Shown: positions 1-57,139 of the stretch, piece after piece
Layout: each line of letters opens with the position of its first letter
Numbering within the stretch: position 1 is the first letter of the stretch
Source: a virus
IMG/VR virus record: IMGVR_UViG_3300047554_000764
Span: 1 to 57,139 of that record
Strand: one strand, 5' to 3'
DNA length: 57,139 bases
Made by a program: the position numbers and the translations under genes
The notes under the pieces: generated by a model
The model's database searches: none
What the model was told of the DNA's origin: nothing
The model's input: only the letters and a program-made list of their open reading frames with translations

Positions 1-2672
1 ATTCTTTCTTTTGAAAGCATTTCTTGACGTTTTAGTTCAAGTTTACTTTGCTCAGAAGCTTGTCTATTAACCTCTCTTTCTCTTGATAATGCTTGATCTG
101 CTTCTTTTGCATTCTTCTTATCAAGATATTCCAAGGTATCAATATAGTCATTCTGAGCATTTGCATCGCGATCCTGCATTGCTGTATAACCAGCAGAGCG
201 AATTTCAGCAACTCTTTCATCAGATTCTCTGTCAAGAGCTTTTTGTTCTGCGTCAAATTTAAGCTTAGCTTCAAGACGTTTAGTTTCACCTTCTTGACGC
301 ATTTTCTCAGCTTCTTGCATTGATTGCATTTCTTGTTGTTTAGCTTTTGTAGTTTTATCTTCAATAGATTTCATAACATGAGTAATCTCAGCCATAGAGT
401 CTGCCTTGATAATGTTACCTAAATCATAAATAGAAGCACCTGATGTATTATTAGAAACAGCAAGAGAGCGAATTTGCTCAATAACTTGTCTCTGATTAAC
501 CTTAGTTGTAATAAAAATATTCAAGTCTCTAGCTAATAATTCTGTACCATTGATTTCAAAGTTAACCTTTTCATCCATAGTAGTCAAATATTGTAACCTT
601 AAACTTGGTTTTGTTGAGTGATAATATTGACTTAAGTCTGTTCTCATCTGGTGTACACGAGGCATTAAATATTCTGAATGCTGTGTAAAATAAGGTTCAG
701 TTTGAGAATAACTCATGTTTATTGCTTGCTCAATTCCTTGTGCTGTTTCTTGTGCATTAACAGCTCCCATACGCTGAGGTGATAATCCAATAGCCTCAAA
801 GCATTGATTCTTAAAGTAATTAGAAAGTTGAATACGTGACATCAAACGATTAGTCTGTTCAAGATTCAATACCTGATAATGTTGGAAGTTTAAAGCATTT
901 TCTGTGTTTGTAATAGAAGTATCCAATGGCAACATCTGGAAGTTCTTCATTGCAACATATGCTTTAGAAAAATTATCTTTACCCCAGTCTTCACCCATTG
1001 AGTGACGTGGTAACGCATTCTGATCTAACATGATAACTGTACCTAATTCATCTACAAGGATATCAGCTATTTGATTATTCACTAAGTTATAACCTACCTG
1101 ATAAGGTTTCATCTTGTCTACAAGAGACATTGACTTTGTATTTCTATCTGAGAATACAGCACCTTCTACAGGAAGTTTACAACCATATAATGTAAAATCT
1201 CCTTTAAACTGGAAACGAATAGGTTTTACATCAAGATACATTGGAGCAAATCCAAAGATATCATGATTGCCATAGTAAGCTGGTCTATTAGGACCAATCT
1301 TGACACCACCCCAAGTTTCATTAATCCAGATCCAATCAATGTGTTCACCATATACTAATGTTTCTCTATTTTTGTTTTTGATAACTGTAGTGTCATAAAC
1401 TGGTTTATCTGTAACCTTGTATGTTTCATCTACAATCATATCTACTAATACGCCTGTCTGATCAATTTTAGACAGATGGCCAACCATTCTTTGTGATTTC
1501 CAGTATACAGTAGTTACACGCAACATACCCATGTCTTTAAATTCTTGCAAGTCTTCTGACTCATTTAAGATTTTAAAGATGATGTCATCACCTGTGTTCA
1601 TGTGCATTTCACTAGCACTCAAAAACTGACGCATTCCAAGAGATGGACCATTTGTGTTCCACTCATATGATCTTGTTCCATCATAGAAAGACCCATCATT
1701 TTGCACGCCTGGCAAATTATAACCTGCAGATTTTACAGGATAAATAGCCTCAAGACTATGCATTTGGTCTTCGTCCATCATGTATCCATATTTGTCAATG
1801 ACATCAGCCAATGTAAGAAGATCTACTCTACCAACCCAGTTAGATTGTGAGATGTATCTTGCTTCAGGAGATTTATGATAGAAAGTTAATAAAGGATTCC
1901 ACAATTCAATCTCATAGTCATCCTCATTCATTTTGAAATGCCAGAACTCTCTGTCTGTAATAAGCATGTCGCGGAAAGCCAAGTTTTCTAATTCTTTCAT
2001 AGAAAATCTTTCTTCATCAACATTATGTTGGTGAGTAGCCCATTCTTCAACTAAAGATCTGTAGTCTTTTTTAAAGAACTCTTCAATTTCAGGTAAGGAC
2101 TTTAAAGACTCAGGAGCCATCATTTGCTGAGCTTGTGCTGCTTGTTCTTCATCCTCAAGATTAAGACCCATTTTTTCAATGGTCTCTTGCATCTTCTTTT
2201 CAGCTCTGGCAACAAGCACCTCTTCTACCATTGCACGTTTTGCCTCTATCATTTCATTATATGATAGGTCATCTACAGCTCTGTAAGTGATTTTGTCATT
2301 TCTTTTTGCAAATTCACCTGTGAGAACATTGATAACGTTTGGTACAATTGGAAAGAACTTGAGTTCAAATGCACTCTGATCTTCTTTTGTAAGAACATCA
2401 ATTAATTCAGCAACTTCATTGTCTTCTTCAACAATGTAGTCTGATTTATCAATAATACCATTCGCAAGCTTGTAGTTCTTGAGCAATCTTCTAGCATTTC
2501 TGCGTATTTGCTTTAGACCTTGCATTTCAAACCAGTCTAGGTTCCATGCACCCCAAGCCTCATCTTTTTCTTTTCTGCGCAAAAACTGAATAGGTTGAGT
2601 CAGAGTACCCATTTTATTGTGCTCTGCCTTTGCCCCATTCTTAATCTGCATTGCGTTTACTATTGTTGGCAT
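1..2672 (-). CDS. Portal protein, crAss-like (3' end cut by window edge)
   Basis: The open frame starts at the ATG at 2672-2670 on the minus strand and stays open for about 890 codons to the window edge, so the C-terminus is missing. The portal forms the dodecameric ring at the capsid vertex through which TerL pumps DNA. The assignment rests on position (directly upstream of TerL, 25 nt apart, same strand), on large size, and on overall resemblance to crAss-like portals. The first ~770 residues are mixed alpha/beta with many aromatic residues. From about residue 770 to the edge the protein is an uninterrupted Gln/Glu/Lys/Arg-rich coiled coil. I chose this start because it is the first ATG after an in-frame break just beyond TerL. 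Family is inferred, not searched. Confidence 0.82.
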   Translation of the reverse strand, partial: MPTIVNAMQIKNGAKAEHNKMGTLTQPIQFLRRKEKDEAWGAWNLDWFEMQGLKQIRRNARRLLKNYKLANGIIDKSDYIVEEDNEVAELIDVLTKEDQSAFELKFFPIVPNVINVLTGEFAKRNDKITYRAVDDLSYNEMIEAKRAMVEEVLVARAEKKMQETIEKMGLNLEDEEQAAQAQQMMAPESLKSLPEIEEFFKKDYRSLVEEWATHQHNVDEERFSMKELENLAFRDMLITDREFWHFKMNEDDYEIELWNPLLTFYHKSPEARYISQSNWVGRVDLLTLADVIDKYGYMMDEDQMHSLEAIYPVKSAGYNLPGVQNDGSFYDGTRSYEWNTNGPSLGMRQFLSASEMHMNTGDDIIFKILNESEDLQEFKDMGMLRVTTVYWKSQRMVGHLSKIDQTGVLVDMIVDETYKVTDKPVYDTTVIKNKNRETLVYGEHIDWIWINETWGGVKIGPNRPAYYGNHDIFGFAPMYLDVKPIRFQFKGDFTLYGCKLPVEGAVFSDRNTKSMSLVDKMKPYQVGYNLVNNQIADILVDELGTVIMLDQNALPRHSMGEDWGKDNFSKAYVAMKNFQMLPLDTSITNTENALNFQHYQVLNLEQTNRLMSRIQLSNYFKNQCFEAIGLSPQRMGAVNAQETAQGIEQAINMSYSQTEPYFTQHSEYLMPRVHQMRTDLSQYYHSTKPSLRLQYLTTMDEKVNFEINGTELLARDLNIFITTKVNQRQVIEQIRSLAVSNNTSGASIYDLGNIIKADSMAEITHVMKSIEDKTTKAKQQEMQSMQEAEKMRQEGETKRLEAKLKFDAEQKALDRESDERVAEIRSAGYTAMQDRDANAQNDYIDTLEYLDKKNAKEADQALSREREVNRQASEQSKLELKRQEMLSKER

Positions 2673-2697
2673 ATCTTGCTTATTTACTTTTTAGTTA

Positions 2698-4896
2698 TTA
2701 TCTAATGTTTTTGAAAGGATTTCTTGGCTTTCTCAACGCTGTAGATGATGAGTTTTCATTCCCAAAATGACGGAAAGGGCTCACTCTTAATTTAGCATTT
2801 TTATTTGATTTATCCAAATTACCCTCTTCTCTTTCAACCCTCTTTGAATACCCTCTATTTGATTCCTGAACTTTGGCGAAAGCTACCAAAGCACAAAAAG
2901 CCACAAGTCTATCCACGTTAAGTCCTTCTTTATAAGCTGCCATCTCTTTAAGCAACATTATATCAGGAATTCTTTCTATACCATATGAGGTTTTTACAAT
3001 TGTTCCATCTGCCATGGTCTCAACATCTAGTTCTTCTTCTAGGAACTGTATGGCATATGATATAAGATTTGTTTTAAAAAGTGTACCAACGTTTCTCCAT
3101 CCATATTCTTGGTAAACATTAGTATTACTTGAAAGTTCTTTTAAGAAAAGAATTTGACTTTTTGGTACAAGATACTTTTGTTTTCTTCTGGAAATCATGT
3201 ACTGGATAAATAAACTAATGTTATTCTCCACAATTGTCCAAGCATTATACAACTCAATTATCATTTCTAGACGTTCATGTGTCTTGTTCAGGTCATCAAA
3301 ACGACCACACCATGATGCCACAATTCTATCTCTTTCAATATGTTGTTCTATAGTTCCGTCAGCTTTGTGTCTTGTTATTTCCTGAGCTGTCTTGTATACA
3401 AAAATAGAACATAATGAATCTGATGTTGTTGTCTTACCTTCTGACACAGGGTCAATTGACGCGTAATACATTCCAAACTGTGGATCTTTTACAGGTCTTT
3501 CATATATAACAACAACTCCTTCTTTATCAACTGTTTTTGGAGAAATTGGAAACTCACTGATAGGTAGTTTTCTTGATTCGCGAATTGCAATCTTACCATC
3601 TTCTTTTCTGTCCAGTTCTACAAATTCTCTAAAGTATTCTTGATCTTCAATTCTTCTTATTTGTTTTGTGACAAGATGTAATGGAAACTTGGATACTTTC
3701 CTATATGCAAAAGCTTCTTCAATGTTAATTGGCTTCTGAGAAATACGTAATTGATAATCTTCAGGTTTAAGGTTTCTTTTCCATTCTTCACGTTCAGCAA
3801 GAATCATTTCTAAAGCTTTCTCTACCTGTGAGTTACCATATTCATCTATACAAGGAATCATTGACCATTGCTCAGGAATAAACAATCCACAATCTCCTAT
3901 TTCACCTTCAGCATTTATAAGGTTTGTTTTAACTGCAAGAACATCTTTGGAGATAGGATTCATGATCATTTCTTTCAAAGGTTCACATTGCTCCAAATCA
4001 CCCACTGATCCTGCTGCTACAAACATACCTGTATATGTCATACCAGATTTCATCGCAGGTAGCAAGTACTCTATAGTTTCATTCATTTTTGGGGCAATAC
4101 CAGCCTCCTCATGAAAGAATAATGTACAAGGTCCCCCTACACCATTAGTAGGATCTTTTTCTAACGCCAGACCAAATATAACAGACTTAAGACCAACGTC
4201 TCTTTTCTTACCTCCTTGGTTAACTTCAATCTTTTGTTCCCAGTTCAATACTTTATCTGGATTACATGGTCTATACCATGCAGTATGTGTATTCAAGAAG
4301 TTTCTATATTCTTCAAGAAAACGCCAAGTACCTTTCTCATTGATATAGTCTTTTAAAGATCCTGCCATTTTGTTGATAGCACCCTCTTCAAAATAGAAGA
4401 GATTTATCATTTTACCAGCATGAAAATATGAAGACGCAATCTGACGTTTCTTTAATATGGCAGCATGTTTAGAAGAATGCTTTGCAATTTCTTCATACAA
4501 AGCCATGTGATACTGTGCATCACGTACATCAGGGAACGTAAACTTTGCAACCTCTTTGTTATAGATTGGTAAAAAGTTTACCCACATGTAGTAATCTCTA
4601 GTTAAAAACCAAGTTTTAGAACCATTTTTATAAATGGCTCCTTTTCTACATTTTACTTTTTGGTCATCCCAATATAACACATAATCCTTTGACCTGAAAG
4701 GAGCAGTGCAAAAAACTTTATATTTGTTAAATGCTCTTGCTTCTTTATTGAATAGTAAAGATGTTTTATCAAATTCATATTGGCCAGGTTCTTTAAACAC
4801 AGACCATAAGAATTCTACATACTCTTCTTTTGTTTCAAAAACAGTTGTAGACCATTCTGCTGTCACAGCATCATATGTTGGAATCTCTAAATACAT
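2698..4896 (-). CDS. terL: Terminase large subunit
   Basis: The packaging motor ATPase and headful nuclease, 732 aa, a normal length for crAss-like TerL. In the ATPase domain a deviant Walker A-like stretch lies at about 149-157 (KKRQIASSY), and the Walker B with catalytic glutamate is FFHEEAG at 260-266. The RNase H-like nuclease follows. Its first aspartate is D482 in YYASIDP, a second acid is E557 in TIVENN, and the final aspartate is D662 in NVDRLVAF. TerL binds the portal, cuts the concatemer and translocates DNA into the prohead. It lies just upstream of the portal gene in the direction of transcription and 2 nt from the small gene before it, so the left arm is one transcription unit. 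No small terminase is recognisable nearby. Confidence 0.95.
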   Translation of the reverse strand: MYLEIPTYDAVTAEWSTTVFETKEEYVEFLWSVFKEPGQYEFDKTSLLFNKEARAFNKYKVFCTAPFRSKDYVLYWDDQKVKCRKGAIYKNGSKTWFLTRDYYMWVNFLPIYNKEVAKFTFPDVRDAQYHMALYEEIAKHSSKHAAILKKRQIASSYFHAGKMINLFYFEEGAINKMAGSLKDYINEKGTWRFLEEYRNFLNTHTAWYRPCNPDKVLNWEQKIEVNQGGKKRDVGLKSVIFGLALEKDPTNGVGGPCTLFFHEEAGIAPKMNETIEYLLPAMKSGMTYTGMFVAAGSVGDLEQCEPLKEMIMNPISKDVLAVKTNLINAEGEIGDCGLFIPEQWSMIPCIDEYGNSQVEKALEMILAEREEWKRNLKPEDYQLRISQKPINIEEAFAYRKVSKFPLHLVTKQIRRIEDQEYFREFVELDRKEDGKIAIRESRKLPISEFPISPKTVDKEGVVVIYERPVKDPQFGMYYASIDPVSEGKTTTSDSLCSIFVYKTAQEITRHKADGTIEQHIERDRIVASWCGRFDDLNKTHERLEMIIELYNAWTIVENNISLFIQYMISRRKQKYLVPKSQILFLKELSSNTNVYQEYGWRNVGTLFKTNLISYAIQFLEEELDVETMADGTIVKTSYGIERIPDIMLLKEMAAYKEGLNVDRLVAFCALVAFAKVQESNRGYSKRVEREEGNLDKSNKNAKLRVSPFRHFGNENSSSTALRKPRNPFKNIR

Positions 4897-4898
4897 TT

Positions 4899-5114
4899 TT
4901 AATCTTTAGGTTCTTCTACTATTAGTTTTAAAGTGTGTCCATCACTATAATTCCAGATTCTCTGTTTTACAACATAGACATCTGAGCCAAGAGAAATCCA
5001 GTCACCTTTAAGTGGAGTATTCTTTACATTTCTGCTTATCAAATATCCATCTGTAATATGAACAATTTCTACTCTTGTTGTTCTAATTCTTTCCAGTTCC
5101 TCGTGTAAGCTCAT
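4899..5114 (-). CDS. Small hypothetical protein
   Basis: A 71-aa soluble protein, N-terminally helical and charged, then beta-strand-like, ending EEPKD. No family recognised. Its start overlaps the end of the gene at 5083-5328 by 32 nt and it ends 2 nt before terL, so it is embedded in the packaging operon. The position just upstream of TerL could suit a small terminase or a packaging accessory, but nothing in the sequence (no clear HTH) supports that. Confidence 0.6.
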   Translation of the reverse strand: MSLHEELERIRTTRVEIVHITDGYLISRNVKNTPLKGDWISLGSDVYVVKQRIWNYSDGHTLKLIVEEPKD

Positions 5115-5328
5115 TCATTTTAGTTTTATCTCCATCAGTTTTGATGATGAGTTCATGAATTACTTTAATATCTTTTGCTCTTATAATAGCACGTGTAGGT
5201 TTTGTACCATTCCAGTATGCAAAATAATCATCCCTGTGAAATCCATTCCAGGTTTGTGTGTGGTGGTTAAAATGAAACAACCAGTGGTATAATGCGTCTT
5301 CCATAATTTTTCTTTTATCCTTGATCAT
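5083..5328 (-). CDS. Small hypothetical protein, packaging operon
   Basis: An 81-aa protein rich in aromatic and histidine residues in its first half (HWLFHFNHH), basic overall. I start it at the ATG at 5328, which overlaps the previous stop by 14 nt; the frame is open further upstream to 5664 but that part is an out-of-frame shadow of the well-formed 171-aa gene. Its last 32 nt overlap the next gene. No family recognised. Tight coupling on both sides argues that it is translated together with the packaging genes. Confidence 0.62.
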   Translation of the reverse strand: MIKDKRKIMEDALYHWLFHFNHHTQTWNGFHRDDYFAYWNGTKPTRAIIRAKDIKVIHELIIKTDGDKTKMNELTRGTGKN

Positions 5329-5830
5329 ACGCAAGGTGTTGGCCTCCTCGTACCTGACTCTTCTGCTCTTCCATGAGATCTTTGTACGCCCCTTTGAACG
5401 ATAGACGTATTTGCTCAAACTTTGCCGCAGCATTAACAAGAGAATTGATGTTACCATCCCTACCGTGTTCAATACTGGTAGTTTCCATATACTTCGCCAA
5501 ACGGTCAAGCATGTGTTTGATACCCATAAACGCCCTGTACGTAGGGGTTTCATAAAGTTTTTTACATAGCTCAAGAGCTGCCAAAATTGCGTCATCCTCA
5601 GTAGAAAAGTCCACATTAAGTTGCGAAAGAATAAGTTCTTCTTTTTCATTTTCTGGAGTGTCAAAAAAAGGGTTCATATCTGGATTAGGACATGTCATGT
5701 AAAACAGGTACATGTAAACTGTCATGTAGTTTTCAGGATACTCATCCATAATCCTTTTTAAAAAATTCAAAGTGTAGCAATGTTCTGTAGGAACCACAAC
5801 ACCATTTTGTAAATCAAAAATCTTTACCAT
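5315..5830 (-). CDS. Conserved-looking protein of the packaging operon, unknown function
   Basis: 171 aa, acidic and largely helical, with no membrane segment or metal motif. The gene begins with an ATG that overlaps the stop of the upstream PD-(D/E)XK nuclease gene (TAATG type), and its last 14 nt overlap the following gene. A protein of this size between nuclease and TerL is common in crAss-like left arms, but I cannot name a function. The start is firm because of the 1-nt coupling. Confidence 0.72.
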   Translation of the reverse strand: MVKIFDLQNGVVVPTEHCYTLNFLKRIMDEYPENYMTVYMYLFYMTCPNPDMNPFFDTPENEKEELILSQLNVDFSTEDDAILAALELCKKLYETPTYRAFMGIKHMLDRLAKYMETTSIEHGRDGNINSLVNAAAKFEQIRLSFKGAYKDLMEEQKSQVRGGQHLAYDQG

Positions 5831-6675
5831 TAGTTCTTCTTTTTAAAAAATTTAGAAGGGTTCTCCTTGTAGTACATCATAATTGAAAGTACTTCATCTT
5901 TTAAGTATGGTAACTCATAAGGTACAATTTCTTTAATGATAGGTTCTCCTTCAGCGTTTAACTTAGAAATTGGATATCCAAATTCATCTTTTTCGTCTTC
6001 TTCTTCAAATATGATATGATGAATAGTAAGCTTTCCTGGTTTTAATTGTGGATTGTGCTTAAGAATCATATACATATAAATTGATAACTGCAAATTGTAA
6101 TGATTAAGATTGCAATCATCAAGATGAGAAACAGGCGCATTCATTTTCTGAGAAATTCCTTCCCAGTTTTTAAATGATTCAGCTTTGATTTCTTTATTTG
6201 TTTTGTAGTCTGTTATATGAACAAATCCATTTGCTACTTCAACTAAATCACTTTGACCACAAATACCAGCTGATCTTAGATAGACCATATGTTCTGGGTA
6301 GATGCCATCCATCAATTTTTGTGAAGGTGCTACTTTTAAACCATTCTCATCTGTCATTGGTTTGATTACAGGAAGAGTAGCATCATATCTTACAATGGTG
6401 TCACAATTTGTGATATCTGTTTCTCTTTGATCGTGATACCAATTACCTAGTGTACATGCTCTATCAGATTCTTTTTTCCAAACCTCCTGAATCTGTTCCA
6501 CTGTCATACCAAACCACTTGCTCTTTTTGTTGCTTGCTGATTTTTTAGCAATGCTATTTGAATCAAATGGTTGTTTTAAACCACCTATCAAGGTTGTAAC
6601 ACTAATCCATTTTGTGGTATCATTTGGATCAACAGATGTGTAACTGTGGGTTTTAGGTTCAAATACTAAACTCAT
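5830..6675 (-). CDS. PD-(D/E)XK nuclease, RecB/Cas4-like
   Basis: A 281-aa predicted DNA exonuclease or endonuclease of the RecB-like PD-(D/E)XK superfamily. Visible core: a histidine in LGNWYH (about 76-81), D143 in GQSDLVEV, then the D-x-K pair in ITDYKTN (D156, K158), then the downstream QLSIY (196-200), the QxxxY helix typical of Cas4/AddB-like enzymes. The C-terminal third is acidic with a Lys-rich tail. It lies in the packaging arm, separate from the second PD-(D/E)XK nuclease in the replication arm at 44054, so it may trim DNA ends during packaging or act in recombination. That role is inference; the fold call is good. Confidence 0.78.
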   Translation of the reverse strand: MSLVFEPKTHSYTSVDPNDTTKWISVTTLIGGLKQPFDSNSIAKKSASNKKSKWFGMTVEQIQEVWKKESDRACTLGNWYHDQRETDITNCDTIVRYDATLPVIKPMTDENGLKVAPSQKLMDGIYPEHMVYLRSAGICGQSDLVEVANGFVHITDYKTNKEIKAESFKNWEGISQKMNAPVSHLDDCNLNHYNLQLSIYMYMILKHNPQLKPGKLTIHHIIFEEEDEKDEFGYPISKLNAEGEPIIKEIVPYELPYLKDEVLSIMMYYKENPSKFFKKKN

Positions 6676-6681
6676 TTTGTC

Positions 6682-7002
6682 TTATTTTTGGTTTATACTT
6701 GCTCTAATAAGATCTTCTTCTTGCTGTGTAGTTACAGCTTTCCAAAATCCTTTAGGGCATTCAGAAGAAAGGGATCTTGTCTTTAATCTCAAAGAACATC
6801 CACATTCTTTACAACAAGGTTGTGTACCAACAACAGCACACTGATCACCTTTAAGGTCAATGTAAGGACACTTAATACACACTTCATTTCTGCTATATGC
6901 AATTTCTTCAATGTGTTCTTTTTTAAAGATGTTGTTTCTAACACCTTCAAAAATCTTGCCCTTTTCTTTCCAGATTTTAATCGCGTTGTTCAACATTATC
7001 AA
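6682..7002 (-). CDS. Cysteine-rich zinc-binding small protein
   Basis: 106 aa with eight cysteines in the central half (C42, C45, C55, C63, C64, C67, C69, C82), spaced like a treble-clef or double zinc ribbon and followed by the signature PKGFW. No catalytic residues are evident, so a structural or nucleic-acid-binding role is likely. It overlaps the IHF-like gene by 26 nt and ends 6 nt before the nuclease gene. The start could be M1 or M3 (MLNNAIK); nothing separates them. Confidence 0.72.
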   Translation of the reverse strand: MIMLNNAIKIWKEKGKIFEGVRNNIFKKEHIEEIAYSRNEVCIKCPYIDLKGDQCAVVGTQPCCKECGCSLRLKTRSLSSECPKGFWKAVTTQQEEDLIRASINQK

Positions 7003-7369
7003 TATAGTTTTGTTTAAGTTTTTTTACTTCTTCTTTTCTTACATTCTCTTGGTCCATAAATTCAAGAATAGATTTATATTTTTCTATATCTGCTTTTACC
7101 TCAAGAGAAGTCTCATACATGCCAATAGATTCAGAAGCATCAATTTTATTTAAGAACGCTTCATATTTTTCAAGTTTCTTTTCTACACGTTGTCTTTTAA
7201 GCACAAATGTTCCCATATTAGGAACATTCACAAAGCTATGATTTACTGCAGACAATTTCTTTTGCACGCTTCTGTAAAAAAAAGCTACAATATCATCTAC
7301 AACAAGATGATCTAATCCAAGTGCTTCTGAAGTTATCTTGGATATTTCCTTACGCTTTGTTGGATTCAA
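6977..7369 (-). CDS. IHF/HU-like DNA-binding protein
   Basis: 130 aa. The N-terminal helices are followed at 46-58 by FVNVPNMGTFVLK, which matches the beta-strand entry to the DNA-gripping arms of HU/IHF (compare the INIPGLGTFKVK type). The C-terminal ~65 residues form a charged helical tail that HU does not have. IHF-like genes near TerL are a hallmark of crAss-like phages. Expected role: bending or compacting phage DNA during packaging or regulation. It overlaps genes on both sides (20 and 26 nt), so it is co-translated. Confidence 0.75.
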   Translation of the reverse strand: MNPTKRKEISKITSEALGLDHLVVDDIVAFFYRSVQKKLSAVNHSFVNVPNMGTFVLKRQRVEKKLEKYEAFLNKIDASESIGMYETSLEVKADIEKYKSILEFMDQENVRKEEVKKLKQNYIDNVEQRD

Positions 7370-7745
7370 GGGCTAAAATATTATAGTCTAACAATACGTT
7401 TCCTTTACCATAAATGCCAAGAGAAGGACTAATTTGTATTTGTCTCTTCCCATTGTTGATCTTTTGTACAATACCTCTTTTTTCTAATTTGGCCATTCTA
7501 TTGCGTACATTTTGTGCACGCACAGAGAACTCTTCCATTTCAATGTTTTTGTACAATTTTTTAGCAGCGGCATTGCAGAACTTTCCTAACTCAATAGGAC
7601 CCCACAACGCAAGTAAAGTCAATAGTTCAATATCAGAAGGAATTAAATGTTCTTTTTTAAAGAATATCAATTCTGTAATAATCTGATATTTAACCAAGTC
7701 GTAAGAGCTAACTCTAATCTTTTTTTGGACTCTGTTCACTTCCAT
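7350..7745 (-). CDS. Winged-helix DNA-binding protein
   Basis: 131 aa from the ATG at 7745. The frame is open to 7805, but that extension would run into the tRNA-like element ending at 7772, so the shorter start is preferred. The middle (SVRAQNVRNRMAKLEKRGIV) looks like the recognition helix and wing of a winged helix, followed by a beta hairpin with KRQIQISPS. It probably pairs functionally with the IHF-like protein immediately downstream (20-nt overlap). No specific family named. Confidence 0.65.
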   Translation of the reverse strand: MEVNRVQKKIRVSSYDLVKYQIITELIFFKKEHLIPSDIELLTLLALWGPIELGKFCNAAAKKLYKNIEMEEFSVRAQNVRNRMAKLEKRGIVQKINNGKRQIQISPSLGIYGKGNVLLDYNILALESNKA

Positions 7746-7771
7746 GGTTTTTAATTTTATTAATGTTATGT

Positions 7772-7907
7772 ACCATACACTCAGGATTTTCACCTGAACT
7801 TCCAATTCACATCAGACTTGCGAGTCTTTAGTATGCTGTCCCACCTTACAGCTTTGGAGTGCTTTTTTTACGCTTACACTAGTGCGGTACTGGCGACTTA
7901 TGCATGG
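7772..7907 (-). tRNA. Oversized tRNA-like element (anticodon not assignable)
   Basis: On the minus strand, CCATGCA at 7907-7901 pairs with TGTATGG at 7779-7773 as a 7-bp acceptor-like stem. The 3' part carries a T-arm-like hairpin (CAGG, 7-nt loop TGAAAAT, CCTG). Between them are two further perfect 5-bp hairpins (GCTGT/ACAGC and AGACT/AGTCT) and about 60 nt more than a normal tRNA. The T loop lacks the usual TTC. It could be a decayed tRNA, a tRNA with an intron, or another structured RNA. Position next to real tRNA genes supports a tRNA origin. Confidence 0.3.
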
Positions 7908-7922
7908 CATGCATTTTCTTTG

Positions 7923-7997
7923 TTGCGGGGGTAGGATTTGAACCTACGTTGTTTGGCTTATGAGACCAAGCTGGGACCTACTCCAGTCTACCCCGCC
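7923..7997 (-). tRNA. tRNA-Met (CAT)
   Basis: A cloverleaf reads from 7997 to 7923. The acceptor GGCGGGG pairs with CCCCGCA (top pair G1-A72 is a mismatch), the anticodon stem TTGGT/GCCAA frames loop CTCATAA with anticodon CAT, and T stem GTAGG/CCTAC frames TTCAAAT. The D arm is slightly irregular (CTGG/CCAG after four linker bases). CAT could be elongator Met or, if modified to lysidine, Ile; sequence alone does not decide. CCA is not encoded. Confidence 0.88.
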
Positions 7998-8003
7998 AAA
8001 CCT

Positions 8004-8258
8004 TTAATCCAGAATATTCTGAATCTTTGAAATGGTCTTCTGAGTACTACTAAGAATTTTCTTAGTGCGATCAGATTCTGCCATCAAATCATTAATTTGA
8101 TTGTTGACCATGTCAATATGTTTTTCTTGTTCTTCTTCCAAAGATTGCAAACTATGTAATGTAGTTACAAATCCTGAAAGAATGGCGTCTTTTCTTTCTT
8201 GAAAATCTCTTGATGAACTTGACGCGCCTGTTAACTTGTTAATGATGGTTTTTAACAT
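8004..8258 (-). CDS. Small coiled-coil protein
   Basis: 84 aa. After a Ser-rich stretch (residues 12-16) the rest is a single long amphipathic helix with heptad spacing (LQSLEEEQEKHIDMV, ILSSTQKTISKIQNIL), so a parallel coiled coil is likely. No membrane segment. It lies between tRNA-Met (6 nt away) and the GroES-like gene (18 nt) in the left-arm transcription unit. A structural or scaffold-like role is possible, but there is no direct evidence. Confidence 0.65.
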   Translation of the reverse strand: MLKTIINKLTGASSSSRDFQERKDAILSGFVTTLHSLQSLEEEQEKHIDMVNNQINDLMAESDRTKKILSSTQKTISKIQNILD

Positions 8259-8276
8259 AGCTTTTGTTTTAAGGGT

Positions 8277-8564
8277 TTACCATATGATTGCAATATCTCG
8301 TTCTGCAATCATTAATTTTAAATCATCTCCAATTGATACAACTCCTGCATTCTGTAATGAATACGTTTCAACAAATACTTTGTCTCCAGGTTGAACGATA
8401 GAAACCTCATCTCCAACAGCATATACTTCTAATGCTGTCCATTTTGCCATCATTTCAGCTTCCATCTGTGCTTCAGCTTCTGGTGATAACAATACTTTTG
8501 ATTCTGGTTTTTTTGGTTTGGTAAGCAACACCCTTGTTCCTACCAGCTTTTTGAATTCTGCCAT
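8277..8564 (-). CDS. GroES/Cpn10-like co-chaperonin
   Basis: 95 aa, the usual length of GroES (about 97). The N-terminus, with GTRVLLTKPKKPE followed by a strand, corresponds to the first beta-strand of Cpn10. The central VGDEVSIVQPGDKVFVE matches the conserved GDKV-type strand, and the C-terminus LMIAERDIAIIW matches the terminal (L)-hh-E-x-DIhA-hh strand. The mobile-loop region (about 18-40) is divergent and acidic. Phage GroES homologues (T4 gp31 is the model) re-tune host GroEL to fold the major capsid protein. Here it sits in the structural arm, which suits that role. Family call by eye; function inferred. Confidence 0.7.
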   Translation of the reverse strand: MAEFKKLVGTRVLLTKPKKPESKVLLSPEAEAQMEAEMMAKWTALEVYAVGDEVSIVQPGDKVFVETYSLQNAGVVSIGDDLKLMIAERDIAIIW

Positions 8565-8595
8565 TGTTTATTTATGTTTGGTTATTAAAAATTTG

Positions 8596-8668
8596 AGCCT
8601 TCTGTAGGAGTTGAACCCACAACCTGCTGAGTACAAATCAGCTGCTCTACCAATTGAGCTAAGAAGGC
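8596..8668 (-). tRNA. tRNA-Thr (TGT)
   Basis: A complete cloverleaf from 8668 to 8596. Acceptor GCCTTCT pairs perfectly with AGAAGGC, D arm AGCTCAATTGGTAGAGCA is canonical, anticodon stem GCTGA/TCAGC encloses TTTGTAC with anticodon TGT, and the T loop is TTCAACT. CCA is not encoded. It is 7 nt from tRNA-Arg, so the two are probably processed from one transcript. Confidence 0.95.
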
Positions 8669-8675
8669 TTGTTTG

Positions 8676-8749
8676 TGATCCCACTAGGATTTGAACCTAG
8701 AACCTACAGCTTAGAAGGCTGTTGCTCTATCCAATTGAGCTATGAGACC
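8676..8749 (-). tRNA. tRNA-Arg (TCT)
   Basis: A complete cloverleaf from 8749 to 8676. Acceptor GGTCTCA pairs with TGGGATC (two G-T wobbles), the D arm is canonical, anticodon stem ACAGC/GCTGT encloses CTTCTAA with anticodon TCT, and T stem CTAGG/CCTAG encloses TTCAAAT. It reads AGA/AGG codons, which are frequent in the phage genes here. CCA is not encoded. Confidence 0.95.
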
Positions 8750-9076
8750 TCATCGTTATTGATTTGATGTTCAGTGGGATTACTGAATACCCACAAGTCT
8801 AGGGCATGCCCCTTTTCACCCATAGTCCAAGTAAATGATCAGTTCACTTGTTAATGACTAGCTGGATTGACTACCAGCACCTGCTGCGGAGATCAGATAG
8901 TATATGTCTTCACAGGACCTCAGAGCTTATCAGTTACGCTACCTTTAAGATGAGTGGTTTTAACTCACATGCTTGACAGCGCCTCCCTCAAAACTTTGCA
9001 GAATTGGAAAAGCCACATTAACTCCTCTCAAGAGTTTGTTCTGTCACAAACACAAATCAAATGTCAAAGAACGATT
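8750..9076 (-). ncRNA. Structured non-coding stretch upstream of the tRNAs
   Basis: About 330 nt without an open frame of note, richer in GC than its surroundings. On the minus strand it can form several hairpins: GCTGG/CCAGC (8-nt loop), CAAGT/ACTTG, GTGGG/CCCAC with a T-arm-like loop, and the palindrome GGGCATGCCC. It lies between the 75-aa gene and tRNA-Arg and should be co-transcribed with both. It may be a non-coding RNA, decayed tRNA genes, or processing spacers. I could not match it to tmRNA, RNase P RNA or a group I intron. Confidence 0.35.
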
Positions 9077-9095
9077 CAAGTTTAGTTTAAACTTG
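9077..9095 (-). terminator. Hairpin after the 75-aa gene
   Basis: CAAGTTTA and TAAACTTG form a perfect 8-bp stem with a 3-nt loop, starting 15 nt after the stop codon at 9110. The following minus-strand bases are only weakly T-rich, so it may be a partial terminator or an RNA-processing site that sets expression of the tRNA and structural genes downstream. Confidence 0.4.
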
Positions 9096-9109
9096 TAACG
9101 TTTGGTTTT

Positions 9110-9337
9110 TTACTCTGAAGTCTCAGCTCCACCTGGTCCGTCAGTATTGGTGTTTTCTGCATTATCAGGAGTCGTCATGTTTGCAATCATGATTGTTGCC
9201 TGAATACGTTTAGCTTCTTCAGTTACAGCCTTTGCTTGTAACTCCGCCAGCTCAGCGCGAAGAGAAGCAAGTTCAATCTGGCTTTTATACCAGGCAATGA
9301 CTTCTTCTCTGGTTGGTTCTTTTTCTGTTGTTGCCAT
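9110..9337 (-). CDS. Small helical protein, first gene of the left arm
   Basis: 75 aa. It opens with TREEVIAWYKSQIELASLRAELAELQAKAV, a long amphipathic helix with coiled-coil spacing, and ends in a disordered Asn/Thr/Gly/acidic tail. Small proteins with the same TREE-(h)-AWY-QI-E-A-LRAEL pattern are familiar from crAss-like left arms, but the function is not known to me. It is the promoter-proximal gene, about 45 nt downstream of a good minus-strand promoter, so it should be strongly expressed with the virion genes. Confidence 0.72.
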   Translation of the reverse strand: MATTEKEPTREEVIAWYKSQIELASLRAELAELQAKAVTEEAKRIQATIMIANMTTPDNAENTNTDGPGGAETSE

Positions 9338-9381
9338 GTTATTTGGTTTAAGATTTTATAGTTTCACATGAAACCTCAATA

Positions 9382-9413
9382 CAAATATACTTCAAAAGTT
9401 TAAATTCTGCAAA
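9382..9413 (-). promoter_or_regulatory. Bacteroidota-type promoter for the left (structural) arm
   Basis: Read on the minus strand, TTTG at 9413-9410 is followed after 20 nt by TATATTTG at 9389-9382. This matches the Bacteroidota primary-sigma consensus TTTG-N19-21-TAnnTTTG exactly. Transcription would start near 9375, just upstream of the 75-aa gene. Confidence 0.65.
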
Positions 9414-9421
9414 TTTTTATT

Positions 9422-9429
9422 TACATTTG
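9422..9429 (+). promoter_or_regulatory. Possible rightward early promoter (-7 box)
   Basis: TACATTTG fits the TAnnTTTG -7 element and lies 27 nt before the preferred start of the thioesterase gene. No clear TTTG lies 19-21 bp upstream (only GTTTA at 9398-9402). Together with the opposing promoter it would make the switch point between the two arms. Confidence 0.45.
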
Positions 9430-9455
9430 TGAAGTTTAAATCTTTTTTATTACTA

Positions 9456-9866
9456 ATGCAAGGCATGACGCTTATAACAACACACCCTATTAAGAAATCT
9501 GACTTAGGATTTCATGGCAACCTTTTTGGTGGAAAACTACTGGCTTGGATGGACGCTGCAGCTGCAGGATTTGCCATGGAAGTATGTGACACACCGCGTA
9601 TGGTTACAGTTCTTATAGATAAATGTGTCTTTAAAAAGCCAGCAAAAGAAGGTCAATTAGTCAAGATTTATGGTAAAGTCATGCATGTGGGTAATACATC
9701 AATTACACTTTATATGGAAGCCAGGGCTCATAATGTGTATAGTGGAACACAAACTGTTGTTCTTCATACAAATATGAGATTTGTGAGGATAGATGAAGCA
9801 GGTGATCCATTACCAATAGGAGAAAGAACCAAAAAACAATATCCAAATGGAGAAAGCAATCTTTAA
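9456..9866 (+). CDS. Hotdog-fold acyl-CoA thioesterase (YciA/BACH type)
   Basis: 136 aa from the ATG at 9456 (the frame opens at a GTG at 9429 inside the promoter box, so ATG is preferred; 9465 is also possible). The core shows FHGNLFGGKLLAWMDAAAAG, the Asn-x-x-Gly-Gly-x-x-(x)4-Asp signature of YciA and brain acyl-CoA hydrolases, in which the aspartate is catalytic. Then come IDKCVFKKPAKEGQLV and KVMHVGNTSITL, the usual strand pair after the long helix. Such enzymes hydrolyse acyl-CoA to free acid and CoA in the cytoplasm. This is the first rightward gene and overlaps the next by 20 nt. A host-derived early metabolic gene is likely; the substrate is unknown. Confidence 0.8.
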   Translation: MQGMTLITTHPIKKSDLGFHGNLFGGKLLAWMDAAAAGFAMEVCDTPRMVTVLIDKCVFKKPAKEGQLVKIYGKVMHVGNTSITLYMEARAHNVYSGTQTVVLHTNMRFVRIDEAGDPLPIGERTKKQYPNGESNL

Positions 9867-10329
9867 ATTCAACGGTGGTCTGGGAGCCTTGTTGTGCTCT
9901 TCTTGTAGAACCATAATTAAAACTGGAGCAGATATGTCTCAGTTTGAAAAAGACGCGATGAAAGGCAAGCAAGTAATGCTTCCTAGATATTGCACAAAAT
10001 GTTTTGACAACCTTACAAAAGAATACACACAGTATCATCTTGTTAGAGTTAATGATGGTAAGATGTGGACAGCTGATCAACTTAAATGGGTCAAGTGGAA
10101 AAAGGATGGACGTTTTCACAAGCTTATGGCCAGACCAAACATTGGTTTATCTTGTATTGTAAATCCTCAGTATGGCGCTTCATTTACGTGGCTTACAACT
10201 ACAATAGAAAGTTTTGAAAGGATTTCTAAAAATGAGTTGCTTTTCAAGACCAAGAATTCAACATACATATTAAATAAAATTAAAGTCAAACTTTCTAAAG
10301 AAATAAAAGATGATCCATTCCAAGATTAA
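9847..10329 (+). CDS. Zinc-binding protein, unknown
   Basis: 160 aa. The N-terminal half carries CSSC (17-20) and CTKC (about 49-52), a likely four-cysteine zinc site framing a helix. The C-terminal half is basic with beta-strand character. It overlaps the thioesterase gene by 20 nt and the next membrane-protein gene by 20 nt. A nucleic-acid-binding early protein is plausible; no named family. The long C-terminal part could be a second domain. Confidence 0.68.
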   Translation: MEKAIFKFNGGLGALLCSSCRTIIKTGADMSQFEKDAMKGKQVMLPRYCTKCFDNLTKEYTQYHLVRVNDGKMWTADQLKWVKWKKDGRFHKLMARPNIGLSCIVNPQYGASFTWLTTTIESFERISKNELLFKTKNSTYILNKIKVKLSKEIKDDPFQD

Positions 10330-10576
10330 ACTATCATTGACAGGTATAGTTCAAGTTTATTTTGTTGCTGTCAACACATGCTTTTTAGCAAAAGAAATTT
10401 ATTTAGGTGTCATGTTCGCAGCATTTGCAATTTCCATGGTATGGTCTTATAACATAAAGAAGATTGTATTTGGTACTTTTTCTGATAGAGTATTCTATTC
10501 AATTGGTGCAACAATTGGAAGTTTACTTGGGTTATACACAAGTTCGTTTTTAATGAATTTTTTTAGTAACTTGTAG
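10310..10576 (+). CDS. Small inner-membrane protein
   Basis: 88 aa with three hydrophobic stretches (about 9-27, 29-44 and 61-82) separated by short basic loops. Overlaps the previous gene by 20 nt. Possibly an early membrane effector; no family recognised. Confidence 0.62.
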   Translation: MIHSKIKLSLTGIVQVYFVAVNTCFLAKEIYLGVMFAAFAISMVWSYNIKKIVFGTFSDRVFYSIGATIGSLLGLYTSSFLMNFFSNL

Positions 10577-10595
10577 TGTAACCAAAACTTAAAAT

Positions 10596-11243
10596 ATGAG
10601 AGAGCCTAACAGACCTAGGAAAAACGAAATCAAGTACAACATTGAACTTAACTCAGAACAAAAGGACGCAAAAAGGCTTATCATAGACAATCAAATTGTT
10701 ATCGTAACAGGAAGGGCAGGATCAGGAAAATCTTTGGTTTCTGCAATCACAGCATTAGACTTTTTATTCAAGAAGCAATGTGATAAAATCTATGTTACAC
10801 GTGCCACAATTGAAGTTGGTAATTCTTTAGGATTTTTACCTGGTTCTCTTGACGAGAAATTTAATCCTTATCTTGAAGCTTTCATGGAAAATCTTACTAA
10901 GTGTTATGACACTGTGAAGATTGGAGACATGATTAAAGACCAAAAGATTGTTGCTTATCCTGTACAGTTCATTAGAGGAAAAACAATTGACGATGTACTT
11001 GTTGTAGAAGAAGCACAAAACTTATCTAAAGCACAGATGTTGGCTATTCTGACAAGGCTGGGTAAACATGGTAAGATCATTATCAATGGTGACAATGAGC
11101 AAAAAGACATCAGAGATGAATACAACGGTCTTAGTTATGCTATTGAACTCAGTAAGAAGATTGATGAGATCAAATGGATCAAGCTCAAAGAGAATCACAG
11201 AAGCGATGTGGTTGGTAAAATATTAGATTACGAATATAATTAA
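10596..11243 (+). CDS. phoH: PhoH-like ATPase
   Basis: 215 aa, the compact phage PhoH form without an RNA-binding extension. Q motif-like LNSEQKDA (18-25), Walker A GRAGSGKS (39-46), and the PhoH hallmark ATIEVGNSLGFLPGSLDEKFNPY, of which GFLPG contacts substrate. Walker B with VVEEAQN follows at about 133-140, then a Ser/Asn-Gly-Asp sensor (INGDNEQKD) and arginine in KENHRSD. PhoH proteins are P-loop ATPases related to SF1 helicases and very common in phages. Their exact phage role (RNA metabolism or phosphate stress) is unsettled. It stands 20 nt after the membrane protein in the early operon. Confidence 0.93.
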   Translation: MREPNRPRKNEIKYNIELNSEQKDAKRLIIDNQIVIVTGRAGSGKSLVSAITALDFLFKKQCDKIYVTRATIEVGNSLGFLPGSLDEKFNPYLEAFMENLTKCYDTVKIGDMIKDQKIVAYPVQFIRGKTIDDVLVVEEAQNLSKAQMLAILTRLGKHGKIIINGDNEQKDIRDEYNGLSYAIELSKKIDEIKWIKLKENHRSDVVGKILDYEYN

Positions 11244-11249
11244 AGCACT

Positions 11250-11453
11250 ATGTATATAAATAATCAATTTGAACTTGGCACAATCATCTATCTAAAGACA
11301 GACCTAGAGCAATTGCCAAGAATAATCACAGGTATTCAAGTATGCGCTGATGGTGGCATGCTATACAAATGTGCTCAAGGTCAGGACGTAGATTGGCACT
11401 ATGAAGTAGAACTATCTGATCACCCAGACATACTCCTTAAAACTTCTAACTAA
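11250..11453 (+). CDS. Small beta-rich hypothetical protein
   Basis: 67 aa, predicted small beta barrel (alternating short hydrophobic strands, TGIQVCADGGMLYKC), acidic. It follows phoH by 6 nt and ends at a strong terminator, so it closes the first early operon. No family recognised. Confidence 0.65.
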   Translation: MYINNQFELGTIIYLKTDLEQLPRIITGIQVCADGGMLYKCAQGQDVDWHYEVELSDHPDILLKTSN

Positions 11454-11487
11454 AAAGAAACCCAGGCTTTTGACCTGGGTTTTTTAT
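11453..11487. terminator. Bidirectional rho-independent terminator
   Basis: AACCCAGG and CCTGGGTT form an 8-bp stem with a 7-nt loop. T6 follows on the plus side and an A-rich stretch precedes it, so it can stop both the phoH operon and the leftward gene at 11505-11906. Confidence 0.85.
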
Positions 11488-11504
11488 TGGGTGTATTTTT
11501 TCTT

Positions 11505-11906
11505 TTAGTCTAATGTCAAGATCAACCATGCAGATGCGATCTTTCCAATGTAACTTTTTACAAGATGCAACTCGTTATTCACAAGCTTAAACTCTCCAAT
11601 GTGAGAGGCAACCTTGTTTACACTTTCTAATAACGTTTTTGCGGTAAGGCGTTCTCCAGTATACACCCATCCAATAACAACCTCATGATTCCAAGGACTG
11701 TCATTGTCAATTGTAAACTGAAGCTTCCATGAATCTACATCTGCAAACTCAGTGTAGTTTTCATTTGTGTAGGCTGTTGATAATAAAACGTTAAGTTCTT
11801 TTGCAGGAATAACAGGTACTGTCTTTCCACCTCTAGGTTTTGCTCCTTGAATAGGACTGCCTAATACAGGCTTGCCATTTTTTGTGAATGCATAATAATT
11901 TGCCAT
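11505..11906 (-). CDS. Hypothetical protein, isolated leftward gene
   Basis: 133 aa, mostly beta-strand (FTKNGKPVLGSP, WKLQFTIDN, EVVIGWVYTGE), with an N-terminal proline/glycine-rich segment and no signal peptide or cysteine motif. It lies alone on the minus strand between two rightward blocks, reading into the bidirectional terminator. Upstream is a 250-nt region with nested inverted repeats. No family recognised. The clean flanks make it a self-contained unit, perhaps regulated separately. Confidence 0.68.
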   Translation of the reverse strand: MANYYAFTKNGKPVLGSPIQGAKPRGGKTVPVIPAKELNVLLSTAYTNENYTEFADVDSWKLQFTIDNDSPWNHEVVIGWVYTGERLTAKTLLESVNKVASHIGEFKLVNNELHLVKSYIGKIASAWLILTLD

Positions 11907-11928
11907 AGTAGTATATTGTTTAAGTTGA

Positions 11929-11996
11929 ATGATCTATAATACAATATACAATTTAAAGCTCACATTTGTCACAATTATAGATCATATTTGTGACAA
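11929..11996. repeat. Nested inverted repeats in a divergent intergenic region
   Basis: Two interlocked perfect inverted repeats: ATGATCTATAAT (11929-11940) with ATTATAGATCAT (11974-11985), and TTGTCACAA (11966-11974) with TTGTGACAA (11988-11996). They sit just upstream of the leftward gene. They could be paired operators for a dimeric regulator or part of an origin. Confidence 0.6.
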
Positions 11997-12039
11997 AATG
12001 AATTATAAAGGGTTTGCGCTTGAGCTATAACTGTGGCTA

Positions 12040-12135
12040 CTGGAACTAGCCCCCTACTGTGTGTTAGAGAGGGTGTACCCCCTGCCCACACCATCCCCCG
12101 CCACACAACGCAACACCTATACCCCCAGGAGAACC
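12040..12135. other. GC-rich, C-run island in an AT-rich genome
   Basis: About 95 nt with repeated C runs on the plus strand (four of five or more C) and only short blocks of A/T. Read on the other strand it is a G-run sequence able to form a G-quadruplex. Its reading frames look non-coding (Trp/Cys/Arg-rich). Neighbours are about two-thirds A+T. Confidence 0.6.
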
Positions 12136-12154
12136 AGCACAAAAAAGTTAGCTT

Positions 12155-12256
12155 ATGTATCATTGGTATTTAATTTCTGGACATCAAGTACTTGCTAAGT
12201 CTCTGCGTGAAGCATACAAATACTTCATGGAGTACTGCAAGGAAGACAGACACTGA
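12155..12256 (+). CDS. Very small hypothetical protein
   Basis: 33 aa: an ATG at 12155, TGA at 12254-12256, with a Tyr/Trp-rich start (MYHWYLISG) and a charged C-terminal helix. It is followed 24 nt later by a clear terminator, which supports a real transcript. Too short to classify. Confidence 0.45.
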   Translation: MYHWYLISGHQVLAKSLREAYKYFMEYCKEDRH

Positions 12257-12280
12257 GAAGTGTCACCAGAGCAGAACCTG

Positions 12281-12314
12281 ACACAGAGATGTTCTAAGAA
12301 TGTCTCTGTGTTTA
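12281..12314 (+). terminator. Rho-independent terminator
   Basis: ACACAGAGA and TCTCTGTGT form a perfect 9-bp stem with a 13-nt loop, followed by TTTATTAT. It closes the small gene upstream. Confidence 0.7.
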
Positions 12315-12338
12315 TTATGTATATAAGCCTCAAGTACG

Positions 12339-12391
12339 CAACAACTTAACCCCTTAACATATCAATTATTAATCCTCTTAAATTAAAAATC
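12339..12391 (+). repeat. Leader repeat, copy 1
   Basis: An A/T-rich leader beginning CAACAACTTAA and ending AAAAATCATG, directly before the 75-aa membrane gene. The same leader recurs at 12635-12684 and in weaker form before the gene at 13379, so the three genes share a 5' untranslated element, likely an unstructured Bacteroidota-type ribosome-loading region. Confidence 0.6.
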
Positions 12392-12619
12392 ATGAGACAT
12401 CTTAAAAGAATGGTACTACCTGTACAAATCATTGCTTTATTCACATTGCCAATGATTATGATTACAATCATCACAGCTACATTAGCTACATGCTTGTCAT
12501 TATTAACGCCTTTGACGTTTACAGACGTCACGTCATCTACGCCTATGTGGGTGTTTAATTTCTTCAGTGGAATTGCATTCTTCATTGCAGTAGGTCAATG
12601 GATGTGGGAAGAGAAATAA
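12392..12619 (+). CDS. Two-pass membrane protein
   Basis: 75 aa. Two hydrophobic helices (about 8-36 and 50-68) with a basic N-terminus (MRHLKR) and an acidic C-terminus (WMWEEK), so both ends should face the cytoplasm. It begins at the end of a repeated leader and is followed by the tandem paralogue genes. Holin-like in size, but its early location argues against a lysis role. No family recognised. Confidence 0.62.
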   Translation: MRHLKRMVLPVQIIALFTLPMIMITIITATLATCLSLLTPLTFTDVTSSTPMWVFNFFSGIAFFIAVGQWMWEEK

Positions 12620-12634
12620 TCTTCCTGCATCCTT

Positions 12635-12684
12635 CAACAACTTAAATCCTTTAATAAATCAATAACAATTTAAAATCAAAAATC
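12635..12684 (+). repeat. Leader repeat, copy 2
   Basis: Begins CAACAACTTAA like copy 1 and runs through TTTAATAAATCAAT to AAAAATCATG at the start of the first paralogue gene. A weaker third copy (CAACAACACCTAAACCC onwards) lies at 13324-13378. Confidence 0.6.
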
Positions 12685-13176
12685 ATGAACAAAGTACAAA
12701 TCAAACCAACAGAAACAGGAGCTTTAATCTCTACTTACAAGAACAATCCAGCTTACGGCTATGTAACTCTTCAGTCTGAAGAAATGAGCGTTGAAGGTGG
12801 CTGGGTACGCAACTCAGTACGCACAGCTTTACTACGTGCTGAAACTGCATTACTTGAAAAGTTCGTTCAAGCTTATGGTAAATCTGGCGCTATACCTGGA
12901 CGCATTGTTGTACGTGAATTTGCTGAGTCTCAATTGCCTGAGAACTTCCAATCACGCTTAAACAAGAACCTTGAGTATGAAGATGCTATTGCACCTTTCA
13001 TCAAGCGTGCTGGTAAAGACGGCATTGAGCTAACTCTTGGTGGTGAGCGTATCTTGCGCTTTACTGACTTTGATGCATCTGGCGCTGAGCAAGACATCCG
13101 TGTTGCACATGATAACGTTACTGCTGTAGCTGAGTCTCGCAACGTAAATGCTAATAGCGCTGCATTTCCTGCATAA
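12685..13176 (+). CDS. Tandem paralogue 1, unknown function
   Basis: 163 aa, a soluble alpha/beta protein sharing length and overall sequence with the next gene (NNPxYGYVxLQ, GGWxRxSxRxxLLRA, YEDAIAPFxKRAGxDGIELTxGGERILRF, VxHDNVTAVxES). Codon choice is unlike most of the window, with more GC-ending codons and CGC/CGT arginine, as expected of a highly expressed gene. It has its own leader and terminator. Position among early genes and likely high expression suggest an abundant nucleic-acid-binding or host-takeover protein, but no motif proves this. Confidence 0.8.
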   Translation: MNKVQIKPTETGALISTYKNNPAYGYVTLQSEEMSVEGGWVRNSVRTALLRAETALLEKFVQAYGKSGAIPGRIVVREFAESQLPENFQSRLNKNLEYEDAIAPFIKRAGKDGIELTLGGERILRFTDFDASGAEQDIRVAHDNVTAVAESRNVNANSAAFPA

Positions 13177-13188
13177 CTAAACCAAAGA

Positions 13189-13226
13189 CTGCTGGCTGGG
13201 GATAATCTCCTCAGCCACAGTTTTTT
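13189..13226 (+). terminator. Rho-independent terminator
   Basis: TGGCTG and CAGCCA, extended by GGGA/TCTCC with a small bulge, form a GC-rich stem followed by T6. It ends the first paralogue transcript. Confidence 0.85.
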
Positions 13227-13378
13227 CCAAATAAACAAGTTGGGGAGGTTATAAAACACGTACACAAAATGAACAAGTACAGTTTTTTCTCAACCTTTCT
13301 AACACCTGAATTATCCCTTTCTACAACAACACCTAAACCCCCAAATCAATTTAGTATTAACAATTAAAAATTTGAATT

Positions 13379-13870
13379 ATGTCTCAAGTACAAATCGTTC
13401 CTAACTCAAAGACAGGTAGTGTGATTACTGCCTATCAGAACAACGCTGAATATGGTTATGTTCAGCTTCAACAAACTGCAATCACTGTTGACGGTGGTTG
13501 GATTAGAGAGAGCAAGCGCTCTACTCTATTGCGCGCAAAAATGGACTTGTTAACCAAGTTTGTTAGCGCTCACAAAAGTCTTCAATTGCCAGGTGCAATT
13601 GTAGTAAAAGAATATCTTGAGTCTGAAGTGCCTGAAGATATTGCTGCAAAGTTCTTCAACAAAGAATTAAGTTATGAAGATGCAATTGCTCCTTACGTGA
13701 AACGTGCAGGTGCAGATGGTATTGAATTAACTTATGGTGGAGAACGCATTTTGCGCTTCACAAGTTACGATGCAAGTGGTACTGACACTGATGTTAAAGT
13801 GTCTCACGACAATGTAACTGCTGTAGTAGAGAGTAAAGTACAATCTACTAGCAGCGCAATGCTTGGATAA
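13379..13870 (+). CDS. Tandem paralogue 2, unknown function
   Basis: 163 aa, exactly the same length as the gene at 12685 and clearly homologous along its whole length (by eye roughly half of positions identical, highest in the block YEDAIAPYVKRAGADGIEL and the following GGERILRF). The N-terminal 20 residues and C-terminal tail diverge most. It has its own leader and a strong terminator, so the two copies can be expressed independently. Retention of both suggests dosage or split function, for example hetero-oligomers. Confidence 0.8.
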   Translation: MSQVQIVPNSKTGSVITAYQNNAEYGYVQLQQTAITVDGGWIRESKRSTLLRAKMDLLTKFVSAHKSLQLPGAIVVKEYLESEVPEDIAAKFFNKELSYEDAIAPYVKRAGADGIELTYGGERILRFTSYDASGTDTDVKVSHDNVTAVVESKVQSTSSAMLG

Positions 13871-13887
13871 ATGATCTAATTGTAGTT

Positions 13888-13927
13888 GATACAGGGTGAA
13901 ATTCCCTGTATCTTCTGCAGTTTTTTC
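13888..13927 (+). terminator. Rho-independent terminator
   Basis: GATACAGGG and CCCTGTATC form a perfect 9-bp stem with a 7-nt loop; T6 follows at 13922. Ends the second paralogue transcript. Confidence 0.85.
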
Positions 13928-14020
13928 TCAAGCATAAGGGATAAACAAAGGTGTTTAATGACAAACAATCAAGATCAAAACAAATCTGCAAAGATAACTG
14001 CTTGATTAATAATTAATTGT

Positions 14021-14056
14021 GTGCGAGAGAGTGGATGACAGATCCACCTCTCCACA
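14021..14056. other. Hairpin in a gene-free stretch
   Basis: GAGA-GTGGAT and ATCCAC-c-TCTC form a stem with a 5-nt loop. It lies in a 265-nt stretch (13871-14135) that otherwise holds only the terminator above and no convincing gene. Perhaps the leader of the small membrane gene at 14136, or a second terminator. Confidence 0.4.
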
Positions 14057-14135
14057 TATATTAGTCCAAAAAAATTCTCAGAAAGTGTCCTCAGATGTGA
14101 CACTAGATAGCTATAATCCTTAAATACACGTGATT

Positions 14136-14258
14136 ATGTCAAAGTCAGAAAAGATTAAAGTTGGCACTGTTGTGCTATTCATTGTTATTGTCATAGGATT
14201 AGTTATATACAACTCTATAGTGTATGGTATAGCTAGATATCCTTATGATGGTATGTAA
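14136..14258 (+). CDS. Single-pass small membrane protein
   Basis: 40 aa: a short basic N-terminus (MSKSEKIK), one strongly hydrophobic helix (about 9-25) and a tyrosine-containing tail. Too short for family assignment. It lies between a hairpin and the lipoprotein gene and could belong to a small membrane-active set with 12392 and 14346. Confidence 0.5.
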   Translation: MSKSEKIKVGTVVLFIVIVIGLVIYNSIVYGIARYPYDGM

Positions 14259-14345
14259 GCTTATTACTCTCTATAGTAGTTTCTTTATCTCTTCCTATAG
14301 TATAAGAGCATCCGCAATCTGTATAAACCCCAAAATCAGTATAAT

Positions 14346-14498
14346 ATGAAAAAGTTAGTTGCCCTATTCACCCTAGCAGTTCTTATTACTTCTTGTCGTG
14401 GTACAAAGTATGTGACCTGTGATGCATATAAAACTCATTACCCTAAACTTAAAGCTGAAAAGCATAAACACCATAATCTTTGTGATGCATATAACTAA
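14346..14498 (+). CDS. Small lipoprotein
   Basis: 50 aa. MKKLVALFTLAVLITSC is a textbook type II signal peptide with lipobox LITSC and the lipidated cysteine at 17. The mature part is 34 residues, His/Lys-rich, and contains two CDAY motifs. After lipidation it would sit in the inner or outer membrane. The last 14 nt overlap the HNH gene. Phage lipoproteins of this size often act in superinfection exclusion or as outer spanins; here the early context favours exclusion, but this is inference. Confidence 0.6.
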   Translation: MKKLVALFTLAVLITSCRGTKYVTCDAYKTHYPKLKAEKHKHHNLCDAYN

Positions 14499-14934
14499 AC
14501 TTACAATTGAACTTGTTCCTAAGACTTCTTGGTATAGTAATGTAAGGTCCAATGTCTCTAAAGCTGAGTGGGACCGTATACGCAAGAAGTCTTATGAGAA
14601 CGCTAATCACGTTTGTGAAGTATGTGGTGACGTTGGTACTAACCAAGGTTACAGACATAAACTAGAATGCCATGAGATTTGGCATTATGATGATGAAGCA
14701 CTTACTCAAACTCTAACAGGTCTTATTAGTCTTTGTCCTTATTGTCATTTAGTCAAGCATCCAGGATTAGCTCAAATGAATGGTAAGTTGGGTATAGTAC
14801 TTAAACAACTTCAAAGAGTCAACCAAATCTCTGTTGAAGAAGCAGGTGCTATGCTTAATGAAGCATTTGAAATATGGAGAAATCGTTCCAAAAACAACTA
14901 TACTCTTGACATATCCTTTTTAGATAACTATTAA
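14485..14934 (+). CDS. HNH-type nuclease-like protein
   Basis: 149 aa from the ATG at 14485, which overlaps the lipoprotein stop by 14 nt; the frame extends upstream to 14419 but only as a shadow of the lipoprotein. Metal and catalytic residues: CEVC (C44, C47), ECHEIWHYD (H63 and neighbours), CPYCH (C84, C87, H88) and H92. This is the arrangement of small phage HNH proteins with two CxxC zinc knuckles around a His-Glu core. It may be a free-standing homing endonuclease or a nickase in recombination. A C-terminal ~50-residue helical extension follows the core. Confidence 0.75.
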   Translation: MHITKLTIELVPKTSWYSNVRSNVSKAEWDRIRKKSYENANHVCEVCGDVGTNQGYRHKLECHEIWHYDDEALTQTLTGLISLCPYCHLVKHPGLAQMNGKLGIVLKQLQRVNQISVEEAGAMLNEAFEIWRNRSKNNYTLDISFLDNY

Positions 14935-14944
14935 AACTTAAAGT

Positions 14945-15115
14945 ATGGAAGCAATGAGTTCTTTCCCTATTCAGGTAACTATGCCTGATGGTCAAGTACA
15001 CAAACAATCTGTTTATGCTTGTACCAAGTGGCACGCTATTGAGCTTCTATACTCAAGAATGTGTCAGTACCAAAATGACCGTTCTAAGTATATATTTGTA
15101 CGTAGAAAGAAATGA
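14945..15115 (+). CDS. Small hypothetical protein
   Basis: 56 aa from ATG 14945 to TGA 15113-15115, 10 nt after the HNH gene and 4 nt before tRNA-Leu. Compact, with two beta-like segments (FPIQVTMPDG, SKYIFVRRKK) around a helix (WHAIELLYSRMCQ). No family recognised. The close fit between two sure features supports it. Confidence 0.55.
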   Translation: MEAMSSFPIQVTMPDGQVHKQSVYACTKWHAIELLYSRMCQYQNDRSKYIFVRRKK

Positions 15116-15119
15116 TCCA

Positions 15120-15205
15120 GCCTCAGTGGTGAAATAGGTAGACACGAGGGACTTAAAATCCCTTGACCAGTGATGGTCGTGCAGGTTCAATTCCTGTCTG
15201 AGGTA
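15120..15205 (+). tRNA. tRNA-Leu (TAA)
   Basis: A complete class II cloverleaf. Acceptor GCCTCAG pairs with CTGAGGT (G-T at the top), the D arm is Leu-type, anticodon stem AGGGA/TCCCT encloses CTTAAAA with anticodon TAA. A long variable arm (ACC/GGT) and T loop TTCAATT follow. CCA is not encoded. It decodes UUA, the main Leu codon of this AT-rich phage. Confidence 0.93.
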
Positions 15206-15445
15206 CAAATTTTGTGCTGATGGAATAATCATATTGGTAAGTAGAGAATGATTTTTAAGAGGATTAGTGTCTCTCTTTTAAAGAACACGCGCATTTGATC
15301 TGGTTAGTATCAAGGAGTGTCGCCAATGTGATTAAGTAAAAGACTCTGTTTCAGGTAATGAAAAGATCCCTTGGGAACAGAGCAAACCCAATCCAGCCTG
15401 TGAGAAATAGAATAAAACGTCTATTGTCTTGCAGGCTGTAAATAT
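15206..15445 (+). ncRNA. Structured non-coding stretch downstream of tRNA-Leu
   Basis: About 240 nt without a gene. Strong local pairings: CTCTGTT with AACAGAG around an inner CCC/GGG hairpin (about 15340-15384), and CAGCCTG with CAGGCTG, which encloses AATAGA/TCTATT (about 15397-15437). The first part (about 15213-15260) vaguely resembles a broken Leu tRNA. Two stacked long-range hairpins are more than expected of a spacer. Candidate small RNA or tRNA-linked processing region. Confidence 0.4.
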
Positions 15446-15478
15446 ATTCACTAATTGTTTCACAAAAATTCTCAGAAC

Positions 15479-16042
15479 ATGATTTACAAATTTAACAAGA
15501 CTTCACTCAAGTTTGAGTCAATCTTTTTCAAAGCAAGTGGTTTCATAGTATGTGCAATTGTATTTGCTGCAATAAGCTCTTACATCTATGGCCATCACAA
15601 AGGTTATGTGGACCATGCTAATGGTGCTACATCTCCAGAAGAACGAATGATTATTATCAGAGAGAATGATAAATTCTCTGAAGAAAAGTTCAAAGAGTAT
15701 CTCTTACAACTGAACATTAGGTTTCCTCACATAGTATATGCTCAAGCAGTACTTGAAACAGGAAACTTTGCATCAAAGATTTTCAAGTCAAACAATAACC
15801 TATTTGGAATGAAAGAGGCAAAAGTACGTGCAACAACAAACCTGGGAACAGATTTGGGACATGCAATGTATGGTCATTGGCGTGAAAGCGTTGTTGATTA
15901 TGCTTTATTCCAATGTGCATTTTTGACAAAAATCAAGACTGAAGAAGGCTATTATGAATATTTAAAAGAAAACTATGCAGAATCACCCAATTATGTTTCA
16001 AAAGTTAAAGAACTGGCTAAAGACTTCAAGAGAGGAATTTAG
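15479..16042 (+). CDS. Membrane-anchored glucosaminidase (Bax/FlgJ-like)
   Basis: 187 aa from the ATG at 15479 (an earlier TTG at 15455 is unlikely). Residues about 18-38 form one hydrophobic helix (FIVCAIVFAAISSYIYG). The C-terminal ~110 residues match the glucosaminidase fold of peptidoglycan hydrolases: YAQAVLETGNFASKIFKSNNNLFGMK, with the catalytic glutamate in LETG at about residue 93 and the NNLFGMK loop. It would cleave the glycan strand on the periplasmic face while tethered to the inner membrane, or act as a signal-arrest-release lysin. It lies 35 kb from the amidase cassette in an early-type operon, so it may serve superinfection control or slow wall remodelling as well as lysis. 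Confidence 0.78.
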   Translation: MIYKFNKTSLKFESIFFKASGFIVCAIVFAAISSYIYGHHKGYVDHANGATSPEERMIIIRENDKFSEEKFKEYLLQLNIRFPHIVYAQAVLETGNFASKIFKSNNNLFGMKEAKVRATTNLGTDLGHAMYGHWRESVVDYALFQCAFLTKIKTEEGYYEYLKENYAESPNYVSKVKELAKDFKRGI

Positions 16043-16067
16043 TCAAATCTTACAAAGTGTAAAAGAC

Positions 16068-16310
16068 ATGGACAAAGTTCCAATGCCAAAGTATAAAGTT
16101 TTGGTTATGAACAGAATCTCAAGAGAGTTCAAGACAAATGAGTTTTTTTCTATGAAAGAAGCTATGTCTGCTGTGTCACCTCAGTATTTATATGACACAG
16201 AAAATGAGTATTTCTTGATGGACCTTCAGAATCCCAAACATGGAATGATTAAACTAAATAAATTAGAAACCCATGGGAAGAATGAAAGAAGTATTCATGC
16301 TCAAGCGTGA
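16068..16310 (+). CDS. Hypothetical protein
   Basis: 80 aa from the ATG at 16068 (MDKVPMPKYK); the frame is open upstream but would overlap the glucosaminidase gene by 68 nt, so the later start is better. Mixed alpha/beta, basic, with a repeated Met pattern. The last 38 nt overlap the next gene. No family recognised. Confidence 0.58.
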   Translation: MDKVPMPKYKVLVMNRISREFKTNEFFSMKEAMSAVSPQYLYDTENEYFLMDLQNPKHGMIKLNKLETHGKNERSIHAQA

Positions 16311-16464
16311 GCAAGAATCCATTGAAAATGAACATCTTGATGATGCCTACTGGTATCAGAGATATCTTGATGAAAAGCAGTATGCTGAATTAGAACAAAA
16401 AGAAGTTGTACAAGAATCTGTACAACAGAACGTACAAAAACCACAAAACACAAACGAAAAATGA
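16273..16464 (+). CDS. Small Gln/Glu-rich protein
   Basis: 63 aa, mostly one helix (EQESIENEHLDDAYWYQRYLDEKQYAEL cut in pieces here: EQESIENEHL, YWYQRYLDEK) and a low-complexity Q/V/N tail. Overlaps its neighbours by 38 and 4 nt. It may be disordered or coiled coil; no family. Confidence 0.5.
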   Translation: MGRMKEVFMLKREQESIENEHLDDAYWYQRYLDEKQYAELEQKEVVQESVQQNVQKPQNTNEK

Positions 16465-16664
16465 GTTTATTTTTAATTATCTATCTGCTTTTATCATATG
16501 CAGGAGGAATCATCATTACAATTATGGAATTGACAAATCAGCGTTATTTAACAGTAGGTGATTTGTTAATGTTGATTCTTGCTCCTTTTGCTATGTTACC
16601 AATTATCATGGTTCAATTACTATCACATCTTATTGATATTGATGAACCAATAATCAAACTTTAA
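16461..16664 (+). CDS. Two-pass small membrane protein
   Basis: 67 aa with hydrophobic segments at about 2-20 and 33-55 and a short acidic tail (DIDEPI). It starts with an ATGA overlap on the previous stop and ends 2 nt before a terminator. It closes the operon that begins with the anchored glucosaminidase, so a link to envelope or lysis functions is possible. Confidence 0.6.
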   Translation: MSLFLIIYLLLSYAGGIIITIMELTNQRYLTVGDLLMLILAPFAMLPIIMVQLLSHLIDIDEPIIKL

Positions 16665-16665
16665 C

Positions 16666-16700
16666 AAGTAAGGGTTGATCTTGCATTAACCCTTACTTTA
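16666..16700 (+). terminator. Rho-independent terminator
   Basis: AAGTAAGGGTT and AACCCTTACTT form a perfect 11-bp stem with an 11-nt loop and a short T run. Symmetric enough to work in both directions. Confidence 0.8.
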
Positions 16701-16746
16701 TGACAATTTTAACGCGAAAGCGTTTGCTTCTTAAAACCTCTTAATA

Positions 16747-17286
16747 ATGACTACAATGAAGAAATTAACCAACATCACAGCAACGGCACAAGGTCTTGTG
16801 TCTTTTGACAGCAAAGGTAACGCTCACATGGAACGTTATGCTAAAACATTTCAATCTAAATCAGATTACAAGCCAAAACACATCGCACAAACAAGTGAAA
16901 ACTTGGAAAAATATCATCTGAACATGATACAAAGACAAATGTTCAGACGTTTGATGTATGGATTGAAAGAGTATAATCCAGAGCAAATTGCTGCATTATC
17001 TCCTTCTTCAATCAGCAAGATTGTTGAAGACTACAAAAAAGCCAAAAGAGCTTTACACATTATGAAAGCTAAAAAGTATTATTATGCTGAAAACAAGCTT
17101 CTTAATGCAATCTTTCCAACATTCAATCTTGGTTCAAAAGATCATGATTGGTTTTTAGAATTACCTAAAAATGTCACTCTGCGCAGTCTAGGGATTTCTA
17201 CAAAAGAAGTAGTAGATGAGTTTATTAAACGTAAACTCTTACCAAAGAATTTCCATCACTTATCAATTCAAAATGTAAATCTCTAA
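16747..17286 (+). CDS. Hypothetical protein, first gene of a regulatory operon
   Basis: 179 aa, strongly basic in the middle (KKAKRALHIMKAKKYYY), helical, no cysteine motif. M1 or M4 are possible starts. It is followed with a 1-nt overlap by a 107-aa protein and then a winged-helix protein, so the operon at 16747-18316 looks like a DNA-binding/regulatory or replication-initiation unit. No family recognised. Confidence 0.68.
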   Translation: MTTMKKLTNITATAQGLVSFDSKGNAHMERYAKTFQSKSDYKPKHIAQTSENLEKYHLNMIQRQMFRRLMYGLKEYNPEQIAALSPSSISKIVEDYKKAKRALHIMKAKKYYYAENKLLNAIFPTFNLGSKDHDWFLELPKNVTLRSLGISTKEVVDEFIKRKLLPKNFHHLSIQNVNL

Positions 17287-17609
17287 TGACCAACACACTA
17301 GAAAAAGCTGAGTCTATCAAATATGGTGGACTCAGCAATTCTGAAATCATGGTTGTCTATTATCGCTTTAAAAAGTATATAGATGATCTTGAAGACGGAT
17401 TCAGCAAAAATCAAGTATCCAAAACTGTGAACACACCCATGGGTAGAGGCACAGCAATCATGCAAGTATCAGACGAGCATATTCAAAAGTTTAAATCTAC
17501 TGAATATTACCAGTTGTCAAAAGCAGTTGTTGCAAAACTTGGGCCCATTGTGGAGCTTTTACAAGAATGTGATGACACTTTTAAACAACTAGCAGATGAA
17601 CTACGGTAG
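17286..17609 (+). CDS. Hypothetical helical protein
   Basis: 107 aa, helical with an acidic C-terminus (LLQECDDTFKQLADELR). It starts on a TAATG-type overlap with the previous stop, and its last 14 nt overlap the HTH gene, so all are translationally coupled. No family recognised. Confidence 0.65.
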   Translation: MTNTLEKAESIKYGGLSNSEIMVVYYRFKKYIDDLEDGFSKNQVSKTVNTPMGRGTAIMQVSDEHIQKFKSTEYYQLSKAVVAKLGPIVELLQECDDTFKQLADELR

Positions 17610-17889
17610 AGTAAACAATGTTGTGTGCTATTCTGAATTGATTTCTTTGGAAGCAAAAGGATTGTACGCAATAATTTGCTCTCTTTGTGGGAACAAGGAT
17701 TATTGTTTCCCCGCAGTATCTACATTGTCCAAAATGTCTGGAAAAAGTAGAGCAACTGTACATCGTCTTCTCAAAGAATTATCAGACAAAGGAGTTATAC
17801 AAAGGCTGTATAACCCAACACAAAGGAAAACCATCACCTACAATTTGATGGATAAAAGTAAAATTTCTAAAAACCAAAACAATGAGTAA
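17596..17889 (+). CDS. Winged helix-turn-helix protein (HTH_36-like)
   Basis: 97 aa. LEAKGLYAIICSLCGNKDYCFPAVSTLSKMSGKSRATVHRLLKELSDKGVI, read in parts, is the standard replication-type winged helix seen in DnaD-like and RepO-like proteins: a first helix, the CFPA turn, recognition helix SRATVHRLLKEL and wing. A basic tail follows. It probably binds DNA as a repressor or as an initiation factor. Its place in a three-gene unit with two basic helical proteins fits replication initiation, though the polymerase genes are 20 kb away. Confidence 0.78.
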   Translation: MNYGRVNNVVCYSELISLEAKGLYAIICSLCGNKDYCFPAVSTLSKMSGKSRATVHRLLKELSDKGVIQRLYNPTQRKTITYNLMDKSKISKNQNNE

Positions 17890-18316
17890 AGAATCAATTT
17901 TAAAGAAGTTATCTGATCTTGAAGATCAAAATTTAAAGTTTAACGAGCATGTTTTAATCTGTATTGAAGCAGATGACAATGGTATTCCTGTTGGAAGTGC
18001 TGTTAAAGTGAAAGGTACGCCTTACATGACACTTGGTATGATTGATCTTGCAATGCATAAGTTGCAAGAAGCGCGTGATTCCATTCTTGACAAGTTTGAA
18101 ACTGTTGAACAAGCTTCACGTGCAATAAATGAGTTGCCAAAAGACGTTGTTGACAAAATCAGAAAGTTTGAAGAAGAAGCACGTGATGCTATGCAGCGTG
18201 GTGATATTGCAAAACTTGAGCAATTGAAAGATGAAGCTAAGAACCTTCTTGGTTTAGACATGGATGATGAAAATCGTGATGAAAGTGGTTTCAATATCAA
18301 TGACTTTAAAGGATAA
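17882..18316 (+). CDS. Acidic helical protein, unknown
   Basis: 144 aa, pI clearly acidic. Short beta N-half (HVLICIEADDNGIPVGSAVKV), then long helices (FEEEARDAMQRGDIAKLEQ) and a flexible acidic C-terminus. It starts with an 8-nt overlap on the HTH gene, suggesting the two act together, perhaps as a DNA-binder and its acidic partner. Followed by the triple-palindrome control region. No family recognised. Confidence 0.68.
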   Translation: MSKESILKKLSDLEDQNLKFNEHVLICIEADDNGIPVGSAVKVKGTPYMTLGMIDLAMHKLQEARDSILDKFETVEQASRAINELPKDVVDKIRKFEEEARDAMQRGDIAKLEQLKDEAKNLLGLDMDDENRDESGFNINDFKG

Positions 18317-18331
18317 TATATAGAGAGACGA

Positions 18332-18432
18332 GTCTCATGGGTGAGACCCATGAAATTTGTTCGCTTTCTCTTTATATTCTTCTCTTTACTTATATCTCAT
18401 TGGTGAGACGGGTTATGTCTCACTGGTGAGAT
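18332..18432. promoter_or_regulatory. Three-copy palindromic operator-like cluster
   Basis: Three copies of RTCTCA-NNGG-TGAGAY: GTCTCATGGGTGAGAC at 18332-18347, ATCTCATTGGTGAGAC at 18394-18409 and GTCTCACTGGTGAGAT at 18417-18432. The 5-bp arms TCTCA/TGAGA are identical in all; only two centre bases vary. They fill the 158-nt gap before the gene at 18475. Spacing between starts is 62 and 23 nt. Likely operators, or RNA stem-loops. Confidence 0.65.
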
Positions 18433-18474
18433 ACTAGTTGAAAATTTTGTATTAAAAATCAAGCACTTAACATT

Positions 18475-19059
18475 ATGGGAGTAGACATTTATGGCATAAG
18501 TCCAAAATTGACTGAACAAATGCCAGAATTACCAGATAATTATGAAGAATTATCAGAAGAACAAGTCTCTGCTTATTGGACAATGCGCAATGATTGGGAG
18601 CAGTCAAACCCTGGTTTTTACTTTAGGAATAACTGGTGGCACTGGCGTCCTATTCAAATGCTTATTACAGTGTTCAATGAAGTTTATCAAATGCACATTC
18701 CAGAAGAAGAAATTGCAGCTCTTGGAAGCAATGGAGGTGGTGGAGTCAAAGACAAGGGTCATTGTGAACAATTAGCAACTTACTTTAAAGAGTTTGCTGC
18801 AAAAATGCGCAATGATGGTCAAGAAATCATCTTTTTAAACACTGGATGGTGGCATTTTAAGGACAAAGACTTGAATGGTGGTAAAGCCATTGAAGACAAT
18901 GAACTTGTTGAAAAATTAAATGAAAAGTATCCTGGGTTATTCTTTGAAGCGCCAACTCTTAATGGAGTTGACTATGAAGCATCTCATGAAACAAATGTTG
19001 ACAATTTAGAAGAGTTTGCTCTTTTTTTAGAAAACTGTAATGGTTTTGAAATTCATTAA
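18475..19059 (+). CDS. Conserved-looking hypothetical protein
   Basis: 194 aa, acidic and Trp-rich. It opens MGVDIYGISP and contains FYFRNNWWHWRPIQ, a pattern I know from uncharacterised bacterial and phage proteins. A GGGGVKDKGHC loop and a helix follow, then FLNTGWWHFKDKD. No catalytic motif is certain. It is the first gene after the triple palindrome and 25 nt upstream of the MoxR ATPase, so it may be part of the MoxR/VWA module. Confidence 0.72.
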   Translation: MGVDIYGISPKLTEQMPELPDNYEELSEEQVSAYWTMRNDWEQSNPGFYFRNNWWHWRPIQMLITVFNEVYQMHIPEEEIAALGSNGGGGVKDKGHCEQLATYFKEFAAKMRNDGQEIIFLNTGWWHFKDKDLNGGKAIEDNELVEKLNEKYPGLFFEAPTLNGVDYEASHETNVDNLEEFALFLENCNGFEIH

Positions 19060-19084
19060 TTAAAAATTTAAAAAACAAATCAAG

Positions 19085-20371
19085 ATGATCCTATTACAAT
19101 CATTCATTAGTGGAACTAGTTATCAAGTAAGAACTCTTCCAAGACAATCTTTTGAGAAATCTTTGACGCGTCATATTGACGATATGAAGATTACTTCTCC
19201 TATTGCAGAATTTGCAAAATTTCCTTTAGGTACTGTGTTCATCACTGATGGATATGATTTTCCTGAAGATGACCACTTACACATTCGTAAAGAAAATGTT
19301 GTAGCTGTATGTTACGAAGGAACAGTGTTTCCAATGTCACATGTAGAAAAAGATCGCTTACAAGCAATTGCTGATTTTACTGTCAATTACATGATTGACA
19401 GCGATGACTTTGGCATTGAAAAAGCAAAAAACATGGCAGAGCAATTTGCATCTTATGGTTATGAATATGACTGGGATGCTATGGTTGCTCCAAAGCCTAC
19501 TGAAGCTGGTGAGTTACCGTCAGGTATTAATCTAAAACGCACTATTGCAGCAAATTATCCAGTACCATCTGTTGATGATTGTGGTTTCCACATTGATCCA
19601 GATATGTGGTTCTTGCTTGTGAGAAACGTGTTACGTGGAGAAAATACATTGTTGATAGGCCCAACAGGTTCAGGTAAAACAGAAATTGTATCTCACCTTG
19701 CTATGGCAATGGAAAAAGATATGCATATCCAAGACATGGGTACTGTTCAAGATGCTCAATCAGCATTATTGGGCGTTCACCGTTTGAATAAAGAAGGTCA
19801 CTCATCATTTGAGTTTGCTCCTTTTGTAAACAATATTCAATCAGGTGGCATCATGTTGTTGGATGAGCTTAACCGTTCACCTCTTGCTGCAAATAATATC
19901 TTGTTCCCTTGTTTGGATAAAAGACGTTATTTACCAGTAGATATTGCATGTGAAGATTGTGATCGCAAGATTCCTGTAAATGAGAACACTGTGTTCTTTG
20001 CAACAGCTAACCTTGGTTCTGAGTACTCAGGCACACATTCAATTGACCGTGCATTGTTGGACCGTTTCTTTCCAATTGAATTAGGTTATCCAACAGAAAA
20101 GGATGAGATCAATGTATTAAAATTACGTACTGGTATTGATGAGAAAGCTGCAACTGCAATTGTACGTGTGTCTAATGAGATACGCAAGCAATACAAAGAG
20201 CAAGAACTTTCTACACCAGTTTCTGTACGTCATACTATTCAAGCTGCAAGCTTAATTGCAGATGGCTTTGATGTTGATAAAGCGTTGCTTGCTACTATCA
20301 TGCCATTGTTTGAAGATGGTATTGGTGTATCAGAACGCAGTAAAGTACTTTCAATAGTATCAGCATTTTAA
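19085..20371 (+). CDS. MoxR/CobS-type AAA+ ATPase
   Basis: 428 aa. Residues 1-160 are a separate N-terminal domain without known motifs. The AAA+ core has Walker A GPTGSGKT (192-199), a MoxR-type insert, Walker B MLLDELNRS (257-265), sensor 1 FATANLGSEYSG and an arginine pair in DRALLDRF (about 325-332), then a C-terminal lid with STPVSVRHT. MoxR ATPases work with a VWA partner as metal-chelatase or chaperone machines; the VWA protein follows 85 nt downstream. CobS/CobT of cobalt chelation is the closest textbook pair. The phage target is unknown. Confidence 0.88.
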   Translation: MILLQSFISGTSYQVRTLPRQSFEKSLTRHIDDMKITSPIAEFAKFPLGTVFITDGYDFPEDDHLHIRKENVVAVCYEGTVFPMSHVEKDRLQAIADFTVNYMIDSDDFGIEKAKNMAEQFASYGYEYDWDAMVAPKPTEAGELPSGINLKRTIAANYPVPSVDDCGFHIDPDMWFLLVRNVLRGENTLLIGPTGSGKTEIVSHLAMAMEKDMHIQDMGTVQDAQSALLGVHRLNKEGHSSFEFAPFVNNIQSGGIMLLDELNRSPLAANNILFPCLDKRRYLPVDIACEDCDRKIPVNENTVFFATANLGSEYSGTHSIDRALLDRFFPIELGYPTEKDEINVLKLRTGIDEKAATAIVRVSNEIRKQYKEQELSTPVSVRHTIQAASLIADGFDVDKALLATIMPLFEDGIGVSERSKVLSIVSAF

Positions 20372-20401
20372 AGTTGAATAGGATCAACTACGTGACATTA
20401 A

Positions 20402-20430
20402 GAGGAGAGTGTAACAGCTCTCCTTTTTTG
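20402..20430 (+). terminator. Rho-independent terminator between MoxR and VWA genes
   Basis: GGAGAG and CTCTCC with an 8-nt loop, followed by T6. It separates the ATPase from its VWA partner, so part of the transcripts stop here and the ATPase can be made in excess. Confidence 0.75.
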
Positions 20431-20456
20431 TCACAAATATTTAAAAAACTGTGACA
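20429..20456 (+). promoter_or_regulatory. Inverted repeat overlapping the VWA start codon
   Basis: TGTCACA (20429-20435) and TGTGACA (20450-20456) form a perfect 7-bp dyad that ends on the A of the start codon. It could be an operator or an mRNA hairpin that hides the initiation region. Confidence 0.4.
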
Positions 20457-22330
20457 TGAGCAAATTAGTAAAAGATTGGTTTAATCGTAGAGCAGAAGAC
20501 GCGTATACTTTCCAAGATGATAGTAAACGTTTCTTTAGCTGGGATAAAGGAAGAGATTCATACTCTTCATACTTTATCAAAAATGACAATACACTCAAAG
20601 AGGCAGCCAAAATGGTAGGCTCAATGTTTAGAGTTATTGGTGTACCTAAAACTTTTAAGTACACAAATGACATTCAAAGTGCTTCAAGGTCAAGTGATAG
20701 AACTTCTGTTCAAGTCCCTCTTAGCATGTTACGTGATGAAGATGGAAACTATCTTGATAATGATAGTCAACTTCTTGATGCTTTCTATGGTGCTGCTATT
20801 CAGAATGCATGTTTAGCTTCAATGCAAACAACTGCTGAATATCAGAAAACAATGATGGCACGTAACACATCAAAAGGTAACACTACTGTTAAAGACTTGT
20901 TGCTTAGTGTTCTCAATACAGAACGTATTGATAAAAAACTTGCAGATCGTCTTCCAGGTTATCTAAAATTTGTTCAGAAGTTTAAAGAACATAAATATGA
21001 AAACTGGGAAAGTCCTGGTGTAGAAGCTCCAAAACAAAAACGTCTTCTTGATCTTGTTGTAAAAATGTTGCGTTATCCTGCAAACATTACAGAAGAAGAT
21101 ATGGAAGATTTTGGTGAACCATTAAAAGCTATGGAACGCTTGCTTAAAAAGCATGGTGGTATTCCTGCAGATTTTGATGGTTGTGGAAGTATGGCAACCA
21201 GTCTTTCTAACATTGTCTATAAATATGTAGATAAAGAAGAAGAACCTCCAGGTGGTGGCGGTGGTGGAGAAGATGAAGATGAATCTGATGAATCAGATGA
21301 AGGCAAGTCTCCTGGAAAACCAAAACCAGAAATGAGTAAGAGTGAACTTAATGATTTTGCAAAAGAAATGATGGGTTCACTGATTAATCCAGAAGAAGGT
21401 ACAGGTTCTGATGAAGACTTCATGAATGAATTTGAAGATTTTCTTGATGACATGGATGAGAATGCATCTCCTAAAACAGATTTTGATTGGGAGAATGATG
21501 GTTCAGCGTCACAAGGAAATGTTTATTTCAAAAAAGCTGAAGTAAATGAGCATGCAAAAGATCGTTATAGAAAAGCTTTATCAAAAATTGATACAACAAA
21601 AGCTGCGGTATTGCAAAAATTGTTTGCTCGTAAGAGTAAAAACTATGAATTTGCAATGAAATCTATGCGTTCTGGTAGACTGGATACAAACAAGATTGCA
21701 GAAGCTGCACAACAGGTTCCAACAATCTATGAACGTATGGGTCAAGTTACCACAAGCAAAGTTTGCGTTGGCGTTCTCATTGATGAGTCTGGTTCTATGG
21801 GAGGATCTAAAATTGAAAAAGCAAGAGAAGCTGCAATTTTTATTAATGAAGTTTTCAAAAAGATGCCAGATGTAGAATTATTTATCTATGGTCATACTGC
21901 AGATACCACTAATACTGGTTCTGTTGATATGATGGTTTATCGTGAAAAAGGATTCATTACTGATTCATTTGCTCTTGGTTCTGTAACATCTCGTGCAAAC
22001 AACAGAGATGGTGACGCAATTTTTGCAAGTGCAAAACGTATGCGTGGTCAGACAGAGAATCAAGGATTGCTTTTTGTTTTATCAGATGGTGCTCCTTCAG
22101 CATATGATTATGGTGGAAGAAGTGCAATTGAAGACACTCGTAAGAAAGTTATGAGAGCTCAATCACTTGGATTCCAAGTAATTCAAATTGCAATTGAAGA
22201 GCATGTTCCTTCTAGAGAAATGTTTGATTACTTTATCAAAATGACAGATATCGCCAATCTTCCAAAAGAATTGGTTGCTTATATGTCCCGTAAAGTAGAC
22301 AAGCTTATCAAAGAAAAAGTAACTGTTTAA
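20456..22330 (+). CDS. VWA-domain protein, CobT-like partner of the MoxR ATPase
   Basis: 624 aa. N-terminal ~250 residues helical, then a polyglycine and Asp/Glu/Ser-rich linker (about 262-345), then a C-terminal von Willebrand A domain. The metal-ion-dependent adhesion site reads DESGS at 443-447, with further elements at about 480 (IYGHTADTT) and LSDGAPS (about 541). An acidic linker before a VWA domain is the layout of CobT and of CoxE/BchD-like proteins, which bind metal and the AAA+ ring. It should work with the ATPase just upstream, inside the cytoplasm. A tip role in remodelling a host protein complex is also possible. Confidence 0.85.
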   Translation: MSKLVKDWFNRRAEDAYTFQDDSKRFFSWDKGRDSYSSYFIKNDNTLKEAAKMVGSMFRVIGVPKTFKYTNDIQSASRSSDRTSVQVPLSMLRDEDGNYLDNDSQLLDAFYGAAIQNACLASMQTTAEYQKTMMARNTSKGNTTVKDLLLSVLNTERIDKKLADRLPGYLKFVQKFKEHKYENWESPGVEAPKQKRLLDLVVKMLRYPANITEEDMEDFGEPLKAMERLLKKHGGIPADFDGCGSMATSLSNIVYKYVDKEEEPPGGGGGGEDEDESDESDEGKSPGKPKPEMSKSELNDFAKEMMGSLINPEEGTGSDEDFMNEFEDFLDDMDENASPKTDFDWENDGSASQGNVYFKKAEVNEHAKDRYRKALSKIDTTKAAVLQKLFARKSKNYEFAMKSMRSGRLDTNKIAEAAQQVPTIYERMGQVTTSKVCVGVLIDESGSMGGSKIEKAREAAIFINEVFKKMPDVELFIYGHTADTTNTGSVDMMVYREKGFITDSFALGSVTSRANNRDGDAIFASAKRMRGQTENQGLLFVLSDGAPSAYDYGGRSAIEDTRKKVMRAQSLGFQVIQIAIEEHVPSREMFDYFIKMTDIANLPKELVAYMSRKVDKLIKEKVTV

Positions 22331-22334
22331 CATA

Positions 22335-22366
22335 GTCAGGTGGTGATAACCTCATCACCTGATTTT
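22335..22366 (+). terminator. Rho-independent terminator
   Basis: GGTGAT and ATCACC with a 6-nt loop (extended by TCA/TGA with a bulge), followed by TTTTATTTTT. Ends the VWA transcript. Confidence 0.75.
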
Positions 22367-22378
22367 ATTTTTATTATT

Positions 22379-22627
22379 ATGAAAATGCATAATTACATTA
22401 TTGCAATTGTATGGTTGATAACTGTAGTCGCAATACTAGAACTTTTAGACTTGGCGTTCTATCTAATGAATAGGTCAAGTGACATGGCGTTTTACGCAGG
22501 ATTGGTCATTGCAACAGCATCATTTTTAATTGCAATAAGACTTTCTGTGTTTTTAGCTGGTGAAGCTTATGTAGCTTACCAAAAGTATTTTAAGAAACAA
22601 TCAAAAACCAAAACAAAGAAAAAATGA
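22379..22627 (+). CDS. Two-pass small membrane protein
   Basis: 82 aa from the ATG at 22379; the frame reaches 22340 but that start lies in the terminator stem. Two hydrophobic helices (about 6-28 and 39-64) and a very basic tail (KKQSKTKTKKK) facing the cytoplasm. It overlaps the SPFH gene by 4 nt (ATGA), which suggests the two are partners in the membrane, as NfeD-like proteins partner SPFH proteins, although no NfeD domain is seen. Confidence 0.68.
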   Translation: MKMHNYIIAIVWLITVVAILELLDLAFYLMNRSSDMAFYAGLVIATASFLIAIRLSVFLAGEAYVAYQKYFKKQSKTKTKKK

Positions 22628-23484
22628 ACAATTTTATTATGAAAATCGCTTTTGCGGTTGTAGGTGTATTTGCCTTATTTGTATTTATGGCAGGATGTGA
22701 GCGTATTGATGCTGGACATGTTGGTGTAAAAGTTAACCTTTATGGTACAGGAAAAGGAGTTGATGATGTTACAGAAGTAACAGGAATGGTGTTTTACAAT
22801 CCTTTTTCTACAAAAATCATTGAATTCCCAACTTTTGTACAACATAAAGAGTACAAACAAGTAATTGAAGATGGAAAAATTGTATCTGATGAATCATTTG
22901 TAGTAAACTCAAAAGATGGATCAGAATTTCATGTTGCTCCTATTGTAAATTATTCAGTAAAACGTGAGAAAGTACCTTACATTTTTTCTAAGTATCGCAG
23001 AAGCTTAGATGAAATTGAAAATGGTTTTCTGAAAACTGCTATTTATGATGCATTTCGTCTTGTAGCTAACTCTTATCCTGCAGATGCTTTGATTTCTAAT
23101 CGTGAAGAGTTTGAAATTAAAGTACGTGCTGTCTTGGAAAAGCAATTGTTACCTGAAGGATTTATATTAGCGCAGTTTACATCTAATCTTGCTTACCCTG
23201 AAACATTTAAGAAAGCAATTGAGGCTAAGAACAATGCTGTTCAAACAGCTTTGACAGCTGAGAATCAGGTTAAAACTGCTGAAGCAGAAGCTAAAATTAA
23301 AATTGCAAAAGCTGAAGGTAATGCTCAAGCAATGTTGACAACAGCAAAAGCTGAAGCTGAAGCAAATAACTTAAAGCAAAAAACTTTGTCATCTATGTTG
23401 TTACAACAACAATGGATTGAGAAATGGGATGGAAAGCTTCCAGTGTATGGAACTGCTCCACAAATGTTTAAATCTGTAAATTAA
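22624..23484 (+). CDS. SPFH/prohibitin-like membrane protein
   Basis: 286 aa. N-terminal hydrophobic segment (about 6-23) ending FMAGC, which could be a lipobox or simply the end of an uncleaved anchor. A Band-7/SPFH domain follows (RIDAGHVGVKVNLYGTG, then SFVVNSKDGSEFHVAPIVNYSV). After it comes a long Ala/Glu/Lys coiled coil (about 195-260), typical of prohibitin and HflK/C. Such proteins form large ring or cage assemblies on the inner membrane and control proteases or membrane domains. The neighbours are AAA+ machines and a coupled membrane protein. Phage SPFH proteins may blunt host protease or defence action; this is inference. Confidence 0.85.
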   Translation: MNNFIMKIAFAVVGVFALFVFMAGCERIDAGHVGVKVNLYGTGKGVDDVTEVTGMVFYNPFSTKIIEFPTFVQHKEYKQVIEDGKIVSDESFVVNSKDGSEFHVAPIVNYSVKREKVPYIFSKYRRSLDEIENGFLKTAIYDAFRLVANSYPADALISNREEFEIKVRAVLEKQLLPEGFILAQFTSNLAYPETFKKAIEAKNNAVQTALTAENQVKTAEAEAKIKIAKAEGNAQAMLTTAKAEAEANNLKQKTLSSMLLQQQWIEKWDGKLPVYGTAPQMFKSVN

Positions 23485-23489
23485 TAATT

Positions 23490-23520
23490 AAGCCCTGATG
23501 TAAAAGTCAGGGCTTTTAAT
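23490..23520 (+). terminator. Rho-independent terminator
   Basis: AAGCCCTGA and TCAGGGCTT form a perfect 9-bp stem with an 8-nt loop followed by TTTAATTTTT. Nearly symmetric. Ends the SPFH transcript. Confidence 0.85.
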
Positions 23521-23530
23521 TTTTACAATA

Positions 23531-23872
23531 ATGGAACAAAAGTATATACAAGAAGCAGGTTCAGGAATTGTTTGTGACAATCCTGATTGTAATTATGAAG
23601 ACATGACTGTGTCTCATACAGAACTTGACAAATGGTTGAATAAACCATGCCCTAAATGTGGTGAAAATTTACTCACTGAAGAAGATTTTAAAAATCATTC
23701 AAAGTTAATGGCAACTATCAACTTACTAAACAGCATGTCTGAAGAACAACTTGAAGAGTTTGGTAAAATGTTAGACATTGAAGTAAAGATTGATGCAAGC
23801 AAATCATCAGAAGAAAGAAAAACTGTTCAGTTCCATGTACATAATGGTATTGACATTAAAGTAATTAAATAA
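23531..23872 (+). CDS. Zinc-ribbon protein, unknown
   Basis: 113 aa. CDNPDC (16-21) and CPKC (about 40-43) make a zinc ribbon in the N-terminal third. The rest is a helix and a beta hairpin ending FHVHNGIDIKVIK. Next gene is the AAA+ ATPase at 23896 (23 nt). A small adaptor or nucleic-acid-binding role is plausible. Confidence 0.68.
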   Translation: MEQKYIQEAGSGIVCDNPDCNYEDMTVSHTELDKWLNKPCPKCGENLLTEEDFKNHSKLMATINLLNSMSEEQLEEFGKMLDIEVKIDASKSSEERKTVQFHVHNGIDIKVIK

Positions 23873-23895
23873 TTCAAGATCCTAAACAACTAAAT

Positions 23896-25137
23896 ATGAA
23901 AAAATTACTTTGGGCTGGAAGCTCATCAAACATTAGTAAAATAACAGGAAGTGACACACATGATCATATTCCTCAAGGGGTGTGGGAATTAAAACTATCA
24001 ATGATGGGTCCATACTTACAAAAAGTTTCTGATGATTTTAACTTTGGTCATAAAATATATGGGCTTGAAGAAGACTTTATCAAATACACTAACCAGAGTT
24101 TTCAATTAGCAGAGAAAAACATGGGTATCTTGTTAAATGGATTGAAAGGATGTGGTAAAACTGTCACTGCAAAAATCATTGCAAATCGTTGTGAATTACC
24201 AATTATCATTATCAATTCAGATAACATTGACTCTTTAAGCTATTTCAATGATGTGACACAGTCTTTGTGTTTCATGTTTGATGAGTTTGAAAAAATCATT
24301 GATCATAAAGATACTGCACGCATTGCTCCATTACTTTCTTTTGTAGATGGTACAATCACCTCAGCAAAACATTTGATGATATTTACATCAAATGACACAA
24401 ATATTTCAGAGTTCTTTATTGATCGCCCTGGACGCATTCGCTATATCAAGAATTATGGTTCTTTAAGTATTGATACTGTTAAAGAAATCATTAATGATAA
24501 ACTTGTGTATCCAGAATTCAAACAAGAAATTATTGACTGGGTTATGTTTTTCAGGTTCTTGACTATTGATATTCTCATGTCTGTTATCAATGAAGTTAAC
24601 ATTCATAGAGTTGGACCTGCGAAGTTTAAATCTTTCTTTAATGCTGATAATGATAAACCAAGTTATGATGTAATGTTTAAACTTACACATCCTGAAACAG
24701 GACAAATTATAGAGTTTGAATATGATTCAATACTTGATTATTCACCAGCAGATTTCTTTGAGAACCTGATTGACCATGATACATCATTCCGTGTTAATGG
24801 ATTCCATGGACACATTGATGCAAAAACTGGTGATGTCATTAGTATTTCTGACAACTATGCACGTAGTTGTTATTTGAATTATGTTGATGAAGTATTAGAA
24901 GAACTTGAAGAAAATGTCTACAAGTGTCTTGTTGGTTTAGATATTAACCATCAAGAAAAAATATCATTACTAAGACGTGATGGTGAAGAAACAGATGTAG
25001 AAGTAAAAAGAAAAGCTAAAAAGATTATTCTTACAGCTGATAAAACTTCTTTCATTGAAGAAAATGTTATTTACAATTGTGAAATGACATTCAAAGCACG
25101 TCCTTTGTACAAAAATTATAGTACTTACGCATTTTAA
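23896..25137 (+). CDS. AAA+ ATPase, BCS1/ClpX-like core
   Basis: 413 aa. A ~70-residue N-terminal part, then Walker A NGLKGCGKT (81-89), Walker B LCFMFDEFEK (124-133), sensor 1 FTSND (about 158) and arginines in DRPGRIRY (about 170-177). This block resembles the classic AAA core of BCS1-like and proteasome-like ATPases. A C-terminal ~200 residues with beta content is of unknown type. Second AAA+ machine of this region after the MoxR ATPase. It could remodel proteins together with the zinc-ribbon protein before it. Substrate unknown. Confidence 0.82.
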   Translation: MKKLLWAGSSSNISKITGSDTHDHIPQGVWELKLSMMGPYLQKVSDDFNFGHKIYGLEEDFIKYTNQSFQLAEKNMGILLNGLKGCGKTVTAKIIANRCELPIIIINSDNIDSLSYFNDVTQSLCFMFDEFEKIIDHKDTARIAPLLSFVDGTITSAKHLMIFTSNDTNISEFFIDRPGRIRYIKNYGSLSIDTVKEIINDKLVYPEFKQEIIDWVMFFRFLTIDILMSVINEVNIHRVGPAKFKSFFNADNDKPSYDVMFKLTHPETGQIIEFEYDSILDYSPADFFENLIDHDTSFRVNGFHGHIDAKTGDVISISDNYARSCYLNYVDEVLEELEENVYKCLVGLDINHQEKISLLRRDGEETDVEVKRKAKKIILTADKTSFIEENVIYNCEMTFKARPLYKNYSTYAF

Positions 25138-25148
25138 AACACATAACT

Positions 25149-25640
25149 ATGAGCAGTAAAGTTCGTTTCATTGCAGATCTACATTTTGGTCATGAAAACA
25201 TGGCAAAAAAAAGAGGATTTGCAAATGCTGAAGAGCATGATGAGTTTATCATCAAACAATGGAATAATACTGTTTCAAAACGTGATGTTACTTACATTCT
25301 TGGAGATATTTCAATGGAAAAGAAAAGCCCTTATCACTTGCTTTCACGTCTCAATGGCGTGAAGCATGTGGTTTTGGGTAATCATGATCGTCATCAAGAT
25401 GTAGCAGAACTATTGAAACATGTGCATAGTGTTTCTGGTATGATGAAACACAAAGGTTTTTGGCTAACCCATTGTCCTGTACACCCATTTGAACTTGAAA
25501 GAGTTTATGGTAATATACATGGACATGTACATGAAAATGTAATAAATGAGCCAAAGTATTACTGTGTATCTTGTGAGAACGTTAATTACACACCAGTTAC
25601 ACATGAAGAATTGAATATTAAAATCCCAACTAAAGAATAA
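25149..25640 (+). CDS. Calcineurin-like metallophosphoesterase
   Basis: 163 aa, the short YfcE/MJ0936-like form. Metal-binding motifs in order: D10-x-H12 in IADLHFGH, GD at 52-53, GNHD at 77-80, H108 in THCP, and GHVH at 125-128. All residues for a dinuclear metal centre are present. Substrate could be a nucleotide, cyclic nucleotide or nucleic-acid end. It ends with a TAATG overlap on the radical SAM gene, so the two are co-translated and might act in one repair or signalling pathway. Phage enzymes of this fold can also degrade host alarm nucleotides. Confidence 0.9.
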   Translation: MSSKVRFIADLHFGHENMAKKRGFANAEEHDEFIIKQWNNTVSKRDVTYILGDISMEKKSPYHLLSRLNGVKHVVLGNHDRHQDVAELLKHVHSVSGMMKHKGFWLTHCPVHPFELERVYGNIHGHVHENVINEPKYYCVSCENVNYTPVTHEELNIKIPTKE

Positions 25641-26497
25641 TGGAACAAGTAATTAGAAAATCAATGCTTATACGTGAGAGTGGCAGAAGTACAGACTTTA
25701 TATCACCAAGCTTTGGGCATGGTTGTCTATTTAATTGTACTTACTGTTATATGAAACGTCATAAAGCTGAAGGTTTGGATATTGCTACAAATGCAAATCA
25801 AATTTTGACAGAAATAAACAATCATAGTTGGTTTGCTACAATTGAAAAACCAAATCAAACTCATGAAAAGTTTATTACTTATGACATATCATGCAATGAA
25901 GATTTTGCCTTGCATTTGAAGTATCATAAATGGAAATACATTTTTGATTTCTTTAAACAAAGTGAAGTTGCCATGGGTTCATTTGCCACAAAGTATGTAA
26001 ATGAAGAACTTCTTACGTATAATCCAGAAAAAAAGATACGTATAAGATTTTCACTCATGCCTCAAAAGTATGCTGATTTATTGGAACCAAATACAACTAA
26101 AATCTTTGATAGAATAAAAGCTATTAATGAATTTATTGAAGCTGGTTATGATGTACACATTAACTTTTCACCTGTGATTGTAACAGATGACTGGTTAGAA
26201 CAATACAGAATGTTATTTGAAGGTGTAGATGCTCTTGTAGATAGAAAGTATAAAGATCAAGTAAAAGCTGAAGTTATCTTTTTAACACATAATCGCGATA
26301 AGCATTTCTATAATTTAGAAAACAATCTTAAAGGTGAAGAATTACTTTGGAATCCAGATATTCAAGAAGACAAAACATCTCAATATGGAGGATTAAATTT
26401 ACGCTACAAGCATGAACTTAAGTCTCAGTACATTGATAAGTTTACAGAACTACATGATGAAATTATACCTTGGAATAAAATCAGATATATTTTTTAA
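25640..26497 (+). CDS. Radical SAM protein, spore photoproduct lyase-like
   Basis: 285 aa. The cluster-binding motif is C29-x3-C33-x2-C36 in GHGCLFNCTYCYMKRH. SPSFGHGC before it and the TYCYM after it resemble the SplB group that splits thymine photoproducts, and the length is close to short members. SAM binding is probably via the strand after FITYDISCNED. The enzyme would use a 4Fe-4S cluster and SAM, in the anaerobic cytoplasm. Repair of UV-damaged phage DNA is the most likely job, but substrates in this superfamily vary widely. Directly coupled to the metallophosphoesterase gene. Confidence 0.82.
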   Translation: MEQVIRKSMLIRESGRSTDFISPSFGHGCLFNCTYCYMKRHKAEGLDIATNANQILTEINNHSWFATIEKPNQTHEKFITYDISCNEDFALHLKYHKWKYIFDFFKQSEVAMGSFATKYVNEELLTYNPEKKIRIRFSLMPQKYADLLEPNTTKIFDRIKAINEFIEAGYDVHINFSPVIVTDDWLEQYRMLFEGVDALVDRKYKDQVKAEVIFLTHNRDKHFYNLENNLKGEELLWNPDIQEDKTSQYGGLNLRYKHELKSQYIDKFTELHDEIIPWNKIRYIF

Positions 26498-26508
26498 AAA
26501 ATTAAAGC

Positions 26509-26703
26509 ATGGATGTATTAAGTGAAGGTTCAAAAGTTACATACATAAAAGGTAGAACAAAAGAACATGGGATTATAAAAGTTTTTTCTCCAGAAGGAAA
26601 GCATGCATTTGTTGTCTTTCATTGTAATAATGATTGGAACAACTACAAAGATTATACAGGTCAAATGACAGCTGTTAAAGATTTAAAACCAGGATGGATA
26701 TGA
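26509..26703 (+). CDS. Small SH3-like hypothetical protein
   Basis: 64 aa, beta-rich (GSKVTYIKGRTKEHGIIKV, AFVVFHCNNDW), consistent with a small barrel of the SH3/KOW type. The last 10 nt overlap the next gene. First gene of the dense small-gene run. Confidence 0.62.
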   Translation: MDVLSEGSKVTYIKGRTKEHGIIKVFSPEGKHAFVVFHCNNDWNNYKDYTGQMTAVKDLKPGWI

Positions 26704-26948
26704 TGGGAGCATTTTATTGTCCACATTGTGGCACAGCAAACGCATGTACATGTAAAACATGCAAACCTTACATAAAAGAAGGTGAATATGTCAATACTTG
26801 GACTGAAGATGGTGAAGCCATGATATGTGGTAAATGTTCTAAAGTTTACAGTCCAGATCAATCTCTTGATGAAGAGATGAAACAAAGAAATTTTCCCCTG
26901 CAAGGCGGAATGGATGCGAGTAATCAGGTAGGCGCTCCCCAAAACTAG
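26694..26948 (+). CDS. Zinc-ribbon small protein
   Basis: 84 aa. CPHC (9-12), then CTCKTC (about 18-23) and CGKC (about 45-48) give seven cysteines, enough for one or two zinc sites. Followed by a flexible tail. It overlaps the previous gene by 10 nt, and its end runs up to a tRNA-like element. No named family. Confidence 0.62.
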   Translation: MDMMGAFYCPHCGTANACTCKTCKPYIKEGEYVNTWTEDGEAMICGKCSKVYSPDQSLDEEMKQRNFPLQGGMDASNQVGAPQN

Positions 26949-27081
26949 TGAGGTAATGAGAGGCAAAACAATTGTCTGACACTAGCAAAATCGTGACAGC
27001 TTGGAAAGACAAGCAAATAGTCAGGTAGCACCTTATTTGTGCGATATTGTAAAAATGCAGGTTTGATTCCTGTCCTGACTA
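26947..27081 (+). tRNA. Aberrant tRNA-like element (anticodon not assignable)
   Basis: The 3' part is tRNA-like: T stem CAGG/CCTG around TTTGATT, then CCTGACT and a free end ACAA. CCTGACT pairs perfectly with AGTCAGG at 27019-27025, giving a 63-nt mini-tRNA with one GCAC/GTGC arm and no room for a normal anticodon arm. AGTGAGG at 26947 pairs with one mismatch, giving a 135-nt form that includes the hairpins CTAGTG/CACTAG and GCTTG/CAAGC. Either is atypical. Confidence 0.35.
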
Positions 27082-27133
27082 CAAGCGAGTATTCACCTGC
27101 GCTTAAGTGGTGAAATTTTTAAATCTAATTCAA

Positions 27134-27316
27134 ATGAAACAAGGAAAATTAGTTTGGGTGCTTGCTGAAGTAAGCGAGTACGAAAAGACTAACACTACAG
27201 AGGGTACTATCATTGTAGAACCTCAAGGAACAAAGGCATTGCCTTACTACGCTCCTATAGAGTTAGTCAAACAACTCACACAAGTTGAGATTGATGAATT
27301 ATCTTTGAAATTTTAA
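27134..27316 (+). CDS. Small hypothetical protein between two tRNA-like elements
   Basis: 60 aa from the ATG at 27134 (a GTG at 27107 is less likely). Compact: beta strands (KLVWVLAEVSEYE, GTIIVEPQG), then a helix (VKQLTQVEIDEL). It ends 9 nt before the second tRNA-like element. No family recognised. Confidence 0.58.
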   Translation: MKQGKLVWVLAEVSEYEKTNTTEGTIIVEPQGTKALPYYAPIELVKQLTQVEIDELSLKF

Positions 27317-27325
27317 ATAAAAATG

Positions 27326-27451
27326 AGTCAGGTGGCGGAATTGGTAGACGCATGAATAAAGGTTAATAGTAAGGATAACGCAGAGTAACCTTGAAAGACC
27401 CATAAGTATAGCTCATAAGTTATCATACAGGTTCAAATCCTGTCCTGATTA
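27326..27451 (+). tRNA. tRNA-Leu-like element with about 40 extra nt
   Basis: Acceptor AGTCAGG pairs with CCTGATT, the D arm (TGGCGGAATTGGTAGACGC) is a perfect Leu type, and T stem ACAGG/CCTGT encloses TTCAAAT. Between D and T arms are 74 nt where about 32 are expected. This part contains a perfect AAGGTTA/TAACCTT hairpin and a doubled CATAAGT, and no normal anticodon loop can be framed. A short intron in the anticodon arm, or a decayed gene, would explain it. Confidence 0.55.
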
Positions 27452-27511
27452 CAAATCAATAAACAATAAGTGGTAAAAATTGCCACATAATTTAAACCAA
27501 AATGTAAACCA

Positions 27512-27880
27512 ATGAAAACAGAAGCAAAGTACAAGTATCCTGTAGGAGACTTTTTAAGTGGTTTCTCAGAAGACCAGTTAAATCCATGTGATTATGAGTT
27601 AGAATGCCAGCGTATGGTAACGCGTGGTGTTGAGTATCTTGACAATAATCAACCTTTATGTGATAAGGTTAGTTTAGGAGGCGTAAAAGTTAATGATCCT
27701 ATTGTTAAACCATTGATTGATTACATGTGCCTTCATGAAGACAATCCTGAAGAAACAGGTGGACAAACAGGTGCAATGGTTGATCATTGTGTTAGAATTG
27801 CATTTGTTGCAAAAAAACTTGGATGGGATAGTTACATTGAAAAGATTTTAAAAATTAAAGAAGATGCAACACAAGACTAA
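27512..27880 (+). CDS. Hypothetical acidic protein
   Basis: 122 aa, helical and acidic, with three scattered Cys. The block LEDNQPLC...GGQTGAMVDHC suggests a folded domain. It overlaps the next gene by 17 nt. No family recognised. Confidence 0.62.
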   Translation: MKTEAKYKYPVGDFLSGFSEDQLNPCDYELECQRMVTRGVEYLDNNQPLCDKVSLGGVKVNDPIVKPLIDYMCLHEDNPEETGGQTGAMVDHCVRIAFVAKKLGWDSYIEKILKIKEDATQD

Positions 27881-28085
27881 ACTAAAACTAGCAGCTGTTC
27901 ATCAAATTTGTAATGTAACAGATAAGTCTACAGAATTTATGCTGCAGATAATGCAAGATATTTGTAAAGTAGATTTAGATATTTGTGTAAAGTATTTAGA
28001 ATTACCTGAAGAAGAACACAACGTTCTTTTTCAAGAAGTAAATGCTGTTGCTGAAACAATATGTGTAATTGATAACAACTTTTGA
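27864..28085 (+). CDS. Small acidic hypothetical protein
   Basis: 73 aa, a helical bundle with repeated acidic residues (LELPEEEHNVLFQEVNAV) and four cysteines without CxxC spacing. Begins inside the previous gene's end. No family. Confidence 0.58.
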   Translation: MQHKTKLKLAAVHQICNVTDKSTEFMLQIMQDICKVDLDICVKYLELPEEEHNVLFQEVNAVAETICVIDNNF

Positions 28086-28086
28086 T

Positions 28087-28476
28087 ATGAATATTGAAAA
28101 CTGGTTAAAAGATGTTTATTATGATGAGTTTGGTCAATACTTGTGGTCAAAACAAGATGCTGATGGTGGCTCCCAGATGATAGGAGAAATCAGAGGATGG
28201 GGAGCTTTGCAACATGAATTTAAAACTCCTGAAGAAGCAAGTGCGTTTCAAGATGAAGTAGGAAAATTTATTGCAGAAGCTATCAATGAAAAAGTAAAAA
28301 GAACTTTTCAATATCCTTTGACACCTTTTCAAACACATCCAGCAACATGTTGTGGCTTTGAAGGTTGTGACAGAAAGATAAATGAAGGCATTTTGCAAGT
28401 AGTTGACAATGAACTTGTATGTCCATGTGGTAAATACAAACAATCTTTAAATTTTAAAACATCAAGTAATGAATAA
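28087..28476 (+). CDS. Hypothetical protein with C-terminal zinc site
   Basis: 129 aa from ATG 28087 (the frame opens at 28069, inside the previous gene, so the later ATG is preferred). Helical N-half; cysteines CCGFEGC (about 93-99) and CPCG (about 118-121) near the end suggest a zinc knuckle. Its stop overlaps the small membrane gene that follows by 8 nt. Confidence 0.62.
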   Translation: MNIENWLKDVYYDEFGQYLWSKQDADGGSQMIGEIRGWGALQHEFKTPEEASAFQDEVGKFIAEAINEKVKRTFQYPLTPFQTHPATCCGFEGCDRKINEGILQVVDNELVCPCGKYKQSLNFKTSSNE

Positions 28477-28558
28477 TTATCCTAAATGGCTTGACAATCT
28501 TGTTTACTTTCTTGCAGGTATTGGATTTGGCCACATTTTGTTAAACATTTTACTATGA
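28469..28558 (+). CDS. 29-aa single-pass membrane peptide
   Basis: ATG 28469 to TGA 28556-28558: one hydrophobic helix (about 11-29, VYFLAGIGFGHILLNILL). It overlaps the previous stop by 8 nt and the next start by 4 nt (ATGA), exactly filling the gap, which argues that it is real. Confidence 0.5.
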   Translation: MNNYPKWLDNLVYFLAGIGFGHILLNILL

Positions 28559-28776
28559 GTAGTACACATGATTTAAAAGCAAATGAGTTTCTTTTTGACC
28601 GACTCCTTAATAGTCCACAAAACTATGGTATCAATTACTTTAACAATGCATGTGTAGCATTTAAAAAAGTAGGAGATAAACTTACAGCTAATTCTGATGA
28701 CATGGAAAAAATTAAAATGATGGTTAGTAAAGAATATTTTGACAAAACCTTTATTCCTTTAGAAAATGGAAAATAA
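28555..28776 (+). CDS. Small hypothetical protein
   Basis: 73 aa, helical, soluble, no motif. It starts on an ATGA overlap with the membrane peptide and its last 11 nt overlap the next gene. Confidence 0.58.
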   Translation: MSSTHDLKANEFLFDRLLNSPQNYGINYFNNACVAFKKVGDKLTANSDDMEKIKMMVSKEYFDKTFIPLENGK

Positions 28777-29170
28777 ACAAATAGTTTACAACTCTGTGAT
28801 TTGTCAAGAGTGTAATGAAACAATTGTTAGCTACCATAGACATGACTATAAGACTTGTTCTTGCCCTAACAAAGCAATGGTAGATGGTGGAACAGCTTAT
28901 CTTAGATATGGTGCTAAAAATATGAGCAATATTAAAATTCACGCAGTGTATGCTGATGATGATTTTGAAATTGTGCGTAAATACGCCACACGTGGTGGTA
29001 GAGGTAAAGATGGCAAACAACCATTATCGTGGATTGCGATATGCGATATGACAGATGAACATCTTGAAGCAGTTCTTGATTATGGTGGTGCTGATTGGCA
29101 TTTAGATCTTATTAAAAAAGAAATTCAATACAGAAAAGACCATGGAATCACAATTAAAGACACTGAGTAA
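28766..29170 (+). CDS. Zinc-binding phage protein (DUF7695-like)
   Basis: 134 aa. VICQECNETIVSYHRHDYKTCSCPNKAM carries C-x2-C, a His cluster and C-x-C: the pattern of an uncharacterised family common in phages that I recall as DUF7695. After it comes DGGTAYLRYG. The C-terminal half is acidic and helical. Likely a zinc-stabilised fold of unknown role. The last 29 nt overlap the next gene. Confidence 0.65.
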   Translation: MENKQIVYNSVICQECNETIVSYHRHDYKTCSCPNKAMVDGGTAYLRYGAKNMSNIKIHAVYADDDFEIVRKYATRGGRGKDGKQPLSWIAICDMTDEHLEAVLDYGGADWHLDLIKKEIQYRKDHGITIKDTE

Positions 29171-29471
29171 TCAGCATGTAGCAACTGCTCTTGCTATGGT
29201 TGGCATTGGTGTAAAAGAAAATATTGCTGGATTAATTCAAGACACTATTCATTCATTAATTGAAATGGGTGATCAATTTGATTTAATGACAGCATCCAAA
29301 CTTGTTGTAAAACATAAGTTTGAACCTGACAATACCCTTACAAAACTTAAAGCACAGTATGCTGTTTTAAGTGAATTGTATGATCCTAAAAGTAATCATA
29401 AAACTCAAAGAAAAATGGGTAACATGATTGATGAACTTTTAAAACAGATTGAATCTTATAAAATTTCATAG
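29142..29471 (+). CDS. Hypothetical helical protein
   Basis: 109 aa, almost all helical (ALAMVGIGVKENIAGLIQD, QRKMGNMIDELLKQIESY). No membrane segment, no cysteine. Overlaps the previous gene by 29 nt. No family recognised. Confidence 0.6.
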   Translation: MESQLKTLSNQHVATALAMVGIGVKENIAGLIQDTIHSLIEMGDQFDLMTASKLVVKHKFEPDNTLTKLKAQYAVLSELYDPKSNHKTQRKMGNMIDELLKQIESYKIS

Positions 29472-29473
29472 TT

Positions 29474-30037
29474 ATGGAACCACATGATGAAGGTGAATAC
29501 ATGTACATGATGCAAGCTGAAGCATACAAATATGCTTTATGGAGTGAAGAATCTGCTAGAGGTTATGCAGAAGCTGAATACAATCTGAATAGTTATAGTT
29601 CTCAAATAGCTGAAGAACTTGCTAATTTAGAAGCTGGCATGGAGTCTGTAAAAAGAAACATTGATTACTATCAAAACATTTATGACAATTTAGAAGTATC
29701 TCACAATAATCTTAAAGGTATTGTAGTTCCTTCATTTAGACAGGTAAAGATTCCTGTAGGTTATGAAACATATATGTCTGATTCAGATTCTCTAAAGGTA
29801 TTATTAGACAAAGCAATTGTAGAAGCATATCGTTCACATTCCTATCATTCTGATAGTGAATTTACAATTATGTGTAATCCTGATACTTTCAGACAACTCA
29901 TGTCAGATGTTATGGGCAAACCTGTTCATTCTTCAGAATCAATAATTGAAATGAAAGCTGAAGGTAAAATTTTATACAAAGGAATGAGAGTATATAGAAG
30001 TTATGACATTCCTGAAAACAAATTTATTGTAAAATAA
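29474..30037 (+). CDS. Hypothetical coiled-coil protein
   Basis: 187 aa. Residues about 30-90 form a helical coiled-coil rich in Ala/Glu/Tyr (SQIAEELANLEAGMESVKR), followed by an alpha/beta C-terminal domain with EFTIMCNPDTFRQLMSD and GMRVYRSYDIPENKFIV. The C-terminal half resembles the major-capsid-like beta hairpin seen in small decoration folds only loosely. No family named. Confidence 0.62.
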   Translation: MEPHDEGEYMYMMQAEAYKYALWSEESARGYAEAEYNLNSYSSQIAEELANLEAGMESVKRNIDYYQNIYDNLEVSHNNLKGIVVPSFRQVKIPVGYETYMSDSDSLKVLLDKAIVEAYRSHSYHSDSEFTIMCNPDTFRQLMSDVMGKPVHSSESIIEMKAEGKILYKGMRVYRSYDIPENKFIVK

Positions 30038-30038
30038 C

Positions 30039-30485
30039 ATGAAAAAAATATTAATTGGTCACGTAGGAGTTGATTCAGGTCAGCTCCTAATGTGTGATCC
30101 ATGCTACATTGATTCTCAATGGGAAAAAGAAGATTTTGAAGACATCAGAATCTTTAAGAATAAAACAACTGGTAAAACATTACAGTACAGAAAAGATTTT
30201 CCAAACTTTGCAGAAGTCATTCCAGAATATGGAGTTGATATGAATGAGTTACTTAAAACAGGTGACTGGGAGCAAGAAGAAAACTTTGAAACTGAACACA
30301 ATTTTAGCTACAATTCATGTTGTAAAGCAACCTTGTCAGAAAAAGGACATGGTCAATTAAATTATAATATGGGTCATCCTGGTGTAGGAGTAGCTTTTTC
30401 TACCGCATTTGGCGATGGTATCTATCCTGTGTACGCAGTTTATAGTGCTGCAGGAGTATTGAAATCAGTAACAGTAGAATTTTAA
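30039..30485 (+). CDS. DUF4241-like hypothetical protein
   Basis: 148 aa. The start GHVGVDSGQLLMCDPCYI and the end GVAFSTAFGDGIYPVYAVY follow the pattern of DUF4241-like proteins (a G-VD-G-L--DP-Y opening and a GDG-YPV motif). It is beta-rich, soluble and without catalytic residues that I can name. Tightly packed in the operon (2 nt before, 5 nt after). Confidence 0.65.
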   Translation: MKKILIGHVGVDSGQLLMCDPCYIDSQWEKEDFEDIRIFKNKTTGKTLQYRKDFPNFAEVIPEYGVDMNELLKTGDWEQEENFETEHNFSYNSCCKATLSEKGHGQLNYNMGHPGVGVAFSTAFGDGIYPVYAVYSAAGVLKSVTVEF

Positions 30486-30490
30486 AAATC

Positions 30491-30742
30491 ATGAGTAAAT
30501 TAAAAATAACCAAGAAACCATTTAGTGAAACTAAGTATTACAGTGGCACTTACACAACAGATGTATCATTATGGGAAGATGAGTATCAGGAAGAGTCATA
30601 TGACTTTACTGTTGCCGTTAACCATGATAATGATAATCAGAATTGTGAAATCACAGAAATAACATGGGTAGAAGAAATTCCACGCGATGTTGATTCTGCA
30701 GAAGACAAAATTAACAGTGAATTTTTTGATTTAATTAATTAG
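30491..30742 (+). CDS. Small acidic hypothetical protein
   Basis: 83 aa, beta-rich, acidic (DVSLWEDEYQEESYDFTV, VDSAEDKINSEF). Separated by 5 and 2 nt from its neighbours. No family recognised. Confidence 0.6.
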   Translation: MSKLKITKKPFSETKYYSGTYTTDVSLWEDEYQEESYDFTVAVNHDNDNQNCEITEITWVEEIPRDVDSAEDKINSEFFDLIN

Positions 30743-30744
30743 TT

Positions 30745-30981
30745 ATGAGTGAACAACCAAATCGTAGAAGCTTAAGTGGAGTTTACATATTCCATAAGTT
30801 TGACAATGAAGAAAAGCGTGCACCAACATGCTTTGAAGACTGCCCAGAAGAAAAACAAGATGAATGGTTAAATTCACTTGATCCTGAAGCAGTTAAAAAC
30901 TTGGCTAAACACCTTGCCAATACTCTTAGAAAAATAGGTGATCATTTTGATATAACAACTCAAGAAGATGAGCATGAATAA
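30745..30981 (+). CDS. Small acidic hypothetical protein
   Basis: 78 aa, Asp/Glu-rich, helical (SLDPEAVKNLAKHLANTL). It overlaps the next gene by 14 nt. No motif. Confidence 0.58.
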   Translation: MSEQPNRRSLSGVYIFHKFDNEEKRAPTCFEDCPEEKQDEWLNSLDPEAVKNLAKHLANTLRKIGDHFDITTQEDEHE

Positions 30982-31297
30982 TTTACCAATTGATGAGTTT
31001 TTAGAAAAAATAGACTCACCAGTGCAACAAACTTTAGTAGAACAAAAGTATCAGTTTTCACATCCATATGAAGATGAGAAAGGTGTTAAAAAACACACAG
31101 CTGTTTACTTAGAAATGGATGTATTACGCAAAACATTTAAAGTTATTCCAGGAGATGGAAGAACTGAATTTGGTTTTGTTACTGGTTCTCACAAGTATAA
31201 CTTATGGCGTGCTACTACACGTTGTATTTCTGCAGCTATTGAGTTTGCAGTTGAAACATTAAATCTTGAAAGCGATGAGTCATCCTTTACATCATAG
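30968..31297 (+). CDS. Hypothetical protein
   Basis: 109 aa, mixed alpha/beta, with an HPYEDEKGVKKHTAVYLEMD strand pair. M1 or M3 could be the start. Overlaps the following gene by 23 nt. No family recognised. Confidence 0.6.
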   Translation: MSMNNLPIDEFLEKIDSPVQQTLVEQKYQFSHPYEDEKGVKKHTAVYLEMDVLRKTFKVIPGDGRTEFGFVTGSHKYNLWRATTRCISAAIEFAVETLNLESDESSFTS

Positions 31298-31673
31298 TAT
31301 TTCAAGCCAGAAAAAATGGGGTGGGCATGTAGATGACTACTTGCCTATCCACAACTGGTTTGATGAAACTAAAATGCATTACCCAGACATGCGTCATAGG
31401 GCATTGCGTCACCACTCAGAAGGTATCTTCTGGTGTGAGCAACAATTTGGCACATATATCACTAACTCTGAAGGACGTATGGTTCCTGTAAGAGCAATTG
31501 GTGAACAACATTGTATGGAAGACCTTGGTTGGATTCCAACAATTAAAGATTACCTGGACAACATGGAAGTAAAAGGCTGGATGTTTAAACCAGGTGAAGG
31601 ACGTAAAATGTTAAAAGAAATGTCAAAAGACAAATCAGATTTTGTTAAACAAGAAAACGCACAATTACCATGA
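31275..31673 (+). CDS. DUF6915-like protein
   Basis: 132 aa from the ATG at 31275 (the open frame begins at a TTG 9 nt earlier). The opening MSHPLHHSISSQKKWGG, then DYLPIHNWFDETK and MRHRALRHHSEGIFWCE matches the widespread bacterial/phage family I recall as DUF6915, with many conserved His residues suggesting a metal site. Function unknown. The last 4 nt overlap the next gene. Confidence 0.75.
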   Translation: MSHPLHHSISSQKKWGGHVDDYLPIHNWFDETKMHYPDMRHRALRHHSEGIFWCEQQFGTYITNSEGRMVPVRAIGEQHCMEDLGWIPTIKDYLDNMEVKGWMFKPGEGRKMLKEMSKDKSDFVKQENAQLP

Positions 31674-32347
31674 GTAAAGAAAAAGATTTATCAATCAAAG
31701 AAATTCTTGATTGGTGTATGAAAAAACATGAAGAAGGTTCTGAAATTATCCTGAAATGGGATGGTGGAGGAGATTCTGGATGGGTTCATCTAGAAGTAGA
31801 TGGAGAAGACAGTAATGATCCTGAAGCAGAAAGATTAATTGACATGATGTATGAACAACTTGATTATGGATCATGGGCTGGTGAATTCTCTGCATCTGGT
31901 GAAGCACCATTTGATGCTGATACAAAAATGTTTCAAGGTACTGACTATTATACTGAAACTGATACAACAAGTGCAAAATGCAATATTGAAATCAGAATTC
32001 CTAAGTACATTCATTTTGATGAATTAGAAATTCATACAGAAGATGAAAATTGTCATACAACATGTACATTTGGAATCAGAAATGGTTTTGACCATCCTGA
32101 AGCTGAAGATTTTTGCAAAAAATTAGCAGAACAGTTACAAGAACAATTTGTCGCTGCTGCAGAAGCTGATGCTGATGATGCAGATGACATTGATGGTTTC
32201 TGGGAAACTTATTCATTGTTTAGAGATTCAGATTTTACAGTTGATGGTGATTATTTAGTTCATACTATGACTAGCATTGAATATTCACAACGCACAACTT
32301 CTGAGAATTATGTTGAAATCAATCTTGAAGAACTTTTAGAAGACTAA
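31670..32347 (+). CDS. Very acidic hypothetical protein
   Basis: 225 aa, more than a quarter Asp+Glu, with an AEADADDADDID run. Read in pieces: helical N-terminus, GGGDSGWVHLEVDGE, then a beta-rich centre. Resembles uncharacterised large acidic phage proteins (DUF6878-like), possibly a DNA mimic. Starts with a 4-nt overlap. Confidence 0.65.
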   Translation: MSKEKDLSIKEILDWCMKKHEEGSEIILKWDGGGDSGWVHLEVDGEDSNDPEAERLIDMMYEQLDYGSWAGEFSASGEAPFDADTKMFQGTDYYTETDTTSAKCNIEIRIPKYIHFDELEIHTEDENCHTTCTFGIRNGFDHPEAEDFCKKLAEQLQEQFVAAAEADADDADDIDGFWETYSLFRDSDFTVDGDYLVHTMTSIEYSQRTTSENYVEINLEELLED

Positions 32348-32358
32348 ATTAAAATAAC

Positions 32359-33060
32359 ATGAACAATTATAAAGAACTTAAATATACAGTAGAAAACCAA
32401 CCAGGTGTTTCTTTTGAAGATGCTCTTGTTATTTGGAAAACAACATACAAAAGTTTTGATGACTTCTATAAGAATGTGATCAGATTTGATTCTATGCAAG
32501 AGTTTGGAGATTTTTGTGCTTCTTTATGGAATGATATAAAACCAGCTACTGCTCAAGATGCTTTTGCAAAAGAAAATCTTGAATTACGTAGATTGTACTT
32601 CAAAGCTATTGGAATAGAAAAAATGTTCCAGGAACTTGAACCAACTCTTGTACATGAAGAAACTATTGTGTTTAACAATGCAGTATGGAATGAATCAGAC
32701 ACAAGTATAGATGTTAAAATCATTCATGATAAGTATGAATTATACTTGATTAAAGGTGACAAACTGTTTCCAGAAGAAAAATCAGATTGGCGTAGAGCAA
32801 ATGCAGATATTTATGCAGTGCGTTGTTGGTGTACAACAACAGGGCGTGAATATTGGATTTATGTACCAAGGCATATTGGAGAAAAGAAAGACGCAATTGA
32901 AGCAATTGCGTGGACTTTTCAATTAAATATTTCTGAACCTAAAGCATTGTATCGTCAAGGTGATATCATACTTGCTGAAAGTAGCGAATCCTCAAGTGTT
33001 GTACGTCCTTATCATTTAGATAGAGAAACATATTTAAAACTTTTAAAATCACAATCATGA
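32359..33060 (+). CDS. Hypothetical protein, unknown
   Basis: 233 aa, alpha/beta, with a block around 145-180 (DIYAVRCWCTTTGREYWIYV) typical of a folded enzyme-like domain, but no known catalytic motif. Overlaps the next gene by 4 nt. The largest unknown of this run together with the preceding acidic protein. Confidence 0.65.
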   Translation: MNNYKELKYTVENQPGVSFEDALVIWKTTYKSFDDFYKNVIRFDSMQEFGDFCASLWNDIKPATAQDAFAKENLELRRLYFKAIGIEKMFQELEPTLVHEETIVFNNAVWNESDTSIDVKIIHDKYELYLIKGDKLFPEEKSDWRRANADIYAVRCWCTTTGREYWIYVPRHIGEKKDAIEAIAWTFQLNISEPKALYRQGDIILAESSESSSVVRPYHLDRETYLKLLKSQS

Positions 33061-33305
33061 GTTGTAAAACAAACTGTCACAACTGTGTTTTCTCAAAAAG
33101 TAACTCATATGTGAACTCTGCTCATATCCAATGCACCAGATACTGGTCATATTATAAAAAGCGTAAAGACGCTCATCCAAAAGGTTTAGAACATGCAATC
33201 AAAAATGGATGGTGGGATTTCCCTTATGATTATGATCCTGTATGGATGCAAGAAGATTGTCCAGAGTATAAAGAAAAACAACCTGTACCAGAATCAAATT
33301 TGTAA
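33057..33305 (+). CDS. Small cysteine-containing protein
   Basis: 82 aa with C3, C7, C10 in the first ten residues and C26 (QCTRYW), then C68. The first four can bind a zinc ion. Aromatic-rich (WSYY, GWWDFPYDYD). ATGA overlap with the previous gene. Confidence 0.6.
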   Translation: MSCKTNCHNCVFSKSNSYVNSAHIQCTRYWSYYKKRKDAHPKGLEHAIKNGWWDFPYDYDPVWMQEDCPEYKEKQPVPESNL

Positions 33306-33307
33306 TT

Positions 33308-33559
33308 ATGGAAGCTAAAACAGCAAAACGCGTAGTACTTGCTACTGGTGAGGGTGCAAACACTCATGCCATAAATAGCAAAACTCCCATTGAATACACT
33401 GATATGGGAAATCAGACAATTAAACTTACTGTAAAAGAACAGTCTGTTATAACACACGAAGAACATGGTACAATCATGTTATTACCAGGTGTTTATTATA
33501 AGACAAATCAAGTGGAATTTAATCCATTTAACAACACAGTTTCTTATGTTTTTGACTAA
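33308..33559 (+). CDS. Small beta-rich hypothetical protein
   Basis: 83 aa, beta-rich, with HEEHGTIMLLPGVYYKTNQVEF. No cysteine or membrane segment. Followed by a hairpin, so it closes the small-gene operon. Confidence 0.6.
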   Translation: MEAKTAKRVVLATGEGANTHAINSKTPIEYTDMGNQTIKLTVKEQSVITHEEHGTIMLLPGVYYKTNQVEFNPFNNTVSYVFD

Positions 33560-33589
33560 GAATCTGTAACTTTATTACAAATTAATAGG

Positions 33590-33626
33590 CTTGAGGTCAC
33601 ATTTTGTGACTTCAAGTTCTATTTTG
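33590..33626 (+). terminator. Long-stem terminator, or palindromic operator
   Basis: CTTGAGGTCACA (33590-33601) and TGTGACTTCAAG (33605-33616) form a 12-bp stem with a single mismatch and 3-nt loop, followed by TTCTATTTTG. It ends the small-gene operon. Its length and the proximity of the promoter at 33622 leave an operator role open. Confidence 0.65.
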
Positions 33627-33653
33627 TGATGTAAATCTTTTTTTGTAATATTG
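33622..33653 (+). promoter_or_regulatory. Bacteroidota-type promoter
   Basis: TTTTG (33622-33626), 19 nt, then TAATATTG (33646-33653); one mismatch to TAnnTTTG. It would start transcription just upstream of the gene at 33672. Confidence 0.45.
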
Positions 33654-33671
33654 CCTATTAAACAATTCAAA

Positions 33672-33914
33672 ATGAGCAATTACAGGATTCCAGAACCATT
33701 GTTAATTACTGTGAAACATCATGGTAAAACATTTACTGCAGAACTCCCTTGGGATTCATCTTTAGATGATGTTTTTGAAACCATAACAGGATTGCTTGTT
33801 TTAGACGGTTGGAGTGAGAGTTCTGTTCATGATCATATTATTGAATATGGTCAAGAACTAGAAGAGTATAAAAATTATTCAAAAAACAAAGATGAAGACA
33901 GCCCTTTACCTTGA
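33672..33914 (+). CDS. Small hypothetical protein
   Basis: 80 aa from ATG 33672 (upstream in-frame TTG at 33651 lies in the promoter). Beta N-half (PLLITVKHHGKTFTAELPW), helix (SLDDVFETITGLL), acidic tail. The last 23 nt overlap the receiver-like gene, which suggests partnership with it. Confidence 0.62.
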   Translation: MSNYRIPEPLLITVKHHGKTFTAELPWDSSLDDVFETITGLLVLDGWSESSVHDHIIEYGQELEEYKNYSKNKDEDSPLP

Positions 33915-34341
33915 CGATGTCAGAACACCAATAGAAACTTTAGAAGGATATAAACCATGGTCATTAGTAAGAAATTATGAAGAGTTTGTTCAGCATATTG
34001 AACTTAACGGTATTCCTGATCTCATCTCTTTTGATCATGATCTTGCTGATGAGCATATGGCTGATTATTGGGATAAGCAAGCACGCGGGATTAAGACCAT
34101 ATCTTATGACAACTTTAAAGAAAAGACTGGTGTTGACTGTCTTAATTGGCTCATTGAGCATGTCCTTCAGTACAACAAGGATGAGGTATCTCCCTTTACT
34201 GTTTGGGTACATTCTCATAATCCTATGGGCGCTAAAAACATTCTTGTAAAAGCATCAAACTTTATGAGGCATATGGGTTGGAAACCTCAAGTGCAATTTG
34301 CACGCCCAAAATTTATTATTGAAACCAAAATTGAAGAATAA
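33892..34341 (+). CDS. Cyclic-phosphate-processing receiver-like (cREC) protein
   Basis: 149 aa. ALYLDDVRTP (4-13) and then ISFDHDLADEHM (about 45-56) are the two acidic blocks of the cREC domain, a receiver-fold family proposed to act on cyclic phosphate ends of RNA or nucleotides. The WVHSHNPMGAKNI segment adds conserved His/Asn residues. A stand-alone cREC suggests processing of an RNA end or signal; it could relate to repair of tRNA breaks. The domain call is from pattern memory. Confidence 0.72.
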   Translation: MKTALYLDDVRTPIETLEGYKPWSLVRNYEEFVQHIELNGIPDLISFDHDLADEHMADYWDKQARGIKTISYDNFKEKTGVDCLNWLIEHVLQYNKDEVSPFTVWVHSHNPMGAKNILVKASNFMRHMGWKPQVQFARPKFIIETKIEE

Positions 34342-34353
34342 AACAAAAAAACC

Positions 34354-34776
34354 ATGAAAGTTAAAATTAAACGTTTACACAAGGATGCAGTAGTTCCCGT
34401 TTATGCTAAACCTGGAGATGCTGGATTAGATCTAGTTGCCACAAGCGTTATTAGCTTTGATAAAGAGCAAGTTACTTATGGAACTGGTATTGCAGTTGAA
34501 ATTCCTGAAGGATTTGTAGGTCTAGTATTTCCTCGCAGTTCAATTCGCAAGTATGAGCAATACTTAAGCAATTCAGTTGGAGTAATTGATTCAGGTTATC
34601 GTGGAGAAATTCAAGCAACTTTTAACTCACGTTATTATGCTGATGTAAAATATCAAGTGGGTGATAAGATTGCACAATTATTAATCTTACCTTATCCTTC
34701 TATTGAATTTGAAGAAACAGATGAACTATCTTCTACAGAACGTGGAGATGGAGGATTTGGTTCAACAGGAAATTAA
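34354..34776 (+). CDS. dut: dUTPase
   Basis: 140 aa, trimeric dUTPase length. All five motifs: DAGLDL (22-27), PRSS (60-63), GVIDSGYRGE (76-85, the uracil-binding hairpin and catalytic Asp), GDKIAQL (103-109) and RGDGGFGSTG (130-139). It hydrolyses dUTP to dUMP and PPi, giving substrate to ThyX and keeping uracil out of DNA. It works with the uracil-DNA glycosylase at 38375. The stop TAA overlaps the next ATG by 1 nt. Confidence 0.97.
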   Translation: MKVKIKRLHKDAVVPVYAKPGDAGLDLVATSVISFDKEQVTYGTGIAVEIPEGFVGLVFPRSSIRKYEQYLSNSVGVIDSGYRGEIQATFNSRYYADVKYQVGDKIAQLLILPYPSIEFEETDELSSTERGDGGFGSTGN

Positions 34777-34925
34777 TGACAATTAAACTATTTATATTGT
34801 TTGATTCCAAGAAGTTTGGTGTAGGTGCTTTCCATGAAAAGTTAGCACTTACAGCCAACTTTAAACATAAATTGTATATACATTTTTTATGGTTTGAAAT
34901 TGGATTCAAACTTTTCAGTAACTAA
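34776..34925 (+). CDS. Small hypothetical protein coupled to dUTPase
   Basis: 49 aa starting at the A of the dut stop codon (TAATG) and ending 11 nt before the next ATG. Basic, Phe-rich, possibly membrane-associated (LYIHFLWFEIGFKLF). It fits exactly between two genes, which favours it as real. Confidence 0.5.
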   Translation: MTIKLFILFDSKKFGVGAFHEKLALTANFKHKLYIHFLWFEIGFKLFSN

Positions 34926-34936
34926 AACTTTTGATT

Positions 34937-35305
34937 ATGGATATAAACAAAAGTAGTGGACAAGTAGAAATAGTAAGCCCTTATGGTAGAATCTATTTAT
35001 ACACCCACAAAACTGCACATACACTTGTTAGTGAAGTGCATGACGCAATGCAACAGCGTAAAAGATGGGATGATCCTGATTATCTTTCAAAGATGATTTT
35101 TTGCAGGATGATGCCATTAGAATGTTGGCAAGAAGAAACAGGTTTTGGAATTGGTACTCAACTATACGCAGATGTAAATTTGCTAATTACAGTTGACACA
35201 GTAAAACAACAAATTTCAATACAATCTGCTGAAGACAAGTTTGATAAAATTCAATTATCTTTTGAAGATTTTGTTGGTTCATATACTGATCACGCAAACT
35301 TGTAA
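34937..35305 (+). CDS. Hypothetical protein
   Basis: 122 aa from ATG 34937 (upstream TTG at 34931 less likely). Contains MIFCRMMPLECWQEETGFGIGTQLYAD, a pattern I have seen in other Bacteroidota phage proteins of unknown role. The rest is beta-rich. Followed by a 110-nt leader region. Confidence 0.65.
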   Translation: MDINKSSGQVEIVSPYGRIYLYTHKTAHTLVSEVHDAMQQRKRWDDPDYLSKMIFCRMMPLECWQEETGFGIGTQLYADVNLLITVDTVKQQISIQSAEDKFDKIQLSFEDFVGSYTDHANL

Positions 35306-35345
35306 AAAATTATAGCTATATAGTGCAAAATAATTTTATTTTTCC

Positions 35346-35415
35346 TATCTTTACATCATTAATGTTCTGAGAAAAGTACTATTTTAGTAGTCAGATTATA
35401 AAATCTGATACTCAA
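35346..35415 (+). promoter_or_regulatory. Promoter-like box and hairpin leader
   Basis: TATCTTTA at 35346-35353 is one base off TAnnTTTG; no TTTG at the right distance upstream. The leader downstream holds two hairpins: ACTA/TAGT and TCAGATT/AATCTGA type (about 35391-35408), just before the start codon at 35416. Confidence 0.4.
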
Positions 35416-35703
35416 ATGATATATCAATTACCAAGTGGTAAGTGTATAGAGATATCACTAGAGCAATACTTGAGAATGACGGATGAAGACTTTGAAATGT
35501 ATCTTGCTTACAATTATGGCGAAGAACTCAATGATCCTTTTGCACACAGCGTTTTAAAATATGGTGGTGCTGCAGAAAAAGAAGTTATTGATGAAGATTC
35601 AATTGTAGAAGAGGAAGATGATATTGAAGATCTTACAGATGTTTTACCTGAAGAAAAGCTTTATGATGATGAATACATAGACTACGACAACTTAGAACAG
35701 TAA
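35416..35703 (+). CDS. Acidic hypothetical protein
   Basis: 95 aa. A folded N-half (QLPSGKCIEISLEQYLRM) and a disordered, strongly acidic C-half (EEEDDIEDLTD, DDEYIDYDNLEQ). It starts the transcription unit that leads to the replication genes. Possible DNA mimic or partner for a basic protein. Confidence 0.62.
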   Translation: MIYQLPSGKCIEISLEQYLRMTDEDFEMYLAYNYGEELNDPFAHSVLKYGGAAEKEVIDEDSIVEEEDDIEDLTDVLPEEKLYDDEYIDYDNLEQ

Positions 35704-35718
35704 CCTTATTAAATAAGT

Positions 35719-36135
35719 ATGCTGCAACCAAAACTAAAAACTTGCTCAGCTTGTGGTGAAGACAAAGTAATTTGGAAGAATCATGAGGGTGAAAAGTATT
35801 GCAAAGATTGTTGGTCTAAAAAATCACCTCCAAAATTTCCCAAAAAAACAGGAATCCTTAAACTTACTTCTGATAAGAAGAAACCTCTTGATCAACTCTA
35901 CTCTAAAATGAGAAAAGAGTTTTTAGATCTACCTGAGAATTCAACTTGTCGTGCAAAACTACCTGGTTGTTTAAATACAATGGGTCAAAATCTGACTGTA
36001 CATCATACAAAAGGACGTGGCAGATACTATCTTGATAGTAGCACATGGATTCCATTATGTATGGCGTGCCATCAGTGGGTAGAAGAACACCCAGCTCAAG
36101 CTAAAGAACTTAATTTATCACAATCTAGATTTTAA
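35719..36135 (+). CDS. HNH endonuclease-like protein with N-terminal zinc finger
   Basis: 138 aa. N-terminal zinc ribbon with C9, C12, C28, C31. The HNH part has C77, C84, then VHH (H95, H96) with TKGRGRYY, and CMACHQW (C114, C117, H118), the beta-beta-alpha metal fold. Conserved WVEEHP follows. Similar phage proteins sit among recombination and replication genes; a resolvase- or nickase-like role is as likely as homing. Spaced 15 and 17 nt from its neighbours. Confidence 0.75.
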   Translation: MLQPKLKTCSACGEDKVIWKNHEGEKYCKDCWSKKSPPKFPKKTGILKLTSDKKKPLDQLYSKMRKEFLDLPENSTCRAKLPGCLNTMGQNLTVHHTKGRGRYYLDSSTWIPLCMACHQWVEEHPAQAKELNLSQSRF

Positions 36136-36152
36136 AAAAAACAGAAAGAAAC

Positions 36153-36470
36153 ATGAAAACATTTATTGGCTATTACATTATTGGTGCAAACACAAAAGAA
36201 GATGCACAAAATGAGAAAGGTTTAATGCTTTGGTCTCCAAATAAACCAAATGCATTGAAACGTTGGTTGAATGAAAAACTACTTGGTATCTATTGGGTAG
36301 ACAAAGAACGTGTTGTTGGTACTCAAGATAAGGGTAAAACAATGCAAAGTTCAAATCAACCAGTTGAAATGGCAAAAGTTGCAACTCCTGAAAAAGTTGA
36401 CAAACCAATTCAAGAAGCTCCACGCAAACCGCGTCAAACTCCAAGAGCAAAACCTAACAAGAACAACTAA
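36153..36470 (+). CDS. Small basic protein with disordered tail
   Basis: 105 aa. N-terminal ~55 residues folded (FIGYYIIGANTKEDAQ, KRWLNEKLLGIYWVDKE), then a Lys/Pro/Arg-rich tail (RKPRQTPRAKPNKNN). The tail should bind nucleic acid. Just 2 nt before the helicase, so it may be its accessory. Confidence 0.65.
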   Translation: MKTFIGYYIIGANTKEDAQNEKGLMLWSPNKPNALKRWLNEKLLGIYWVDKERVVGTQDKGKTMQSSNQPVEMAKVATPEKVDKPIQEAPRKPRQTPRAKPNKNN

Positions 36471-36472
36471 TT

Positions 36473-37588
36473 ATGGATAACTCTATTGAATTAACCAAAA
36501 GAGAGTTAATTCAACAAGAGGCTTTGGCTGCATCTGCTTCCCATTACAGGTGTGGCCTTGGCATTTCTATGGGTGTAGGTAAAACCTTAATTGGTCTACG
36601 TCACATGGAAAGAGAATTTCCAAATTTAAAAACTAGGTTCCTAGTTGTAGCTCCAAAAGTTTCAATTTTTGAAAGCTGGAAAGATGATGCAAAAAAATTT
36701 GGTCTTGAGTACTTGTTGGATTACATTGATTTTACTACTTACATTTCTTTAAGTAAAAGATCAAGAGATTATGATGTTGTCTATTTAGATGAATGTCATA
36801 GTCTTTTATTTTCACATGACTATTATCTTACCACTTATACTGGTAAAATTTTGGGTTTATCAGGTACTCCGCCTAGATTTAAAAATTCAGAAAAAGGTGT
36901 AATGGTTCAAAAGTATTGCCCAATAGTATATACTTACATTACAGATGATGCTGTTGAAGACAAAATCTTAAATGACTACAAAATCATTGTTCACAGACTG
37001 CCACTGTCAACAGCCAAAACACATAAAGTAGAAACTAAAAAAGGTGGATACTTTATGACATCTGAATCTCAGAACTATGATTACTGGTGTGAAAGACTTA
37101 ATACTGCAGCTAATCCTGCACAAATTAAGATTTTTAGAATCATGAGAATGCAAGCTTTAATGCAATTCAAGTCAAAAGAAAAATATGCTAGACAACTATT
37201 GAATATGATGGATGACAAATGCCTTGTCTTCTGTAATACAACAGACCAGGCTGATAGGATATCAGTGCATAGTTATCATAGCAAAAACTCTATGAGTGAA
37301 AAAGCATTGAATGCATTTAAAGCAGGAGAAATAGATGAACTCACATGTGTTCAACAATTAAATGAAGGTGTAAACATTCCAAATCTAAAATATGGAATTA
37401 TACTTCATGCCTATTCAAATGAAAGAAAAGCTAGTCAAAGAATTGGACGTTTGCTACGTTTGAATCCTGAAGACAAAGCTATTATTCACATTCTTATGTA
37501 TGGAAATACAGTAGATGAAGACTGGGTCCAAGATGCATTGAGAGATTTAGACTCTGACAAAATTGTTTACACAGATCCTTTTTGTTAA
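36473..37588 (+). CDS. Superfamily 2 helicase
   Basis: 371 aa, a short SF2 protein. Q/first helix, motif I GISMGVGKT (31-39), motif II DECH (106-109), motif III SGTPPRF (130-136), motif IV-like KCLVFCNTTDQA, motif V NEGVNIP, and motif VI QRIGRLLR. It is ATP-dependent; in crAss-like phages the matching gene is often called SNF2-like. Likely role in replication, recombination or transcription of phage DNA. It is followed 3 nt later by a small recombination-like gene. Confidence 0.9.
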   Translation: MDNSIELTKRELIQQEALAASASHYRCGLGISMGVGKTLIGLRHMEREFPNLKTRFLVVAPKVSIFESWKDDAKKFGLEYLLDYIDFTTYISLSKRSRDYDVVYLDECHSLLFSHDYYLTTYTGKILGLSGTPPRFKNSEKGVMVQKYCPIVYTYITDDAVEDKILNDYKIIVHRLPLSTAKTHKVETKKGGYFMTSESQNYDYWCERLNTAANPAQIKIFRIMRMQALMQFKSKEKYARQLLNMMDDKCLVFCNTTDQADRISVHSYHSKNSMSEKALNAFKAGEIDELTCVQQLNEGVNIPNLKYGIILHAYSNERKASQRIGRLLRLNPEDKAIIHILMYGNTVDEDWVQDALRDLDSDKIVYTDPFC

Positions 37589-37591
37589 ATT

Positions 37592-37984
37592 ATGCACAAT
37601 ACAATAGTTAACTACATTAAAAAAGACGGTCAGCTTGTGCCAGCATCTGAAAATGATGCTGCCAAGTTGAAACTGTTCTCCATGTCATTAAAAGAAGGAG
37701 ATAACATTGAAGTTTATCTCTCAATGACAAACAATGTTGACAAAACTGCTGGACAACTTGCAAAAGTCCATGCTTTAATCAGAGAACTTGCAGCCTATAC
37801 AGGGCATACTTTTGATGAAATGAAAGATGAAATCAAAAGAAAAGCGGGTCTGTATATTATTACAGGAACCCGCTCATCTGATAAACAATTAAAAAGTTTT
37901 GGAGATTGTTCTAAAGAAGAATTATCATCTGCTATTGAGTCCTGTATAGAAATAGGACACATGCTTGGATGTAATTTGTACTAA
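37592..37984 (+). CDS. Hypothetical protein (weak NinB-like resemblance)
   Basis: 130 aa, helical C-half: DKTAGQLAKVHALIRELAAYTGHTFDEMK in parts, then GDCSKEELSSAIESCIEIG. The pattern vaguely resembles the NinB recombination protein. Position after the helicase supports recombination, but the family call is weak. The last 4 nt overlap the opposing gene. Confidence 0.58.
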   Translation: MHNTIVNYIKKDGQLVPASENDAAKLKLFSMSLKEGDNIEVYLSMTNNVDKTAGQLAKVHALIRELAAYTGHTFDEMKDEIKRKAGLYIITGTRSSDKQLKSFGDCSKEELSSAIESCIEIGHMLGCNLY

Positions 37985-38319
37985 TCTTCCTCAGATTCAC
38001 CAATTAATTTCTTAGCTTCATCAAGTGAAACTTTTTGAATAAAACCTTGCTCTCCAGCTTTGGTTTCAAATTCTCTACAAAGAATCAAGATAGTTTCATA
38101 GTGACTGATCCAGTCTTCTGTTACATTTTGATCTTTGATTTGAGCATGTGCATTTTGCATCTGCTCTGCAGTTTTACCTTGGACTAAGAATGCAACAATT
38201 GCTTGTATTTTTTGATAGTACCCAGTACTCATCTTAATCTCTACAATTGCGCTAGGCATGATTACTTCAACAAGAGTTGAATCATCTGCATTTTGATTTG
38301 TTTGGTTTACTTCAGACAT
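37981..38319 (-). CDS. Hypothetical protein, lone leftward gene in the replication arm
   Basis: 112 aa, helical, acidic (KKLIGESEED), with TGYYQKIQAIVAFLVQGK as main hydrophobic helix, not long enough for a membrane anchor. It runs against every neighbour, overlaps the previous stop by 4 nt tail to tail, and has its own promoter-like box. It might be expressed at a different time, with the structural arm. No family recognised. Confidence 0.65.
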   Translation of the reverse strand: MSEVNQTNQNADDSTLVEVIMPSAIVEIKMSTGYYQKIQAIVAFLVQGKTAEQMQNAHAQIKDQNVTEDWISHYETILILCREFETKAGEQGFIQKVSLDEAKKLIGESEED

Positions 38320-38339
38320 GTCATGTAGTTTAATTTCAA

Positions 38340-38347
38340 CAAAAATA
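38340..38347 (-). promoter_or_regulatory. Possible promoter (-7 box) for the leftward gene
   Basis: Read on the minus strand, TATTTTTG (38347-38340) fits TAnnTTTG, 21 nt before the ATG at 38319. No TTTG at the ideal distance. Confidence 0.4.
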
Positions 38348-38374
38348 AAGAATTAATTTCAAACTTCATTAAAA

Positions 38375-39100
38375 ATGGCAACAAATATTGCAATTGATGT
38401 AGAAGATATCAAAACAAAACTGTATGATTTTCTTAAAGAATCAGGGTGGAACAATGTTTTGAAAGGTTTTTTACTATCAGAAGACTTTGACAAAATCCTT
38501 CTTCAATTGGAAGAAAAGGTAAAAGATGACAAAAGGTTTACTCCTCCTCTAAAACAAGTATTTAGAGCATTTCAGGAATGTCCTATTGATTCACTTCAGG
38601 TTATTTTTGTTGGTCAAGATCCTTATCCTCAACTTGGTGTAGCTGATGGCATTTCTTTTAGTTGTAGTAATACAATGAAAAAAGAAGCATCATTACGTTA
38701 TATTCATAATGCTGTTGCTAAAACAGTTTATGAGAACAAGATTGAAGGTAAAGATTTAACACCAGATTTAACGCCATGGGCCAACCAAGGTGTTTTAATG
38801 CTAAATACTTCTCTTACAACAGAAGTTGGTAAGATTGGTAAGCATTTTGACATTTGGCAGCCTTTTACAACGTATCTTTTTGATATGCTTAATTCTTTAG
38901 ATAAACCATTGATATGGGTTTTCTTAGGTAAAAAAGCAGAAGAGTACGCAGAACTGATTGATGATAGGCATGTGAAATTGGTAGCAAGTCACCCAGCATC
39001 TGCTGCTTATCAAAAGCAACAAGAATGGGATTGTAATGACATTTTTAACAAAATAAACCAAGAAATTACCAAAAATAATGGTAAAAATATCACTTGGTAA
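38375..39100 (+). CDS. ung: Uracil-DNA glycosylase, family 1
   Basis: 241 aa, normal length. The water-activating motif is GQDPYP (80-85, catalytic D82), ISFSCSN for uracil stacking (94-100), LNTSLTT (about 144-150), and SHPASAA in place of HPSPLS at the leucine-loop site (about 205-211). It excises uracil from DNA, starting base-excision repair. UDG is a common crAss-like gene. With dUTPase it keeps uracil low. The C-terminus is basic and unremarkable. Confidence 0.95.
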   Translation: MATNIAIDVEDIKTKLYDFLKESGWNNVLKGFLLSEDFDKILLQLEEKVKDDKRFTPPLKQVFRAFQECPIDSLQVIFVGQDPYPQLGVADGISFSCSNTMKKEASLRYIHNAVAKTVYENKIEGKDLTPDLTPWANQGVLMLNTSLTTEVGKIGKHFDIWQPFTTYLFDMLNSLDKPLIWVFLGKKAEEYAELIDDRHVKLVASHPASAAYQKQQEWDCNDIFNKINQEITKNNGKNITW

Positions 39101-39132
39101 TTTTGTAATTTAAGATGTTTTTAGTAGATTTG
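39101..39132 (+). promoter_or_regulatory. Bacteroidota-type promoter for the helicase-SSB operon
   Basis: TTTTG at 39101-39105, 19 nt spacer, TAGATTTG at 39125-39132. Full match to TTTG-N19-21-TAnnTTTG. Transcription would start near 39139, about 25 nt before the DnaB-like gene. Confidence 0.7.
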
Positions 39133-39164
39133 TAACTCAATCGTAAACGCATAACGCAACGTAC

Positions 39165-40265
39165 ATGTTTAATTCAAAATCAGCATTTGCTGCAGCTAGA
39201 CCTGTGGCAGATGAAGGTGGTGTTGAGGCATCTAAACCAATCTCAACAAGTGTCCCTTATACAAGTCCTGTATCAAAACCTGCCACTCATCCTCCACATA
39301 GTAAATTGTGGAAACGTTATGGTGATCTTATGGCAGAAGGCGTTAGCTACTTAGAACAACGCAAAACAGGACGTGCTAAATCACTCAAAACTCAATGGAG
39401 TGGTTTCAATAAAATTGGTCTTGATGGATTAGAATGGCAATCACTTTATGTAGTGGGTGCTAGACCTGGTGTTGGTAAAACACTTTTTGCATCTTCTATT
39501 ACTAGAGATTTGCAAAGACTTAATCCTGAACAAGATTTCTCTGTTTTACATTTTCAATTTGAAATGCTTGGTAGAAACATGGCAATTAGAGAATTGTCCA
39601 ATGCTTCTAACTTAAATGTGAGGTATATTCAGTCTGCACAAGATGATGGATTACCACCTTTGTCAGAAGTTGATTTTAAAAGATTGGCTGAGTATGCAAG
39701 CAAACAAGTTGATAGACAAGAGTATGTAGTTGATACTGCTACTAATGTTGCTCAAATGCAAGAAATTATTGAGAAGTTTTATCATGAAACCAAAAAACCA
39801 TTTGTTGTTACGTTGGACCACACTCTTCTAATCAAACAAGGTGCTTCTGAAACAAACAAGCAGCAAACTTTAGAAAAGTTGGCAACAATGATGACAATGA
39901 TCAAAAATAGGTATCCTGTTATTTTTATTGTACTAACACAGTTAAATCGTGACATTGACAATGCTGAACGTCAGATTCCTGGAAAGTTATCAAACTATCC
40001 AACAGAAGCTGATGTTTTTGGTAGTGACTCATTACTGCAATGTGCAGATGTAATGATTGCCATGAACAGACCTGCCAAGTACAATATCAGTTTGTATGGC
40101 CCACATCAGTACATTATTGACCCATCAATGGAAAATTATTTAGCATTACATGTGTTAAAGAACCGTTTTGGTGATGTGAGTGTACAGTGGTACTACGCAA
40201 ATTATAAAATAATGGGGCTTGAAGAAGCAACTCCACCTAGAATGAAACCAAAGAAAACAACTTAA
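39165..40265 (+). CDS. dnaB: Replicative DNA helicase, DnaB-like
   Basis: 366 aa, shorter than bacterial DnaB (about 470). The first ~75 residues are low-complexity (Ala/Ser/Pro), so the usual N-terminal primase-interaction domain is missing. The RecA-fold core shows Walker A GARPGVGKT (98-106), the DnaB pattern FQFEMLGRNMAIRELS, Walker B FVVTLDHTLL (about 218-227), VLTQLNRD as sensor, and a DnaB4-like GSDSLLQCADVMIAMNRP near the C-terminus. It should form the hexamer that unwinds the phage fork. Downstream genes in the same operon are the Sak4-like ATPase and SSB-like protein. Confidence 0.9.
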   Translation: MFNSKSAFAAARPVADEGGVEASKPISTSVPYTSPVSKPATHPPHSKLWKRYGDLMAEGVSYLEQRKTGRAKSLKTQWSGFNKIGLDGLEWQSLYVVGARPGVGKTLFASSITRDLQRLNPEQDFSVLHFQFEMLGRNMAIRELSNASNLNVRYIQSAQDDGLPPLSEVDFKRLAEYASKQVDRQEYVVDTATNVAQMQEIIEKFYHETKKPFVVTLDHTLLIKQGASETNKQQTLEKLATMMTMIKNRYPVIFIVLTQLNRDIDNAERQIPGKLSNYPTEADVFGSDSLLQCADVMIAMNRPAKYNISLYGPHQYIIDPSMENYLALHVLKNRFGDVSVQWYYANYKIMGLEEATPPRMKPKKTT

Positions 40266-40285
40266 TAATTTAAAACGCAAACGTA

Positions 40286-40930
40286 ATGAGTAACGCAACA
40301 GAAAAACCTAAAAGACACATCTCAGAGATTACAGCTGAGTACAAAACATTTTGGCAACCTCTATTTAAAGATCTAAAACTTGATGCTCCAACTTTTGGTG
40401 CTAAACTTTGCTATATGGGTAAAGAATTTAGTACTGATGGTACACGAGAAGCATGTGTAAGATTTTTTCCTAGTGAACTCAATAGTGGTAATGACTACTA
40501 TACAGAGTTGTTTGATTGGGACCAGTATTATTTTACGCCTAATCACAGGACTTTGTACAAGTTGAAAAATAATCCACATTGGAAAAGTGAACCTGAAAAA
40601 TACGTTGAGGTTCCATCTGACAAACTACCTACTTCAACTTTTGCAGTTAGGTTAAGCGATCTTGAGATTGTAAATAAAAGTGACATTACAGCTATTGTTC
40701 CTACGCTTTCTTCTAAAGAAACAGCTCCTGGATTATTCAATAGTGCAAATGACACTTTGTTTAACAACTTAGAAGATCCATTTAATGAACAGTCTTTTGA
40801 CGAGGCTTTTGCAGAAAAAGAAGACAATCACTATACATCATTGACAATACGAGATTTGTATTGTATGATACAAAATGTGCCAATGTCTAACAAAAAATGG
40901 TTAAATCAATTAATTTCTAAAAACAAGTAA
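40286..40930 (+). CDS. Replication-operon protein, unknown
   Basis: 214 aa. Beta-rich N-half with YMGKEFSTDGTREACVRFFPSEL, a central proline-rich link and an acidic C-half that ends in a basic helix (MSNKKWLNQLISKNK). No catalytic motif. It sits between DnaB and the Sak4-like ATPase and its stop overlaps the next start by 1 nt. A helicase loader or SSB-type accessory is possible. It looks conserved in this context but I cannot name it. Confidence 0.7.
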   Translation: MSNATEKPKRHISEITAEYKTFWQPLFKDLKLDAPTFGAKLCYMGKEFSTDGTREACVRFFPSELNSGNDYYTELFDWDQYYFTPNHRTLYKLKNNPHWKSEPEKYVEVPSDKLPTSTFAVRLSDLEIVNKSDITAIVPTLSSKETAPGLFNSANDTLFNNLEDPFNEQSFDEAFAEKEDNHYTSLTIRDLYCMIQNVPMSNKKWLNQLISKNK

Positions 40931-41688
40931 TGGCAGAAACAACAAATGAGTTGGTGCTTCCCACAAAGATTGTGAAGGCAACCACAAAAAGTCCAAAGAA
41001 CATGATTATCTTCAGCAAACCTAAAGTTGGTAAAACAACTTTATTGGCACAGCTTGATAACTGTTTAATCATTGACCTTGAAAATGGTACTGATTATGTT
41101 GATGCAATGAAAATCAAAGCAGCCAGCGTAGCTGATATTGCTAAGATTGGACAGGCAATCATCGCAGCAGGTAAACCATACAAATTTATTGCTGTAGATA
41201 CAATCACAGCACTAGAAGAAATGTGTATTCCTTATGCTGAAGAATTATATTCTAAAAGTGCTATGGGTAAATCATGGTTTACAAAAGGTAAACTAGAGTA
41301 TGGATCAATTCTGAATATGCCAAATGGTGCAGGATATCCATGGTTGCGTCAAGCTTTTGAGAAAATTGTTGATTACATCAAACAATTGGCTCCACATGTT
41401 ATTCTTGTAGGTCACATTAAAGACACATTATTAGAAAAGAATGGTGCAGAATTTAATGCACTAGACCTTGACTTAACAGGTAAGCTTAAACGTATCACAA
41501 CTTCAAATTCAGATGCTATTGGATATTTGTATCGCAAGGGTAATCAAAACATTTTGAGTTTCAAAACTACAGATGAGATTGCATGTGGTGCTCGTCCTGA
41601 GCATTTGCGTAATGCAGAAATTGTAATTTCTGAAGTTAATGAAGATGGTTCTGTCACAACCTCATGGGACAAAGTATTTATAGACTAA
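40930..41688 (+). CDS. Sak4/RecA-like ATPase
   Basis: 252 aa. Walker A SKPKVGKTT (29-37), LIIDLENGTD (about 46-55), Walker B FIAVDTITAL (about 88-97), a long helix, then HVILVGHIKD (about 157-166). This is the layout of the Sak4 single-strand annealing ATPases (AAA_24) and of the crAss-like RecA-type ATPase near SSB. It would work with the SSB-like protein 36 nt downstream in annealing or fork repair. Starts in a 1-nt overlap with the previous gene. Confidence 0.85.
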   Translation: MAETTNELVLPTKIVKATTKSPKNMIIFSKPKVGKTTLLAQLDNCLIIDLENGTDYVDAMKIKAASVADIAKIGQAIIAAGKPYKFIAVDTITALEEMCIPYAEELYSKSAMGKSWFTKGKLEYGSILNMPNGAGYPWLRQAFEKIVDYIKQLAPHVILVGHIKDTLLEKNGAEFNALDLDLTGKLKRITTSNSDAIGYLYRKGNQNILSFKTTDEIACGARPEHLRNAEIVISEVNEDGSVTTSWDKVFID

Positions 41689-41724
41689 CAATTTAAAAAA
41701 GTAAACAATTAAAAATCAATAATT

Positions 41725-42501
41725 ATGTTTAAATCTAGTGATTTCAATCCAAACGCAGGTAACAACGTACCTAAAATTATCAACCCAGGAACACACTTAT
41801 GTCGTGTTGTAGATGTCAAACTTGACGCACCTTCTTACAAGAAAGAGGCTTACTTTATTGTATTGACTCTTGAAGGTCCTGATCGCGGACCAGAGTTTGT
41901 TGGTTTGCCAATTGACAAAATGAATCCTTCTCTAGGAAACTACAAAGGACAAATTGGTAATGTTCGCTCTGGACGCTATCCATTCAGTGACTATGTTTAT
42001 GAAGGACGTGATATTTCACGTGATGAGCAAATGTTCCGCTGGATTAACAATCTTGCAAAACAACTTGGTGTATTTGATGCAATGAATGCTGGAAATGGTA
42101 TTCAAGCTGCAACAATTGAAGAGTATGTTGATGCAGTTCGTAAATTTATCACAGCTCCAGGTTTATGGGCTCAGTTTACTGTTGCTGGTCAAGAGTATTT
42201 TACTGAAGGTTATGACAGAGCTAATTACCGTTTATTCTTCCCTAAGCAAGAAGGTAAGTTATTACCTTACTCAGCATTGGAAGATGCAGAAGGTAATCCT
42301 GTAAACTTGTTGCCTTACAACGCTGCTAAACACATCATTGTGAAAGTAGAAGAACCAGCACAAACTGTGACAGAATTTGGCGGTCAAGCTGCAGGTATTC
42401 CTGCTAATGACATGTTCAATCTTAATGCTGCAACTCCAATTGCAAATAATACATTTGCAGAAGGTGGTACTGCACCAGCTACTTTGAACTTGCCTTCTTA
42501 A
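41725..42501 (+). CDS. Probable single-stranded DNA-binding protein
   Basis: 258 aa. The N-half is beta-rich with THLCRVVDVKLDAPSYKKEAYFIVLTLEGPDRGPEF, like an OB fold. The C-half is helical and then a flexible, Ala/Asn/Thr/Pro-rich tail ending LNLPS without the usual acidic tip. Codon choice is that of a highly expressed gene, as expected for SSB. It directly follows the Sak4-like ATPase. The SSB call rests on position, fold impression and composition; no hallmark motif exists. Confidence 0.7.
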   Translation: MFKSSDFNPNAGNNVPKIINPGTHLCRVVDVKLDAPSYKKEAYFIVLTLEGPDRGPEFVGLPIDKMNPSLGNYKGQIGNVRSGRYPFSDYVYEGRDISRDEQMFRWINNLAKQLGVFDAMNAGNGIQAATIEEYVDAVRKFITAPGLWAQFTVAGQEYFTEGYDRANYRLFFPKQEGKLLPYSALEDAEGNPVNLLPYNAAKHIIVKVEEPAQTVTEFGGQAAGIPANDMFNLNAATPIANNTFAEGGTAPATLNLPS

Positions 42502-42520
42502 TTATTATTTCATCTTAATT

Positions 42521-42552
42521 GAGGGGTGGGAATAACATCTCACCCCTTTTTT
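42521..42552 (+). terminator. Rho-independent terminator
   Basis: AGGGGTG and CACCCCT form a 7-bp GC-rich stem with a 12-nt loop and T6. It separates the SSB-like gene from the primase. Confidence 0.85.
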
Positions 42553-42555
42553 ATT

Positions 42556-42563
42556 TATTTTTG
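42556..42563 (+). promoter_or_regulatory. Possible promoter (-7 box) close to the primase start
   Basis: TATTTTTG lies only 6 nt before the ATG at 42570. If active, the mRNA would be nearly leaderless. No TTTG at the expected distance, so weak. Confidence 0.3.
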
Positions 42564-42569
42564 TAAGAT

Positions 42570-43574
42570 ATGTTTTCATCCAAATCTTTTATTGATGACG
42601 TAAATGAAGTTCCTGCAAAATGGATCTTTGAAAACTATCTTGGTCTATCTCAAAGTCTTACAGGTCAAAGCGTTAGAATCAATAGTCTATTTAATATTAA
42701 TGACAAAACTCCTTCAATGTATATTTATTACAATGAAGAAACTGCGTCATATAAATATAAATGTTTTTCTACTGGAAAAGCAGGTGGTCCTGTTGATTTA
42801 ATGATGCACGTATGGAATGTTAACTTTTTTGAAGCTTCTCAGAGAATCATTAAAGATTATTCTGACTATATAAGAACAGGTAAGATCTGCGAAACAAAAA
42901 TAGTTCAACATTCTAAATGGAAAGTTGATAGATGGAAGACAAGAGGCTGGACCAAGAATGATGCTGAATTCTGGTCACAATACAATATTGACAGCGAATT
43001 GTTAAACAAGTATTATGTTGTGCCTTTGGACAGATACGTCATGCAAAAAGTCACTCATGACAACAAGGTTGAAGATGAGTTTACCATTGTAAGTAAACAT
43101 GTATATGGTTATTTTACAAGAGAAGGTATTCTTTACAAAATCTACCAACCTAAGAATAAAGAAAAGAAGTTTATTAAAATCTGTGATTACATACAAGGCT
43201 ATCAGCAGTTAGAGAACAAACCAATATTAATCATAGCTTCATCCTTGAAAGATTGCCTGGCAATTAAGAGTATGAAACTGAATGTTGATGTTGTGGCTCC
43301 TGATAGTGAAAACAGTTTGTTACAAGAAGACGTTATCTTTGAATTTAAAGAGATATATGATGCTGTTGTAACCATATTTGATAGTGATGAGGCAGGTATA
43401 AAAGCAATGAAAGCTTATGAAGAAAAGTATAAGCTTCCTTTTTGTTATTTACCATTGGAAAAAGATATTGCTGATGTAGTAAAAATCCATGGTGTACAAA
43501 AAGCAATGCTTGAATTTGTCCCAAAATTGACAAACGCTGTAGAAAAGTATGCTGATATGCAGTCAGTTGATTAA
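42570..43574 (+). CDS. DnaG-like primase
   Basis: 334 aa. The N-terminal part has NINDKTPSMYIYY and YKYKCFSTGKAGGPVDLMMHVWN, the core of the CHC2-type domain but with the zinc cysteines reduced. The TOPRIM domain has the strand ILIIASSLKDCLAIK where the acidic residue of the usual EG motif is absent (Ser in its place), and the DxD motif TIFDSDEAG at about 271-273. Lacks the C-terminal helicase-interaction domain. It lays RNA primers for the family B polymerase. It has its own short leader after a terminator. Confidence 0.85.
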   Translation: MFSSKSFIDDVNEVPAKWIFENYLGLSQSLTGQSVRINSLFNINDKTPSMYIYYNEETASYKYKCFSTGKAGGPVDLMMHVWNVNFFEASQRIIKDYSDYIRTGKICETKIVQHSKWKVDRWKTRGWTKNDAEFWSQYNIDSELLNKYYVVPLDRYVMQKVTHDNKVEDEFTIVSKHVYGYFTREGILYKIYQPKNKEKKFIKICDYIQGYQQLENKPILIIASSLKDCLAIKSMKLNVDVVAPDSENSLLQEDVIFEFKEIYDAVVTIFDSDEAGIKAMKAYEEKYKLPFCYLPLEKDIADVVKIHGVQKAMLEFVPKLTNAVEKYADMQSVD

Positions 43575-43582
43575 TAATTTCT

Positions 43583-43590
43583 TATTTTTG
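43583..43590 (+). promoter_or_regulatory. Possible promoter (-7 box)
   Basis: TATTTTTG, 20 nt before the GIY-YIG gene. A TTG lies at 43567 but at a 13-nt spacing, so only the -7 box supports it. Confidence 0.3.
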
Positions 43591-43610
43591 TTGACTCACA
43601 CACTTTATTT

Positions 43611-44060
43611 ATGACAAATTGGACCTACCTTAAGAAAAAGGTAACAAAAGTTGATGATATTCCTAATCATGAGGAAGTCATAGGGTTCATATATAAGATT
43701 ACCAATTTAAAAACTGGTAAGTTTTATATTGGACAAAAAAGTCTTTACCACAAGCGTAAGACTAAAATCTCCAAAAAGGAGAAGACTGAAACAGGTACAA
43801 GAAAAGTATTCAAACAAGTTGTGAAAGAATCAGATTGGATGACTTATTATGGTTCATCAGTTGATTTAAAATCTGATGTTGCTAGACTTGGACCTGAAAA
43901 TTTTAAAAGGGAAATCTTGGAATTATGCTGTACTAAAAAGTATTTGAATTATTGTGAACTTTCACATCAAGTAAAAAATGATGTGCTGAAAGAAAACACA
44001 TATAACGGAAATATTCTAGGTAGGTATTTTGCAAGAGATATGGAAAATTGTAAATGTTAA
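43611..44060 (+). CDS. GIY-YIG-type endonuclease (SegE-like)
   Basis: 149 aa. The GIY-YIG core appears as GFIYKITN (25-32) and FYIGQKS (38-44), then MTYYGSSVDLKS with the conserved glycine-serine, R in REIL (about 108) and E in CELSHQ (about 124). The Seg family of T4-like phages (free-standing homing endonucleases) is the closest named group. It lies between the primase and the PD-(D/E)XK nuclease, with its end overlapping the latter by 7 nt, as an invading endonuclease gene would. It may also work in junction cleavage. Confidence 0.8.
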   Translation: MTNWTYLKKKVTKVDDIPNHEEVIGFIYKITNLKTGKFYIGQKSLYHKRKTKISKKEKTETGTRKVFKQVVKESDWMTYYGSSVDLKSDVARLGPENFKREILELCCTKKYLNYCELSHQVKNDVLKENTYNGNILGRYFARDMENCKC

Positions 44061-45112
44061 AAAAAATGGCAGTAGCTAAATTCACATCAGATGTTGCATT
44101 TGCAGAACGCATGCAAAAAGAAGAAGAGTTTTTTTCAAAACCTTTTTTATTGTCGTATTCAGGATTGAATAAGTTATTATTCAGCCCTGCTTTGTTTTAC
44201 AATCACTATGTTTTAGGTCAACGTGATGACACAGAAGATAAAAACATGGTAGAAGGTAAACTTATCCACTGTCTATTATTAAAACCTGAAGGTTTTGATG
44301 ACGAGTTTGTTTTAAGCTCAGTCAGTACCCCAAGTGATAATCCTAAAAAATTATTACAAACTTTGTTTGCTCATTACAAAGAATTAAAAAATGATGGTGA
44401 TAAGCGTGAAGATTTACATGAATTTTCAGGTGCTATCATTGATATTTTATCTGACATGAATTTGTATCAGACATTGAAAACTGATGCACAACGTCTAGAT
44501 AAAATTATTACTGAAGATCATGTTGCCTATTGGGAATACATGAAAAAATCTGTTGGCAGAACTGTTATTGATCAAGATACTTATGATTTTGCAAAATCTG
44601 TAGTTGAGAAAATCAAAAGCAAACCTGTTGTTATGGATGTAATGGGATTCTTTGGTGATAGCTTTAATGGTGTTACTAAACAAAATGAAATTGAACTTGC
44701 AATGTTTGATGAAAAATTCTTGTTTGGATTAAGAGGATTTATTGATAATCTTGTTTTTGACAGCGCCAATAAAGAAATCAGAGTAAATGATTTAAAGAAG
44801 ACTTCAAAAGACATTGGTTCTTTTAAAGATAGTATAGAGTATTATCGTTACTGGATGCAAGCTGCCATTTATTACAAAATGGTTGAGCATGTTTACTTAA
44901 GCAAGCCTGAATATGCTGATTACAAAATCACATTCAGATTTGTTGTAGTAGATCCGTACATGCAAATTGCACCAATTAGAGTATCTGATAATACAATGAA
45001 AGAGTGGTTAGTAAAAGCAGATGAAATGATTCTGAGAGCTAACTTTCACTTTGAAAACAAGTCATTTGAATTACCTTACGAATTTTTAGTCAACAATGAA
45101 GTAGTATTATGA
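44054..45112 (+). CDS. PD-(D/E)XK exonuclease of the replication arm
   Basis: 352 aa (start 44054, overlapping the previous stop by 7 nt; M5 at 44066 also possible). YSGLNKLLFSPALFYNHYVLG and EGKLIHCLLLKPEGFD form the front helix and the glutamate site, GFIDNLVF (about 230-238) supplies the first Asp, and NDLKKTS (about 244-250) the D-x-K pair. QAAIYYKMVEH follows as the Q-motif helix. This is a RecE/lambda-exonuclease-like resector. With the Sak4-like annealer it makes a recombination pair. Confidence 0.85.
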   Translation: MLKKMAVAKFTSDVAFAERMQKEEEFFSKPFLLSYSGLNKLLFSPALFYNHYVLGQRDDTEDKNMVEGKLIHCLLLKPEGFDDEFVLSSVSTPSDNPKKLLQTLFAHYKELKNDGDKREDLHEFSGAIIDILSDMNLYQTLKTDAQRLDKIITEDHVAYWEYMKKSVGRTVIDQDTYDFAKSVVEKIKSKPVVMDVMGFFGDSFNGVTKQNEIELAMFDEKFLFGLRGFIDNLVFDSANKEIRVNDLKKTSKDIGSFKDSIEYYRYWMQAAIYYKMVEHVYLSKPEYADYKITFRFVVVDPYMQIAPIRVSDNTMKEWLVKADEMILRANFHFENKSFELPYEFLVNNEVVL

Positions 45113-45669
45113 TATCTAAGATATACGACAAGTATTTCCAAAAGTCATTTACATTTTTGTATCCACTACTAGGTTTCAAAAAAGACAAGCACCCACGTCC
45201 AGTTCAAACTTATTTGAGCTGGGCTGGCAGTGCTTATAACAAGTCTTCTAGAAAACTAATTTGTGTTTATGAGAATACAGATGATGAAAAATGGAAAACA
45301 TTTGAGAGAGAGTATTTGATAACACATAAGATGTTAGACATGTGTGTACCCCTTGACAATAACCAGATTGTATATATCTTTGATTTTAACTCAGTAAGTG
45401 AAGATTTTGATTCATTTTTGAGTGGTAAGTATTCTAAAATGTCTTCACACACAAAGAAGATATTAGCTGACTATTACGGTATACACACGCCAGAATGGGT
45501 GTACATTGAGTCTTTTATATTTCCAGCAAAGTATTTTAAGCAATATGCTGAAATTCTTGGAGTAGAAGAAGATTTTATGAGAAGTGTGGGAGAACTATGT
45601 GACCGTGTTAACTTTGAAAAAGAAACATTCACAGTAGAATGCCCACAAGGATTAGAATTTATAAACTAA
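45109..45669 (+). CDS. Replication-arm protein, unknown
   Basis: 186 aa. Tyr/Phe-rich alpha/beta protein with DNNQIVYIFDFNSVSEDFDSFLSG in the centre. No motif recognised. It overlaps the nuclease gene by 4 nt and precedes the polymerase block, so a replication accessory is likely. Confidence 0.68.
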   Translation: MISKIYDKYFQKSFTFLYPLLGFKKDKHPRPVQTYLSWAGSAYNKSSRKLICVYENTDDEKWKTFEREYLITHKMLDMCVPLDNNQIVYIFDFNSVSEDFDSFLSGKYSKMSSHTKKILADYYGIHTPEWVYIESFIFPAKYFKQYAEILGVEEDFMRSVGELCDRVNFEKETFTVECPQGLEFIN

Positions 45670-45686
45670 ATTAATAAAAACCAAAA

Positions 45687-46082
45687 ATGCAAAAAGAAAC
45701 AAAATGTATGTTTGTGTACAGCACAGACTGGTATGGACGCAAAAGCTTCCGCATGTTACCATTATCAATGGAGTGTCCTTTTAATGAGGTGATCTATGAT
45801 CCAAACACACGTGTACTTGCTGTAATTAGCAAGGACAAAAAAGACAAACCACAAATGCTTCCAAAGTTAACAGACAAAGGTCAAGTAATTCCTTTGCGTG
45901 GTGCAGAAGGACAGCAGTATGTTGAAGAACGTAGGATTATGGAAACATACTATGAGTACTACATTGATAAGAAGAGTGACATTGAACGCTTTATTCAAAT
46001 GTTTGCTTTGAACTCTGATCATGAAGCATTGAACATCATTAATGAACCAATTGATTTAAGTAATCCTGAAACAGAAAATTAA
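45687..46082 (+). CDS. Small replication-arm protein, unknown
   Basis: 131 aa, beta-rich N-half (CMFVYSTDWYGRKSFRMLP), basic middle, helical acidic C-half. It overlaps the polymerase start by 1 nt, so the two are made together; a polymerase accessory is a reasonable guess. No family recognised. Confidence 0.66.
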   Translation: MQKETKCMFVYSTDWYGRKSFRMLPLSMECPFNEVIYDPNTRVLAVISKDKKDKPQMLPKLTDKGQVIPLRGAEGQQYVEERRIMETYYEYYIDKKSDIERFIQMFALNSDHEALNIINEPIDLSNPETEN

Positions 46083-48052
46083 TGACTAGACAGCGAAAAT
46101 TCTGGATAATGGACTATGAAACCATTATCAATTGTTTTGTTGCTGTTTTTAGGTCTTATGATTCTGATGAACAACACATCTTTGTGATTGGTAAACAACG
46201 CAATGATACTTATGAGTTTATTAGATTTTTACTTGAAAATCAGCAAAATAGAGATTGGCATTTTGGTTACAATAACTTAGCGTTTGACGCGCAGATTACT
46301 GAACATATTCTTGAGAACTTAGATTTTTACTCTGGTCTTCAGGGTGAAGAATTTGCAGCAAGAATTTATGCTTATGTAAAAACTATTATTGACAAGTCTA
46401 ACAGGGGTGAATTCCTTGATTATCCAGAATTTAAGCTTACTATTCCATGTGTAGATATATTTAAGCTGAACCATTGGGACAGTAATGCAAAACGTACTTC
46501 TCTAAAATGGGTTCAGTTTTCTATGGATTGGTTTAATGTAGAAGAGATGCCTCATCCACATAATCAACCAGTAGAAGATCAAGAAACACTGGATATGGTT
46601 GTTAACTACTGTATCAATGACGTACTCTCAACAAAAGAAATCTTTATACTAAAGAATCCAAAAGGAGAGCAAGTAATGGCAAGTCAGATCAACCTTAGAG
46701 CTGAACTGAGTGCCACATATAACCTTTCTTTGCACAGTGCAAGTGAACCTCGCATAAGTAAAGAAATGTTCTTACACTTCTTGAGTGATAAGTTAGGAAG
46801 AAACAAAAATGATATTAAAATAATGAAGACAGAACGTCCTTTTGTTACTGTAAGAGATATCATTTTACCTTTTGTTGAATTTCAAACTCCTGAGTTTAAA
46901 GCTGTACACAACTGGTTCAAAAGTCTAGTTGTTGATACATCAATAAACACTGAAAAAGAAGAAGCGGGTCCTAAATATAGGATGAATTTCAAAAACACGC
47001 CTACAGATTATGGATTGGGTGGACTACATGGTTGTATTAAATCTGGTATATATGAAGCTACACCTGGAAAAAAGATTCTGAGTGCTGACGTTACTTCATT
47101 TTATCCAAATTTAGCAATTAAAAACAACTGGTCCCCTGCTCATTTACCAAAAGAAGAGTTCTGTGAACTGTATGAGTGGTTCTTTGAAGAGCGTAAGAAG
47201 TACCCAAAATCTTCTCCACTAAACTACTTATTTAAGATTATTCTTAACTCAACTTATGGTTTAAGTAAGAACAAGTATTCTTTCCTATATGATCCTGAGT
47301 TTACATTCAGAATTACTGTGAATGGACAATTACTTCTTAGTATGCTGTATGAGATGATTGCAACTAGAATTCCTGGTGCAATTCCATTGATGCAAAATAC
47401 GGATGGTCTTGAATTTCTTGTAGATGAGGAACATGAATCTAAGTTTTATGACATATGCAAAGAGTGGGAAGCATTAACTCAATTACAACTTGAAACTGTT
47501 GAATACCAGAAAATGATTATTGGTGATGTAAATAACTACATTGCAATATACAAAGATGGTAAAACAAAGTGTAAAGGACGTTTTGAGTTTGATGAATTAG
47601 CACTACATAAGAACAAATCTTTACTGATTGTTCCTAAAGCTTGGTATGCTTATTTTGTTAAAGGAAAAGATCCAGCAGAATTCTTAAAAGAAAACCGCAA
47701 CATCTATGATTATTGCGTTGGTGCAAAACTTAGAGGTGACTGGTATTTTGAAGAAAGAGGATTCAAAAATGGTGAATATGTAACAAACAAACTTCAAAAG
47801 TTAGTGCGTTACTATATTTCTGAGAATGGAATTAAAATTATCAAGTGCAACCCAGATGGCAGGGAAATCCAACTGGAGAGTGGAAAAGCTCTTCAAACAA
47901 TCTTCAATAAATTTGAAGACAAACCATGGGAAGAATACAAGGTAGATGAAAAGTTTTATCTAGATAAGATCTATGAAGAGATTAAAAAGATAGAAAAAAC
48001 ATCTGATGTTCTTCCTCCACATATGCAATTAACACAATTATCTCTCTTTTAA
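46082..48052 (+). CDS. polB: Family B DNA polymerase
   Basis: 656 aa. The 3'-5' exonuclease shows Exo I WIMDYET (D11, E13), Exo II FGYNNLAFDAQ (about 61-71) and an Exo III-like YCINDVL. The polymerase has motif A SADVTSFYPNLA (about 333-344), motif B KIILNSTYGLSK (about 381-392) and motif C QNTDGLEF (about 438-445, NTD for DTD). There is no sign of terminal-protein-primed insertions, and with primase and helicase present the fork is conventional. It is the phage replicase. crAss-like phages carry either PolA or PolB; this one has PolB. Confidence 0.95.
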   Translation: MTRQRKFWIMDYETIINCFVAVFRSYDSDEQHIFVIGKQRNDTYEFIRFLLENQQNRDWHFGYNNLAFDAQITEHILENLDFYSGLQGEEFAARIYAYVKTIIDKSNRGEFLDYPEFKLTIPCVDIFKLNHWDSNAKRTSLKWVQFSMDWFNVEEMPHPHNQPVEDQETLDMVVNYCINDVLSTKEIFILKNPKGEQVMASQINLRAELSATYNLSLHSASEPRISKEMFLHFLSDKLGRNKNDIKIMKTERPFVTVRDIILPFVEFQTPEFKAVHNWFKSLVVDTSINTEKEEAGPKYRMNFKNTPTDYGLGGLHGCIKSGIYEATPGKKILSADVTSFYPNLAIKNNWSPAHLPKEEFCELYEWFFEERKKYPKSSPLNYLFKIILNSTYGLSKNKYSFLYDPEFTFRITVNGQLLLSMLYEMIATRIPGAIPLMQNTDGLEFLVDEEHESKFYDICKEWEALTQLQLETVEYQKMIIGDVNNYIAIYKDGKTKCKGRFEFDELALHKNKSLLIVPKAWYAYFVKGKDPAEFLKENRNIYDYCVGAKLRGDWYFEERGFKNGEYVTNKLQKLVRYYISENGIKIIKCNPDGREIQLESGKALQTIFNKFEDKPWEEYKVDEKFYLDKIYEEIKKIEKTSDVLPPHMQLTQLSLF

Positions 48053-48053
48053 T

Positions 48054-48884
48054 ATGAAAAGAACAATGAGCGGAATGCAAGCGTATTCCAAAATGATTGG
48101 TGCAGGATTACCTGCAAAAACTGACACATACACGCCAATTGCTCACAGTAATGTGATCAATAGAGTGCGTTCTGAAATCACAAATGCTGGTTTCATCATT
48201 ACAGGTGAAGAGTATCGTTGTTCAAATGATGCTCAGGTAGCCGTAGGAACCTTCAGGATGAATTATAAAGCTGATCCAGACATTGAGTTGTCTGCCAACT
48301 TTTTAAACTCTTACAACAAGCAATATGCGTTTCGTTTCAACCTTGGTGGACTTGTAAAAGTTTGCAACAATGGTATGATGCTTAACAATAACAAATTTGG
48401 TGCGTACAAACGCGTACATAAAGGTGCTGCTGACTTGTTAGCTGAAGGTAAAATTGGCGAGTTTATTAAAGACTCAGAATTATACTGGGAAAACCTTGTT
48501 GAACATAAGGATAAGATGAAAGATGTACTTCTTACATCTACTGCTCAACATGATTTGTTAGGTGAATTGTTTTTCAAAAAGAAAATTTTGAACACAATGC
48601 AGCTCAATCAAATTCGTACTGAGTTGGAAAAACCAAGTTTTGAGTACAAAGTTGACTCTGATAGTGCTTGGGCGTTATATAATCACATAACACTTTCACT
48701 AAAAGATTCTCATCCGTCTACATGGATGGATGATCAAGTAGCTGTTCATGAAGTTTTTGCAAATATGCTTGGACTTGAGCACACCTTTGATGAAGAAACT
48801 GAAGCAATTTCTATAGTAGAAGCAGAACCTTCAGTTTATGAAGTCAAAACTGAGGAGGAAATTTTTGAAATTACTCCATTTTAA
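48054..48884 (+). CDS. Conserved-looking protein, DUF932-like
   Basis: 276 aa. NAGFIITGEEYRCSNDAQVAVGTFRM, then LGGLVKVCNNGMMLNNN and helices after it resemble the phage/plasmid DUF932 family. No enzymatic motif. Starts 1 nt after the polymerase stop and precedes a hairpin, so it closes that operon. Role unknown; related proteins are often plasmid- or phage-borne and linked to replication. Confidence 0.68.
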   Translation: MKRTMSGMQAYSKMIGAGLPAKTDTYTPIAHSNVINRVRSEITNAGFIITGEEYRCSNDAQVAVGTFRMNYKADPDIELSANFLNSYNKQYAFRFNLGGLVKVCNNGMMLNNNKFGAYKRVHKGAADLLAEGKIGEFIKDSELYWENLVEHKDKMKDVLLTSTAQHDLLGELFFKKKILNTMQLNQIRTELEKPSFEYKVDSDSAWALYNHITLSLKDSHPSTWMDDQVAVHEVFANMLGLEHTFDEETEAISIVEAEPSVYEVKTEEEIFEITPF

Positions 48885-48900
48885 TTGTTAATGACAAAAG

Positions 48901-48927
48901 ACAGGGGCCTAAAAACCCCTGTTCTAT
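48901..48927 (+). terminator. Weak terminator hairpin
   Basis: ACAGGGG and CCCCTGT form a 7-bp stem with an 8-nt loop, but the 3' tract is only TCTATTGTTTA. Probably partial termination after the DUF932-like gene. Confidence 0.55.
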
Positions 48928-48957
48928 TGTTTACAGTAAACCATAAACTATAAACAA

Positions 48958-49125
48958 ATGATAGACATTATCAAAGAGGCTTATTTAAAAGTCAAAAACA
49001 GAAACACATCATTAAACAGAGTACGACTTCTCAGAAGGTATTTGAGAATGAGGTACAGACTTGACATTTCAAAACCCAGTTTAATAACCAGACTAAGAGA
49101 ATGGAAAAAAGAAAACAACCAGTAA
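48958..49125 (+). CDS. Small basic protein
   Basis: 55 aa, ATG 48958 to TAA 49123, very basic (about a dozen Arg) with an amphipathic helix (NRVRLLRRYLRMRYRLD). It overlaps the dNMP kinase start by 25 nt. Likely nucleic-acid-binding; no family. Confidence 0.55.
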   Translation: MIDIIKEAYLKVKNRNTSLNRVRLLRRYLRMRYRLDISKPSLITRLREWKKENNQ

Positions 49126-49835
49126 GACTGATAGGAATATCAGGAAAGATTGGTTCAGGAAAAGATACTTTTGCTGAGCTAATTAAGATTATTGTAAGCA
49201 CTCCTTACTTGACTGACGCTACAATTGAGCACTATTTAAAAATGCCAAATCCAAATGTTATTAAAACAGAATGGACAGTAAAGAAATTTGCTGGCAAATT
49301 AAAAGAAGTTGCTTCATTACTCACAGGAATACCTGTTTACAAATTTGAAGACCAAGAATTTAAGAAATCACTTTTAGGTGAAGAATGGGCAACACCCACA
49401 ACATCTAGTCCTCTTAACGCTGTTGAACCTTTTAAAGACATTACGTTTTTAGAGATGATGAGTGTACGTGAGTTTTTACAAAAACTTGGAACTGAAGCTA
49501 TGCGCAACGGATTACATACAAACACTTGGGTTAACGCCACATTTGCAACGTATAACAATACAAGCAGATGGTTAATTACAGATGTGCGTTTTCCAAATGA
49601 AGCAGAAGCTGTAAAACAAAAAGGAGGACTTCTTGTTAGAATTAATAGAAATTCTGACACAGGAGATCATCCATCAGAAACATCGCTTGACAATTATGAT
49701 TTTGAAATCACAATTGACAACACAGGCACATTACAAGAATTAATTACCAAAACCAAAGAATTCTGTGAAACATTTAATCTTATTCCTCCACTAGAAGAAG
49801 AAGACTTTCCTGCTCACACTGAAGGATTCTTTTAA
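49101..49835 (+). CDS. Deoxynucleoside monophosphate kinase
   Basis: 244 aa. P-loop GKIGSGKDT (15-23), base-binding helix with KEVASLL, LID-region Glu/Arg-rich block REFLQKLGTEAMRNGLHTNTW, then the phage dNMP-kinase hallmark TDVRFPNEAEA (about 158-168) and NRNSDTGDHPSE. T4 gp1 is the reference. It phosphorylates dTMP, dGMP and 5-substituted dCMP, so it feeds polymerase with the output of ThyX and NrdAB. Overlaps the small basic gene before it. Confidence 0.88.
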   Translation: MEKRKQPVRLIGISGKIGSGKDTFAELIKIIVSTPYLTDATIEHYLKMPNPNVIKTEWTVKKFAGKLKEVASLLTGIPVYKFEDQEFKKSLLGEEWATPTTSSPLNAVEPFKDITFLEMMSVREFLQKLGTEAMRNGLHTNTWVNATFATYNNTSRWLITDVRFPNEAEAVKQKGGLLVRINRNSDTGDHPSETSLDNYDFEITIDNTGTLQELITKTKEFCETFNLIPPLEEEDFPAHTEGFF

Positions 49836-49846
49836 ATCCAAAAGCT

Positions 49847-50176
49847 ATGCTTGACAAAAACAAACTTTATTTAGTGTTAGATCCTGAAGGACATAATGTA
49901 GAATATACAATTCATGTTCCTGCAGATGAAGACCTCTATGTTATGAGAAGGTCTAAAAGTAGTACCTGGTCTGATCATGTTCAAGATGAAATAATAATGA
50001 CTGTATTTAATACAGGAAATGGTTATAGAATCAAATGGGAAGAAAAGACTGGTAAAGTATTGGATTATTCTCAGATTGCTGAACTGACAATTATGCTAAA
50101 CTTCATTAACCATAATGAGACTATGCCTAACAAGTATACAATTGTTGATGCTGATGATATTGTAGAACTGGTTTAA
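49847..50176 (+). CDS. Hypothetical protein
   Basis: 109 aa, beta-rich N-half (HNVEYTIHVPADED), acidic C-terminus, no motif. Ends at a strong bidirectional terminator, so it is the last gene of the rightward block. Confidence 0.65.
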   Translation: MLDKNKLYLVLDPEGHNVEYTIHVPADEDLYVMRRSKSSTWSDHVQDEIIMTVFNTGNGYRIKWEEKTGKVLDYSQIAELTIMLNFINHNETMPNKYTIVDADDIVELV

Positions 50177-50178
50177 AA

Positions 50179-50210
50179 CGAAAATCCCCCTGAAAAGGGG
50201 GACTTTCTAC
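50179..50210. terminator. Bidirectional terminator between converging blocks
   Basis: TCCCCC and GGGGGA enclose a 6-nt loop, with A4 before and a T-rich end after. It would stop the rightward dNMP-kinase operon and the leftward lysis operon. Confidence 0.85.
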
Positions 50211-50258
50211 AGAAGAAGAAACCAACTAAACTATTGAAGTATAGCTTTTTTTAATATT

Positions 50259-50912
50259 TTAAGATAAGCTTTTCAGCATCTCTATCATTTTTGGGTGTGG
50301 ATATATATCAACTTTGTCTTTTCTTACAGAGTTATGTGTGTAAATACCCGCTTCACCTTTAAGAGCTCTTGGAGTAATGTCCCAAATGTCTTCATTATAA
50401 GATAAGGGAATTTGATAAGTTTCCTTCCATAAGAGCAATAATTCTTTTACACTTGCAATTTGAGCATCTGTATAATTGTGAAAATACTTGTATCCTTTAT
50501 AGGGTTTTTCCAATGTACAAACCTCATCTGCAGGTACTTCTCTATTGACATAATTGTAAAACTTGCCGTCTTTTAAAGTAAGTTGGCCCCAGTTGCAAAT
50601 CTCAATACCAATTGATATCTTATCAAGGCTTTGGTACTTAACGCCATGTTTTGTAAAAATCTCTTGCTTTAATCCTAGATGGTAAGCCCAGAATTTAGAA
50701 CTGTATCCCTGAACAATTTGACCATCAACTGTATTTTTTCCCTTACCAGAAATGGCTACACATGTTGCAATTCTTTCTGAATTAGAGGACCATCCTGCAA
50801 ATACCTGTTCACCACTTGCGTTACCTGCAGTGTGATGTAAAAAGATTTGTTTTTTAGGATGCTGTTCTTGAAAGTATTGACTTGTTGGGAACTCAACTTG
50901 TTTAATATTCAT
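50259..50912 (-). CDS. N-acetylmuramoyl-L-alanine amidase (endolysin)
   Basis: 217 aa, Amidase_2/PGRP fold. Zinc ligand and catalytic residues: HHTAG (H26, H27), WAYHLG (about 75-80), the IGIEICNWG strand (about 109-117) and, near the end, THNSVRKDKVDIYPHP (about 187-202), which supplies His, Lys and Asp. It cleaves the amide bond between MurNAc and the stem peptide. No signal peptide, so it needs a holin, found upstream in the same operon. The 2-nt spacing to the spanin-like gene supports a lysis cassette. Confidence 0.92.
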   Translation of the reverse strand: MNIKQVEFPTSQYFQEQHPKKQIFLHHTAGNASGEQVFAGWSSNSERIATCVAISGKGKNTVDGQIVQGYSSKFWAYHLGLKQEIFTKHGVKYQSLDKISIGIEICNWGQLTLKDGKFYNYVNREVPADEVCTLEKPYKGYKYFHNYTDAQIASVKELLLLWKETYQIPLSYNEDIWDITPRALKGEAGIYTHNSVRKDKVDIYPHPKMIEMLKSLS

Positions 50913-50914
50913 GG

Positions 50915-51532
50915 TTAATCTTTTTTAAGTTTAATTTTCCAGTACATTGAAAAGCCAAAATATGGTTGCAAGTTCTGAGAAATCCCAGTATGCAATCCAT
51001 ATATCTGATCTTTTTTGTTTTTGTAAAGTAAACCAGTTTGTAAATTAGATAACCCAAGACCATTGTCTATAGAAATTCCACCTCCTATATACAATTGCCT
51101 GCGTGGTTGAGGAAGCACTGTAGCTACAACAGTTGGTAACTTATAATTGTGCTTATATAACCTAGTCTTAATGTTGTTGTATTGAATAGTATCTGTTACA
51201 ACAATAAATCCAAGAGTATCCAGTTGTACTGAATCACGATATATATTTCTTGTTCCATAGTTCTTTGCTAAAAGTTCATATTGAATTTTAAGTTTGTCAT
51301 AATTTGTGTCTGGAACAAAAACACTGTCACCAGGTAGAAAAGTAGTGTCTCTCAGAATTAAAGGTACACGTTTTGTTTCTGTTTTAGTGACTGTTTTCCA
51401 AATTGTATCATAAACAACTTCAGCTTTACCTGGTTTTAGACCAGTAATATTACCTGAAGGTGTACATGATCGCTGTAAAAGAATTATGAAAACTAGTACT
51501 GCAATAACTATTAAATAAATTCGTTGGCTCAT
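50915..51532 (-). CDS. Membrane-anchored spanin-like protein (DUF6808-like)
   Basis: 205 aa. MSQRIYLIVIAVLVFIILLQRSC is a membrane anchor or signal with a possible lipobox cysteine at 23. A soluble periplasmic-size domain follows, rich in Thr/Val strands (DTIWKTVTKTETKRV). The C-terminal 45 residues are beta hairpins ending in WKIKLKKD, which look like an outer-membrane-barrel tail. Small phage proteins with this N-terminal anchor are known to me as DUF6808. In a cassette with holin and amidase a spanin-type role (joining inner and outer membranes) is the best guess. Confidence 0.6.
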   Translation of the reverse strand: MSQRIYLIVIAVLVFIILLQRSCTPSGNITGLKPGKAEVVYDTIWKTVTKTETKRVPLILRDTTFLPGDSVFVPDTNYDKLKIQYELLAKNYGTRNIYRDSVQLDTLGFIVVTDTIQYNNIKTRLYKHNYKLPTVVATVLPQPRRQLYIGGGISIDNGLGLSNLQTGLLYKNKKDQIYGLHTGISQNLQPYFGFSMYWKIKLKKD

Positions 51533-51550
51533 TGGTTTTATTTTTTTTTG

Positions 51551-51823
51551 TTAGACTTCTGGGTCAGGTTCCTTTTTATCTGGTTTCTTGTAAGAGAATT
51601 TATCAAAAGTGTCAGCTCCCATACCTATTGCTGTAATCACCATTACTGCATTGATTAAATCAGCTGAAGGTTTAAAATCAGGTTTCATAGCACTGATTGT
51701 CATCGTTACACACAAAAACAAAGCACCTATAATAGCAATCACAGGTTTTACAGAAACTGCACCTCTTTCATCTTTGGTGAGTTCATGTATCCACTTTCTT
51801 AATGATGTAAGATATTTTCTCAT
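51551..51823 (-). CDS. Holin-like protein, two transmembrane helices
   Basis: 90 aa. Basic N-terminus (RKYLTSLRKW), helices at about 26-46 and 57-74, and an acidic-basic C-terminal tail (KKPDKKEPDPEV). Size and topology fit a class II holin, which would let the signal-less amidase through the membrane. It is followed in the operon by the spanin-like gene and the amidase. Holins have no conserved motif, so the role is inferred from context. Confidence 0.7.
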   Translation of the reverse strand: MRKYLTSLRKWIHELTKDERGAVSVKPVIAIIGALFLCVTMTISAMKPDFKPSADLINAVMVITAIGMGADTFDKFSYKKPDKKEPDPEV

Positions 51824-51829
51824 GATTTA

Positions 51830-52171
51830 TTATTTTCTTTTTTTAGGAACAGGTACTAACTCATATTCCTCATCTTTGTAGATGGCCGTTTGTCTCTCTT
51901 TTGTGTTTTGTGGTGAATTACCAGAATTTGGATCTGATGGTTGTGATTGTGTAAAAACATAGTTTTTAAGAATCTTTACATCATCTTCTAGCTGTTCAAT
52001 TTTAACTCTGTCAGCGCTTTGTTGGGTAAGTAAAAGTTTAACGTCATTGCGCATTTCCGTCACATCTCTCCAGAGTAACATGCCTACAATGCCAATAAGA
52101 ACAGGACTAGCCCACTCTTTAAGTATGCTAATAACCTCTTCTTTAGGATAAGACCCTCTATTTTTTTCCAT
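51830..52171 (-). CDS. Membrane protein with coiled coil, lysis operon
   Basis: 113 aa. One hydrophobic helix at about 20-34 (WASPVLIGIVGMLLW), then a coiled coil (MRNDVKLLLTQQSADRVKIEQLEDDVKILKNYV, in parts) and a polar tail of about 40 residues ending PKKRK. The layout fits an antiholin or an inner-membrane spanin. It overlaps the previous gene by 14 nt and lies 7 nt before the holin-like gene. Confidence 0.65.
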   Translation of the reverse strand: MEKNRGSYPKEEVISILKEWASPVLIGIVGMLLWRDVTEMRNDVKLLLTQQSADRVKIEQLEDDVKILKNYVFTQSQPSDPNSGNSPQNTKERQTAIYKDEEYELVPVPKKRK

Positions 52172-52418
52172 TTTTGTAAGAATATAAGTTTATAAAACAA
52201 TAAATTATACTCCTACCTCTCTCATATATAATATAGTCAATTATCTCTAAACTCCAAAAATAAACTGCTATAATTTCTTTGTCTTTAAAAATAAATTCAT
52301 GATCTTTGTTCTCCCTATGAACTTTTTTGATTTTGACAAAATTGCTTCTAATTGTCTTGGCAATGACAGCTAGAATTTGTATATTATTTGAGTGGTTCTT
52401 CCTATAAGAATCATTCAT
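52158..52418 (-). CDS. Hypothetical first gene of the lysis operon
   Basis: 86 aa, rich in Ile/Lys/Tyr, ending YSYKNGKK. The codon pattern looks real and its stop overlaps the next start by 14 nt. No membrane helix or motif recognised. The shadow of a plus-strand hairpin right upstream leaves some doubt. Confidence 0.5.
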   Translation of the reverse strand: MNDSYRKNHSNNIQILAVIAKTIRSNFVKIKKVHRENKDHEFIFKDKEIIAVYFWSLEIIDYIIYERGRSIIYCFINLYSYKNGKK

Positions 52419-52420
52419 TC

Positions 52421-52457
52421 AACCTGGAAAGCTTTAAAACTTTGCCAGGTTTTTTTG
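52421..52457 (+). terminator. Rightward terminator without an obvious gene
   Basis: AACCTGG-AAAG and CTTTG-CCAGGTT form a long stem with an 8-nt loop and T7. It points rightward, but no rightward gene ends before it, so it may stop antisense transcription before nrdB or end a short RNA. Confidence 0.7.
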
Positions 52458-52519
52458 CCAATAACGTACTGTGTATCAGTATTTTACCTTTTAAAAATTA
52501 ACAATTAATATAAACAACC

Positions 52520-53494
52520 ATGGGTATTTTTGACAAACGTGTGGCATTCAAGCCCTATGAGTATCCTGAAATTATCAAATTCAGAGATGCCATTAAACAC
52601 AGTCGCTGGGATGTAGAAGAGTTTAACTTTGACTCTGATGCATTTGACTTTAAACACAAACTCACAAATGCTGAAAAGGAAGCAATCAAGCGTACTTTAT
52701 TAGCCATCTCACAGATTGAAGTATCTGTGAAGACATTCTGGGCAAAACTTGGTGATCATATTCCTAAGCCAGAATTTAATTCAGTTGGAATTACATTTGC
52801 AGAAAATGAAGTTGTCCATTCTGAAGCTTACTCAAAATTACTAGAAGTACTTGGTTTAAACAATGAGTTTGATATGTTACTGCAGAATCCTGTTATTGGA
52901 GGAAGAGTTGATTATCTTACAAAGTATTTAAAGAACTCTGGTGAAAACGCAAAACAAGTTTACACTCTTAACTTGGCATTGTTCTCAATGTTTATTGAAA
53001 ATGTTTCATTATTTAGTCAATTTGCAATTGTTAAATCTTTTATTGAAAAGAAAAACATGCTTAAAGAGGTTGATACCGTGATTGAAGCAACAATGAAAGA
53101 AGAGATTATTCACGCACAGTTAGGAATGCATGTAATCAATTTAATTAAAAAAGAGTATCCTGAATGGTTTGACCAAGATTTTTATGACAAGATTTACAGG
53201 GCTTGTAAAAAAGCTTTTGATGCTGAAGTAAAAATTATTGACTGGATTTTTGAAGAAGGGACCATTGACAGTGTTTCTAAAGAAGCTGTTATTGAGTTTA
53301 TCAAATCTAGGTTTAACTCATCATTAGTTGCCATTGGTGGCAAAGAACTATTTGAGATTGATCAAGAAGTATTAGGCGAACTATACTGGATGATTGAAGC
53401 AATCTATGGATATGTACGCAATGACTTCTTTAATACTCAAGGAACTAACTACACTAAATTTCAAAAATCTATAACAAGTAAAGACTTATTTTAA
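52520..53494 (+). CDS. nrdB: Ribonucleotide reductase class I, small subunit
   Basis: 324 aa, usual length. Metal ligands of the diiron or dimetal site: E67 in SQIEVSV, E97 and H100 in AENEVVHSEAY with radical tyrosine Y104, E160 in MFIENV, and E195/H198 in KEEIIHAQ. The C-terminal FQKSITSKDLF tail docks to NrdA. It generates the radical that NrdA uses to reduce ribonucleotides. Coupled to nrdA (1-nt gap). A weak promoter (TTTG 52454, TATTTTAC 52480) lies upstream. Confidence 0.95.
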   Translation: MGIFDKRVAFKPYEYPEIIKFRDAIKHSRWDVEEFNFDSDAFDFKHKLTNAEKEAIKRTLLAISQIEVSVKTFWAKLGDHIPKPEFNSVGITFAENEVVHSEAYSKLLEVLGLNNEFDMLLQNPVIGGRVDYLTKYLKNSGENAKQVYTLNLALFSMFIENVSLFSQFAIVKSFIEKKNMLKEVDTVIEATMKEEIIHAQLGMHVINLIKKEYPEWFDQDFYDKIYRACKKAFDAEVKIIDWIFEEGTIDSVSKEAVIEFIKSRFNSSLVAIGGKELFEIDQEVLGELYWMIEAIYGYVRNDFFNTQGTNYTKFQKSITSKDLF

Positions 53495-53495
53495 C

Positions 53496-55145
53496 ATGGC
53501 AACAAAAATGGACTGGTACACCCCCCTCAGTGAAGAATTTATGGGAAGAGGGTATTTTCACAACAACGAATCTATTGAAGATAGAATTGAATCAATTGCT
53601 AATCTAGTTGGCAAAACTTACAATGACAAAACATTAACAGAAAAAGTCAAAGACTACATTGAAAAAGGATACTATGTATTACCATCTCCTGTTTGGAGCA
53701 ATGTAGGAACTGGACGTGGTTCTGGTATCTCATGTTTTAACACCCACATTAGTGATAGTATTGAGTCTATTGTAAAAGCTAATGCTGAAGTAGGCATGCT
53801 TTGCAAAATTGGAGGAGGAACTTCTGGTTATTTTGGCGATTTGCGTCCAGCAGGTACAGCAATTTCAACTGGTGGTGAAACTCATGGAGCTGTACATTTT
53901 ATGCAAATGTTTGATGTTACAAAAAATGTAATTTCTCAAGGTAATGTAAGACGCGGTGAGTTTGCTGCGTATCTAGATATTACTCATGGTGATATTAAAG
54001 ATTTTTTGAGAATCAATGGTGAAGGGCATAAACTACAGCGTTTTCCTTTTGGAGTTTGTGTAAATGACAAATGGCTTGAAGAAATGAAAGCTGGTGATAT
54101 GGACAAGCGTGAACTTTGGGCAATGGTAATTGACAGTAGAAACAGAACAGGATTCCCTTATATTTTCTTTTCTGACAACGTTAATAACAATACTGTTGAT
54201 GTATATACAGATACAGAAGCCCGCATCAATTCTTCTAACATGTGTACTGAAATTTTACTTCCTTCTACTGAAGAAGAATCATTTGTGTGTGATCTTGTTG
54301 GAATGAACCTTGTCAAGTTTGATGAGTGGAAAGACACAGATGCTGTTAGAATTGCTGTTTATATTGCAGATGCTGTACTAGAAGAATTTATTCAAGCTTA
54401 TTCAAACAAACCTTTCATTGAACGCGCAATACGTTTTGCCAAAAGACATAGAGCTATTGGAATAGGAGCATCAGGATATCACTCATACTTGCAAAGTAAA
54501 ATGATTCCTTTTGAGTCTATGGAAGCAAAAATGACAAATAACTTGATCTTTAAAACAATTCAAGATCAAGCTTGGGCTGCGTCAGCTGAAATGGCTGAGA
54601 AATATGGTGAGCCTGAAGTTTTAAAAGGATATGGAAGACGTCACACAACATTGACAGCTGTGGCTCCTAACACATCTTCTTCTTTCATCATGGGTCAACA
54701 GTCACAAAGTATTGAACCATATACAAGTAACTACTACATCAAAAAGACAGCAAAAGTTAAGCATGCTGTAAAGAATCCTTATCTTAAAGAACTTCTTGCT
54801 GAAAAAGGTAAAGATACTATGGAAGTATGGGAATCAATTTTACAAAAGGCAGGAAGTGTTCAACACTTGTCCTTTTTATCAGAAGATGAAAAACTTGTAT
54901 TCAGAACTTTTATGGAAATTTCTCAGATGGAAATTATTATTCAAGCTTCAACTCGTCAAAAATACATTGACCAGGGTCAAAGTTTGAACTTGATGATTCA
55001 CCCCCAAACTCCTACTAAAGATATCAATACTTTGTTGTTAAAAGCTCATGAACTGGGAATCAAAACTTTGTATTACCAGTTAGGACAAAACGCAGCACAA
55101 GAATTTGCAAGAGATATTCTTTCTTGTGAATCATGTGCAGGATAA
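53496..55145 (+). CDS. nrdA: Ribonucleotide reductase class I, large subunit
   Basis: 549 aa, shorter than host NrdA (about 750) because the N-terminal ATP cone is absent; allosteric activity control is thus probably lost. Catalytic residues: C80 in ISCFNT, N248-M-C250-T-E252 (thiyl radical Cys and partners), C265 in SFVCDL, YY near 520 in TLYYQLG, and C-terminal CESCAG as the redox pair that takes electrons from thioredoxin. Works with NrdB to make dNDPs. A hairpin follows. Confidence 0.95.
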   Translation: MATKMDWYTPLSEEFMGRGYFHNNESIEDRIESIANLVGKTYNDKTLTEKVKDYIEKGYYVLPSPVWSNVGTGRGSGISCFNTHISDSIESIVKANAEVGMLCKIGGGTSGYFGDLRPAGTAISTGGETHGAVHFMQMFDVTKNVISQGNVRRGEFAAYLDITHGDIKDFLRINGEGHKLQRFPFGVCVNDKWLEEMKAGDMDKRELWAMVIDSRNRTGFPYIFFSDNVNNNTVDVYTDTEARINSSNMCTEILLPSTEEESFVCDLVGMNLVKFDEWKDTDAVRIAVYIADAVLEEFIQAYSNKPFIERAIRFAKRHRAIGIGASGYHSYLQSKMIPFESMEAKMTNNLIFKTIQDQAWAASAEMAEKYGEPEVLKGYGRRHTTLTAVAPNTSSSFIMGQQSQSIEPYTSNYYIKKTAKVKHAVKNPYLKELLAEKGKDTMEVWESILQKAGSVQHLSFLSEDEKLVFRTFMEISQMEIIIQASTRQKYIDQGQSLNLMIHPQTPTKDINTLLLKAHELGIKTLYYQLGQNAAQEFARDILSCESCAG

Positions 55146-55155
55146 TTTATTTGAG

Positions 55156-55182
55156 TTAGTGGTCGCAATTTGCGACCTCTAA
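55156..55182 (+). terminator. Terminator after nrdA
   Basis: GGTCGCA and TGCGACC with a 3-nt loop, extended by TTAG/CTAA across one mismatch. The 3' end is only moderately T-rich. Confidence 0.65.
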
Positions 55183-55214
55183 TTCTTAACTTTGAATTTT
55201 AAAAACCAATTTAC

Positions 55215-55835
55215 ATGAAGGATCTATATGATTATCTAGTCAAAAACAAGGTAAGCCCTAATGGATTGTTTGTACTTCATTGCACTTTTAATAATTACAT
55301 GTATCCGTCCTATGTAAATTTTAAGACAGAACAATACCGTCTTGAAACTACTGGACATCTTGTAAAAGAATTTACAGGTGTAAATGAAGTTTACAAAATT
55401 ACCCTGGCAGGGGAACACCTTTTGAAAGAGTGTGAACACATTCTGAACAAAGCCAAGAGAGCTAAGAAAAATCCAATTGCACTAGCAGAATGGGATGATA
55501 AGATTGTTCAATACAATCAATTATTTCCTGCTGGTAAAAAAGCTGGTACTACATTAGCTTTTCGTACTAATCCTAAAGAACTTGTTGCAGCATTTGTATG
55601 GTTCTTTAAAGAGTATCCTGAATACACATGGGATGATGTGTTTACAGCTACTAAAAAGTATGTCGCTTCTTTTGAAGAATCTGCTGACTATACTTACATG
55701 CAAACTTCAAGATATTTTATTAAGAAGGATGACAAAAATAAAAACACAAATTCAACACTTGCTGGAATATGTTATAATATTGCAGAAGGAAATGATGATG
55801 ATGTGGAATCAGGGTATCACTATTTTGGACCTTAA
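55215..55835 (+). CDS. Hypothetical protein with winged-helix-like start
   Basis: 206 aa. The first ~75 residues read like a winged helix (DYLVKNKVSPNGLFVLHC, YRLETTGHLVKEF, YKITLAGEHLL). The rest is helical, ending in a flexible acidic tail. It may bind DNA as a regulator of late or nucleotide genes. No family named. 10 nt from the next gene. Confidence 0.66.
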   Translation: MKDLYDYLVKNKVSPNGLFVLHCTFNNYMYPSYVNFKTEQYRLETTGHLVKEFTGVNEVYKITLAGEHLLKECEHILNKAKRAKKNPIALAEWDDKIVQYNQLFPAGKKAGTTLAFRTNPKELVAAFVWFFKEYPEYTWDDVFTATKKYVASFEESADYTYMQTSRYFIKKDDKNKNTNSTLAGICYNIAEGNDDDVESGYHYFGP

Positions 55836-55845
55836 TTAAAAATTT

Positions 55846-56241
55846 ATGAAAGCTATACGCATTGACGCGAAAAACAAATGCATTGAGTCTGTGGAATTTG
55901 AAAATCCACAGCTCAGTGACTTTTACAAATCACTTGAGTGTGATATTATTGCTACAGTTTATCCTCAAACAGAAGAACCAACAAATGAAATCATTTATGT
56001 AGATGATGAAGGTCTTTTGAAAAACACTGAAGATATACCTGGCGCATTCTTTATTGATCTGTTTCCTGTACAACCATTGTTTGGGCATGCTCTTATAATG
56101 GGGACTACAGAAGACGGGGATGTAACTGATACAAGTTTCACAATTGAACAGATTTCTGACATGGTAAATTTTATTGATCAAGAGGAAATTCAGTTATATC
56201 AAGAACATTACAACAAACCACCACAAATTTTTACATTCTAA
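55846..56241 (+). CDS. DUF3846-like protein
   Basis: 131 aa, acidic. IIYVDDEGLLKN, then PLFGHALIMGTTEDGDVTDT, a known pattern of the uncharacterised DUF3846 family from phages and plasmids. Its stop overlaps the thyX start by 1 nt. Role unknown. Confidence 0.66.
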   Translation: MKAIRIDAKNKCIESVEFENPQLSDFYKSLECDIIATVYPQTEEPTNEIIYVDDEGLLKNTEDIPGAFFIDLFPVQPLFGHALIMGTTEDGDVTDTSFTIEQISDMVNFIDQEEIQLYQEHYNKPPQIFTF

Positions 56242-56936
56242 TGAAAAATAAAGTAGAACTTTTAGGATACTATGGAACAGACTTGGTTCATGCACAATCA
56301 GCATGGACCAGTACTTCCAGAGACTTGTCAGAAGATAAGTTAGAAAGAGTTGACAAATTACTTGAAATGCTTGCTAAAGAAGGACATCATACTCCTTTTG
56401 AAAAATCATCACTGCATTTCTTAGTTACTGTAGATCAAGCTACTCATATTCATCTTTTAAAGCATCGTATAGGTGTTTCAATCAATGGTGAGTCAGCACG
56501 CTACAAAGAGTTGAAAGAAGATAAGACTTATATTCCCGAAGACTGGAAAGATCTTCCATTATCTGAAGATTTATATTTACATGATGAATATTCAGAAGAT
56601 GAATTGTCTTGGAAAGTTAAAGCTGATAATTGGTCAACTGTATTGAAAGACTTCACTGAGATATCAAATTATTTATATCACAATTGTCTAAAAGATCTTA
56701 CACCTGTTCTTGGTCGTAAGAGGGCTAAAGAATCAGCGCGTTTTTTCAAAACAATGAATTCGCAAATAACTATGGACGTGATGTTTAACTGGAGAAGTTT
56801 TTATCATTTCTTAAAATTGCGTGATTCAGAACATGCCCAAAAAGAAATTAGAGAACTTGCGCAGCACATGCTGCTTCTTGTAAAAGACTTACCAGGTAGA
56901 CCTTTTGAGAAAACTATTAAAGCTTTTGGATTATGA
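56241..56936 (+). CDS. thyX: Flavin-dependent thymidylate synthase
   Basis: 231 aa. HHTPFEKSSLHF (49-60) and the ThyX signature KHRIGVSINGESARY (74-88, RHRxxSxNxxSxRY type) bind FAD and dUMP. It converts dUMP to dTMP with methylene-THF and NADPH. Receives dUMP from dUTPase and passes dTMP to the dNMP kinase. It overlaps the following HTH gene by 4 nt (ATGA). Confidence 0.96.
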   Translation: MKNKVELLGYYGTDLVHAQSAWTSTSRDLSEDKLERVDKLLEMLAKEGHHTPFEKSSLHFLVTVDQATHIHLLKHRIGVSINGESARYKELKEDKTYIPEDWKDLPLSEDLYLHDEYSEDELSWKVKADNWSTVLKDFTEISNYLYHNCLKDLTPVLGRKRAKESARFFKTMNSQITMDVMFNWRSFYHFLKLRDSEHAQKEIRELAQHMLLLVKDLPGRPFEKTIKAFGL

Positions 56937-57091
56937 CCTTGCCTGAATTAAAAGAAGACTTAATTAAAAAAGCTCTTTTAAAACATAATGGGAATAAAAC
57001 AAAAGCTGCGGCAGAAGTAGGTGTAACAGACAAAACAGTTTACAATTACATTGTCAAATTTAATAAGCAACAAAAAAAGGGCCTTGAATAA
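56933..57091 (+). CDS. Fis-like helix-turn-helix protein
   Basis: 52 aa, ATG 56933 to TAA 57089. ALLKHNGNKTKAAAEVGVTDKT then VYNYIVKF is the Fis/NtrC-type C-terminal HTH (GN-TKAA--LGV---T-Y). A stand-alone HTH of this length should dimerise and bind DNA. Translationally coupled to thyX; could regulate the nucleotide genes. Confidence 0.72.
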   Translation: MTLPELKEDLIKKALLKHNGNKTKAAAEVGVTDKTVYNYIVKFNKQQKKGLE

Positions 57092-57106
57092 TCAGGGCCC
57101 TTTTAA
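57075..57106 (+). terminator. Rho-independent terminator
   Basis: AAAAGGGCC and GGCCCTTTT form a 9-bp stem with a 12-nt loop that includes the HTH stop codon. Ends the nucleotide operon and can act in both directions. Confidence 0.8.
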
Positions 57107-57139
57107 TTACTTAAGTTAAAAAATTTATAAACCTAATAG

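Follow-up and report, generated by a model that had tools for sequence, protein, structure and literature searches.

MoxR-type AAA+ ATPases encoded next to a VWA protein form the NorQ-NorD, CbbQ-CbbO and CobS-CobT pairs, of which NorQ-NorD serves the maturation of nitric oxide reductase (PMC13036017, PMC9976466) and CobS-CobT is part of the aerobic cobaltochelatase. Tailed viruses widely carry CobS/CobT-like genes, which are usually annotated as vitamin B12 genes. Pairs of this kind have been described in phages and archaeal viruses as 'cobST' or MoxR-vWA (PMC8651126, PMC7824862), and for tailed viruses a role of CobST in cobalamin and nucleotide synthesis was proposed (PMC8651126), whereas a role in virion assembly was proposed for the MoxR-vWA pairs of group 2.2 jumbo phages and of Acidianus two-tailed virus (PMC7824862).

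The block analysed here (18475..25137) comes from a large freshwater phage and lies in a window of 57,139 nt, the whole stretch of DNA that was studied; positions refer to this window, and all features described are on the plus strand except the operator palindromes, to which no strand is assigned. A preliminary description had listed its genes correctly, with the right coordinates, and every listed gene is real: a Trp-rich protein (TrpR in shorthand, 194 aa, 18475..19059), a MoxR ATPase (19085..20371), a VWA protein (20456..22330), a small membrane protein (22379..22627), an SPFH/Band 7 lipoprotein-like protein (phrog_200, 22624..23484), a zinc-ribbon protein (23531..23872) and a second AAA+ ATPase (phrog_2376, 23896..25137). 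These genes are not one system. We consider it probable that the functional unit is the MoxR-VWA pair, an AAA+/VWA remodelling pair with its own switch, and does not extend to the whole block.

Domain matches, residue conservation and profile comparison assign the MoxR core protein to the AAA_5 plus CbbQ_C architecture. In an alignment of 27 sequences with identities down to 35%, the Walker A residues G192, T194, G195, G197, K198 and T199 are invariant, as are D260-E261 of Walker B, N309 and R322/R327, and the catalytic residues of an AAA+ protein are intact. The C-terminal domain of the CbbQ/NorQ type was recognised with 43.6 bits (PF08406, CbbQ_C; cut-off 20.6). Profile scores of 88.8 bits against NorQ, 70-72 against CbbQ and 39.9 against CobS place the protein nearer to NorQ/CbbQ than to CobS at the level of sequence profiles, whereas the bpMoxR model reached only 16.2 bits, below its cut-off of 27. 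Residues 187-412 align with NorQ 38-256, and in the sequence alignment the conserved stretch that follows Walker A, where a helix 2 insert beta-hairpin may lie, runs through the NorQ region.

The second core protein, the VWA partner, consists of an N-terminal helical domain, an acidic linker, a predicted pore finger (residues 397-433, 21644..21754) and a MIDAS domain. It carries a CobT-type domain (PF11775, CobT_C, 43.5 bits; cut-off 21), its best-scoring solved sequence is CobT, and the best fold match of its model is the VWA domain of NorD in NorQD (E=4e-9), so that it resembles both CobT and NorD. The model, which is of moderate quality (pLDDT 74.6, pTM 0.48), also matches MIDAS domains of Midasin and aligns with many viral CobT-like proteins. 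The DxSxS motif of the MIDAS (DESGS, residues 443-447, 21782..21796) was invariant in sets of 31 and 33 sequences, as was D544. The position of the MIDAS threonine aligns with an invariant Asn516, as it does in the aligned CobT but not in NorD. In the predicted finger, supported by a predicted hairpin and by conservation, strands 397-403 and 425-433 flank a short helix, with low confidence at the finger tip; among blocks of 15 residues, conservation in the protein is highest at 406-420, closely followed by the MIDAS block 436-450.

The phage pair thus shares with NorQ-NorD and CbbQ-CbbO the adjacent genes, the ATPase with CbbQ_C and a VWA protein that combines an N-terminal domain and a linker with a MIDAS and a predicted pore finger. 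It differs from them in that no nor or cbb enzyme genes were seen nearby, the enzyme operon being replaced by phage core genes, and from NorQ-NorD in having Asn instead of Thr as third MIDAS ligand. With CobS-CobT it has in common the CobT_C domain, the order of AAA+ before VWA gene and the Asn at the third MIDAS position, but no CobN or other cobalamin genes were seen. Both proteins have counterparts in the AAA+ unit and MIDAS domain of Midasin/Rea1, which is, however, a single giant eukaryotic chain. The described viral 'cobST' and MoxR-vWA pairs are of the same kind, except that no N-terminal peptidase domain was recognised in the present pair and that a switch and three small genes are added. 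The best reading, by analogy, is that the phage pair is such a viral MoxR-VWA ("cobST") whose dedicated task is to remodel a protein; the suggestion of protein remodelling in the preliminary description is supported in so far as MoxR and VWA read as an ATP-driven remodelling pair.

Comparison of about 60 related viral loci showed that MoxR and VWA form a fixed unit together with three small genes. The pair is present in every relative, MoxR was found in 66 phage records, and in two distant gut phages MoxR and VWA alone were kept of all the families. Almost all relatives with sequence for this region keep the genes starting at 16747, 17286 and 17882 in this order, followed by MoxR and VWA. Core gene 1 (179 aa, 16747..17286) lies upstream of MoxR in nearly all of these, core gene 2 (107 aa, 17286..17609) is co-conserved with MoxR, and neither had a match in Pfam or PHROG. 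Core gene 3 (144 aa, 17882..18316) encodes a protein with a divergent body and an acidic C-terminal tail ending in FNxxDF-KG, a motif present in 36 of 57 homologues, and is a candidate client or adaptor. Together with MoxR-VWA, the three small genes were found in this phage family alone.

The remaining genes behave differently. Co-occurrence in related phages had been proposed as a check on a single system, but the Trp-rich gene, the membrane-SPFH pair, the zinc-ribbon gene and the second AAA+ gene vary independently, and in several relatives the zinc-ribbon gene lies upstream of the core. In 6 loci SPFH was present but not the second AAA+ gene, in 5 the reverse held, 3 loci had both genes and 28 had neither. 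Several relatives of near 120 kb lack both entirely. In phage records, SPFH (656) and the second AAA+ protein (354) are more frequent than MoxR (66). Many other large phages also carry the membrane-SPFH pair but lack MoxR/VWA in its vicinity. Outside this phage family a close SPFH was present in 68 viral loci, none of which had MoxR or VWA within the examined flanks. The membrane protein is half of a separate TM-SPFH cassette outside the machine. Independent cargo comprises this cassette and the zinc-ribbon, second AAA+, phosphoesterase and radical-SAM genes. The Trp-rich protein is an optional operon member; its confident model had no match among solved folds, so that its fold does not give its function. 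An SPFH protein beside a small membrane protein recalls the HflK/HflC control of FtsH, but no FtsH-type peptidase was found, the second AAA+ protein has an AAA domain only with no peptidase match, and it is unlinked to SPFH in relatives. A deep MoxR-VWA-TM-SPFH unit was also rejected: in the cultured Bacteroides phage BS162P1, where the MoxR-VWA pair is genes 00076/00077, the two genes after VWA resemble TM and SPFH genes in size but are unrelated to them, and no SPFH gene was found anywhere in that record.

Gene content and terminator-like hairpins both set MoxR-VWA apart from its neighbours. One hairpin (22334..22364) directly follows VWA and another (23490..23515) follows SPFH, closing the TM-SPFH cassette. 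A hairpin directly 3' of VWA, its stem differing between loci, was present in 50 of the 61 compared, so that the transcription unit probably ends there; 11 had no clear one. A GTG at 22340 as start codon of the membrane gene would fall within the hairpin at 22334..22364, and the ATG at 22379 is the likely start.

Upstream of the Trp-rich gene, three operator palindromes were identified, TCATGGGTGA inside GTCTCATGGGTGAGAC (18335..18344), TCATTGGTGA (18397..18406, 62 bp from the first) and TCACTGGTGA (18420..18429, 23 bp from the second). The pattern TCAYNGGTGA, which begins at 18335, 18397 and 18420, was matched 5 times in the window, where 0.78 matches would be expected by chance. The window and 7 relatives each contain a single copy of the 23-bp pair (reversed control pattern, 0), and the 62-63 bp spacing of the first two palindromes is kept in relatives. 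Between them lies a conserved T/C-rich element (18365..18392) with one copy in the window, a promoter candidate; a sigma-70 promoter scan gave no more sites than shuffled sequence. An operator cluster, as the preliminary description had proposed, thus exists, but that it is common to all genes of the block is doubtful, as the hairpins after VWA and SPFH indicate that it probably serves only the Trp-rich gene, MoxR and VWA.

The candidate regulator of the cluster is a winged-helix DNA-binding protein (HTH_36, PF13730, E=3e-12; 17596..17889). Operators were present in 21 of 26 loci with this gene and in 0 of 36 without it; in five divergent loci a gene related to it is present without such a cluster, and no clear alternative inverted-repeat cluster was seen in this divergent group. 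A shift of the half-site from G/T to C accompanies the change from K to R in the recognition helix, C being found in 12 of 14 operator arms with R and 0 of 112 with K, counts that are not independent, as they come from few lineages with R in only two. This switch was found beside MoxR-VWA in this phage family alone, and searching more deeply for the winged-helix gene added no further lineages. The cluster was also considered as belonging to the Trp-rich gene and this was rejected, as L031 has operators and winged-helix gene with the Trp-rich gene undetected, whereas 10 loci have the Trp-rich gene without operators or winged-helix gene.

With the NorQ-NorD mechanism as template (PMC13036017, PMC9976466), MoxR would form a hexameric ring on which a single VWA protein docks with its beta-hairpin finger inside the pore. 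ATP hydrolysis would rotate the VWA domain relative to the N-terminal helical domain, and one client, held by both domains and gripped by the MIDAS via an acidic residue, might then be twisted or released. A phage protein co-produced with the pair is the probable client, the first candidates being the three co-conserved upstream genes and foremost the 17882 protein with its acidic tail. The winged-helix protein (17596) probably binds the three palindromes, perhaps as a repressor, and this dedicated switch would set MoxR-VWA expression, with transcription probably stopping at the hairpin after VWA. The more specific proposal, that MoxR-VWA is self-contained and separately regulated, that its dedicated client is one of the co-conserved small proteins encoded with it (best the 17882 protein, handed over via the acidic FNxxDF tail) and that the widespread 'cobST' genes of tailed viruses encode remodellers for an important viral step, misnamed as cobalamin genes, is put forward only tentatively.

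Alternatively, the pair might be the CobS/CobT of a cobaltochelatase that uses a host CobN and provides more cobalamin for nucleotide synthesis. This published view (PMC8651126) agrees with the CobT features of VWA, with membership of MoxR in the PHROG 'porphyrin biosynthesis' family and with an adenosylcobalamin-dependent ribonucleotide reductase in some relatives. However, CobN was found in 0 of 26 records (the window and 25 related ones), though a host copy is possible; the MoxR profile favours NorQ over CobS; both the alpha and the beta subunit of a class I reductase are encoded in the window; and relatives retain MoxR-VWA with a reductase of class I, with one of class II and also where no large chain was detected. 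As CobN is absent and relatives have either B12-independent or B12-dependent reductases, a cobalamin role is unsupported and we judge it unlikely, as the preliminary description had done for metal chelation. A chaperone of virion assembly, acting in the folding or processing of a head or tail protein, would be a special case of the remodelling pair with a structural client. The viral precedents (PMC7824862) and the presence of the pair in every relative, as expected for an important step, speak for it, but the pair sits rightward in the genome with replication genes, no structural gene adjoins it, and portal and terminase are on the opposite strand at the left end; this special case appears possible but rather doubtful. 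The integrated membrane-remodelling or counter-defence system of MoxR, VWA, SPFH and second AAA+, with all genes adjacent in the window and in L005/L006, is highly improbable given the independent distribution, the separating hairpins and SPFH-membrane pairs elsewhere without MoxR/VWA. With regard to defence, PADLOC models gave no specific match; of the features of MoxR-vWA ternary conflict systems, the MoxR type did not fit, with bpMoxR below its cut-off, and no third component (VMAP, iSTAND, FtsH, beta-propeller) was seen in the neighbours scanned. An IetAS-type system was rejected, as the match to IetA covers only about 55 residues at the P-loop and no other protein scanned matched a partner model. 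For the remodelling pair, separation from its neighbours, a candidate regulator with matched operator, three candidate partners and the lack of a link to B12 in those respects that were tested make the role of viral MoxR-VWA pairs testable.

Among the loci compared, two have a MoxR gene split by group I introns, L087 close to Walker A and L093 directly behind Walker B, which is counted among the evidence for the remodelling pair. A literature search on such introns in phage MoxR genes gave nothing relevant.

All seven proteins of the block that the preliminary description had read as a possible single MoxR-VWA-SPFH-AAA+ remodelling system are present with the claimed domains: the Trp-rich protein TrpR (18475-19059), the AAA+ ATPase MoxR (19085-20371), its VWA partner (20456-22330), a small membrane protein (TM), the SPFH protein (22624-23484), a zinc ribbon (23531-23872) and a second AAA+ ATPase (23896-25137). 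Relatives of VWA and MoxR were gathered, ORFs were called and iterative profiles were built for 14 neighbouring families. The order 16747-17286-17882-MoxR-VWA, in which the first three are small genes named by their start coordinates, was found in almost all loci covering that region, and all genes outside this order (cargo) varied among loci. For 42 loci the sequence extends 3 kb or more past VWA; of these, 6 possess only SPFH, 5 only the second AAA+, 3 both and 28 neither, and cargo is unlike even between near relatives whose MoxR proteins are about 90% identical. Searching whole records, which are possibly incomplete, detected SPFH in 8/26 and the second AAA+ in 3/26, and matching records in phage genomes numbered 656 for SPFH, 354 for the second AAA+, 66 for MoxR and 1 for TrpR. 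As cargo genes vary and only the core order recurs, a single system is not upheld; the larger 'system' is a set of independent cargo genes around MoxR-VWA. The find itself is genuine and belongs to a kind already known, phage MoxR-VWA; its boundaries are clear and its candidate regulator is well supported.

Directly after VWA, a hairpin of 13 pairs with a T-rich tail is located at 22334-22364. When the 90 bases 3' of VWA were folded, hairpins of this type (near the stop and with stem energies of roughly -14 kcal/mol or lower, by our own tally) were found in 50 of 61 loci, and their stem sequences differ strongly. The operon therefore probably ends at VWA, which leaves TM-SPFH outside it. A second terminator-like hairpin follows SPFH (23490-23515), and TM-SPFH is thus flanked by two such hairpins in the window. 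The GTG start of the TM gene falls within the first of them, which makes the ATG at 22379 preferable as the start. A scan for near SPFH relatives gave 68 loci outside the window's phage family, most of them with a TM gene immediately 5' of SPFH and none (0/68) with MoxR or VWA in the flanks covered, and TM-SPFH is therefore considered its own two-gene cassette. Many large phages that do not belong to this family also carry the pair (22379-23484).

The operator cluster noticed upstream does exist, with three palindromes TCAYNGGTGA in the window (18335, 18397, 18420) and a T/C-rich conserved stretch between the first two, but with a probable operon end at VWA and TM-SPFH outside, it is doubtful whether the cluster is common to the block. 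Clusters comprise 2-4 palindromes at fixed spacings of 62-63, 23 and, where a fourth is present, 22 bp. They occur in 21 loci, each of which has the winged-helix gene 17596, and in 0/36 loci lacking this gene; 5 divergent loci with a relative of the gene lack a cluster. Since locus L031 has gene and operators with no detected TrpR, the cluster tracks the winged-helix gene and not TrpR. Of 22 records, 8 contain the 23-bp-spaced palindrome pair, each a single time, and the rest lack it. The base beside the TCA core is C in 6/6 arms of the window and 6/8 arms of locus L063, and G or T in 112/112 arms of other loci; arms are non-independent samples, and the count, not a p-value, serves as evidence. 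The motif SGKSR of the winged-helix protein is confined to the window and L063, with SGKSK elsewhere, and as the MoxR of the window groups among relatives with the K-type protein, the two R cases look independent. We infer that the winged-helix protein binds the palindromes.

All AAA+ catalytic residues of MoxR are kept (27 sequences), and its profile ranking places Midasin on top, followed by NorQ (88.8 bits), CbbQ (70-72) and CobS (39.9). Group I introns were observed in MoxR of two relatives (L087:9687-9965 and L093:10774-11073), at about residue 195 (Walker A codons) in one and about 264, just past Walker B, in the other; as phage group I introns are usually located at conserved sites within important genes, this fits MoxR being such a gene. 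In VWA, DESGS and D544 are kept; the Thr position of NorD is an invariant Asn, as in aligned CobT. The VWA model (pLDDT 74.6) matched best the NorD VWA domain in the NorQD complex and next the MIDAS domains of Midasin, and matching viral models include many CobT-like phage proteins. A predicted hairpin (397-433), containing the protein's most conserved 15 residues (406-420), occupies the place of the NorD finger.

For NorQD it was proposed that the finger lies within the ring pore, that ATP hydrolysis twists VWA against the N-terminal domain and that the MIDAS contacts the target (PMC13036017, PMC9976466). By analogy, the phage pair would place its finger in the MoxR pore, undergo an ATP-driven twist of VWA against its N-terminal domain and engage a target through the MIDAS. 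A cobalamin role was put forward for viral CobST (PMC8651126), but such a role of MoxR-VWA finds no support: neither the window nor the relatives searched yielded CobN, the ribonucleotide reductase of the window is class I, and the pair is kept whatever the reductase. The contig of L063 has a B12-dependent enzyme scoring over the curated cut-off, several relatives show similarly weak matches to a class I-type domain, suggestive of the same divergent large chain; in some none was detected. The earlier judgement that metal chelation is less likely agrees with the missing CobN and the class I reductase. The pair may act in virion assembly (PMC7824862). Within one phage family, the reductase changes between class I (window 52520-55145) and B12-dependent class II (L211:337-2283).

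In the window's family, MoxR-VWA and the three genes upstream of it are conserved together, but these genes are absent from two distant gut phages that carry the pair; they may therefore encode family-specific clients or just be stable neighbours. The 17882 protein (17882-18316) has a divergent body and an acidic C-terminal tail, FNxxDF-KG, in 36 of 57 homologues, and our guess is that this tail could be a MIDAS ligand. The TrpR model is very confident (pLDDT 93.8, pTM 0.85), was unmatched among solved structures (best E 0.74) and possibly represents a new fold; among annotated phages, only HTVC023P has a relative.

The 57-kb IMG/VR record is probably a fragment of a larger genome, because long relatives are mostly metagenome contigs of 97-136 kb. 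Portal and terminase are encoded on the minus strand in its left part, and helicases, primase, DNA polymerase and the class I reductase on the plus strand. The gene starts examined are preceded by A/T-rich sequence in which a clear Shine-Dalgarno motif is absent, the closest annotated relatives of MoxR-VWA are in Bacteroides phage BS162P1 and a gut phage, and other MoxR copies are chiefly in genome bins of Bacteroidales, all of which makes a Bacteroidota host likely. The metagenome relatives suggest that the phage may be of freshwater origin. Two tRNA-like Rfam matches, neither called by ARAGORN, are located at 27019-27081 and 27326-27451, of which the latter spans 126 bases and includes a large insertion. 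Directly after the block, a radical-SAM protein of the spore photoproduct lyase family (25640-26497), possibly a UV-damage repair gene, is encoded, and it is frequent in relatives.
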